From Vicinamibacteraceae bacterium (GTDB taxonomy: Bacteria > Planctomycetota > Phycisphaerae > Phycisphaerales > UBA5793), in contig WYBR01000129.1 in assembly GCA_011525805.1 (NCBI GenBank), forward strand, positions 1 to 35,441: DNA of 35,441 nucleotides. The letters are read 5' to 3'. The notes beneath the pieces are model-generated. The model ran no database searches, had not been told where the DNA came from, and was given only the letters and a program-made list of their open reading frames with translations. Made by a program: the position numbers and the translations under genes. Of the stretch, positions 1 through 35,441 are shown piece by piece (position 1 is the stretch's first letter; the number at the start of each line of letters is the position of its first letter).

Positions 1-2
1 CG

Positions 3-431
3 GCCGCAGCCTGGCGCACGCGGGACCGGCCCGCACAGCGTCACCGGCTCGCGGCCCTCTTCCGCATCCACGCCAGCAACATCCGCACGCCGCAGGCGAC
101 GGAGTTCCTGCGCCTGCTCGACCGGCACGTGCAAGGACCGCTGATCGTCGTGCAGGACCGGCTCAATGTTCACAAAGCCGCCGTGAAGCGCTGGCTCGCC
201 GGTCGCCCGCCCGATGCGCCGCGCGTGATGATCGAATGGCTGCCGCCCTATGCGCCCGAGCTCAACCCGGCCGAGCAGTTGTGGAACAACGGCAAACGCG
301 TGGACCTGGCCAACTTCGTCCCCGCCGACCGCGACGACCTGCGCGGCCGCGTCCGCCGCTCGCTCATCCGCCAGCGCTGCTCGCCCAACCTGCTCGCGTC
401 TGCCTTCGATCACGCGAAACTTCCCCTATGA
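3..431 (+). CDS. IS630-family transposase, C-terminal part (cut by window edge)
   Basis: The reading frame is open from the left edge, so the N-terminus and first catalytic Asp lie outside the window. The visible ~142 residues match the C-terminal half of the DDE catalytic domain of IS630-type transposases: a strand ending in VVQDRLNVHKA supplies the second acidic residue, and LPPYAPELNPAEQLWNN supplies the final Glu in the characteristic YAPELNPxExLW signature. The family cuts and pastes DNA at TA dinucleotides. The gene ends in a normal stop, so this end is not visibly truncated. Whether the element is intact cannot be judged, and I could not identify its terminal inverted repeat in the bases after the stop. 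A first in-frame ATG at 129 is internal to the domain and is not a real start. Confidence 0.88.
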   Translation, partial: AAAWRTRDRPAQRHRLAALFRIHASNIRTPQATEFLRLLDRHVQGPLIVVQDRLNVHKAAVKRWLAGRPPDAPRVMIEWLPPYAPELNPAEQLWNNGKRVDLANFVPADRDDLRGRVRRSLIRQRCSPNLLASAFDHAKLPL

Positions 432-547
432 CCACTAGCGTCTATATCCGCGCAGAGGTCAATAGGCAGGTGGGCACCAGTACAGTGAGCGGCTGCTTCT
501 GCACCATTCGGCGATGCGCATGGCCTTGTGGCGGGTGCGACACCTTC

Positions 548-641
548 GATCCTCCCTTGCTCGCGCGTCGGGCTCGTTGATCCTCCCTCGCTCACGCTTC
601 AGGCTCGTTTGATCCTCCCTTGCCCGCGCGTCGGGCTCCCC
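548..641. repeat. Three degenerate tandem repeats of about 31 bp
   Basis: Units begin at 548, 579 and 611, each starting GATCCTCCCT and containing a GCTCRCGCKTC-GGCTC-like core. They lie between the transposase and pyrG. The stretch 432-684 otherwise shows no gene; it probably holds the pyrG promoter but no clear -35/-10 pair was found. A TACACT box at 675-680 is too close to the ATG at 685 to serve unless the message is almost leaderless. Confidence 0.6.
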
Positions 642-684
642 GCTTGTCCACTCGCCCGCTCGGCTTTGGCGGTTACACTATCCC

Positions 685-2715
685 ATGCCCGACCGATCGA
701 CTGCTCGCAGCCCGCATACGAACCCTGCGCTCCTCGCCCAGTTTGGCGCGCCGGAGGAGACGACTGAGTACTACTCGCCCGTGCCCAAGGGCTATCTGCC
801 CGGCCGGCACCGCTACGTGGCCGTGTTCGGCACGGTCATGTCCGGGCTGGGCAAGGGCATCTTCTCGTCGTCAATCGCCAAACTCCTCAAGGACAAGGGC
901 TTGTCGGTCGCCCCGATCAAACTCGAGGGCTACCTCAACATCGACGCGGGCACGCTCAACCCCTATCGCCACGGCGAAGTCTTCGTCCTCGACGACGGCA
1001 CCGAGTGCGACATGGACCTGGGCACGTACGAACGCATCCTCGATCAGAACCTCTCCCTGGCCAACTTCACCACCGCGGGGCGCATCTACTCGACGGTTCT
1101 GGAGCGCGAGCGGCTGGGAGGGTACCTCGGCCGCGACGTGCAGATGATCCCGCACGTGACGGGCGAGGTGAAGCGGCTGCTGCGGCAACTGGCGATGACG
1201 GGCGCGCCGCCCCCGGCCGCGTCCTCGCCTCCACCCCGGCCCTCCGCCGCACCCCCACCCCGGCCCTCCCCCGCAGAGCCGGGGGAGGGAGTTGTCGGCG
1301 GGCCGGCGGATGTCGTCTTCGTCGAAGTCGGCGGGACGGCGGGCGACTTTGAGAACGGCTTCTACATCGAAGCCCTGCGCGAACTGGCGTTTGAGGAAGG
1401 CCCCGGCAGCGTGTGCTTCGTGGCGCTCACCTACGTGATCGAGCCGGAGATCCTCGGCGAGCAGAAGTCCAAGGCAGCCCAATTGGGCATCAAGCGATTG
1501 CTCGAGGTCGGCATTCAGCCGCACATCGTCGCCTGCCGCGCCAAGAACCCCGTGACGAACACAGTGCGGCAGAAGATTGCGATGTTCTCCAATGTGCCGC
1601 TCAACCGCACGTTCTCGATGCACGATCGCGAGTCGATCTACGTCATCCCCGATGCGCTGCGGGCGCAGGGGCTGGACCGGCAGGTGCTGTCGATCCTGAA
1701 CCTGCACGACCGGGTGAACCAGGTGACCGAAGACGCGGCTCGCGAGAAGTGGGGCGGGTTCGTCGCGTCGCTGACGCGCCCCAAGAAGCACAAGGTGACG
1801 ATCGGCATCACCGGCAAATACGCCGCGCTGCGGGACGCCTACGCCTCGATCGACAAGGCCCTGGAGCATTGCAGCGCCGAACTCTCGGCCGAGATCGACG
1901 TGAAGTGGATCGACACGACGGAGATCAGCGAGAAGAACGTGGCCGGGGCGATGAAGGGGGTCAACGGCATCATCGTGCCCGGCGGGTTCGGCGCCCGCGG
2001 CGTCGAGGGCAAGATCGCCTGCGCCCGACACTGCCGCGAGAATCACATTCCCTACATGGGGATCTGCCTCGGCTTCCAGGTGGCGGTGATCGAGTATGCG
2101 CGGAATGTCCTGGGCCTGAGCGGCGCGAACTCGACGGAGTTCGACGCGAACTGCGCCGATGCGGTCATCAGCGAGTTGCCCGAGCAGAAGCAGATCGAGG
2201 GCCTCGGCGGGACGATGCGGCTGGGCGGTCAGGAAGTGGTGATTGAGCCGGACACGCTCGCGGCGTTTCTCTACGCCGACAGCCCGCAGCGCCGCGCGGC
2301 GGGATCTCAGACCCCAGGTCTCAAGTCTCAAGCCGTCTTCGTGCGCGAGCGCTTCCGCCACCGCTACGAGGTTGAGCCGAAGTACGTCGATCGATTCCAG
2401 GCGGCGGGGATGATCTTCTGCGGCCGGCATCCAAAGCATCCGATCATGCAGGTGCTGGAGTTGCGGCATGAGGATCATCCGTACTTCATCGGCGGGCAGT
2501 TTCATCCGGAGTTGACGAGCCGGCCGCTGCAACCCAACCCGCTTTTTGCGGGGCTGATCGCGGCGGCGGCGCAGCACGCGCGGCCGGGCCTGCGGCCGGA
2601 GGAGGTGTCGGCCCGCTGGCTGCGCCCTTTCGTGCCGAGCACCTCGACCGCCACGGCTGAGTCGCCCGCGGTCTCGATCGCCTCTCCGGGCCTTCCGACA
2701 GCCCTGGCGCGGTGA
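685..2715 (+). CDS. pyrG: CTP synthase (glutamine-hydrolysing)
   Basis: Makes CTP from UTP, ATP and glutamine in the cytoplasm, the last step of pyrimidine nucleotide synthesis. At 676 residues it is much longer than the usual ~540. The synthetase domain carries the P-loop-like GLGKG (about 54-58), the Lys in PIKLEGY (79), the Mg ligands in CDMDLGTYER (Asp 111) and VEVGGTAGD (Glu 214). The glutamine amidotransferase domain has the nucleophile Cys in GICLGFQ and the His/Glu pair in GQFHPEL. Extra length comes from a ~42-residue N-terminal extension, a Pro/Ala/Ser-rich insertion at 174-207 between the kinase-like motifs, a second short insertion near 533-552, and a ~35-residue tail. Both insertions look like repeat DNA at base level. 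A GTG at 781 would remove most of the N-terminal extension. The synthetase part is divergent from the E. coli enzyme but the catalytic residues are retained. Confidence 0.96.
   Translation: MPDRSTARSPHTNPALLAQFGAPEETTEYYSPVPKGYLPGRHRYVAVFGTVMSGLGKGIFSSSIAKLLKDKGLSVAPIKLEGYLNIDAGTLNPYRHGEVFVLDDGTECDMDLGTYERILDQNLSLANFTTAGRIYSTVLERERLGGYLGRDVQMIPHVTGEVKRLLRQLAMTGAPPPAASSPPPRPSAAPPPRPSPAEPGEGVVGGPADVVFVEVGGTAGDFENGFYIEALRELAFEEGPGSVCFVALTYVIEPEILGEQKSKAAQLGIKRLLEVGIQPHIVACRAKNPVTNTVRQKIAMFSNVPLNRTFSMHDRESIYVIPDALRAQGLDRQVLSILNLHDRVNQVTEDAAREKWGGFVASLTRPKKHKVTIGITGKYAALRDAYASIDKALEHCSAELSAEIDVKWIDTTEISEKNVAGAMKGVNGIIVPGGFGARGVEGKIACARHCRENHIPYMGICLGFQVAVIEYARNVLGLSGANSTEFDANCADAVISELPEQKQIEGLGGTMRLGGQEVVIEPDTLAAFLYADSPQRRAAGSQTPGLKSQAVFVRERFRHRYEVEPKYVDRFQAAGMIFCGRHPKHPIMQVLELRHEDHPYFIGGQFHPELTSRPLQPNPLFAGLIAAAAQHARPGLRPEEVSARWLRPFVPSTSTATAESPAVSIASPGLPTALAR
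1264..1289. repeat. Palindromic hairpin inside pyrG, loop CAGAGC
   Basis: A perfect 10-bp stem (CCCTCCCCCG at 1264-1273 against 1280-1289) encloses the hexaloop CAGAGC (1274-1279). It lies inside the in-frame Pro-rich insertion of pyrG (1204-1305), preceded by CCACCCCGGCCCTCC-type sequence repeated twice. The same loop, in either orientation, caps the intergenic hairpins at 7095-7360 and 35269-35418, though the stem sequence is unrelated and the GGTGC flank is absent here. Confidence 0.75.
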
Positions 2716-2904
2716 GGGCGCTGGACCCATTGGCGCGTGCGGCGTCCTTCGTGGCGGGCCGGGTCATGGTCGCCTCATCCGGCACACGGCGATCACGCGG
2801 AGAATGAGTGCCGTGATTCAAGCCCCCCGGTCAGCAGGTCCGAAAGTAGCACGGTGGCGCCCTACGATTGCCCGCGCCCGCGGCCGGGCCACGAGGACTC
2901 TCCC

Positions 2905-3414
2905 ATGAACGCGATGAGACAGAGGAAGACGAGCCGGCGCCGCCTGCTGCTTGCCGCCGCTGTGTCGCTCGCCGCCGGTGCGGGCTGCGGCTATCGCCCC
3001 GGCGGGCAGGGCTGGAAAGGCTCCTCCGAGACGTGGCGGAGCACCGAGTTTCTGCCGGCGACGCTCACGCTCGTGGACACGCGCAGCGGTGAAGAGGTGT
3101 GGACGCAGGACATCCCCGTGGGCTACCAGATGGTCACGCGGTTCATCGAGGGCGGCGGGCCAGACCGCATCGAGCGGCCCGACCGGCTCGAATACCAGAT
3201 CTTCCAGAACGGGACGCGTTACGGCAAACTCCGCTCCGCCGTCGCCGTGCCCCCGGTGAACTGCCGGCGCTGGGAACTGACCTACCGCGAAGCGCCGGAG
3301 TACGCGGAAGACGGCCTGCGCAACGGCTTCTTCGGCAACATGCCTCCCTGGCTCGAACTGCCGCCGCGCCGCGCCCCCGACCTGAGCGAAGACAAGCCGC
3401 TCTACGAGAAGTAG
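2905..3414 (+). CDS. Exported lipoprotein of unknown function
   Basis: A 169-residue protein starting at the ATG at 2905, which follows a GAGG ribosome site about 8 bases upstream; the frame is open further upstream but without signs of coding. The N-terminus has a basic stretch (RQRKTSRRR), a hydrophobic run and a lipobox LAAGAGC, with Cys 28 as the lipidated residue. The SRRRLLL sequence resembles a twin-arginine signal but may be fortuitous. The mature part contains TLVDTRSGEEVWTQDIPVGYQ and is rich in Arg, Glu and Pro, ending in a proline-rich tail. I do not recognise the family. It probably faces the periplasm. It is a monocistron after pyrG, 189 bases downstream. Confidence 0.82.
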   Translation: MNAMRQRKTSRRRLLLAAAVSLAAGAGCGYRPGGQGWKGSSETWRSTEFLPATLTLVDTRSGEEVWTQDIPVGYQMVTRFIEGGGPDRIERPDRLEYQIFQNGTRYGKLRSAVAVPPVNCRRWELTYREAPEYAEDGLRNGFFGNMPPWLELPPRRAPDLSEDKPLYEK

Positions 3415-3576
3415 ATCGCTTGGCGCACAAGCGTCGCCGCGTCGCGCCTTGAGACGAGGCCGAGGCGCCAGCGAGAACGAATCCCCCTGCCCTTCACACA
3501 CATCGCCCCACGCGGGACGATGCGTGGCGCCCGTATCCGATCCCCACGCGCGAGCGCGGACGAGTGCCTTAGCATT

Positions 3577-3665
3577 TGTTTCACAACTGACGTCGAAGTG
3601 GTGGAACGGGCCTCTGGCCCGTTCGGTTTGGACGGGCGAGACGCCTGTCCCACCGTTGTGAAACA
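3577..3665. repeat. Composite palindrome: outer 11-bp stem with two inner hairpins
   Basis: TGTTTCACAAC (3577-3587) is an exact inverted match of 3655-3665. Inside lie two further hairpins: 3604-3624, a 9-bp stem with loop TCT, and 3630-3650, a 9-bp stem with one G-T pair and loop AGA. Together these could fold as a three-way junction in DNA or RNA. CTTAGC occurs just outside on both sides (3569-3574 and 3673-3678), possibly a target duplication. The gap 3415-3784 holds no gene; it contains this element and a further run of GCTTCG-rich low-complexity sequence. Confidence 0.65.
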
Positions 3666-3731
3666 GTCTCTTAGCGATTCTCTCGTCGCTTCGCTCCTCG
3701 CGTCCTCGCTTGCGCTTCGGCCTGGTTGGTT

Positions 3732-3759
3732 ATCGCGGTTGGCGGGCAATCGCCGCGAT
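3732..3759 (-). terminator. Possible weak terminator hairpin downstream of pdxH
   Basis: ATCGCGG (3732-3738) pairs with CCGCGAT (3753-3759), with additional TTG/CAA pairing inside. It lies 25 bases beyond the pdxH stop on the minus strand. No T-run follows, so the role is uncertain. Confidence 0.35.
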
Positions 3760-3784
3760 TAAGACAGACCATGCGGAGGCGGCG

Positions 3785-4405
3785 CTACGGATACACCCTT
3801 CGCGGCGTCCATCCCACCGCGCTTCGCTCGTAGATGACGCGCTCGTGAATGCGGCTGGTGCGGCCGACCCAGAACTCGATCGTGCGCGGAGTGAGGACGT
3901 AGCCGCCCCAGTGCGGCGGTCGCGGGACCGGGCCACCCGCGAAGCGAGCCCCCGCCTCGAAGACGCGCTCGAGCAGCGTTTCCCAGTCGGGCAGGTCCGC
4001 GCTCTGGTCGCTCGCCCAGGCCCCCAACTGGCTCTCGCGGCTGCGCGTGGCGAAGTAGCGGTCCGAGACTTCGGCGCTCGCCTTTTCGACCACGCCATCG
4101 AGGCGCACGACTCGGTCGAGCCGGTCCCAGTGCATCGTCGCGGCGACGTTCGGATTCGCCTCCATCTCGCGGGCCTTGCGGCTGCGGTAGTTGGTGAAGA
4201 ACGTCAGCCGCCCCGTCGCGGCGTCGTAGTATTTGTGCAGGACGGGTCGCACGCTCGGCCGGCCCTGCGCATCGACCGTGGCGAGGTAGAGCACGTTCCA
4301 GTTCGGCTGGCCCGACTCGCGCTGCGCGAAGTCGAACCACTGCGCCAGCAGCGCGCAGGGATCCTCCGGGATCGACTCAAAGACGACCTCGTCATTGCGG
4401 GGCAT
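3785..4405 (-). CDS. pdxH: Pyridoxamine/pyridoxine 5'-phosphate oxidase
   Basis: FMN enzyme that oxidises pyridoxine or pyridoxamine 5'-phosphate to pyridoxal 5'-phosphate, the last step of vitamin B6 cofactor synthesis and salvage. The ~206-residue product aligns along the E. coli enzyme: PEDPCALLAQWF near the start, the FMN-binding FFTNYRSRKAREMEANP, MHWDRLDRVVRLDG, the ESQLGAWASDQS motif, HWGGYVLTPRTIEFW and a C-terminal RIHERVIYERSAVGWTPRRVYP. The start is uncertain: ATG at 4405 gives a family-typical length, while ATGs at 4435 and 4471 are in frame and have no better ribosome site. Anything further upstream runs into the inverted-repeat element at 4478, which therefore sits in this gene's promoter region. 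Confidence 0.93.
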   Translation of the reverse strand: MPRNDEVVFESIPEDPCALLAQWFDFAQRESGQPNWNVLYLATVDAQGRPSVRPVLHKYYDAATGRLTFFTNYRSRKAREMEANPNVAATMHWDRLDRVVRLDGVVEKASAEVSDRYFATRSRESQLGAWASDQSADLPDWETLLERVFEAGARFAGGPVPRPPHWGGYVLTPRTIEFWVGRTSRIHERVIYERSAVGWTPRRVYP

Positions 4406-4477
4406 GGCAAACGCTAGGCTGGCGCTGCGGCGCATGCGCTGCGCGTCGATGGCGAGAGGGCGCGGCGGCATGGCGAT

Positions 4478-4951
4478 GGGTGTAGTCCACGTTTGTGGCA
4501 GCTGCGATGCAGGGCTTGACGGCGCGTCACTCGGGATCATGGTCGGCGAGCAGCCGGCGACAGCCGGTTGCGTTCACGGCCCCGGGGGGCCAACGAATGT
4601 AGCCACGGGTGCAGCGACGCGCAGCGAGCGGAACCCGTGGAGAGAGCGCTCTGAATCTTCTAATCGCCCCGGGAGGGGCGATGGAAGTGTGCGATGAGCA
4701 AGTGTGCGATTCATTCCAGCGCCGTTCGCCAAAGAACGTCGCAGGCCTCCGCCGACCCTTCGGGGCGGTGAAATCTCTGCGCGCCGCTGACCACGGGTTC
4801 CGCTCGCCAGGCAGCGCCTCGGCTCGCTGCACCCGTGGCTCCGCTCGCGCGCCCCGCCGGGGCGAAAGCCGCGCGCGAAGCGAAATGGATGAAGGCCGCA
4901 ACTCGTCCGCCGCCTCGGACGTCGCATGTGCCACAATCTTGGACTACTCCC
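4478..4951. mobile_element. MITE-like element with terminal inverted repeats, copy 1
   Basis: A 474-bp element. Its ends are imperfect inverted repeats of about 30 bp beginning GGGTGTAGTCCA at 4478 and matching the complement of the sequence ending at 4951; both carry TTGTGGCA and TGCGA a few bases further in. A subterminal pair (about 4600-4640 and 4790-4835, CCACGGGT...AACCCGTGG types) is also inverted, and a small hairpin ATCGCCCC/GGGGCGAT lies near 4665-4684. It contains the direct repeat AAGTGTGCGAT twice. The second copy at 9111 is similar in length and, over the inner half, roughly 85-90% identical by eye. No transposase is inside; open frames through it are not codon-conserved. It lies between divergent pdxH and the gene at 5026. 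Confidence 0.8.
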
Positions 4952-5025
4952 CCTGGCGATGGCGCGGGAGCGCGGCGTCGGCGGCGGGGCTATCCTTGGC
5001 TGACCGGGGGGAGGCGACAGCGAGC

Positions 5026-5535
5026 ATGAGCAGCGACTCACATCCCCGGTCCAGTGACTCCGCGCGCGTCGGAACCATCGAAACCGCGCTCCCCCGAGAT
5101 TCGATTCGACACCGCCTCTCCGAGGGCAATCGGCGCGGCCGGCTGCCCGAGGTCGCGTGGTCGGGTGAGTCGACGTTCCGAATGGCGCTGCCCTCGCATC
5201 CCGTCGTCACCGACCTCGTGGGGCGCATCGAGGAAGGTTCGCAAGGCGCCAAGCGCCGAGTCGTCTTCGACCTGGAGGTGCATCGGCGTCCGATTCTCCT
5301 GCTCGTGCTGGCGAACGTGGCGTTCATGGCCGTCGGCCCATGGAGCACGGAGTTGTTCGTGAAGGTGCACTCCTGGTACTGGCAGCCGCCGTTGTGTCTG
5401 CTCCTCGCGGGATGGATCGCGTGGAAGTGGCCGCGACGGGCGCTGGCGGACGCCCGCGTTCTGGCGCCGAAGTGGCTCGGGGAGATTCGGGCGAGGCTGG
5501 AGGGCCACGGGGGCTTAACTGCGCCGCCCGGCTGA
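5026..5535 (+). CDS. Small membrane protein of unknown function
   Basis: A 169-residue protein. The ATG at 5026 is preceded by a GGGGGAGG ribosome site about 12 bases upstream, and longer in-frame starts would run into the inverted-repeat element. The first ~85 residues are polar and probably cytoplasmic (EVHRRPILL leads into the membrane), followed by two transmembrane segments around residues 89-107 and 125-140 separated by a Trp/Tyr-rich turn, then a basic tail WPRRALADARVLAPKWLGEIRARLEG. I recognise no family. Its stop is only 14 bases before the start of the transhydrogenase gene, so the two are probably co-transcribed. Confidence 0.72.
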   Translation: MSSDSHPRSSDSARVGTIETALPRDSIRHRLSEGNRRGRLPEVAWSGESTFRMALPSHPVVTDLVGRIEEGSQGAKRRVVFDLEVHRRPILLLVLANVAFMAVGPWSTELFVKVHSWYWQPPLCLLLAGWIAWKWPRRALADARVLAPKWLGEIRARLEGHGGLTAPPG

Positions 5536-5549
5536 CCGATAACGGGATC

Positions 5550-7010
5550 ATGGTGCACTACGACCTCGTCTGTATCGGTTGCGGCCCGGCGGGCGAGAAG
5601 GCCGCCACCCAGGCCGCCTACTTCAAGCGCCGCGTCGCGGTCGTCGAGTACGAAGCCCGGCCGGGCGGCGCCATGGTCAACACGGGCACCATCCCCTCGA
5701 AGACGCTGCGCGAGACCGCCCTGCTCCTCTCCGCCGTGCGCCGCCGGTCGGTGCCCGGCATCAGCCTGAAGGTGGATCGGGGCGTCTCGATCCTCTCGCT
5801 CATGGCGCGGATGCTCGCCGTTCAGCAGGTTGAGCACGACCGCATCGAGTCGGCCATCGACCGCCATGCGATTGACGTGATCAGCGGCCGGGGCGTCATC
5901 GTCGACCCTCACACCGTGCGCATCACGCGCAATGACGGCGCCACCCACGACCTGCGCACCGAGCACATCCTCATCGCCACCGGCAGCCGGCCCACCGACC
6001 TCAAGTCCCTCGGCTACGAGCATCCGCGAATCGTCGATTCCGACGGCCTGCTGCGGCTCGACTACCTGCCCGACTCGCTCACGATCGTGGGCGGAGGCGT
6101 GATCGGGTGCGAGTACGCGTGCGTCTTCGGCGAATTGGGCGTCAACGTCGCGCTCATCGAGCCGCGTGAAGTCGTGCTCGGCTTCCTGGACGATGAGATT
6201 CGCGCGGCGCTGCTCAAGACGATGGAGGCGGCGGGCATCCGCATCGAGACGGGCCGCGCCGTCAAGCGAATCATCGCGCCCGAGGGCGAGGGCGACGTCC
6301 GCGTCATCCTCGCCGACGGCACCGCCGTCGATTCCTCGCACGTCCTCTACGCCGCCGGCCGCTGCGGAAACACCGAGAACCTCGGCCTTGAGAACATTGG
6401 CGTCGAGCCCAACGCCCGCGGCTATCTCACCGTGGACGAGACGTACGAGACCTCGTGCCCGGGCGTCTATGCCGCGGGCGACGTGATCGGCTTTCCGGCG
6501 CTGGCGTCGACTTCGATGGAGCAGGGACGGGTGGCGGCGTGCCGGATGTTCGGCCTTGACTACAAGAAGGCCATCTCCAACATCATCCCCATCGGCCTGT
6601 ACACCATCCCCCCCATCGGGACCGTCGGCCTCACCGAGGCGGAGGCGCGAAAGGCCGGGCGCGACGTGATGATCGGCCGCGCCGCGCTCGCCCTCACGGC
6701 GCGCGGGCGCATCCTCGAAGCCGACAATCTCCCCAACGTCGGCTTCGTCAAGATCGTCTTCGAGTACCCGAGCCGGCAACTGCTCGGCGCGCAGATCATC
6801 GGAGACGAGGCGACCGAACTCATCCACATCGCGCAGATGGTGCTCGGGTCGACCGCGAGTGATCGCACCATCGACCGCTTCGTCCACGCCGTGTTCAATT
6901 ACCCGACTCTGAGCGAGACCTACCGCCTCGCGGCGGTGAACGGTCTGCAGAACATCGCGCTGCGCGAAGGCCGCAGCGACCAGATCGCCGCGCGGGCGAA
7001 GGTGGCGTAG
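5550..7010 (+). CDS. sthA: Soluble NAD(P) transhydrogenase-like flavoprotein
   Basis: A 486-residue FAD protein of the pyridine nucleotide-disulfide oxidoreductase fold, best matching SthA, which transfers hydride between NADPH and NAD in the cytoplasm. The FAD-binding GCGPAG is at 10-15, the NAD-binding VGGGVIGCEYA near 173-183, the second FAD motif VYAAGDVIGFPALAS near 308, and the dimerisation end FNYPTLSETYRLAAVNGL matches E. coli SthA closely. The redox-active Cys pair of lipoamide dehydrogenases is absent: the segment GGAMVNTGTIPSK (39-51) has Met 42 and Thr 47 at those positions. E. coli SthA still keeps the first Cys. That loss argues for transhydrogenase and against a disulfide reductase. 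The start ATG at 5550 has only a weak GGGA upstream. Confidence 0.88.
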   Translation: MVHYDLVCIGCGPAGEKAATQAAYFKRRVAVVEYEARPGGAMVNTGTIPSKTLRETALLLSAVRRRSVPGISLKVDRGVSILSLMARMLAVQQVEHDRIESAIDRHAIDVISGRGVIVDPHTVRITRNDGATHDLRTEHILIATGSRPTDLKSLGYEHPRIVDSDGLLRLDYLPDSLTIVGGGVIGCEYACVFGELGVNVALIEPREVVLGFLDDEIRAALLKTMEAAGIRIETGRAVKRIIAPEGEGDVRVILADGTAVDSSHVLYAAGRCGNTENLGLENIGVEPNARGYLTVDETYETSCPGVYAAGDVIGFPALASTSMEQGRVAACRMFGLDYKKAISNIIPIGLYTIPPIGTVGLTEAEARKAGRDVMIGRAALALTARGRILEADNLPNVGFVKIVFEYPSRQLLGAQIIGDEATELIHIAQMVLGSTASDRTIDRFVHAVFNYPTLSETYRLAAVNGLQNIALREGRSDQIAARAKVA

Positions 7011-7094
7011 GAAAAGTCACGGAGGGGCCCTTTCCGTCCTCTTCACTCAGGCCCGCGAAGCATGGCACCGCGCGGCGGAGTTCAGAGATGGTGC

Positions 7095-7360
7095 CATGCA
7101 TTGACCCGCTCTGGGGTCGATGCATGGCGGCGGGCCAGGGCGCTCGATTGGTGGTGCCATGCATTGACCCGCTCTGGAGTCGATGCATGTCGAGCGGGCA
7201 AGGGCTCTCGTGGGGTGCCACTGCACGCTCGCGGCTCTGAGCGACAGTGCAGTGCGAAGGGCAAGGATGCTCGTCCTCGCCGGCGCTTCGGCCTGGTCGT
7301 GAGACGCGATACGTCGGCGTTTGCACTCTCGCCATGCTTCGCCCAGAGCGGCGAAACATG
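7095..7360. repeat. Array of four hairpins with common GCTCTG/CAGAGC loop
   Basis: Hairpin 1: arms 7095-7107 and 7114-7126, loop GCTCTG, one G-T pair. Hairpin 2: arms 7158-7170 and 7177-7189, same loop, same stem family. Hairpin 3: arms 7219-7233 and 7240-7254, loop GCTCTG, a different stem beginning CACTGCACG, 12 of 15 positions paired. Hairpin 4: arms 7333-7343 and 7350-7360, loop CAGAGC, a third stem, in the opposite orientation. Read in one orientation each is preceded by GGTGC, and hairpins 1-3 are followed by GGGCMAGG and a CTCG box, giving modules of roughly 62 bp. The gap 7011-7412 has no gene otherwise. A half copy (GCGAAGCATGGCACC) lies at 7054-7068. Confidence 0.85.
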
Positions 7361-7412
7361 GCACCGAGCGCCATTGCGCCCATCCGCCCTACTCTCTTGT
7401 GGGACCACCACC

Positions 7413-7994
7413 ATGGAACGGCGCCACATCATCCTCCTGCTCGTCAACCTTGCGTTGATCGGCGGGTTCGGGGTGCTCTTCATCGGCCGGCGCAATTACG
7501 AGTTCATCCTGTACGTCGCCGTGATTGTCGTTCTGCTCGGCGTCGTGGCCGCCAGCGTGCGGAAGGTGGGCTACTCCTTCGACGCCCTCATCGGCCTGAC
7601 CGTCTGGTCCGCCATGCATCTCGCCGGCGGCGGCGTGCCCGTCGGCGACGGACGGCTCTATGACGTCATCCTCGTTCGCCTGACCGACGCGTACGAGATT
7701 CTCCGTTACGACCAGGTCGTACACGTGTGGGGCTTTGGCGCCTGTACGCTCGTGGCTCAATCGCTGCTCGCGCGGGCGCTGCGCGAACCGGCGGCGCATC
7801 GCGTCGCAATCGGCTTCGTGCTGATAATGGCGGGCCTGGGCATGGGCGCGCTGAACGAAGTCGTCGAGTTCATCGCCGCCGAGATCGTGCCGGACTCGGG
7901 CGTCGGCGGGTACGAGAACACGGCGCTGGACCTCTGCGCCGACCTCGTCGGCGCGATCGCGGGGTTGATCTACATCCGCGTGCGCGGGCTCTGA
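7413..7994 (+). CDS. DUF2238-like integral membrane protein
   Basis: A 193-residue, very hydrophobic protein with about five to six transmembrane segments. It begins at the ATG at 7413 (MERRHIILLLVNLALIGG); the frame is open further upstream only through the hairpin repeats, so those residues are rejected. The pattern RYDQVVHVWGFGACTLV followed by NEVVEFIAAEIVPDSGVGGYENTALDLCADLVGAIAG resembles the DUF2238/YjdF family, where a conserved Asp/His pair, an NExxE helix and a DxxxDLxxxxxGA helix recur. The function of that family is unknown. It is convergent with the chaperone gene on the other strand. Family assignment is from motif memory and is moderately sure. Confidence 0.78.
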   Translation: MERRHIILLLVNLALIGGFGVLFIGRRNYEFILYVAVIVVLLGVVAASVRKVGYSFDALIGLTVWSAMHLAGGGVPVGDGRLYDVILVRLTDAYEILRYDQVVHVWGFGACTLVAQSLLARALREPAAHRVAIGFVLIMAGLGMGALNEVVEFIAAEIVPDSGVGGYENTALDLCADLVGAIAGLIYIRVRGL

Positions 7995-8092
7995 AGGAAA
8001 CGGCACGTGACGCACCCCATCGGGCCGCAACGATGGAGGGAGGATCGACTGCGCTGTGAGCCGATCCAGCGATCGATGCTCACCATGCGCCT

Positions 8093-9052
8093 TTACTCCC
8101 ACGGCTGTCCGCGGCGCGGGCTCGGCAGGCGCTCCGCCAGGCCGGCGATGAAGGCGCGATCTTCGGCCGACAGGTCGCGCGGCGTCTGGACCTGGACTAC
8201 GGCGTAGAAGTCGCCGCTCTTGCCGTCGCTGGTCTTTGCCCCCCGCCCCGAGAGGCGGAGTTTCTGACCCGAGTTCGCGCCTGCGGGCACCTTGAGCGAC
8301 ACCGGGCCGTGCGGCGTAGGAACCTGCACCGTCGCGCCCGACACCGCCTCGGCGATGGTGATGGGCAGATCGAGAGAGACATCCAAGCCCTCGCGGCGGT
8401 ACCACGGATGCTTGCCGACGTGGATCGTGAGGATGAGATCGCCATGCTCGCCGCCGGCGGGCGAGGGCTGGCCCTTGCCGCGCAGGCGGAGTTTGGCGCC
8501 GTCGTTGATGCCGGGGGGGATGGTGATCTCGATGGTCTCGGTCTCACTGCCGCGCATGAGGCGCAGCGACTCCTTGCCGCCGCGCAGGGCAGTGTCGAAA
8601 GTGACGTCGATGGAGTGAGGGATGTCCTCGCCGCGCAGGGCGGGCGCGGCGGGGCGTGCGCCGCGACCCCGGCCGGCGCCGCCGCGGCGCGAGCGGCCGA
8701 AGAGTTCCTCGAAGATGCTGCCGACGTCGCCTCCGGAGCCGAAGTCGAATCCCTCGGCGTCGAAGCCTCCCGGCCCGCCGCTCGAGGTCCAGGTGTGGGG
8801 GCGCCCGGTCCCGGCGCCGCCGAAGCCCGCCGGGCCGCGAGTGTGGCCGAAGCGGTCGTAGTTCTTGCGCTTCTCGGGGTCGGAGAGGTGGTCGTAGGCT
8901 TCCTGGATCTCGGCGAAGCGCTGCGCGGCGTCCGGCGACTTGTTGCGGTCCGGATGCCACTGCCGCACCAGCCGACGATGGGCCTTCTTGATCTCATCCG
9001 CGGAGGCGTTTCGCTCAACGCCGAGGACGTCGTAGTAGTCGCGCTGGCTCAT
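8093..9052 (-). CDS. cbpA: CbpA-type DnaJ co-chaperone / curved-DNA-binding protein
   Basis: A 319-residue Hsp40. An N-terminal J domain (about 4-70) carries the HPD tripeptide that stimulates DnaK ATPase ([12 protein letters not shown]). A Gly/Phe-rich linker follows (about 75-140, with [18 protein letters not shown]). There is no CxxCxGxG zinc-finger region, so this is a class II protein, not DnaJ itself. Two C-terminal beta domains come next, with [21 protein letters not shown] and [21 protein letters not shown], then a dimerisation end. The length is close to that of E. coli CbpA (306). The gene is divergent from the protease gene at 9661, with the second inverted-repeat element between them. 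Confidence 0.93.
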
Positions 9053-9110
9053 GGTCGAGGTGGCAATGATAGGGCCGCGCCGTCAATCCTGCGGCAGGGC
9101 GAGCCGGCGC

Positions 9111-9586
9111 GGGTGTAGTCCAGGTTTGTGGCACTTGCGACGCACTATTTGACGGCGCGTCATTCGGGATCGTGGTCGGCGAGCGGCCGGCGACAGCCGG
9201 CTGCGTTTCGGGCCCCGACGGGGCCAGCGAATGTAGCCACGGGTGGAGCGAAGCGCAGCAAGCGGAACCCGTGGAAGAGAGCGCTCTAAATCTTCTAATC
9301 GCCCCGAGAGGGGCGATGGAAGTGTGCGATGAGCAAGTGTGCGATTTGTTCAAGCGTCGCTCGCCGAAGAACGTCGCACGCCTCCGCCGACCCTTCGGGG
9401 CGGTGAAATCTCTGCCCGCCGTTGACCACGGGTTCCGCTCGCCAGGCTGCGCCTCGGCTCGCTGCACCCGCGGCTCCATTCGCGCGCCCCGCCGGGGCGA
9501 AAGCCGCGCGCGAAGTGGAAGGCATGATCGCCGCAACCCGTCCGCCGCCTCGGACGTCGCAAGTGCCACAATCTTGGACGACACCC
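9111..9586. mobile_element. MITE-like element with terminal inverted repeats, copy 2
   Basis: A 476-bp copy of the element at 4478-4951, in the same orientation. Terminal repeats begin GGGTGTAGTCCAGG at 9111 and pair with the sequence ending at 9586; at least 23 of the first 26 core positions match between the two ends. The internal hairpin ATCGCCCC-GAGA-GGGGCGAT, the doubled AAGTGTGCGAT and the CCACGGGT/AACCCGTGG subterminal inverted repeats are retained. It lies between the divergent cbpA and site-2 protease genes and fills most of the 9053-9660 gap. Roughly 75 bases remain on its right side for a promoter. Confidence 0.8.
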
Positions 9587-9660
9587 CGCCGGCGCTCCGC
9601 ATGGCGGCGACCCCGGACGACGCAAACCTCCCGCGAGCCGCCGCGCGTATGATGCCCGCG

Positions 9661-10326
9661 ATGGGCGAATGGTGGGTCCAGCAAGCGCTGCAGGCCGCGG
9701 GCTACGTCTACCTCTTCAGTTGGGTCTTCTGGGTCATTTTCTCGATCTGCCTGCACGAACTGGCGCACGGCTGGACGGCGATCGCGCAGGGTGACGACAC
9801 GCCCGTCGCGCTCGGCCACATGACGATGAACCCCCTCGTCCACATGGGGCCGATCTCGCTGCTGGTCTTCGCCCTCATCGGCATTGCGTGGGGGCAGATG
9901 CCCGTCACGCCCAGCCGCTTCGTGGAAGGTCGTCTGGGCGAGGCGAAGGTCGCCGCCGCCGGCCCGGCGATGAACCTGCTGCTCGCGCTCGCCGCCCTGA
10001 CGGCCCTGGGCACGCTCGATGCGCTGGCGGGGCCGAGGAACTCCGCCGCGATCGTGACGCACGCCCGCACCTTCCTCATCGCCGGCGGAGTTCTTAACCT
10101 CGCGCTGATGTTCCTCAACCTGCTGCCCCTCCTGCCGCTGGACGGATCGAGCGTGCTCGCCGGACTCTCGCCGGCGGCGGCCCGGTTCTACGCGCGCGAA
10201 GGGGTTGATCGCGCCTGCCTGCTGGGGCTGGTCGTCGTGTTCTGGTTCGGCGGGCGCTACCTCTGGGCCGCCGCCTGGACCGCGTCGTATCTCTGGCGCG
10301 ACTTCATCTTCGGGGCGTTGACGTGA
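9661..10326 (+). CDS. Membrane site-2-type metalloprotease (M50 family)
   Basis: A 221-residue polytopic membrane protein. The zinc site HELAH (His 32, Glu 33, His 36) lies in the first transmembrane segment (FWVIFSICLHELAHGWTA), and the third ligand is Asp 161 in NLLPLLPLDGSSVL, equivalent to the NPxPxxDG motif of the family. The middle segment has GEAKVAAAGPAMNLLLAL, the second family signature. Such proteases cleave membrane-embedded substrates, often anti-sigma factors, but this is the short form without PDZ domain and its substrate is unknown. Starts at 9649 and 9601 are also in frame; none has a clear ribosome site. The stop overlaps a possible GTG start of the next gene. Confidence 0.88.
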   Translation: MGEWWVQQALQAAGYVYLFSWVFWVIFSICLHELAHGWTAIAQGDDTPVALGHMTMNPLVHMGPISLLVFALIGIAWGQMPVTPSRFVEGRLGEAKVAAAGPAMNLLLALAALTALGTLDALAGPRNSAAIVTHARTFLIAGGVLNLALMFLNLLPLLPLDGSSVLAGLSPAAARFYAREGVDRACLLGLVVVFWFGGRYLWAAAWTASYLWRDFIFGALT

Positions 10327-10415
10327 CTTCGACCGGCTTCGCGAAGTCGGAGGCGTTCACGAGAGACGATCGCGGTGGAACGCTTGGCGCCGCGCCGCCC
10401 TACCATCGCACGACG

Positions 10416-10988
10416 ATGGCCGCGCGCCCTTCGATGCAGGATCGCTACGACGCGCTCGTCGAGGAGATGAAGCGGGAGTACGGGCTGCGCGTGCGGCGCT
10501 GGCGCACCTCGATGACGGGCTGCGCCTGGATCGTGCGCTATCACAACGGCCGGGAGAGCCGCCTGCTCGAGGCCCCCTACCCGCGCGGACCGATGAGCGC
10601 CGCCATCTTCCTCCACGAGGTCGGACATCACGCCATCGGCTTTCGGACGTTCTCACCCCGCTGCCTCGAAGAGTACCATGCGTGGCGGTGGTCCCTCGAC
10701 GCGATGCGGCAGCGTGGGCTGAACGTGACGGCCGCGGTCGAGCGGCGAATGGCCGAGTCGCTGCACTACGCCGTGGGCAAGGCGAAGCGCCGCGGCCTCA
10801 AGGTCGTGCCGGGGGAACTCAGGCCCTTTGAGCACATCACCAGGCGGCCGGCGAAGCGCCGACCGGCGCCGATGCCCGCCCGCGCGCCCTCCGCGCCTGC
10901 TGCGCCCGCGCCTGCCAGCCTGGCCGCCCGCGTCCTGAAGAGCGCTGTGCGGCAACTCTGGCTCTTCGGCGCGCCGCCCGGCAGGTGA
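10416..10988 (+). CDS. Putative HExxH metalloprotein of unknown family
   Basis: A 190-residue soluble protein from the ATG at 10416; a GTG at 10323 overlapping the protease stop (GTGA) would add 31 residues and imply translational coupling. The core holds AAIFLHEVGHHAIGF, an HExxH zinc motif (His 67, Glu 68, His 71), followed by CLEEYHAWRWSLDAM, where a Glu or His could be the third ligand, as in small neutral zinc peptidases. The C-terminal third is a Pro/Ala/Arg-rich linker and a short LKSAVRQLWLFGAPPGR end. I do not recognise a named family. It probably forms a two-gene unit with the upstream membrane protease. Confidence 0.75.
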   Translation: MAARPSMQDRYDALVEEMKREYGLRVRRWRTSMTGCAWIVRYHNGRESRLLEAPYPRGPMSAAIFLHEVGHHAIGFRTFSPRCLEEYHAWRWSLDAMRQRGLNVTAAVERRMAESLHYAVGKAKRRGLKVVPGELRPFEHITRRPAKRRPAPMPARAPSAPAAPAPASLAARVLKSAVRQLWLFGAPPGR

Positions 10989-10989
10989 A

Positions 10990-11012
10990 GCGGCGAGGGG
11001 GGAACCCCGCCG
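10990..11012. terminator. Hairpin between convergent genes
   Basis: GCGGCGAGGGG pairs with CCCCGCCGC, with one bulged A and loop GGAA, in the 35-base space between the HExxH gene and waaA. It could act in both directions; no T-run is present. Confidence 0.45.
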
Positions 11013-11023
11013 CGCCCCGCATT

Positions 11024-12268
11024 CTACTTCGCGAGCAGTTGCCGCAGCAGCGCCGCGTGCGCCTCGACCGTTCCCTGCCGGGCGCGGATGACCGCGAGGC
11101 CGCGCCCGGCGATCGCAGCGCGCTCGCCGCCATCGCGGAGGAGGCGCTCGATGGTGGGCGCGAGTTCGGCCGCCTCGACCTGCACCAGTCCGCCTCCGTC
11201 GAGCAGCGCCCGCGCCACGCTCTCGAAGTTCGAGACGTCGGGGCCGACGATCACCGCCTTGCCCAGCGCGATCGGCTCCATCATGTCGCTGCCGCGTTGG
11301 TTGTTGAATGTGCGGCCGACGATCACGAGATCGGCCAGGGCGTAGGCGGCGCGGAGTTCGCCGATGGTGTCGAGTAGAAACCGGTCCGCACCGCCCGCCC
11401 CGCCGCCCCCTTCCGCCGAACGCCGCACGCACGGATCGAGAATCCGCGCCGCATCGTCGAATCGCTCGGGCTTTCGAGGCGCGACGATGAGTTGCGCGCC
11501 GGACGGGACGGCGTCGCGCACCAGCCGCTCCTCGCCCGGACCCGTCGAACCGGCGACGATGATCGGCCGGCCGCGGTCGATGCCCAGCGCCTCTGCGAGG
11601 CGCGCTGCCGCGGCTTCAACTTCCCTCGTTCCCGCGGCGGCGTTGTCCCACTTCATCGTCCCGACGACACAGACGCGATGCGGCTCGGCGCCGAGGTCGA
11701 TGAAGCGCTTCGCGATCGTCTCATCCTGCGCGATGACAAGATCGAGACGCCGGAACGACGGCCGGATGACCGGGCGGAACCGGCGGTAGCGCGGGTAACT
11801 CCGAGTTGAGAGTCGCCCGTTGACGATCGCCATCGCGATGCCTCGTCGTTCGCACTCGCGCGTGAAGTTTGGCCAGACTTCGAGTTCGACGAGGGCGACG
11901 GCGTCCGGGCGCACGGCGTCGAGGAAGCGGTGCACGCTGCGGCTGAAGTCCAGGGGGTAGCGGACCACGGCGTGCCGCGGGCCGAAGAGCGCCCTGGCCC
12001 TCTCGATGCCGGTGTCGGTCGTGGAGGCGATGACCACGTCGAAGTCCGCCGCCAGGCGCTCGACCAGCCCGCGGATCGCGTTCACCTCGCCGACGCTCAC
12101 GGCGTGAACGAGCAGGCGGGGGCGGTCGGAGGGAGGCAGGGCGGGCGTGCAGCCCAAGCGGCCGGGCCAATCCGTCTTCGCCTTCCCGGCGAGAATCCGG
12201 CGCGTCAGCCAGACCGGCGCGCTGATCAGGGCGGCCACGAGATAGAGAAGGTCCACGATCAGCGTCAT
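11024..12268 (-). CDS. waaA: 3-deoxy-D-manno-octulosonic acid (Kdo) transferase
   Basis: A 414-residue GT30-family glycosyltransferase that adds Kdo from CMP-Kdo to lipid A precursor on the inner face of the cytoplasmic membrane. It implies an LPS-type outer membrane. One N-terminal membrane anchor (TLIVDLLYLVAALISAPVWL) is followed by LLVHAVSVGEVNAIRGLVERL, ELEVWPNF, ANARLS-like IVNGRLSTRS, TGTMKWD-like VVGTMKWDN, and GRTFNNQRGSDMMEPIALGKAVIVGPDVSNFE, all in family order. The Glu that acts as general base in Aquifex WaaA falls in a GERxG motif; here the aligned stretch is WPGRLG with Gly 36. The ATG at 12268 (or 12277, MPGM) is chosen because upstream residues are not family-like. Divergent from the DUF1573 operon. 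Confidence 0.92.
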   Translation of the reverse strand: MTLIVDLLYLVAALISAPVWLTRRILAGKAKTDWPGRLGCTPALPPSDRPRLLVHAVSVGEVNAIRGLVERLAADFDVVIASTTDTGIERARALFGPRHAVVRYPLDFSRSVHRFLDAVRPDAVALVELEVWPNFTRECERRGIAMAIVNGRLSTRSYPRYRRFRPVIRPSFRRLDLVIAQDETIAKRFIDLGAEPHRVCVVGTMKWDNAAAGTREVEAAAARLAEALGIDRGRPIIVAGSTGPGEERLVRDAVPSGAQLIVAPRKPERFDDAARILDPCVRRSAEGGGGAGGADRFLLDTIGELRAAYALADLVIVGRTFNNQRGSDMMEPIALGKAVIVGPDVSNFESVARALLDGGGLVQVEAAELAPTIERLLRDGGERAAIAGRGLAVIRARQGTVEAHAALLRQLLAK

Positions 12269-12403
12269 GCCCGGCATTCTAAGCGGCGAGGAGTTTGGGG
12301 CGGCGACCGGATGAGTGATCCGCCCAGACCCCCCGGCGAGCGCCAATCCGCACGATCCCGCGAATGTCGGGGCCGCCGATGGCGGATATTTTCTTGAGGT
12401 GAT

Positions 12404-12428
12404 GACGCCCGAAACCGGGTCGGGCGTC
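12404..12428. other. Perfect 9-bp hairpin in the waaA/DUF1573 divergent region
   Basis: GACGCCCGA (12404-12412) pairs with TCGGGCGTC (12420-12428) around a 7-base loop, 90 bases before the DUF1573 start. It might be a leader structure or an operator. The rest of 12269-12518 holds no recognisable gene. Confidence 0.4.
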
Positions 12429-12518
12429 TACTGTTTCTGACCGGGCTGGTCCGTGGGGGGACCGGCCGCGCCAACGCTTATCAGACGCCCTCGAGCGTAC
12501 CAGAAGGGGTAGACCAAT

Positions 12519-13727
12519 ATGAACCGGACCATCTCGACGTGCCTGTGCGCTTCCACCGCGGCCCTTTGCCTGCTGGCCGCCTCCTCGACGGCCTCCGGCC
12601 AACTTTTCGGCCGCACCCAACCCGGCCCCGATGGCGACATGTCCAACGTCCGCGCCGCCCGGATCGAGATCGAGAAAGAGGCGCACGACTTCGGCGTCGT
12701 CCCCGACACCGGCACCGTCACCTGCGTGTTCCGCTTCTCCAACGTCGGCAACGACATGCTCATCGTCTCGCAGATCGACAGCGAGTGCGGATGCACCGTC
12801 CCCGAACTGGACATCCGCGACTACCTCCCGGGCGAGAGCGGAGTCATCGAAGTCCGCTTCGATCCCAAGGACCGACCCGGCAAGCATCACAAGTTCATCA
12901 CCGTCAAATCCAACGACGTGAGCGCGCCGGAGCGCAAACTCGGCATCGTCGTCGAAGTGCAGCAGGCGGTGAAACTCTCCGTCCCCGCCGTCTCCATCGG
13001 ACGGCTGGTCCATGGCCACGGCGGCAGCGGCGAGGTCACCCTCACGTCCGAGCGCGAGGTCTTCAACATCAAGGAGATCGTGATCGGCGGCGCCCACGTG
13101 ACGAGCGAGATCGTGAAGCGCGAAAAGACAACGAACGAAGCGGGCAAGCCCGTCCATGCCGTCACGGTTCGTTTCAACGTGGCGCCGACGGCGCCGCGGG
13201 GATTCCTCGACCGCCAGATCACCTACATGACTGAACTGAGCCGCCTCGACGGCAAGGGCACGATGGAGCACATGGTGCGGCATCACCTCAACGCCCACAT
13301 CGCCGGGCAACTCCAGGTGACTCCCGAGATCATCTCCATCGGCACCATTCCTGTCGGCGAGGAGTTCACCCGCGAAGTCCGCATCTTCAACCTTCTCGAC
13401 AAGCCGTTCAACGTCACGGGCGTGCGACTCGAGACCGAAGCGGCGGACGCCGGCATCATCGTCACGCACGAGATGGGCGACGTGGGCGGCAAGCAGGTTC
13501 CGCTCATCCGCATGACCGGCAAGGCGCCCGAGCAGCGCGGCGCCTTCAACGGGTCGATCTGGGTGACGACGGACCTGCCCGATGAGAAGGAAGTGCAGAT
13601 CAAGTTCTTCGGCAGCGTGCGCGCCGCCGGCCGCGGTCCGATCATCGTTCCGCCGGCCAACAAGCCCGACGGCCAGCCTTCGCCCGTCACCGGTCCGACC
13701 GGCGACGACACGGCCGGCGGAAAGTAA
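12519..13727 (+). CDS. Exported DUF1573-domain protein
   Basis: A 402-residue secreted protein. The ATG at 12519 follows an AGAAGGGG ribosome site; a signal peptide runs to about residue 27 (CLLAASSTASGQ). The first DUF1573 unit (about 50-150) has the signature HDFGVV...FRFSNVGNDMLIVSQIDSECGCTVPELD...GESGVIEVRFDP, an Ig-like fold with a conserved CGC. A second similar module without cysteines starts near 265 (ISIGTIPVGEEFTREVRIFNLLDKPFNVTGV). The end is a Pro/Gly/Thr tail. The function of DUF1573 is not established; in planctomycetes many copies are exported. It heads an operon with the rhodanese and MauE-like genes, 44 bases apart from the first. Confidence 0.88.
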   Translation: MNRTISTCLCASTAALCLLAASSTASGQLFGRTQPGPDGDMSNVRAARIEIEKEAHDFGVVPDTGTVTCVFRFSNVGNDMLIVSQIDSECGCTVPELDIRDYLPGESGVIEVRFDPKDRPGKHHKFITVKSNDVSAPERKLGIVVEVQQAVKLSVPAVSIGRLVHGHGGSGEVTLTSEREVFNIKEIVIGGAHVTSEIVKREKTTNEAGKPVHAVTVRFNVAPTAPRGFLDRQITYMTELSRLDGKGTMEHMVRHHLNAHIAGQLQVTPEIISIGTIPVGEEFTREVRIFNLLDKPFNVTGVRLETEAADAGIIVTHEMGDVGGKQVPLIRMTGKAPEQRGAFNGSIWVTTDLPDEKEVQIKFFGSVRAAGRGPIIVPPANKPDGQPSPVTGPTGDDTAGGK

Positions 13728-13771
13728 TCGCGCCGCAGACCTGGAGCGTTTGGAGGGAAAGGGACGATCGC

Positions 13772-14461
13772 GTGCCGTGCTGCAACCCGCTCAAGTGCGC
13801 CTCGATGCAGTTCACCCTCCTCGCCGCCATCGCGGCGGGGGCGGCGGGCCTGCACCTGCGCACGCACAGCCAGCGCGGCATGATCGAAGCGTACCTCCAG
13901 CGCCCGACCGCTGCGGAGGGTGGCGCGAGCCCGGCGGTTGATCCGCTGCCCCACTCCTCTGTGCCGAAGAGTGACGTCGGCGACGAACCGCCCGGCGAGA
14001 ACGGCGGCGCCGGCAACGCGAACGACGGCGGCGTCGGCGAACCTCCGGCCGAGCAGACGGCGCCCGGTCCATTCAGCCTCGCGTCTCTCGGCGAGATGAT
14101 CACCGTCGAGCAGGCGCTGAACATCTACAACCTGCCCTTCAGCGACGAGCCTGATCCCCCGACGGTCATTTTCATCGATGCCCGGGAGCGCGAGCACTTC
14201 CTCAAGGCACACGTGCCCGGGGCCTACCACATCACGCCGCAGTCCTTCGTCAACAGCACCCTGCCCGACGACATGGAGTTCTGGCCCAAGGATTCGATCA
14301 TCGTCGTCTACTGCAGCGGAGGCGACTGCGACTCCTCACACCTCGTGCGCACGCGGCTCATTCACGAGCGTCTCTTCGAGCGCGTGTTCATCATGGAGGC
14401 GGGGCTGCCGGGGTGGATCGAGGCGCAACTGCCTACGGACGCCGGCGACGCGGGCAACTGA
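13772..14461 (+). CDS. Membrane-anchored rhodanese-domain protein
   Basis: A 229-residue protein starting at GTG 13772, directly behind a strong GGAGGGAAAGGG ribosome site. An N-terminal hydrophobic anchor (about 12-28) is followed by a Gly/Pro/Asn-rich linker (about 45-105) and a rhodanese fold (about 110-222): FIDAREREHFLKAHVPGAYHI, then VVYCSGGDCDSSH with the catalytic Cys 181, then MEAGLPGWIEAQ. Rhodanese domains carry sulfur as a cysteine persulfide. Placement between DUF1573 and a MauE-like membrane protein suggests a sulfur or thiol-redox role outside the cytoplasm; that role is inference. Confidence 0.87.
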   Translation: MPCCNPLKCASMQFTLLAAIAAGAAGLHLRTHSQRGMIEAYLQRPTAAEGGASPAVDPLPHSSVPKSDVGDEPPGENGGAGNANDGGVGEPPAEQTAPGPFSLASLGEMITVEQALNIYNLPFSDEPDPPTVIFIDAREREHFLKAHVPGAYHITPQSFVNSTLPDDMEFWPKDSIIVVYCSGGDCDSSHLVRTRLIHERLFERVFIMEAGLPGWIEAQLPTDAGDAGN

Positions 14462-14483
14462 AGTCCACTTTGGGGAGCGACCC

Positions 14484-15017
14484 TTGACCAGCGCGTGCTG
14501 CTCGACGAATTCGACCTCCGCCGGCGCCCGCGCCGGCCTGCTCGCGGCCCGGTGGCTGATGGCGGGGCTGTTCCTCTTCAGCGGAGCGGCGAAACTCGGC
14601 TGGCTCGATTCGATCACCACGGCCGGCATCGACCCGTACACCTTCGCCGGCTCGGTGAAGGGCTTCCGCCTCCTGCATAACGACCTCATTCCCTTCGTCA
14701 CCTTCTTCGTGCCCTGGCTCGAAGTGGTGAGCGGGGCGGCGCTGCTCCTTGGCCTGTGGGCGCGGGGCGCCGCGCGCGTCATCGCGGCCCTGCTCATTCT
14801 CTTCTGCCTCGCCATGCTGACGGTCATCATCCGCGGCCTGGATGTCGAATGCACCTGCTTCGGCAAGTTCCTCGGCGGCGCGGTGAACTGGTGGAGCATT
14901 CTGCGCAACGTGGTCCTGCTGGCGATCATCTGGTCGGTGGCGCGCTACGGCCCAGGAATGCTCGCCGTTGAGAACGCGTTCAATCGCGCCGCTTCACCGC
15001 TCGACCGAAACGGCTGA
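14484..15017 (+). CDS. DoxX/MauE-like membrane protein
   Basis: A 177-residue protein starting at TTG 14484, seven bases after GGGGAG and 22 bases after the rhodanese stop; no ATG lies nearby. Four transmembrane segments are visible (about 25-40, 68-92, 97-116, 142-158). The loop DVECTCFGKFLGG with Cys 123 and Cys 125 matches the CxCFG of MauE-type proteins, which help form disulfides in methylamine dehydrogenase, and of related DoxX/DoxD families. With the rhodanese and the CGC-bearing DUF1573 protein it makes a likely extracytoplasmic thiol system. N-terminal Cys 5 and 6 are also notable. Confidence 0.84.
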   Translation: MTSACCSTNSTSAGARAGLLAARWLMAGLFLFSGAAKLGWLDSITTAGIDPYTFAGSVKGFRLLHNDLIPFVTFFVPWLEVVSGAALLLGLWARGAARVIAALLILFCLAMLTVIIRGLDVECTCFGKFLGGAVNWWSILRNVVLLAIIWSVARYGPGMLAVENAFNRAASPLDRNG

Positions 15018-15022
15018 CTCAT

Positions 15023-15084
15023 CGCGCCCGATCGGGCGCGGCGTGAAAAACGCAGCCGGCGCGCGGGTTCGGCCGCGCGCCGGC
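15023..15084. terminator. Two strong hairpins between convergent genes
   Basis: A perfect palindrome CGCGCCCGATCGGGCGCG (15023-15040) is followed by a 12-bp stem (15055-15066 with 15073-15084, loop GTTCGG). They separate the MauE-like gene from the thioredoxin/dockerin gene. GAAAAA at 15045-15050 gives a T-run after the second hairpin when read on the minus strand. Confidence 0.6.
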
Positions 15085-15110
15085 GATGATCGCCCCTGCT
15101 TCGACGACGC

Positions 15111-16028
15111 TCAGCGCATCCCGCCGTTGCGGATGTATTCGAGCGCGAGGTCGCGGTCGGTGAGGTTGATGATGCCGTTCTGGTCCCAGTCGGCGGCGGG
15201 GTTGAAGCCCGGCTGGCCGATCTGCTTGCCGATCTGGCGCTGGAAGAGGACGGCGTCCTGCTGCGTGATGTTCAGGTCGCCGTTGAGGTCGCCGAGGTTC
15301 ACTTCGCCGATCTCCCACCCGGCCTTCACGCTGCGGTTGCTGGCCCGGTCGTGCAGGAAGACCGTGACGCCGACCTCTTCCATGTTGTGAATCCACGGAT
15401 TGCTCGAGAGATCGTAGTTGCGGATCAGGGTGAACTGCTCGCCCGCCTGCATCGCCGGCAGGGCCTCGTAGAACACCTGCTGCACGTGGTTGTTGTAGTG
15501 CGTCAGGCCGTTGCTGCACTGCACGTACCAGTTGGACTCGTGAATGTGCACGCGCAGTTCATAGTTGGAGAGATTCTGGTCCGCCTGGAACTTGATGCCC
15601 ACGCCGACGATCGAGTTGGGCTTGAGTTTCCACCGCGCGATGACCTGGCCCGACGTGGCGAGCCCCTGCGACGAGCGGACGGCGTTGTCGATCGTCGGAT
15701 CCGAGGGCGTGCCGACGTAGAAGTAGGTGCCCTGGAAGAGGAAGGAGGGAATGGCGTTCACGCCGACCTCGCCCTGCCGGCGCGTCGCGTCGGCGTGGGT
15801 GTAGCGGTCGGCGATGCTCCAGGTGAGCAGCGAGACTGCGTCGCCCCATCGGTCCTGCATTCGCTCCATGGCGTAGAACCCGCCATAGCACGGCCCGCAC
15901 CATTCGGCCGTGAACTCCTCGACGATGACCGTCGATCGCGTTACCCCCTGCGCCGCGCCGAGCGCGCTGCCCGCCAGCCCCAGCACCGCCGCGCCGCCCG
16001 CCAGTGAACCCCCCAGTCGTGCCGACAT
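15111..16028 (-). CDS. Secreted thioredoxin-fold protein with C-terminal dockerin
   Basis: A 305-residue exported protein. A GAAGGAG ribosome site precedes the ATG, and a signal peptide runs to about residue 25. The thioredoxin-like domain carries FTAEWCGPCYGGF (CxxC near 44-47) and the cis-Pro loop GVNAIPSFLFQG, as in thioredoxin-fold domains found with Omp28-like proteins. The middle part is beta-rich (YELRVHIHESNWYVQ). The C-terminus (about 243-303) is a type I dockerin: two EF-hand-like calcium loops, GDLNGDLNITQQDAVLFQRQ and ADWDQNGIINLTDRDLALEY. Dockerins bind cohesins in cellulosomes; in planctomycetes the partner is usually unknown. Whether it reduces, forms or isomerises disulfides is not evident. 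Confidence 0.9.
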   Translation of the reverse strand: MSARLGGSLAGGAAVLGLAGSALGAAQGVTRSTVIVEEFTAEWCGPCYGGFYAMERMQDRWGDAVSLLTWSIADRYTHADATRRQGEVGVNAIPSFLFQGTYFYVGTPSDPTIDNAVRSSQGLATSGQVIARWKLKPNSIVGVGIKFQADQNLSNYELRVHIHESNWYVQCSNGLTHYNNHVQQVFYEALPAMQAGEQFTLIRNYDLSSNPWIHNMEEVGVTVFLHDRASNRSVKAGWEIGEVNLGDLNGDLNITQQDAVLFQRQIGKQIGQPGFNPAADWDQNGIINLTDRDLALEYIRNGGMR

Positions 16029-16147
16029 GTTCCGTTTCTCCTTCGAGGTTGAGTAGACACCGGGGCCGAATCGCCGCCGCCGAACAACGTCCCACGAGCA
16101 GCGGCCCGGCCCGAAACCACCAGACTGCAGATCCCCCGACGCCCCGG

Positions 16148-16936
16148 TCAGATCGGGTCGTCATCGGGGGGATTGAGCGTGTACCGCTCGATGAAGACCT
16201 TCTTGCTGATCGAATTGACCGCCGCGTCGGGCGTGAGAATGTTGAGCGTCTCGCCCTTGTGAATGAAGGGGACCCACCAGCCCGCGAGTTCCGCTTCCGG
16301 GTTCAGTCCCGACGTGTCGCTGCCGTCCACATACCCAAGACCCCACGTCATGTCGGAGGCGAGGAAGTGGCGGTTCTGATGCACGTCGGCGCGCCGGTCC
16401 TGACTCGCCCAGTTCGCCAGGCCGTAGTCGATCGGATACCCGCACTTGCGCTGGCTCAGGTCCTCGCGCGGAATGCGGTTGCTCGGGCAGCGGAAGAACG
16501 TCGTGATCTTCGCCGAGGGATTGCGGTTGGGCGACTCCGGATCGTCGAACTGCGCCGGCAGCCCGTCGTAGTCGAACGGGTCCTTCACCGGAATGCCGAG
16601 ATAGGGCACCACCATCGAAGCGTAGCCTGACTGCCAGTAGAGCGGGCAGATGTCCGGCGGCCAGGGAACCTGCCACTCCGAGGGCAGGTGCGCGTTGGAA
16701 GGATCGACCAGCGGCAGCGCCCGCGGATACATGTCGCGGTTTTCGTTCGCGTAGAGTTCCATCGCCGCGCCCACCTGGCGGAGGTTGTTGCGGCAGGTCG
16801 AATTGCGGCTCGCCTCGCGCGCCCGCGAGAGCGCGGGCAGCAGCAGGCCCAGCAGCAGCGCGATGATCGAGATCACCACGAGCAGTTCGACCAGGGTGAA
16901 GGCCCGTCGTGCTGGAATGCGGCTCGGTGCTGGCAT
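16148..16936 (-). CDS. Type IV prepilin-like (pseudopilin) secreted protein
   Basis: A 262-residue protein with a class III signal: [35 protein letters not shown], in which prepilin peptidase would cut before the Phe and the Glu at +5 is present. The following [22 protein letters not shown] is the usual planctomycete continuation. The rest, with several Cys, [13 protein letters not shown] and [17 protein letters not shown], resembles the large family of planctomycete pseudopilins whose C-terminal part ends near an H-x9-DG signature, not exact here. It is assembled at the cytoplasmic membrane by a type II secretion or type IV pilus system. The ATG at 16936 is four bases from GAGGGAA. A longer in-frame extension to 17071 is rejected. 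Confidence 0.88.
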
Positions 16937-17164
16937 CAGTTCCCTCGTGCGGCGCAAGCGGCCGCGGTCAGACAGCGCTTCCGCGCCTCGCACAATCCGG
17001 CGCTGTGCATCGCCGGGGGCAGGCGCGATCGCCCCGCACATGGAGCGGGCCGATATGTCAGAATACCGCATTCGCGGCGCGCTTGCAAGCGGAAACCGCC
17101 CCGGAGGTCGCCATTCGGCTGTATTTTCTCGCCGTCCGCCGCCCTGAGACCGTCGGAGGCCCCA

Positions 17165-17851
17165 TCAGGCCGGAACCGCGACCGCCCGTGGCGACGCCGT
17201 CGACGCTCCCGTCGGCGCCCCGGAAGCCGCTGGACTCGCGAACACGGCCTCCACCTCGATGTCGAACATCTGCAGCAGACCGACCACCTGCCGAACAACC
17301 GCCCGCCTGGCCTCCTCCTCGTACCGCGTCGCGTGCTTCTCGTAGAGGTGCTGCGCTTCTTCCTGGGCCCGCTGCATCAGTTCCTTCTGCGCCGGCGCAT
17401 CCATACGGAACACGTCCAGCAGGCCAAGCAGTTTGCCCGACTGGATGTCGTAGGGCGTCACGTCCAGCAGCCGCAGCGAGCCTTCGATCCGCGGCAGCGT
17501 GATGCGATAGCCGCGGCCGCCGAGGTGCTCGACATCCTCCGGCCGCAGCCGCGCCAGATCCACGTAGTACTGCTTCTCGAAGCAGAAGATCATCGCCAGC
17601 CGCGCCGGGCTGAGCAGCAGGGGCGGCAGCCACGACAGGCCCCGCGTCTGCGTCACGATCTCCTTGGACATGACCTCAAGCCCGACGAGTTTGCCCACCG
17701 CGCGCACCCGCTCGGCAATGACGTGGGCCGTTACCGTCGCCGGCGCGTCGCGCCCCGCGCGTCGCAGAATCATCCACGCAACGACGCCGCCGAGCACCAG
17801 CGCCAGCAGCGCGATGAGCATCGTCGTGAAAATAGCCGGAAGACTGCTCAT
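17165..17851 (-). CDS. DUF4230-like membrane-anchored protein
   Basis: A 228-residue protein with one N-terminal transmembrane segment (about 5-28) facing outward, then a soluble alpha/beta domain containing VGKLVGLEVMSKEIV and ARLAMIFCFEKQYYVDLARLRPEDVEHLGGRGYRITLPRIE, a pattern like DUF4230, where strands surrounding a conserved E and P recur. A long charged helix (QKELMQRAQEEAQHLYEKHATRYEEEARRAVVRQVVGLLQMF) follows, close to a coiled coil, and then an Ala/Ser/Pro tail. DUF4230 has no established function. The family call is moderately sure; membrane anchoring is certain from sequence. Confidence 0.75.
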   Translation of the reverse strand: MSSLPAIFTTMLIALLALVLGGVVAWMILRRAGRDAPATVTAHVIAERVRAVGKLVGLEVMSKEIVTQTRGLSWLPPLLLSPARLAMIFCFEKQYYVDLARLRPEDVEHLGGRGYRITLPRIEGSLRLLDVTPYDIQSGKLLGLLDVFRMDAPAQKELMQRAQEEAQHLYEKHATRYEEEARRAVVRQVVGLLQMFDIEVEAVFASPAASGAPTGASTASPRAVAVPA

Positions 17852-17963
17852 GCGACCTCATCCCTCCTTGGGGATTGTACGGCCGCCATTTCCTCCGTCC
17901 CGGCTCCGCCGCGAACCGTCCCCCGTTCCCGTGCCTGTTTCGCGGCGCCTGGCCCGAAAACGA

Positions 17964-17994
17964 GGATGGTGCGGGCCGATCGCCCGCACCATCC
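17964..17994 (-). terminator. Rho-independent terminator of the DUF3568-like gene
   Basis: A 13-bp perfect stem (17964-17976 with 17982-17994) with loop CGATC lies 43 bases past the stop, and TCGTTTTC follows when read on the minus strand. This is the best terminator in the window. Confidence 0.75.
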
Positions 17995-18037
17995 CGTTCC
18001 CAGAATCTCAGCCTCGCGTCCCTGCAGGCTGCCTGCG

Positions 18038-18442
18038 CTACAGGTTCGCCTTGATCTTGTCCAGGATGGTCCGGGAAAGATCCTCGTTGCCGAACGTGTC
18101 CACCCGGATGCGGATGCGCGTCGTCGTATCCGTCTCGTGGTCAAGGCGGATCCGGATCTTCTTATCCTGCGCCGTGCGCGAGACATGCTCGGCGCTGAGC
18201 GCATCCTTGTTGGTCTCGGTGGTCGTGAATTCGAGATCCTCAACCGCGGCGTTCGTGGCCTTCCAGGCCTGGTCCACCGTGGCCTCGACGACCGTGTCGA
18301 GTTCGCCGTTCACGTACACGACGGTTCCGACGCCCGCCGCCGCGCCGACGGCCACGGCCGCGGCCACGCATCCCGGCGCCGCCGCGATCCACAACGCCGT
18401 CGTCGTCGCTAACACTGCAATCGTCAACATCAGGTATCGCAT
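18038..18442 (-). CDS. DUF3568-like lipoprotein
   Basis: A 134-residue protein starting at the ATG at 18442 behind an AAAAGGAGC ribosome site; longer frames upstream lack coding sense. A lipoprotein signal ends IAAAPGC (Cys 25), followed by VAAAVAVGAAAGVGTVVYVNGELDTVVEATVDQAWKAT, the hallmark glycine/alanine-rich and YvxGEL stretch of DUF3568 proteins. The C-terminal half is a beta-rich domain full of Thr, Asp and Arg (SRTAQDKKIRIRLDHETDTTTRIRIRVDTFGNEDLS). It is an exported lipid-anchored protein of unknown function, probably a monocistron with its own terminator. Confidence 0.86.
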   Translation of the reverse strand: MRYLMLTIAVLATTTALWIAAAPGCVAAAVAVGAAAGVGTVVYVNGELDTVVEATVDQAWKATNAAVEDLEFTTTETNKDALSAEHVSRTAQDKKIRIRLDHETDTTTRIRIRVDTFGNEDLSRTILDKIKANL

Positions 18443-18646
18443 GATCTGCTCCTTTTCACACATCCCGTGATACCGCGTCGGCGAAGCGCGGGCCTCGCCT
18501 CCGCACTTCCATCCTACGTCCCCCATCAGGCCGCCAGTTGAAACAGACTCCGTACATCGACGCACCTTTCTCCCGCGACCCGCCGATGTCCGGCCGCTGT
18601 GCGGGAAGTGTCAATGGGATGTCGGGTAGTGGCCGGGGCGGTGCGA

Positions 18647-19228
18647 TTACGCCGCGCGGCTTGTGTGGTCCGTCGTTACGACGTGAAAGCCGGGGGGGAT
18701 GAGGCAAAGGTCGCTTTTGCTCCAGGTGCGGCCGCATTCGGGGCAGCGGACGCGCTGGGCGGCGTCGGCGGGGTCGAGGTGGGCAATCAACTGGTAGCCG
18801 CAGTGCCGGCAGCGCGTCGTGGGTTCGAGGACGGTTACCTCGTAATTGAGAATCAGGGTGACAACCGCCCAGCAGGCCTCGATGGCGGCGAGGGTGGGAA
18901 GGTGGCGCAGCCCGCCGTACCACGCCGCCCCGCCGATCACCGCCAGGCCGAACGCCAGGGACCACCAGAAGGTGAAATCGACGAGCAGGCGCCGCACGCG
19001 GAGCGGCCAGCGGTTGATCTCCATCATCCTCAGGGCGCGGTAGTGGTCGCCGAAGCGGCGGGCGGTGGCGCTGAGGTGGAGCCAGAGGCTGGCGGTGTAG
19101 CCCGCGATCACGAAGGTAGCGACAGTCAGTTCGACGTTCTTTTGCCAGACGTACATACCGCCGCCGGCAAGGGAGCCGGAGACGAGGCCGATAAAACCAG
19201 CCGTCGGCGAGCCCCAGGAATCGTGCAT
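18647..19228 (-). CDS. Membrane protein with C-terminal zinc ribbon
   Basis: A 193-residue protein with about four transmembrane segments (roughly 10-27, 33-52, 83-105, 115-130) and a cytoplasmic tail holding two CxxC knuckles, CRHCGYQL and RCPECGRTWS, spaced by 17 residues, which would bind one zinc ion. Similar tails are frequent in planctomycete membrane proteins of unknown role. The ATG at 19228 is preferred; a GTG at 19246 adds six residues. No clear ribosome site. Not assigned to a family. Confidence 0.76.
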   Translation of the reverse strand: MHDSWGSPTAGFIGLVSGSLAGGGMYVWQKNVELTVATFVIAGYTASLWLHLSATARRFGDHYRALRMMEINRWPLRVRRLLVDFTFWWSLAFGLAVIGGAAWYGGLRHLPTLAAIEACWAVVTLILNYEVTVLEPTTRCRHCGYQLIAHLDPADAAQRVRCPECGRTWSKSDLCLIPPGFHVVTTDHTSRAA

Positions 19229-19327
19229 CGAAGTCGAGCGTCCCACGCTCTGGCTATCGGCCAGACGCGGCCGCGTCTGTGCCCCGGCGCGTGTGAATCG
19301 GCGGCGTCTGCGTGCGGCGCCGTCGCA

Positions 19328-20218
19328 TCAGGGGCGTTTCGGCTCGGCCGAGGTCTCGGCGGCGGGCAGGCGGAGGATGAAGTCTGTTCCACGTCCCGGC
19401 TCGGTGTGGACGTCGAGCGTTCCGCCGTGCTCTTCGATGATGCGCCGGGCGGTGGGCAGGCCCAGGCCGGTGCCGCCCTTCTTGGTCGAGAAGTACGGCT
19501 GGAAGATGCGGGCGAGGTGCTCGGGCGAAATGCCCGGGCCGGTGTCGGTGACGTGGACGGCGTGCATGGCTCCGGCGTCGGCTTGGCCGCCCCGCGTCCG
19601 CGTCGGCGTCGCCGGCTCGATGCGGACCATGAGTTCACGAGCGGGACCGTCGGGCGGCAGCGATTCGAGCGCTTGTACGGCGTTGAGGAGGAGGTTGAGC
19701 AGCGCCTGCTTGAACAGGGCTGAATCGACGCGCGCGACCGCCGGATGCTTCGCGGGCGTCGCGCGCAGCCGCACCCCCGCCGCCAGCGCCTGCGGAAGGA
19801 AGAAATCGACGAGTTCATCAATGAGCACGTTGAGGTCCTGCGGCTCGGGATCGATGCGGATGCGCCCGGCGAACTGGAGAAAGTCGGTGAGGATTCCCTT
19901 GAGGCGGTCGGCCTCGCGGCGGAGCGATTCGGTCCGGCGGATGATCCGTCGGCGCTGCTCGTCGGGGACTGGGAGGTCGGCGACGTCTTCAGCGAGGAGT
20001 TGGGCGTTGAGGCTCAGCGTCGAGAGGGGGTTCTTGATCTCGTGCGCCAGGCCGCCGGTCATGGTGCCGAGTTCGGCGAGGCGTTCGGCATCCTCGGCGC
20101 GGCGCCTGGAGAGGCGGGCGCGGCGCTCCTGTTCGCGGCGCATGAAGAGTGCGAGCGGCACGGCGAGGATCGCACACACGAGCATGCCGCCGAGAAATGG
20201 AAGGACGAAGTCGCTCAT
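19328..20218 (-). CDS. Membrane-anchored sensor histidine kinase
   Basis: A 296-residue kinase starting at ATG 20218. One N-terminal transmembrane segment (about 5-26) leads to a short coiled coil, then the HisKA domain with LAHEIKNPLSTLSLNAQ (phospho-acceptor His 59), and an HATPase domain with NLLLNAVQAL (N box), VTDTGPGIS (G1), IFQPYFSTKKGGTGLGLPTARRIIEEHGG (F and G2). It resembles the NtrB/PilS group. There is no sensory domain beyond the anchor, so the signal is probably a partner protein or membrane state. No response regulator is adjacent. It lies downstream of, and on the same strand as, the phosphatase gene. Confidence 0.92.
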   Translation of the reverse strand: MSDFVLPFLGGMLVCAILAVPLALFMRREQERRARLSRRRAEDAERLAELGTMTGGLAHEIKNPLSTLSLNAQLLAEDVADLPVPDEQRRRIIRRTESLRREADRLKGILTDFLQFAGRIRIDPEPQDLNVLIDELVDFFLPQALAAGVRLRATPAKHPAVARVDSALFKQALLNLLLNAVQALESLPPDGPARELMVRIEPATPTRTRGGQADAGAMHAVHVTDTGPGISPEHLARIFQPYFSTKKGGTGLGLPTARRIIEEHGGTLDVHTEPGRGTDFILRLPAAETSAEPKRP

Positions 20219-20351
20219 TGCGCGGGATCGGGGCGAGGCGCGGCCGCGGGGCGGCTCGCCGTCCATCGTAGACGGCCGGCCTGCGGCGGAGGAGATGAAG
20301 CCGCGCCGCGCACGGTCATCGCCGGCGTCGCGGCGCGGGCGTCGCGCGTCG

Positions 20352-21437
20352 TCATGGCGGCGCCTCGCCCCAGGTCAGCCGCATCAGCAGGTGCGTGAGC
20401 CGGCCGCGCCGCCGCGACAGGTCGGCCACCAGCGGTGCATCGCGGGCCAGTTCCGTCGCCGTCGGCTCGCGGCCAAGCAGAAGGCGACATACCTGCGCGA
20501 CGCGCTCGTTCGGAGCGAGCGGCGCCAGCCGCGACCGCGATTCGTCGCTGTCGAGGATGTCGCGCGCGATGGCGACCAGCGGCAGGCCGGCGAGGCGCTG
20601 GGAAGCGTACGCGGCCAGCCCCGGCTCATCGGGCGGCCGGCCGAGGTACCTCTCGTAGAGCGCCGCGACCTCCGTCCGCGCGGCGTCGCGGTCGATTCTC
20701 GACACGCCGGCGCCGAGTGCGACCGCGACGCCCGCGGGTGCAAGCAGGGCGGCGAGCCAGAGCGCCGCGTGGAGCAGGCGCGGGTCGAGGTGGGGGCGGC
20801 GGGTTGTCGCGGCCGCGGCGGTGTCGCCGATCCAGCGCGGAAAGGCGAGGGCCGCCGCCTCAGTCGCGAGCCATCCGACCATCGCGCCGGCGAGAAGGTC
20901 CGAGGGGAAGTGGGCGAAGGTGTGCAGCCGCGCCCAGCAGACGAACGTCGCCGCGAGGGCCCAGGGAAGGGCCGCGGCCGAGCCGCGTCGCGCGAAGATC
21001 AGCGCGATCGTCCACGCCAGCGCCGCGTGCCCCGACGGCCAGCCGTCGTGAATGGACGAGAACGGCTCGAAGAAAGTCGAGTCGCACGCATCCGCGGGTC
21101 GAACGCGTCCGACGAGAACCTTGAGCGCGTGGGTCGCCGCGGCCTGGAGGGGCAGCGCGATGATGAGCCAGCGCAGCGCCGCGCGGTCGGACAGCGCCGC
21201 GACGAGCAGCGCCGCCGCCGGAAGCACGCGGTTCGCCCACGCGCTCCCGGCGTGCTCAAAGTCGCTCAGCCACGCGGGCCAGTTGATCGCGAGCAGGGCG
21301 CGGGTGAATGCCGAGTCCGCGAGCAGGCACGCGCTGAGGATCAGCGCCGCCGCGGCGGGCAGGCGCCAGCGGCCGCCGGCGGCGGGCGATCCGGGGCGGA
21401 TCGGCGCGGAGGGGAGGTTGGCAAGGGGCGCGGTCAC
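20352..21437 (-). CDS. PAP2 phosphatase fused to a DUF4214-like domain
   Basis: A 361-residue protein starting at GTG 21437. The N-terminal membrane domain (about 25-245) has the three acid-phosphatase motifs of the PAP2 superfamily: KVLVGRVRP (106-114), PSGH (134-137) and RLHTFAHFPSD (170-180). Such enzymes remove phosphate from isoprenoid pyrophosphates or lipid phosphates at the outer face of the membrane. The C-terminal 110 residues hold EVAALYERYLGRPPDEPGLAAYASQRLAGLPLVAIARDILDSDE and a partial second copy, VAQVCRLLLGREPTATELARD, matching the DUF4214 signature normally seen in secreted proteins. The fusion is unusual. Substrate unknown. Confidence 0.87.
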   Translation of the reverse strand: MTAPLANLPSAPIRPGSPAAGGRWRLPAAAALILSACLLADSAFTRALLAINWPAWLSDFEHAGSAWANRVLPAAALLVAALSDRAALRWLIIALPLQAAATHALKVLVGRVRPADACDSTFFEPFSSIHDGWPSGHAALAWTIALIFARRGSAAALPWALAATFVCWARLHTFAHFPSDLLAGAMVGWLATEAAALAFPRWIGDTAAAATTRRPHLDPRLLHAALWLAALLAPAGVAVALGAGVSRIDRDAARTEVAALYERYLGRPPDEPGLAAYASQRLAGLPLVAIARDILDSDESRSRLAPLAPNERVAQVCRLLLGREPTATELARDAPLVADLSRRRGRLTHLLMRLTWGEAPP

Positions 21438-21515
21438 GGCGGCGCGACCTTAGCCGGCCTCCTGCCCGCCGTCTGCCTGCGCCCGGCCTGCGAGTCGGGC
21501 GAGTATCGCACGACC

Positions 21516-23078
21516 TTACTCCGCCAGCCCGTGCCGCTTGAGGTGCTCGAGCATCTCGGCGGCGATGCGCCGCTGCACGCCGTACATGTGCAGGTTCATG
21601 TGCGTCGCGCCGGGGATGAGTGTGATGTAGCCGTGCGTCGCGCGCTCTTCGGTCGTCGGCCACTCGCTTCGCCAGCCGGGCAGTTGCTCGAGCGAATCGC
21701 GCAGGAGGCGCACGGCTTCGTGGAGGCTGAAGTTGTCCGCCTCGCCGCAGATGATGCGCAGACGCTCGGACATGAGCGGGCCGATCTCCTCCCAGCGCGA
21801 CTCAAGGATGTGCCGCAGGTCGCGCTGCTTCCACTGCTCGCGCAGCGAGGCGCCGATGACGCCCGTCTTCATGTTCCAGAGCGGCACGGGAAAGCCGAGA
21901 GCATCCCGCTTCGAGAAGCACGCCATCCACGAGGACCACTGCTGGCCGGCCCCACCCTCAGGATCGATCGCGTATTCCATCCCGTTCTCCTGCCGGATGG
22001 TGCAGACCGTCTGGCCGTTGATGATGACCGAGGGTCGGTCGGCGCCCGAGGCGTCGACGTAGGCGTTCTCATCTTCATAGACGTTGATGACCTGGAAGGC
22101 GCGGAAGTCAACGGGATCAGGCCCGGTGGACCAGCATCCGCCGAAGAACGTTGGGTAGTTGACCTGGAGCCACGCCGTGCTGAAGCCGCCGCTGCTGTGG
22201 CCGGTCAGGAGCCGCGCCTCGGGCTTGCTCACGAGGCGGAACCGCTCTTCGAGGTGCGGGATGAGTTCGTAGACGAGGGCGTCGCCGACGGGCCCATTGC
22301 ACTCCGAGTTGACGAAGAGGTGGTGGCTGTTGGGGCCGTCGGGATCGAGATAGACGTTCAGGACCTGTCCGTCGAGCGGGCCGTCGCGGCCCGGACGATC
22401 CCAAGCTTCATCGTGACGCCCGCCAAAGCCGGGAACGCGGTAGATCGCGGCGAAGCGCCGATCGCCCTGCGCTTCGTACGACTCGGGGAGAACGACTCCG
22501 GCGCGAAGGAAGACGTCCCGGCCGTGAAAGGCGCTCAGCCGCTCGCTGCGCCACACGACTTCCTTGACGCGATCGGTGTCCTCGACGGCGAGGGCGGGCA
22601 TGCGGCCGGTCAGAGTGATTTCGTGGCGATCCTCTTCACCGGCGCGGAAGGTGAGTTCGACCGGCTCGCTCAGCAGGTTGTCGGCGCTGTTGAGAAAGCC
22701 GCCGGTCGTGCGATCGACATCCAGCACGGCGCGAACACGAAAGGCGCCGTCGAAGAAAGACATCGGTCCCGGAAAGGAGGCGTCGACGTCGCCGATGACC
22801 ATCGCCGCGCCGGGCTTGACGTTCTCGACGGCGATGGAGCAGATGGGTTGGGGGTCGTTCCAGAACGGCGCATCAAGGGGATCCGCGCCCGCGGCGGCGC
22901 GGGCGAAGAGGAGGATCAGCCGCCCCGTGGCCGGCGCCTCGCGCAGGGAAGCATCGAAGGTGACCGTGATGCGGTCCTCCGCGCCCGCTGACCGGGCGGC
23001 GATCACGGTGAGGAGCAGCGCGAGTGCAAGAAGGCGGGCAACCGCGTTCACGGTGCGGCGGGAACAGGGATGGTGCAT
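21516..23078 (-). CDS. Secreted alpha/beta-hydrolase esterase
   Basis: A 520-residue exported protein with signal peptide to about residue 33 (LLLTVIAARSAGA). The N-terminal ~170 residues are a beta-rich accessory part (TGRLILLFARAAAG). The hydrolase domain of the putative-esterase (esterase D) type starts near 190, with YRVPGFGG, FVNSECNGPVGDA and the nucleophile elbow LTGHSSGGFSTAW (Ser 295). The catalytic His is likely in PGATHMNLH near 490, and an Asp around GEADNFSLH. It would hydrolyse an acyl ester outside the cytoplasm, such as a sugar acetate or siderophore ester; the substrate cannot be read off. Divergent from the lipoprotein gene at 23210. Confidence 0.87.
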   Translation of the reverse strand: MHHPCSRRTVNAVARLLALALLLTVIAARSAGAEDRITVTFDASLREAPATGRLILLFARAAAGADPLDAPFWNDPQPICSIAVENVKPGAAMVIGDVDASFPGPMSFFDGAFRVRAVLDVDRTTGGFLNSADNLLSEPVELTFRAGEEDRHEITLTGRMPALAVEDTDRVKEVVWRSERLSAFHGRDVFLRAGVVLPESYEAQGDRRFAAIYRVPGFGGRHDEAWDRPGRDGPLDGQVLNVYLDPDGPNSHHLFVNSECNGPVGDALVYELIPHLEERFRLVSKPEARLLTGHSSGGFSTAWLQVNYPTFFGGCWSTGPDPVDFRAFQVINVYEDENAYVDASGADRPSVIINGQTVCTIRQENGMEYAIDPEGGAGQQWSSWMACFSKRDALGFPVPLWNMKTGVIGASLREQWKQRDLRHILESRWEEIGPLMSERLRIICGEADNFSLHEAVRLLRDSLEQLPGWRSEWPTTEERATHGYITLIPGATHMNLHMYGVQRRIAAEMLEHLKRHGLAE

Positions 23079-23209
23079 GAGCCAAGTTTAGGTGCATCGC
23101 CTGCGGCGGCGCGGCGCGCGGTCATCCCCTCTACAATGCCCTGCCCGACGCCGTGCCGGGCGGCCGAAAGGTTGAATGCCTGCCTCGCGGTGCGACGATA
23201 AGGAAGCAG

Positions 23210-24031
23210 ATGCGATCGCGCGTGCCCACTCTCGCCCCCCTCCTGCTGCTCGCCCTGGCGATGCTCGCGATGGGCGGGTGCGGCAGCCGGGCCAAGCGCT
23301 GGCTCGTCTTCGACAAGGGGCCGATGACCGAGCCGGTCGCGGTGGACGTCGATTCCTTCCGCGGGCCCGTGCGCATTGTCGCCGACCCGAGCATCCCAAA
23401 CGTCGTCATCCGCGCCCGCCTCCGCGCCTTCAATGACGTGCGCGACGACCGCGGCAACGTCGTCTACCCCTACGGCGACGAGCAGACGCTTGACCTCATC
23501 GACGTGGTGGCGGAGATGGACTCGCAGGACGGCCGGCACGTCCTTCGCGTCAACACCTCGACGCGCTTCGCCTATCCCGACGACCAGTGGGTCGGGCTGT
23601 GGATCAATGTGCCGCGCGTCGACGGCGTGCGGGTGCGCACGCGCGACGGCAACGTCGATCTCGTGAACATCCGCGGCGCCGTCACCGTCATCGCGGACCA
23701 CGGGGATGTGATCGTGCGCACGGAAAAGCCGATCGTCCAGCCGGTGGACATCAACGCCGTCAATGGGAGCATCGAGTACCGCGTGCGTGAAGACTCGGCG
23801 GGCGTGATCGACGTCGAGGCAGTGAACGGCCGGGCCGATTTCCGCGGCTACAAGGGCGCGGCGAACATCCGCCAGCGCGGGCCGTCACAGTACGTCGCCA
23901 CGCTCGGCGAAGGCGACAACCCGGTCTCGCTCCGCGCGAGCAACGGCAACATCCGCGTCGTCATCACCGACAACCCAGTGCCCGTGGGTTACTTCAAGAC
24001 GCACACCTTCATGTTCACAAAAAAGCCGTAG
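23210..24031 (+). CDS. Lipoprotein with DUF4097-like beta-helix
   Basis: A 273-residue protein starting at ATG 23210 (AAGGAAG ribosome site; the upstream frame lacks signs of coding). The lipoprotein signal ends LAMGGC (Cys 23). Downstream, repeating strands such as GVRVRTRDGNVDLVNIRGAVTVIADHGDVIVRTEKP, INAVNGSIEYR and VEAVNGRADFRGYKG match the GNV/GDV ladder of DUF4097 right-handed beta-helix adhesin-like proteins. Its end ASNGNIRVVITDNPVPVGYFKTHTF breaks that ladder. Surface or periplasmic, function unknown. It ends ten bases before the convergent Rieske gene. Confidence 0.82.
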   Translation: MRSRVPTLAPLLLLALAMLAMGGCGSRAKRWLVFDKGPMTEPVAVDVDSFRGPVRIVADPSIPNVVIRARLRAFNDVRDDRGNVVYPYGDEQTLDLIDVVAEMDSQDGRHVLRVNTSTRFAYPDDQWVGLWINVPRVDGVRVRTRDGNVDLVNIRGAVTVIADHGDVIVRTEKPIVQPVDINAVNGSIEYRVREDSAGVIDVEAVNGRADFRGYKGAANIRQRGPSQYVATLGEGDNPVSLRASNGNIRVVITDNPVPVGYFKTHTFMFTKKP

Positions 24032-24040
24032 GACGCGCGC

Positions 24041-24379
24041 TCATCGCGGACCGGGATCGGCAAGTTCAACCAGCCCGTCGCGCACGCGGCTGACGTACTG
24101 ACGTACGTGAATGCCCGCGGCGTCGGCGCAGACGCCGTCCGCGACGCGGAAGGGCCACTGGTGCAGCGGGCAGATGAGACAGCCGTCCTCGACGTGCCCT
24201 CCTGAGAGGGACGAACCGGCGTGGGGGCAGGCGTCGTCAAAGACGATCGCCTCGGTTTCGCTTGTGCGCACGACGCACAGCGGCCGGCCGGCCGCCTCGA
24301 CATAGCGGGCCCGGCCGACGGGGATCGCGTCGAGACGGCCGAGGGTGATCCAGGTTGTCGCGGGCGCGGCGTCAGTCAT
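24041..24379 (-). CDS. Rieske [2Fe-2S] ferredoxin, NirD-like
   Basis: A 112-residue single-domain Rieske protein. The cluster ligands are CPHAGSSL (Cys 51, His 53) and CPLHQW (Cys 70, His 73). It has no signal or membrane segment, so it is a soluble cytoplasmic electron carrier like NirD or biphenyl dioxygenase ferredoxins. It is the third gene of a minus-strand series after the sulfotransferase-like and aminotransferase genes, 41 bases from the latter, but no oxygenase partner is visible in the window. Confidence 0.92.
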   Translation of the reverse strand: MTDAAPATTWITLGRLDAIPVGRARYVEAAGRPLCVVRTSETEAIVFDDACPHAGSSLSGGHVEDGCLICPLHQWPFRVADGVCADAAGIHVRQYVSRVRDGLVELADPGPR

Positions 24380-24420
24380 GGGCGTCGGCTGAGAGTGTAG
24401 GGGCGGAGCGAGCGACGGCG

Positions 24421-25320
24421 CTACACAACCGGCTCGCCCTCGCGCGCCGTCAGTGCGGTGAAGAGTTCGGTCAGGCGGCGCGTCATCGGGCCGATCGATC
24501 CTTCGCCGATCGGGCGCCCGTCCACCTTCGTGACGCCCGCGAGTTCACCCATCGTGCCGGTGCAGAAGACCTCGTCGGCGCGGTAAACCTCGGTGAGGGA
24601 GAGATCGGCGATCTCGTGCGCCATGCCGTGGGCGGCGCAGAGTTCGAGAACGGCCGCACGCGTGATGCCCTCAGGGCAGTGGCGCGTGTGCGGCGTGCGC
24701 ACCGCGCCCCGCTCGACGATGAACAGGTGCGTCGCGTTCGTCTCGGCGACGAAGCCGCGCGGATCGAGCATAACGGCGTCGTCCGCCCCCGCCGCGTTCG
24801 CCTCGATCTTGGCGAGGATCGATTGGAGGAGATTGCAGTGATGGATCTTCGGATCGAGCGCATCGGCCGCGAAGCGGCGGATCGAGGCGGTGATGAGCGT
24901 CAGGCCGGTGCGGGCGTAGACGGGCGGCTTGTGCTCGGCAAGAACGATCAGCGTCGGACCGGACTGGTTGAGGCGCGGGTCCATGCCGCTGGTGATCTTC
25001 ACGCCGCGCGTGAGCGTCAGTCGGATGTGAACGCCGTCGGTCATGCGGTTGGCGGCGAGGGTGCGACGGATCTCCTCGATGATGTGCTCGTCGGAGGGGA
25101 TGGACTCGAACGCGAGCGCGAGAGCCGAGGAGCGCAGGCGGTCAAGATGCTCGCGCAGGCGGAAGATGCGGCCGCTGTAGAGGCGCAGCCCCTCCCACAC
25201 CGCGTCGCCGCCCTGCACGCTCGAGTCAAAGGGGCTGAGGCCCGGCTCATCGCGCGGAATCAACCGCCCGTTGACGTTGTAGACGATGTCGCGATTGAGT
25301 TCGTTGAAGGTCTGGAGCAT
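24421..25320 (-). CDS. Branched-chain amino acid aminotransferase-like enzyme
   Basis: A 299-residue class IV PLP-dependent aminotransferase. IVYNVNGRLIPRDEPGLSPFDSSVQGGDAVWEGLRLY is the N-terminal signature; the PLP Lys is Lys 158 in DPKIHHCNLLQSILAKIEA; GADDAVMLDPRGFVAETNATHLFIV follows with the cofactor-binding Glu 193, then EVFCTGTMGELAGVTKVDGRPIG. The family includes IlvE, D-amino acid transaminase and aminodeoxychorismate lyase; branched-chain type is most likely but substrate is unproven. The ATG at 25320 begins the family-like sequence; the frame is open back to 25518, where it reaches the stop of the sulfotransferase gene, so a longer product is possible but not expected. Confidence 0.88.
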   Translation of the reverse strand: MLQTFNELNRDIVYNVNGRLIPRDEPGLSPFDSSVQGGDAVWEGLRLYSGRIFRLREHLDRLRSSALALAFESIPSDEHIIEEIRRTLAANRMTDGVHIRLTLTRGVKITSGMDPRLNQSGPTLIVLAEHKPPVYARTGLTLITASIRRFAADALDPKIHHCNLLQSILAKIEANAAGADDAVMLDPRGFVAETNATHLFIVERGAVRTPHTRHCPEGITRAAVLELCAAHGMAHEIADLSLTEVYRADEVFCTGTMGELAGVTKVDGRPIGEGSIGPMTRRLTELFTALTAREGEPVV

Positions 25321-25524
25321 GGGGGCAGAGACGGATCGGGGCAACGAAGGATCAAGGGAGAGCAAATTGAGAACGGCGCAGCGCAGTTTAGCCGCGACCC
25401 GGAGGCTCTGCGCAGGGGAGCGCGGCGCGTACGGCGCGAGATGCGATGGGGAGATGCACACGTCGCTGAGGCGAAGACGCAAGCGGCGGCGCCGGAGGGG
25501 GCGAACACGCGCGGCCACTGCGCG

Positions 25525-26328
25525 TTACCTGCTCAGCGTCAATCTGAACCCCATCAACCGCTGATAGATCCCCAGGCACGACTTGTACAGACCGTGGACG
25601 CTGCTGGGCATCGGCTCGATCTTCGGGCGATAGGGCTCGAACTCGGTGGACTTCTCGACGGCCGCGTACCAGTGCTTCGCCCACACGCCATCGGTGCGGC
25701 GCGGCCCGGCGGACCAGCGAAGCATTTCCTCGCGGAACTCCACCTCCAGCGCCTCGCACAGCAGCGTCAGCATTCCGCGGGGATTCTCGAGCACCTCGCG
25801 CGCATCGATCACCGGCGGCACGCGCCCCGTCCGCCGCCTGACCTCCTCGAAGATCTCCGCCTGCTGCGGCATGCCGGTGTCGCCGAGCGTCGGGAAGGGG
25901 ATTGTCTTCTGAAGCGAAGTGAGCATGTCGCGCGGGTCGCGGATGAGAAAGCAGTGGGTCACTGCGTCGAACCACTCGCGACCGACCTCCGGCAGCATGT
26001 GATGGGTCATGTGCTTCTGGTACCAGACGGGCTTGCCCTCGGGCACGGGTCCGGTGAGGTGGGAGACGATCTTCCGCCAGTCGGTCTCGTGGCGGGCGAT
26101 GACTTCGTCGGCGCCAGGGTGCGGCAGGCCGGTGCGCTTGAGGTAGAAGGCGTAGAAGGGTTCGTCGCTGACGTAGGTATCGGGTCGATTGCCCCATGAG
26201 CGCATGAGGGCGGTGGAGATGTTGCGCGGGCCGGACCACATGGCGATGCGGATCGGCGCCGGGCGCGGCGGGTGGGCGCGCGGCCGCTGGGCGCCTTGCG
26301 GCGATTCGGACGATGATGCGTTGGTCAT
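25525..26328 (-). CDS. Sulfotransferase-like P-loop protein
   Basis: A 267-residue protein behind a GGAGG ribosome site. IRIAMWSGPRNISTALMRSWGNRPDT (about 26-51) is the 5'-phosphosulfate-binding loop type and CFLIRDPRDMLTSLQKT near 125 is the 3'-phosphate-binding pattern, placing it in the sulfotransferase fold, although acceptor and even donor are unknown. DEPFYAFYLKRTG and the C-terminal VWAKHWYAAVEKS are further marks of this subgroup. The subgroup in plants occurs fused to a branched-chain aminotransferase-like domain, from memory; here the same two activities are neighbouring separate genes in the same order. Divergent from the EamA-like gene. Confidence 0.82.
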   Translation of the reverse strand: MTNASSSESPQGAQRPRAHPPRPAPIRIAMWSGPRNISTALMRSWGNRPDTYVSDEPFYAFYLKRTGLPHPGADEVIARHETDWRKIVSHLTGPVPEGKPVWYQKHMTHHMLPEVGREWFDAVTHCFLIRDPRDMLTSLQKTIPFPTLGDTGMPQQAEIFEEVRRRTGRVPPVIDAREVLENPRGMLTLLCEALEVEFREEMLRWSAGPRRTDGVWAKHWYAAVEKSTEFEPYRPKIEPMPSSVHGLYKSCLGIYQRLMGFRLTLSR

Positions 26329-26405
26329 CGACGCCTCCCGCGGCCTCGGAAACCCCCGGCATGTTAGGGCCGCGCGCGGCTCGGATTCGATGGAGGCTCC
26401 CGATC

Positions 26406-26855
26406 ATGAAGGCCGTTCTCTTCGCCCTCCTCGCCGGCCTGTGCTGGGGCGTCGGCGAAATCTTCACTAAGAGCGTGCTCCAGAGCGATCGGATCGGCGC
26501 GATGACGGCGCTGGCCGTCCGCGCGTTGTGCGCGCTGCCGCTGCTGCTGGGGTGCGCCGCGGCGGCGCTGTGGGTGACGCGCACCGAGCCGCGCGACTGG
26601 ATGCACGCGCCGCCGAAGACCCTCGCCGCGCTCGTGCTTGGTTCGGGTGCCCTGGCTGGCGGACTGGCGCTGGTGTCCTTCTTCGCCGCCCTCAAGGCCG
26701 GCGAGATCTCCGTCGTCAAGCCCATCGCCTTCTGCGTGGCGCCCGCGGTCGCCGTCCTCCTCGGCTGGCTCGTGCTCGGCGAGCCGATGACGGCGCGCAA
26801 GGCCGCGGCGATCGCCTTCATCCTCGTCGGAGTCGTGCTCCTCACGGGAAAGTAG
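26406..26855 (+). CDS. EamA/DMT-superfamily transporter, half-size
   Basis: A 149-residue membrane protein with about four to five transmembrane segments and one EamA unit: GLCWGVGEIFTKSVLQ at the start and SVVKPIAFCVAPAVAVLLGWLVLGEPMTARKAAAIAFILVGVVLLTGK at the end. Half-size members work as dimers, often inserted antiparallel. They move small metabolites or drugs; the substrate is not evident. GGAGG lies about 10 bases before the ATG at 26406. Confidence 0.88.
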   Translation: MKAVLFALLAGLCWGVGEIFTKSVLQSDRIGAMTALAVRALCALPLLLGCAAAALWVTRTEPRDWMHAPPKTLAALVLGSGALAGGLALVSFFAALKAGEISVVKPIAFCVAPAVAVLLGWLVLGEPMTARKAAAIAFILVGVVLLTGK

Positions 26856-26861
26856 CGGGCG

Positions 26862-26975
26862 CTAGAGCATCCGATCCAGCAGCCGGTACTGCACCGCCTC
26901 GGAGATGTGCGGCGATTCGATCCGCTCGCTGTCTTCGAGGTCGGCGATGGCCCGCGCCACTCGTGCGCCGCGACG
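26862..26975 (-). pseudogene. Relic of a comM 3' end (38 codons)
   Basis: On the minus strand this stretch reads [32 protein letters not shown] and stop, identical at 27 of 32 positions to the C-terminus of the intact comM at 29871. At base level two long blocks are identical (21 and 22 bases), while other bases differ, many at synonymous positions, and the stop codon itself differs (TAG against TGA). The sequence upstream (26976 on) no longer matches. So it is the tail of a second comM-like copy, or the duplicated 3' end left by an insertion at comM. It lies just past the convergent EamA gene. The rest of 26976-27123 shows no gene. Confidence 0.85.
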
Positions 26976-27123
26976 CAGCGGCTGAGCAGCCCCTTTCTAT
27001 GTTCCCTCGCCTCCGCTCAATGCGCGCGTCTCTAGTGAGGCTGACGCCGCAAATGACGAGGTCTATCGACGGATGGTGGAGCGCTCCGGTCCGCCGCTTT
27101 CGCGGCCGGCGGCGCGGGAACGC

Positions 27124-27918
27124 TCATGTCGCCGTACCAGCGTGTTCGGCCACCCTGGACGCACCGTCGCCTGACGCGTCAACCCCGCCGTCGACGGGAA
27201 GCACGACGCCCGTCACCCAGTCCGCATCCACGAGGTAGATCACCGCTTTCGCGACGTCTTCAGGCGTGCCATAGCGCCCCAGTGGCTGCATGCGGTGCAG
27301 CGCCGCGAGTTGCTCTTCGGTCAGTTCGCCGTACAGCGGCGTCGGCACCACGCCCGGCGCCACCGCATTGATGCGAATGCGATCGGCCGCGAGTTCCAGG
27401 GCAAGGTTCTTCGTCAGGGCCGTGATCCCGCCCTTGGCTGCGATCGGCGCGCTGGAGGGCAGAGCGGCCACGGCGTTGCTTGCGAGAATCGTGCCGATGT
27501 TGATGATCGCGCCGCCCCCGCCCTGCGCCCGCATCTGGCGCACCGCGGCCTGCGTCGTCAAATACGTCCCGCGCAGATAACCGAGGAATCCGTCGAGTTC
27601 CTCGACGGTGTAGTCGGTGAAGGGCTTGGTCCAGAAGATGCCGGCGTTGTTCACAAGCACGTCGACGCGGCCGAAGCGGTTGAACGCTTCGCCCATGATC
27701 GCCTCGCCCGTGTCCGGCCGGGTGATATCGCCCGCGAACACCGCGACGCGGGCGCCAGCGGCCAATTCGCGCTGCGCCGAGCGCAGTTTGCCTTCGGTGC
27801 GGCCGTTGAGCAGGACGTTGTCGCCGCGCTCAGCCGCGGCCCTGGCGATGGCGAGCCCGATGCCCGACCCGCCCCCGGTGATGACCCAGGTGATCGGTCT
27901 GATGGATGACTGCTGCAT
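27124..27918 (-). CDS. Short-chain dehydrogenase/reductase with altered active site
   Basis: A 264-residue Rossmann protein. NAD(P) motif TGGGSGIG (14-21), NNAG (90-93), and INAVAPGVVPTPL and YLVDADWVTGVVLPVDGG near the end are typical for classical SDRs. The catalytic Tyr of the YxxxK motif is replaced: the residues are P158-I-A-A-K162, and the Ser position holds Thr in NIGTILAS. It either uses other residues or binds without the standard reduction chemistry. The ATG is preceded by AGGAGA. It is the last gene of the set AhpD, tautomerase, SDR, 30 bases after the tautomerase. The C-terminal SGDGASRVAEHAGTAT tail is probably dispensable. Confidence 0.88.
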   Translation of the reverse strand: MQQSSIRPITWVITGGGSGIGLAIARAAAERGDNVLLNGRTEGKLRSAQRELAAGARVAVFAGDITRPDTGEAIMGEAFNRFGRVDVLVNNAGIFWTKPFTDYTVEELDGFLGYLRGTYLTTQAAVRQMRAQGGGGAIINIGTILASNAVAALPSSAPIAAKGGITALTKNLALELAADRIRINAVAPGVVPTPLYGELTEEQLAALHRMQPLGRYGTPEDVAKAVIYLVDADWVTGVVLPVDGGVDASGDGASRVAEHAGTAT

Positions 27919-27948
27919 GATGGTCTCCTGTGAGTAACGACTGCACCC

Positions 27949-28185
27949 TCAGCGCGACGCCGCCTTACATCGTGCGGCCTTTGCCGCCCGAGCGCGGCGC
28001 ACTGCCGCAGGCTCCCCGCCGATGCCCCAGGCGCCGGTGTCGATCTCCTCAATGACCACGAAGGTCGTCTCCGGATCTTTGTCGAGGATGCGGACGATCG
28101 AATCCGTCACCTCTCGGATCAGTCGCGCCTTCTGGTCGTCAGTGGTGCGCGGTTCGCGTGTGACTTTGATGCTGGCGTAAGGCAT
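27949..28185 (-). CDS. 4-oxalocrotonate tautomerase family protein
   Basis: A 78-residue small tautomerase. It starts MPYASIKVTRE, so Pro 1 of the processed chain, the catalytic base of the family, is present; then QKARLIREVTDSIVRILDKDPETTFVVIEEI. The C-terminal ~18 residues are Ala/Arg-rich and unlike the family. These enzymes tautomerise enol and keto intermediates in aromatic degradation or detoxification. It lies between the AhpD-like and SDR genes in the cluster controlled by the divergent TetR protein. Confidence 0.88.
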   Translation of the reverse strand: MPYASIKVTREPRTTDDQKARLIREVTDSIVRILDKDPETTFVVIEEIDTGAWGIGGEPAAVRRARAAKAARCKAASR

Positions 28186-28272
28186 GGGAAGAATCCGGTG
28201 AAAAGTCGGCAGGAGCGCCGCGCCGGCACTCGTGGCCGAACGCGGCGCCCCGCCGGGCCTGGGGAAGGAAGG

Positions 28273-28824
28273 TCAGACGCCGACCGGCTCGCGCACGGCG
28301 ACTTCGGGAAAGTCGATCTCCGTCTGCACGACGTGGTTGAAGTAGTTGGTGAAGATGTTGAGCGCGACGGTGGCGATGATTTCGATGATCTGCGCATCGG
28401 AGTACCCGGCCGCGCGGACCGCCGCAACGTCTGCGTCGCTCACGAAGCCGCGCTTGCTGACGACGGCCTGAGCAAACCGGAGCGCTGCCTGGGTGCGCGG
28501 ATCATTCGACTCGGCGTTGAGATTGCAGGTTGCTTCGGCGGCATCCACACCCGCCTTCTTCGCCAGCGCCGTGTGGGCCGAGGCGCAGTAGCCGCAGGAG
28601 TTCTCTCCGGCCACCGCGAGCGCAATCTGCTCACGCTCCTTGCCGGTCAGGCTGGCGCCGCCGAGCGCCTGGCCGAAGCCGAGGTAGGACTGAAGGGCGG
28701 CGGGGGAGTGGGCGAGCGTGGCCATGAGATTCGGCGTCATGCCGAGAGCCTTGCGAACCCCTTCGAGCAGGGGCTTGGACTTGGCGGGAACGTCGTTTCC
28801 CTTGAGGGGGCTGATACGGGGCAT
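28273..28824 (-). CDS. AhpD/carboxymuconolactone decarboxylase-family protein
   Basis: A 183-residue protein starting at ATG 28824, behind AAAGGAG. The AhpD core motif ExxCxxCxxxH is present as Glu 74, Cys 77, Cys 80 and His 84 in GENSCGYCASAHTALAKKAG, which in this family gives peroxidase or thiol-redox activity. The remainder, with FAQAVVSKRGFVSDADVAAVRAAGYSDAQIIEIIATVALNIFTNYFNHV, is the standard helical continuation. First gene of the cluster opposite TetR. A role against peroxides or electrophiles is inference. Confidence 0.9.
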   Translation of the reverse strand: MPRISPLKGNDVPAKSKPLLEGVRKALGMTPNLMATLAHSPAALQSYLGFGQALGGASLTGKEREQIALAVAGENSCGYCASAHTALAKKAGVDAAEATCNLNAESNDPRTQAALRFAQAVVSKRGFVSDADVAAVRAAGYSDAQIIEIIATVALNIFTNYFNHVVQTEIDFPEVAVREPVGV

Positions 28825-28903
28825 TCTGATTCTCCTTTTCTCTGCCGGCCCAGTCAGCCGGTCGGGTCGTTGGATGGCCCTGGACATCGACGGGCCGAAC
28901 ATA

Positions 28904-28923
28904 TAGACTGAACGCTCAGTATA
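28904..28923. promoter_or_regulatory. TetR-type operator candidate
   Basis: TAGACTGAACGCTCAGTATA is an imperfect palindrome: ACTGA and TCAGT arms around a 4-base centre, 16 of 20 positions symmetric. It lies 80 bases before the AhpD start and about 150 before TetR. TATACT on the minus strand overlaps it and could be a -10 box. A weaker TTGATCAGTA lies near 29023-29032, nearer to tetR. The gap 28825-29075 is AT-richer than its surroundings. Confidence 0.6.
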
Positions 28924-29075
28924 GATGATGGTTCGAGCCTCACGTCACCAATGTTCGGAGGAAACTGGAAAAAAAGTGGGTTTTCCCGTCCGGATCGGTG
29001 CATATGTCTATATTGATCAGTACGTTAAGGAGCCCGGCACGCCCTCGATGTCGACCTCCATTCCGGGAGAACACC

Positions 29076-29726
29076 ATGCCCCCCAGCCGGCGTGAAGAAC
29101 TCGTCGAGACCGCCATGCGCGTCTTCGCCCGGCGCGGCTTCCACGGGACCGGCATCGAGCAGGTTCTCCAGGAGGCCGGGATCTGCCGCATGACGCTGTA
29201 CAACCACTTCAAGTCCAAGGAGGAACTCATCATCGCCGCCCTGCGCCGGCGCGACGAGATCTTCCGCAACCGCCTGATGAAGTTCGTCGCCGCGCGCGGC
29301 CCGGAGCCGATCGAGCAACTCCTCGGGTTTTTTGACTTCTACGCGCAGTGGTTCGAAGACGATGATTTCTGCGGCTGCATGTTCATCAACGCCGCCGCCG
29401 AGTATCACGAGGCCGCCAGCCCGGTCCGCAAAGCCAGCCTCGACCACAAAGTGGAGATCATCCGCCACCTTCACCGCCTGTGCGAGCGTGCGGAACTTTC
29501 GCACGCCGACGCGCTCGCTGAACAGATCGGCATGCTGCTTGATGGCGCCGTCGTGACGGCGCACATTCGCGCAGAACCGCCGGGCGCGCGCCGCCTCGCC
29601 GCCGAGCAGGCGCGCCATGCGGCCGAGGCGCTCATCCGCGCCGCGCGGCGCGATCGCTCCCGCGCCTTGCCGGCACACGGAGACGCAGAGAAGCCGCCGG
29701 GGCCCCCGGATGCAAATGCGAATTGA
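29076..29726 (+). CDS. TetR/AcrR-family transcriptional regulator
   Basis: A 216-residue regulator from ATG 29076 with GGGAGA upstream. The N-terminal DNA-binding domain holds RREELVETAMRVFARRGFHGTGIEQVLQEAGICRMTLYNHFKSKEELIIAALRRRD, a textbook TetR helix-turn-helix. The ligand domain (about 60-190) has FDFYAQWFEDDDFCGCMFINAAAEYHE, with a Cys pair (CGC) like those in some redox- or electrophile-sensing TetR proteins. It is divergent from AhpD, tautomerase and SDR, so it probably represses that cluster and itself through the palindrome at 28904. The tail is Pro/Asp/Asn-rich. Confidence 0.92.
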   Translation: MPPSRREELVETAMRVFARRGFHGTGIEQVLQEAGICRMTLYNHFKSKEELIIAALRRRDEIFRNRLMKFVAARGPEPIEQLLGFFDFYAQWFEDDDFCGCMFINAAAEYHEAASPVRKASLDHKVEIIRHLHRLCERAELSHADALAEQIGMLLDGAVVTAHIRAEPPGARRLAAEQARHAAEALIRAARRDRSRALPAHGDAEKPPGPPDANAN

Positions 29727-29870
29727 CATGGCAACGCTTGATGACTCGCGACGGGCGGCGACCGGTCTCGGGTTTGACCAGCAACCTGACGCCTTGACGC
29801 GCCGCAGGCCCAGCGCGCTCCGCTCCAAAGCCATCTCGTCGCGGCTGACCAAGACCACGATGCCTTTCCG

Positions 29871-31403
29871 TCACAACATCCGATCCAGCAGCCGGTATTG
29901 GACCGCCTCGGAGATGTGCGGCGCCGCAACGCGCTCGCTGCCTTCGAGATCGGCGATGGTGCGCGCGACGCGGCGCACCTTGTCGTACGCCCGGGCGCTC
30001 AGACCCAGCTCGCTCACCGCCTGCGCGAGGAGGGTGGCGCTCACGTCATCAATCGCGGCGTGCCTGTCAAGCAACTTGCCGCTCAAGGCGCTGTTGAGCA
30101 GGGCAGCGCCCTGGCGCCTGGCCTGGAAGTCGCGCGCCGCCTGGACCTGGCCGCGGATCGTCTCGCTCGACTGCCCGTCGGGCCGGGCGCGCAACTTCGC
30201 ATACGGCAGCGAGGGCACTTCGACGTGAATGTCGATGCGGTCGATGAGCGGGCCGCTCAATCGCGAGAGGTACCGCTCCATGATGCGCTGGCCCTCGGCC
30301 CCCTTGGGCATGTCGCCGCGCGGCGTCGGGTTCAGCGCCGCCACGAGCATGAAGTCCGCCGGGAACTGCAGACTCGAATGCGCCCGCGAGATCGTCACAA
30401 CGCGATCTTCGAGCGGCTGGCGCAATGTTTCGAGCACGGCGCGGCTGAACTCCGGCAGTTCATCCAGAAACAGCACGCCGCGATGGGCGAGGCTCACTTC
30501 GCCGGGCTTGGGGATCGTGCCGCCGCCGATGATCGCCGGGCCGCTGGCGGTGTGGTGCGGCGTGCGCACGGGCCGGCGGGTGATGATGCCGTCGCCGCGC
30601 GCGACCAGGCCGCAGGCGCTGTAGATGCGCGTTACCTCCAGCGCCTCGTCGGGCGAGAGGGGCGGGATGATGCCCGGCAGGGCCTTGGCGAGCATCGTCT
30701 TGCCCGTGCCCGCGGGGCCGAGCATGAGGAGATTGTGCCCGCCGGCGGCGGCGATGATGACGGCGCGCTTGGCCGCCTCCTGTCCCTTGATCTCCGCGAA
30801 GTCCACGGCCGCCTTGGCGCGGGTGATGAGATCGACGATGTTGAGCGGCGGCTCAGGCTCGATCGTCGGTCCCGTGCCGTTGAGCATCGAGACGACCGCC
30901 GCCAGCGTGGACACGCCGAGCACCTGCACGCCGTCGACCGCCGCGGCCTCGCGCGCGTTGGCCTGGGGGAGGATGACGCCGTCAAGCCGCTTGCGCTTGG
31001 CGTGCAGCGCCATGCTGATGGCGCCGTTGATCGGCCGCACGCGCCCGTCCAGCGCGAGTTCGCCGGCGAAGAGGTAGCGGCGCCAATCAAATCGCAACTC
31101 GCGCTGCGGCGGGGCGATCGAGCCGTTGGCCATCAGCACGCCGATGGCGATGGGCAGGTCGTAAATCGGCCCTTCCTTGCGCAGGTCCGCCGGCGCGAGG
31201 TTGACGAGCAATCGCCCGTCGGGGAAGGCGTAGCCGCCGTTGACGATGGCGCTGCGCACCCGTTCGAGGGATTCCTTCACGGCCGCGTCGGGCAGGCCGA
31301 CAACGGTCGTCTTGGGAAGTCCGGATTCGGCAAGATCGACCTCGACCTCGCAGGGATGGTCGTCGAGTCCGCTGAGGACGAAACTCTGCACGCGGGCGAG
31401 CAT
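29871..31403 (-). CDS. comM: YifB/ComM-family AAA+ Mg-chelatase-like helicase
   Basis: A 510-residue protein. The N-terminal Lon-protease-like domain begins MLARVQSFVLSGLDDHPCEVEVDLAESGLPKTTVVGLPDAAVKESLERVRSA; the AAA+ domain has Walker A MLGPAGTGKT (about 227-236), Walker B VLFLDELPEFSRAVLETLRQPLE, and the C-terminal YifB domain ends [17 protein letters not shown]. ComM is a hexameric branch-migration helicase for integrating transformed DNA; this protein class is near-universal. In several bacteria comM is a favoured site for genomic islands. A second copy of its last 38 codons lies at 26862. The 144 bases between tetR and this gene show nothing else. Confidence 0.95.
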   Translation of the reverse strand: MLARVQSFVLSGLDDHPCEVEVDLAESGLPKTTVVGLPDAAVKESLERVRSAIVNGGYAFPDGRLLVNLAPADLRKEGPIYDLPIAIGVLMANGSIAPPQRELRFDWRRYLFAGELALDGRVRPINGAISMALHAKRKRLDGVILPQANAREAAAVDGVQVLGVSTLAAVVSMLNGTGPTIEPEPPLNIVDLITRAKAAVDFAEIKGQEAAKRAVIIAAAGGHNLLMLGPAGTGKTMLAKALPGIIPPLSPDEALEVTRIYSACGLVARGDGIITRRPVRTPHHTASGPAIIGGGTIPKPGEVSLAHRGVLFLDELPEFSRAVLETLRQPLEDRVVTISRAHSSLQFPADFMLVAALNPTPRGDMPKGAEGQRIMERYLSRLSGPLIDRIDIHVEVPSLPYAKLRARPDGQSSETIRGQVQAARDFQARRQGAALLNSALSGKLLDRHAAIDDVSATLLAQAVSELGLSARAYDKVRRVARTIADLEGSERVAAPHISEAVQYRLLDRML

Positions 31404-31471
31404 GGCGTGAAGTGTACCGCGAAGGGCCGGCCCTGACGAGACCCGAACGGGATGGACCGGCTATCGCGGCG

Positions 31472-31882
31472 TCAATCGACGAGCGTGCGTGCATCGACAT
31501 CGAGCGCCTTGGCGACGCGCTTGAGCGTGCGAATGGTCGTCCGGTCGGGATGGCGCTCCAGACGGGAAATCTGCGACTGCGGCAGACCAAGCCGACGGCC
31601 GAGTTCGGCCTGCGTCCACCCACGGGCGCGCCGGGCGCGGGCGATGCGATCCGCGGCGATCCGCAAGGCCGCATCCTCGACGTCGACAAACCGCGTGGAT
31701 GGATCATCCAGCGTTGCGGCGGCGGCGCTGACGGCCTGCAACGTGATCAGTTGCTCGTACTCCTCGACGGGAACGAGCACATGCGTCGTCGTGCCATCCG
31801 CCTGCACCAGCACGCCGTGATCGCGCTCGGCGTTTACTCGGCCTCGAACTCGTCGCTCGCGATTGGATGAAGTCTTCGGCAT
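31472..31882 (-). CDS. Antitoxin-like XRE-family regulator
   Basis: A 136-residue protein. Residues about 20-50 (DHGVLVQADGTTTHVLVPVEEYEQLITLQ) resemble the Phd/YefM-type N-terminal dimerisation part, and the C-terminal half is an HTH of the Cro/C1 type: RARRARGWTQAELGRRLGLPQSQISRLERHPDRTTIRTLKRVAKALDV. The ATG at 31882 lies inside the upstream gene, overlapping its last 49 bases. This overlap and order (toxin first, as in HigBA) suggest an antitoxin that autoregulates. The mixed architecture is unusual. Confidence 0.8.
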   Translation of the reverse strand: MPKTSSNRERRVRGRVNAERDHGVLVQADGTTTHVLVPVEEYEQLITLQAVSAAAATLDDPSTRFVDVEDAALRIAADRIARARRARGWTQAELGRRLGLPQSQISRLERHPDRTTIRTLKRVAKALDVDARTLVD

Positions 31883-32115
31883 TCCAGAACCATGATCGGC
31901 TGATCTTCGAGGAACGGACTGAAGATCGCGATGCATCCTCCGAATCGAAACACGCGCAGCGTGTACTGATGCCATTCGACCGTGATCATCTTCGACGCGC
32001 TGATGGGTGCGCGTCGAATCCTCCGAAGCACCTGGAAGAACTCGTCCTGCTCGACATCGGAGCACTCATTTCGGACGAACTCCCCGACGGCTCGCGTCAG
32101 GATCACTCTGCGCAT
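31834..32115 (-). CDS. Toxin-like RelE/ParE-fold candidate
   Basis: A 93-residue protein starting at ATG 32115, six bases after GGAGGT. MRRVILTRAVGEFVRNECSDVEQDEFFQVLRRIRRAPISASKMITVEWHQYTLRVFRFGGCIAIFSPFLEDQPIMVLECRRLHP. A helical start followed by strands with LRVFRFG and IMVLECRRL has the outline of the RelE/ParE/HigB fold, but no diagnostic residues are clear. The neighbour downstream is an HTH antitoxin-like gene with overlapping reading frames, and a strong promoter lies upstream. Toxin activity is inference from context and size. Confidence 0.68.
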   Translation of the reverse strand: MRRVILTRAVGEFVRNECSDVEQDEFFQVLRRIRRAPISASKMITVEWHQYTLRVFRFGGCIAIFSPFLEDQPIMVLECRRLHPIASDEFEAE

Positions 32116-32270
32116 CACAGCACCTCCGCCGTCCTTCAACGGCTGATGACTGTGGTGCGCGATGGCGGACGAAACGCGAAGATCTCTCTCTTTTCTCTTC
32201 CGCGGCTCCTCCCTGGAGCCGCTCCGCCGCTCGCAACCACCCTTCTCAAGGTCAGTCGCGTCTCACCCCG

Positions 32271-32298
32271 AGTGTATATCAGATTCGATATATGTCAA
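32271..32298 (-). promoter_or_regulatory. Promoter and operator of the toxin-antitoxin-like pair
   Basis: Read on the minus strand: -35 box TTGACA (32298-32293), 16-base spacer, -10 box TACACT (32276-32271). The inverted repeat TATATC-AGATTC-GATATA (32275-32292) lies within it, between the boxes, and is a likely autoregulatory operator. It is AT-rich in a GC-rich genome, about 155 bases before the first start. The upstream part of the gap, 32299-32513, shows nothing I can name. Confidence 0.65.
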
Positions 32299-32513
32299 GT
32301 TGTCCGCGGAAAGTCGTCGCGGAGGCCACGCGAAGGCGAACACCGCACTCCACCATCCAGAAGCGTCGGCGAGAACGCGAGGAGCGAAGCATCGAGGCGG
32401 GTTTTGGAGCAACAGCAGCGATGGACACAGCGCCGTTGACCACGGGCACTGGCCGCGTCGCCTTGCTCCGCGTCCTTGCTTGCGCTGCGGGCCCCTTTGT
32501 GCTCCGCGCGCGT

Positions 32514-33716
32514 TCACATCCCGCGGATCAGCGCGATGCTCGCCGTGTGGCCGTGAAGGAAAGTTGAGTTTCCCACCGGGCCGATCTCGCCGGCGGCCGA
32601 GAAGCCCGCCAGCGGCAGGCCGGGCATGGCGCGGCGGATGGTCGTCGCGTCGTGGTCCGCCTCCGAAAACAGGTGCGAGCCACGGCCGTTGCAGGTAAAG
32701 AGCAGCCCCGCGAGCGCCGGATCGTCAAACTGCTGGGCCGCGAGGAGCATTTCGAGGTCTTCGTGCGCCGTCTGCGCATCGCGCACGTGAAACTGCACCG
32801 TCTGCCCGACGCGGACGAGGTCGCTCACCGCGAGCATGCCGTGGTCCTGATCGACGCCGATGACGTTGCGGACGAGGAAGTCGCCGCGGCCGAAATGCTC
32901 GCGGTACTCGCTTACGACGCGGCCGACGAAGAGGCCCTTGTCCTGGATGAGTCGGCGTTCGTGGTCGGAGAGTTCGACGGCGAGTTCCTGGAACGCGGCC
33001 ATAGCGGGCTTGCCGCCGAGCGACTCGATGACGTTGCGCCGCGCGCCGGTGATGACGAGCGGACGGCCAATGGGACGGCAGCCCTGGCTCACGAGCGTCT
33101 CGATGCGGATGCGGCCGAGGAAACTCAGCCCGATGAGCCCGCCGTTGCGGATCTCGTCGTTGCGCAGGAGGCGGTTGTCGCCGGCCTGCCGCCCGGCGGA
33201 GGCGATGCCGCCGAACATCGGCGCCGCCGCCTCGTCGGGCGAGCGGGCGAGCGCATCGGAGAGGGCGGGTAGGAGGCCCATGATGGGCGTGAAGGGGTCG
33301 GCGAGCAGGAGCACGCCGCGCAGGTCGGGGCGGTCCGCCTTCATTGCCGCGACCAGGCGCGCGGGATCGTCCTTGGAGCGGGGCCAGTCGATGTCGCTGT
33401 CGCTGAAGGTGTGCAGTTCGACGCCCGGCAGCGCCAGCGCGAGGATCACCAGTCCGGGCTGGTTCTCGAACTCGTGTTCGTTGCCGACGATGCTCACGCC
33501 CGTGCAGCCGAAGAGAGCCGCGGGCGCGAGGAGGTCATAGACGGCCGAGGTGATGAGATCGATGCGCGGAACGTGGTGGCCGCTGGCGAAGACGATGGCG
33601 AGGTCGGTGCGTCCGCCCATGCGCGCCGCGACGTGGGCCGCGGCCTCGGCCACGGCGGCGTCGGTATCGGCGAGGTTGCTCACGTGGCAGGCGGCTTTGC
33701 TGGAGGCGTCGGACAT
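32514..33716 (-). CDS. FIST-domain signal-sensing protein
   Basis: A 400-residue protein starting at ATG 33716 (MSDASSKAACH); a longer frame is rejected. The N-terminal FIST domain has HVAARMGGRTDLAIVFASGHH, LFGCTGVSIVGNEHEFENQPGLVILALALPGV; the FIST C-terminal domain has GKPAMAAFQELAVELSDHERR, FLVRNVIGVDQDHGMLAVSDLVRVGQTVQFHVRDAQTAHEDLEMLL and LLFTCNGRGSHLF...PLAGFSAAGEIGPVGNSTFLHGHTASIALI. FIST domains are input modules thought to bind small ligands such as amino acids, usually fused or adjacent to kinases or chemoreceptors. Here no signalling output is fused. Role unknown. Confidence 0.93.
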   Translation of the reverse strand: MSDASSKAACHVSNLADTDAAVAEAAAHVAARMGGRTDLAIVFASGHHVPRIDLITSAVYDLLAPAALFGCTGVSIVGNEHEFENQPGLVILALALPGVELHTFSDSDIDWPRSKDDPARLVAAMKADRPDLRGVLLLADPFTPIMGLLPALSDALARSPDEAAAPMFGGIASAGRQAGDNRLLRNDEIRNGGLIGLSFLGRIRIETLVSQGCRPIGRPLVITGARRNVIESLGGKPAMAAFQELAVELSDHERRLIQDKGLFVGRVVSEYREHFGRGDFLVRNVIGVDQDHGMLAVSDLVRVGQTVQFHVRDAQTAHEDLEMLLAAQQFDDPALAGLLFTCNGRGSHLFSEADHDATTIRRAMPGLPLAGFSAAGEIGPVGNSTFLHGHTASIALIRGM

Positions 33717-33764
33717 GATCGGTGGATCGTAGCCGATTCGCGCCCCGGCCGGCTCCATGCGGCG

Positions 33765-34238
33765 TCATTCGTCGCGCGTCGGCGATCGGCGGCGCTGCTT
33801 GGATTCGCCGCGCGCCTTCTTCTCGCGCAGGCGGCGCTGCACGGCGCCGCGGCTCGGCTTCGTCGGCCGCCGCGGCCGCGGCGCCACGCGCGCCTCGAGG
33901 ATCATCGCGCGCAGCACGTCCAGGCACGCCTGGCGGTTGCGCGACTGCGAGCGGAACCGTCCGGAGGTGAGAACGAGTTCATCCTCCCGGTTGATGCGAC
34001 CCGCGGCGAGGCGGCGGAAGCGCTCCAGCGCCCGCTCCGAAAGCCGCCCCGGCGCGCCGAGCACGCCCACCGCCAGGCGCAGTTCCATGCGCGTGCTGAC
34101 CTTGTTGACGTTCTGCCCGCCCGGCCCGCCGGAGCGGCTCGCGGAGAATCGAACCTCCGACTCGTGCACGCGCAGCCCCGGCGCCAGTTCGAGCGAACCG
34201 CCGGATGATGCGGATTCTGTCGGATGCGTCTCGGCCAT
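33765..34238 (-). CDS. arfB: Alternative ribosome-rescue factor, GGQ hydrolase
   Basis: A 157-residue protein starting at ATG 34238. EVRFSASRSGGPGGQNVNKVSTRMELR carries the GGQ motif (Gly 40, Gly 41, Gln 42) of class I release factors, and there are no codon-recognition domains; the C-terminal tail is basic (RPRRPTKPSRGAVQRRLREKKARGESKQRRRSPTRDE), as in ArfB/YaeJ, whose tail enters the empty mRNA channel of a stalled ribosome. It hydrolyses the peptidyl-tRNA on ribosomes lacking a stop codon. The length is near the E. coli protein (140). It is 48 bases from the FIST gene start, on the same strand upstream of it. Confidence 0.94.
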   Translation of the reverse strand: MAETHPTESASSGGSLELAPGLRVHESEVRFSASRSGGPGGQNVNKVSTRMELRLAVGVLGAPGRLSERALERFRRLAAGRINREDELVLTSGRFRSQSRNRQACLDVLRAMILEARVAPRPRRPTKPSRGAVQRRLREKKARGESKQRRRSPTRDE

Positions 34239-34327
34239 GACCGGCTCCAGGCGCGCGGCCGATCGTGGTCGCCGCCGGGGGCAGACTCTACTCTTGTCGG
34301 TCGCCCGCATCCCCGCCGGAGCCGCTC

Positions 34328-35239
34328 ATGCCTGTTCGAATCCTCCCGCTGTCCGCGCTCTCGCTGCTCGCGCTTCTGGCCCTGCCCTCCGTCGCGGCCG
34401 CGCAGCCGGACGATTCCGGCGGGCGGGTTGGGGAGGCGTCGCTCGAGGCGCTGGCGGACGAGGCGCGGATGCGCGTCCGCGCCACGGCCGGGGCGTGGTA
34501 CGCGGCGCTGAGCGGCGAGACCCGCTTCGGCTCGACCGCCGCGGCAGGGAACCTCAGCGTCGAGAGTTTCCTCGACCTCGAAGACAACGAGGCCTCCTTT
34601 GCAGGCGACCTGGCGCTCTTCATCGACGACCGATGGCTGGTGCAGTTGAGCGCCTTCGACTACGCCACCGAGGCGACGACGTCCGCGCCGAGGGGCTTTC
34701 GCGTCAACGGCGCCGCCTTCGCCGCCGGCACGGGACTCACAAGCGACCTCGGCCTCACGAGTGCGGCGGCGAGCGCCGGCTACGACTTCTTCGGCAACAT
34801 CTTCGAGCGCTTCGTCCCCGACGGCAACGAGAGTGGACGCCACGTAGACGTCCGCGCCCACCTGCTCGGCGGCGTGCGCGGGCTGAACGTCGATCATCGC
34901 CTCGCCATCGCCGGCGGCCCGACGCCCGTCTTTGACGAGTGGGCGGCGACCATCAACGGCGGGCTGCGCTTCGGCATCGCCGTCGGCCCCGACTTCGCCG
35001 GCCGGAATCGATGGGACGTGGACTTCGTAATCACCTACGGCGTGGGCGGATCGAGCGAAGCCGACCTGACCACCATCGACCTCGCCTTCGGCATCCACTA
35101 CACGGTGGTCGATCACTTCGCCCTCGTGCTCGGCTACCGGCAGATCGATTTTGATTTTGACGCCGAGGACGCCGCGCAACCCTACCGCTACGACGGCCGG
35201 CTCGCGGGCCTTTTCTTCGGCGGGGAAGTGAAGTTCTGA
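34328..35239 (+). CDS. Possible outer-membrane beta-barrel protein
   Basis: A 303-residue exported protein. The signal peptide is MPVRILPLSALSLLALLALPSVAAAQP, with cleavage near residue 26. The mature chain alternates polar and hydrophobic residues in strands (RVRATAGAWYAALSG, WLVQLSAFDYATE, AGYDFFGNIFERF, HLLGGVRGLNVDHRLAI, VDFVITYGVGG, HFALVLGYRQIDFDF) and ends in GEVKF, a C-terminal Phe typical of barrels recognised by BAM. No family recognised. Divergent from arfB. Confidence 0.77.
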   Translation: MPVRILPLSALSLLALLALPSVAAAQPDDSGGRVGEASLEALADEARMRVRATAGAWYAALSGETRFGSTAAAGNLSVESFLDLEDNEASFAGDLALFIDDRWLVQLSAFDYATEATTSAPRGFRVNGAAFAAGTGLTSDLGLTSAAASAGYDFFGNIFERFVPDGNESGRHVDVRAHLLGGVRGLNVDHRLAIAGGPTPVFDEWAATINGGLRFGIAVGPDFAGRNRWDVDFVITYGVGGSSEADLTTIDLAFGIHYTVVDHFALVLGYRQIDFDFDAEDAAQPYRYDGRLAGLFFGGEVKF

Positions 35240-35268
35240 AGGCTCTTGGCTCGCGCCTGTCCGCCCGC

Positions 35269-35418
35269 CATGCTTCGCCCAGAGCGGCGAAGCATGGCAC
35301 CGCCGCTCTTACATGGGTGCCACTGCACGCTCGCGGCTCTGAGCGAGAGTGCAGTGCGAAGGGCAAGGGCGCTCGATTGATGGTGCCATGCATTGACCCG
35401 CTCTGGGGTCAATGCATG
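35269..35418. repeat. Cluster of three hairpins with common CAGAGC/GCTCTG loop
   Basis: Hairpin A: arms 35269-35279 and 35286-35296, loop CAGAGC, perfect 11 bp, followed by GCACC. Hairpin B: arms 35321-35335 and 35342-35356, loop GCTCTG, 13 of 15 paired, preceded by GGTGC. Hairpin C: arms 35387-35399 and 35406-35418, loop GCTCTG, perfect 13 bp, preceded by GGTGC. These are the three stem types of the array at 7095-7360 in another order. B and C are followed by GGCAAGGGCG. The array may continue beyond the window. Confidence 0.88.
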
Positions 35419-35441
35419 CCGAGCGGCAAGGGCGTTCGTTC

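Follow-up and report, generated by a model that had tools for sequence, protein, structure and literature searches.

Why should short intergenic hairpins keep one loop while their stems differ? The window analysed here, a stretch of 35,441 nt that is a complete contig (C118) of a 4.54 Mb genome in 138 contigs (G000), carries seven hairpins with the loop GCTCTG, each flanked by GGTGC and grouped in two intergenic clusters. All seven, first described in an earlier note on this DNA, are present and fold. That note proposed that the loop is recognised by a REP-type transposase, or that stems are exchanged by recombination, and advised looking for a RAYT gene beside the largest cluster. We have followed the hairpins from the window through the source genome, its relatives and a wider set of RAYT loci.

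Hairpins of the window

The window holds the three stem types originally described: type A (CATGCATTGACCC; loops starting at 7108, 7171 and 35400) and type B (CACTGCACGCTCGC; 7234 and 35336) on the forward strand, and type C (CCATGCTTCGCC; 7344 and 35280) on the reverse strand. Genome-wide there are four. The stems are not altogether unrelated, as had been claimed, A and C having their bottom 6-7 bp (GCCATGC) in common. Every hairpin folds, those at 7171 and 7234 being the least well paired, and the 15 bp stem of B is imperfect, since it carries a constant G.A mismatch. Cluster 1 reads C- A+ A+ B+ C- and cluster 2 reads C- B+ A+; tandem copies are spaced by 63-64 bp rather than the roughly 62 bp first given. 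Cluster 1 fills the gap behind an ORF identified by its NF003585 match as a Si-specific NAD(P)+ transhydrogenase (sthA). The features are as follows.

7011..7412, no strand: intergenic gap occupied by cluster 1, lying between sthA (NF003585 match of the upstream ORF) and the following gene; in the congener G001 the same gene pair has a hairpin-free gap of ~80 bp
7041..7074, reverse: decayed type C hairpin, an eighth copy, 5' arm intact and 3' arm eroded (sequence, repeat D2)
7090..7128, forward: type A REP; tag GGTGC 7090-7094, loop GCTCTG 7108-7113 (sequence, fold)
7153..7189, forward: type A REP; tag GGTGC 7153-7157, loop 7171-7176 (sequence)
7214..7254, forward: type B REP; loop G[GCTCTG]A 7233-7240, tag GGTGC 7214-7218, G.A mismatch in the stem (type B consensus; weak fold)
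7259..7273, forward: tail box GGGCAAGG...CTCG, common to A and B elements (consensus 3' flank)
7331..7365, reverse: type C REP; tag GGTGCC, loop GCTCTG 7344-7349 (sequence, fold)
35267..35302, reverse: type C REP; tag GGTGCC, loop 35280-35285 (sequence, fold)
35316..35356, forward: type B REP; tag GGTGC, loop 35336-35341 (sequence, fold)
35382..35418, forward: type A REP at the contig end; tag GGTGC, loop 35400-35405 (sequence, fold)

The window has no excess of the bare hexamer (17 occurrences vs 28 expected); the signal lies in its position in hairpin loops.

A separate palindrome occurs within a coding region: the CTP synthase ORF (685..2715) contains an in-frame, GC-rich palindromic repeat, CTCCCTCCCCCG[GCTCTG]CGGGGGAGGGCCGGGGTGGGGG, on the reverse strand at 1225-1300, with further copies in L014 (9623 and 9729), L077 (19315), L088 (19964) and L055 (4454) whose loops are GCTCTG, GCTTTG or GCTCCG.

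A genome-wide REP family

The window hairpins belong to a family of REP elements spread through the genome, in which loop and tag are constant and stems differ. Searching the whole genome with up to 3 mismatches yielded about 131 copies of B, 89 of D, 39 of C and 38 of A, some 297 in total and so beyond the 100 per genome that marks a REP, all of them lower bounds because hairpin arrays break the assembly; reversed-pattern controls for the four types gave 0 matches across the whole genome. Many contigs (C1, C23, C46, C34, C40, C48, C118) begin or end within such arrays. Type D (CATCGATCGCCGCC) is missing from the window and is the second commonest type. It has the same G.A mismatch as B, which is constant at stem position 9 in 89 of 93 B copies and is found in 58 of 59 D copies. 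The tail GGGCAAGGGCGnTCG is common to A and B, and C and D carry a variant of it. Pairing of head and tail (TGCC with GGCA), seen in the A and B folds, was considered as a general feature and rejected, as it misfits D. A literature search with the letters of the repeats returned nothing relevant.

Our counts rest on genome searches and on about 0.9 Mb of sampled stretches. In a 0.80 Mb sample picked mostly irrespective of hairpins, GCTCTG proved commoner than any other hexaloop, as predicted: it closes 14 of 150 hexaloop hairpins with stems of at least 10 bp, and another 16 in the form G[GCTCTG]A. The one-base variant GCTCCG comes next with 7, then an unrelated loop with 5; among the 64 hairpins of shuffled sequence, the top loops are listed once each. 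The pattern GTGCCAN8-14GCTCTG matches 126 times in this genome vs 5 for its reverse, and loop variation consists mostly of transitions (GCTTTG, GCTCCG, GCCCTG).

The claim that pairing was kept while bases changed holds between genomes and for a few copies here (C3:46157 and C50:93987 carry the same paired stem change as versions in G001), but such changes are rare within the genome: 14 compensated double changes vs 66 broken single ones, covariation too sparse to inform. Because compensated changes are so rare, most copies must be recent amplifications. The conservation of the loop among recent copies of one genome is partly due to recent descent. An open-frame test of intergenic position at +-300 nt, which is weak because of the high GC, gave a genome-wide value of 0.48, mildly below the 0.69 of random positions.

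Arrangement of the arrays

The copies, up to 13 in a cluster, obey an orientation rule to which the sampled loci show no exception: A and B point one way and C and D the opposite way in all 149 pairs of neighbours no more than 300 nt apart, the 39 same-class pairs being co-oriented and the 110 different-class pairs inverted. Three spacings between loop centres prevail: 58 nt where B and D have their heads turned inward, 63 nt in tandem and 73 nt where the heads point outward. Within an array, A elements alternate with B elements at an equal spacing of 63-64 bp. The suggestion of stem exchange by recombination is borne out only in part: the arrays have two slots, one used by A and B, the second by C and D.

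RAYT genes of the source genome

The search for a RAYT among the clusters succeeded: a RAYT gene lies inside a dense B/D array at G000:C40:16298-16843 on the reverse strand, with B and D hairpins on both sides. It matches NF047646 (REP-associated tyrosine transposase) above cut-off (E 3.8e-27) and scores far below cut-off against NF033573, on the IS200/IS605 side. The best PDB match of its family profile is the E. coli TnpA_REP 4er8 (E 1.1e-12), followed by IS200/IS605 transposases, and the HuH and Y residues are invariant. The genome has two divergent RAYTs of this type, unlike a multi-copy IS-like transposase; the second (C82) is 35% identical to the first and scores 72 bits against NF047646, just below the cut-off of 80. 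The C40 enzyme probably spreads the hairpins. We found no RAYT in this genome that matches types A and C; such a gene may be lost or unassembled, as many of the 138 contigs end in these repeats.

Two further observations were made at these genes. The C82 RAYT (L183, G000:C82:19000-26500) is flanked by a REP family of its own, E, with the form GGCATGGCGTCGCG[CTT]CGCGTCGCTATGCC and the 63 bp tandem steps of the A/B arrays. Elsewhere (L002 / L070, G000:C60:1-6000), a valyl-tRNA-synthetase-like ORF seems to contain TSRAREEAGFAS repeated in tandem and in frame, and the same stretch gives a weak Y1_Tnp match.

Relatives in the same genus and order

The nearest named relatives of the C40 RAYT, picked up with an alignment query where one protein alone had returned none, are in Phycisphaerales MAGs, and the source organism is thus most likely a Phycisphaerales planctomycete. 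A sister RAYT in G001 (60% identical; support 97/90) has B/D-like hairpins on its flanks, with stems of the form CACTGAACGCTTGC/CATCGAACGCCGC: both partners of a base pair have changed, the GCTYTG loop is kept and the G.A mismatch survives in two of three. Within G001, C-like hairpins of the form CATGCTTCATCG[GCTCTG]CGTGAAGCATG flank a RAYT at C24, and B/D types one at C59. G039, from another family of the same order, has a RAYT flanked by CATGGTCTTG[GCTCTG]CAAGGCCATG, and two congener RAYT loci (L178 and L179) show no clear hairpins. Overall, GTGSCA..GCTYTG stands at background level in the congeners G001-G003 and G005, so that most copies there are indistinguishable from chance by pattern alone, and only G004 lies above it (36 vs 16).

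G001, G003 and G004 keep sthA and its neighbour in synteny. Between the two genes lie 402 bp with five hairpins (four intact, one decayed) in the source genome vs ~80 bp with none in G001; at this one orthologous site compared, the hairpins are lineage-specific, a difference that probably reflects gain rather than loss. Downstream of sthA, G004 (L192) and G003 (L194) carry an unrelated inverted repeat, AGCCACGGGTGGAGC...GCACCCGTGGCTACG, as if the gap were a favoured landing site.

Survey of RAYT loci

Across 99 RAYT loci, nearly all planctomycete, a GTG[CG]C-tagged hairpin lies within 250 nt of the RAYT in 59, against 9 for a control zone 630-900 nt away. The tags of 180 RAYT-near hairpins include GTGC (116), GTGG (36), CGTC (5) and GTAG (1); in the source genome GTGC belongs to A, B and C, and GTGG to D and some others. 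GCTYTG loops occur on unrelated stems beside about a dozen RAYTs, including L113, L208, L209, L218, L229, L249, L258 and L271. Loop classes, assigned by hand, track the RAYT tree with 23 changes vs a shuffled mean of 32, and none of 200 shuffles was as low.

Proposed mechanism and alternatives

With a probability of roughly 0.85, we read these hairpins as REPs in arrays of BIME/REPIN type, dispersed by RAYTs of the HuH/Y1 single-strand type that read tag and loop rather than stem sequence. During replication, one strand would fold into the hairpin; the RAYT would recognise the 5' tag (GTGC or GTGG, then CA) and the hexaloop GCTYTG, together with the constant G.A mismatch in B and D, and would cut and rejoin single strands, the elements moving as inverted pairs (A or B facing C or D). 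Stem bases, being weakly read, would drift under the constraint of pairing, leaving a constant loop on interchangeable stems. That planctomycete RAYTs may read tag, loop and B/D mismatch is suggested by the REPtron-like anatomy and by assays of TnpA_REP from S. maltophilia and Marinomonas, in which loop bases were essential and stem-base swaps had a modest effect (PMC8266576). Loop recognition, cleavage and the handling of A and C by the same enzyme are likewise put forward as expectations of this model. The loop-recognition proposal of the earlier note gains support from the RAYT in the B/D array and from planctomycete relatives with tagged hairpins. Several points count against the model. 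B and D carry a constant stem mismatch, whereas in S. maltophilia a stem mismatch harms cleavage (PMC8266576). Most tags here are GTGC, whereas GT[AG]G is the canonical form in the literature. The missing RAYT for types A and C, the loci L178 and L179 with no clear hairpins, the part of recent descent in loop conservation and the assignment of loop classes by hand also weigh against it.

A less likely competing account assigns each of four REP families a cognate RAYT of its own, some of these since lost; loop and tag would then be merely inherited, and no enzyme would read the stems interchangeably. The separate C-type and B/D-type RAYTs of G001 fit it, as does the report that each tnpA_REP has its own REP family (Quentin 2018); it sits poorly with a single RAYT flanked by both B and D, whose stems are wholly different, with the alternation of A and B at a fixed spacing, and with the outlasting of stem by loop in other families. 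One enzyme may serve all four types: A and B have array slots in common, but the RAYTs of G001 with B/D and with C hairpins are separate.

It is very improbable that the hairpins are host-function elements (terminators, gyrase/IHF-type BIME sites or mRNA stabilisers) kept for expression control and not moved. They are intergenic in the window, and REPs have known secondary roles (PMC3733652); however, they are lineage-specific at an otherwise syntenic site, form clusters of up to 13 in arrays with an internal orientation rule and enclose a RAYT, while the window hairpins are followed by no T-run and an Rfam scan of the window found no match to a curated RNA family. High GC does produce many chance hairpins, but the hypotheses of one tandem repeat in decay or of palindromes arisen by chance are refuted by the counts, exact genome-wide copies standing against none in controls, and by the loop enrichment and four distinct stems.

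Extended to the phylum, reading by tag and loop leads to a broader proposal, to which we give even odds: Planctomycetota would hold a third large REP class, tagged GTG[CG]CA and served by RAYTs that recognise tag and loop but not stem sequence, with the loop class (GCTYTG, CTTG, TCYT, GCA) following the RAYT lineage and stems turning over freely, one enzyme in the source genome tolerating four stems in two orientation classes.

Comparison with known systems

REPs, BIMEs and RAYTs are already known, and so is this kind of system. GTAG and CGTC REP families have been reported in Planctomycetes (PMC3733652). A GTGC-dominant tag class, a hexaloop shared over several stems and a two-class orientation rule were not found in the REP literature examined, although the R. 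baltica REP consensus of PMC3733652 may hold a precedent for the tag. The family offers a natural stem-swap experiment on REP recognition: the tag, loop and mismatch that a RAYT must read are set apart from stem bases that it can ignore, a question to date addressed with SELEX in three proteobacterial systems. The findings further suggest that most Planctomycetota REPs escape searches limited to the tags GT[AG]G or CGTC.

The Class 3 TnpA_Y1 of Planctomycetes (Quentin 2018) share the phylum and have atypical hairpins beside the gene, but with the tag CnGA and the motif Y----Q, in contrast to GTG[CG] and Y---NP here. IS200/IS605 elements (IS608, ISDra2) have the same HuH/Y1 chemistry and recognise hairpins through a loop base and an extrahelical base; unlike them, the present system has few RAYT copies, hairpins dispersed without the gene and an NF033573 score far below cut-off. 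CGTC-tagged REPs (Di Nocera 2013) are also tagged short palindromes in dimers, with a different tag, borne by only 5 of our 180 hairpins, and without a known dedicated transposase. The closest parallel is with REPtrons and their BIMEs or REPINs (the Y and Z REPs of E. coli, the SMAG REPs of S. maltophilia, Pseudomonas REPINs), which likewise comprise palindromes of 20-40 nt in hundreds of copies, arranged in inverted-pair arrays, with several types per genome, a 5' tag at the foot of the hairpin and hairpins flanking a HuH/Y1 RAYT gene. REPtrons mainly carry the tag GTAG, whereas here it is GTGC (or GTGG); none of the 2018 subclass motif rows is an exact match for the FWQxGGGYDRN and YIHxNPV motifs of the planctomycete RAYTs; and here one hexaloop is common to four stem types under a strict two-class orientation rule.
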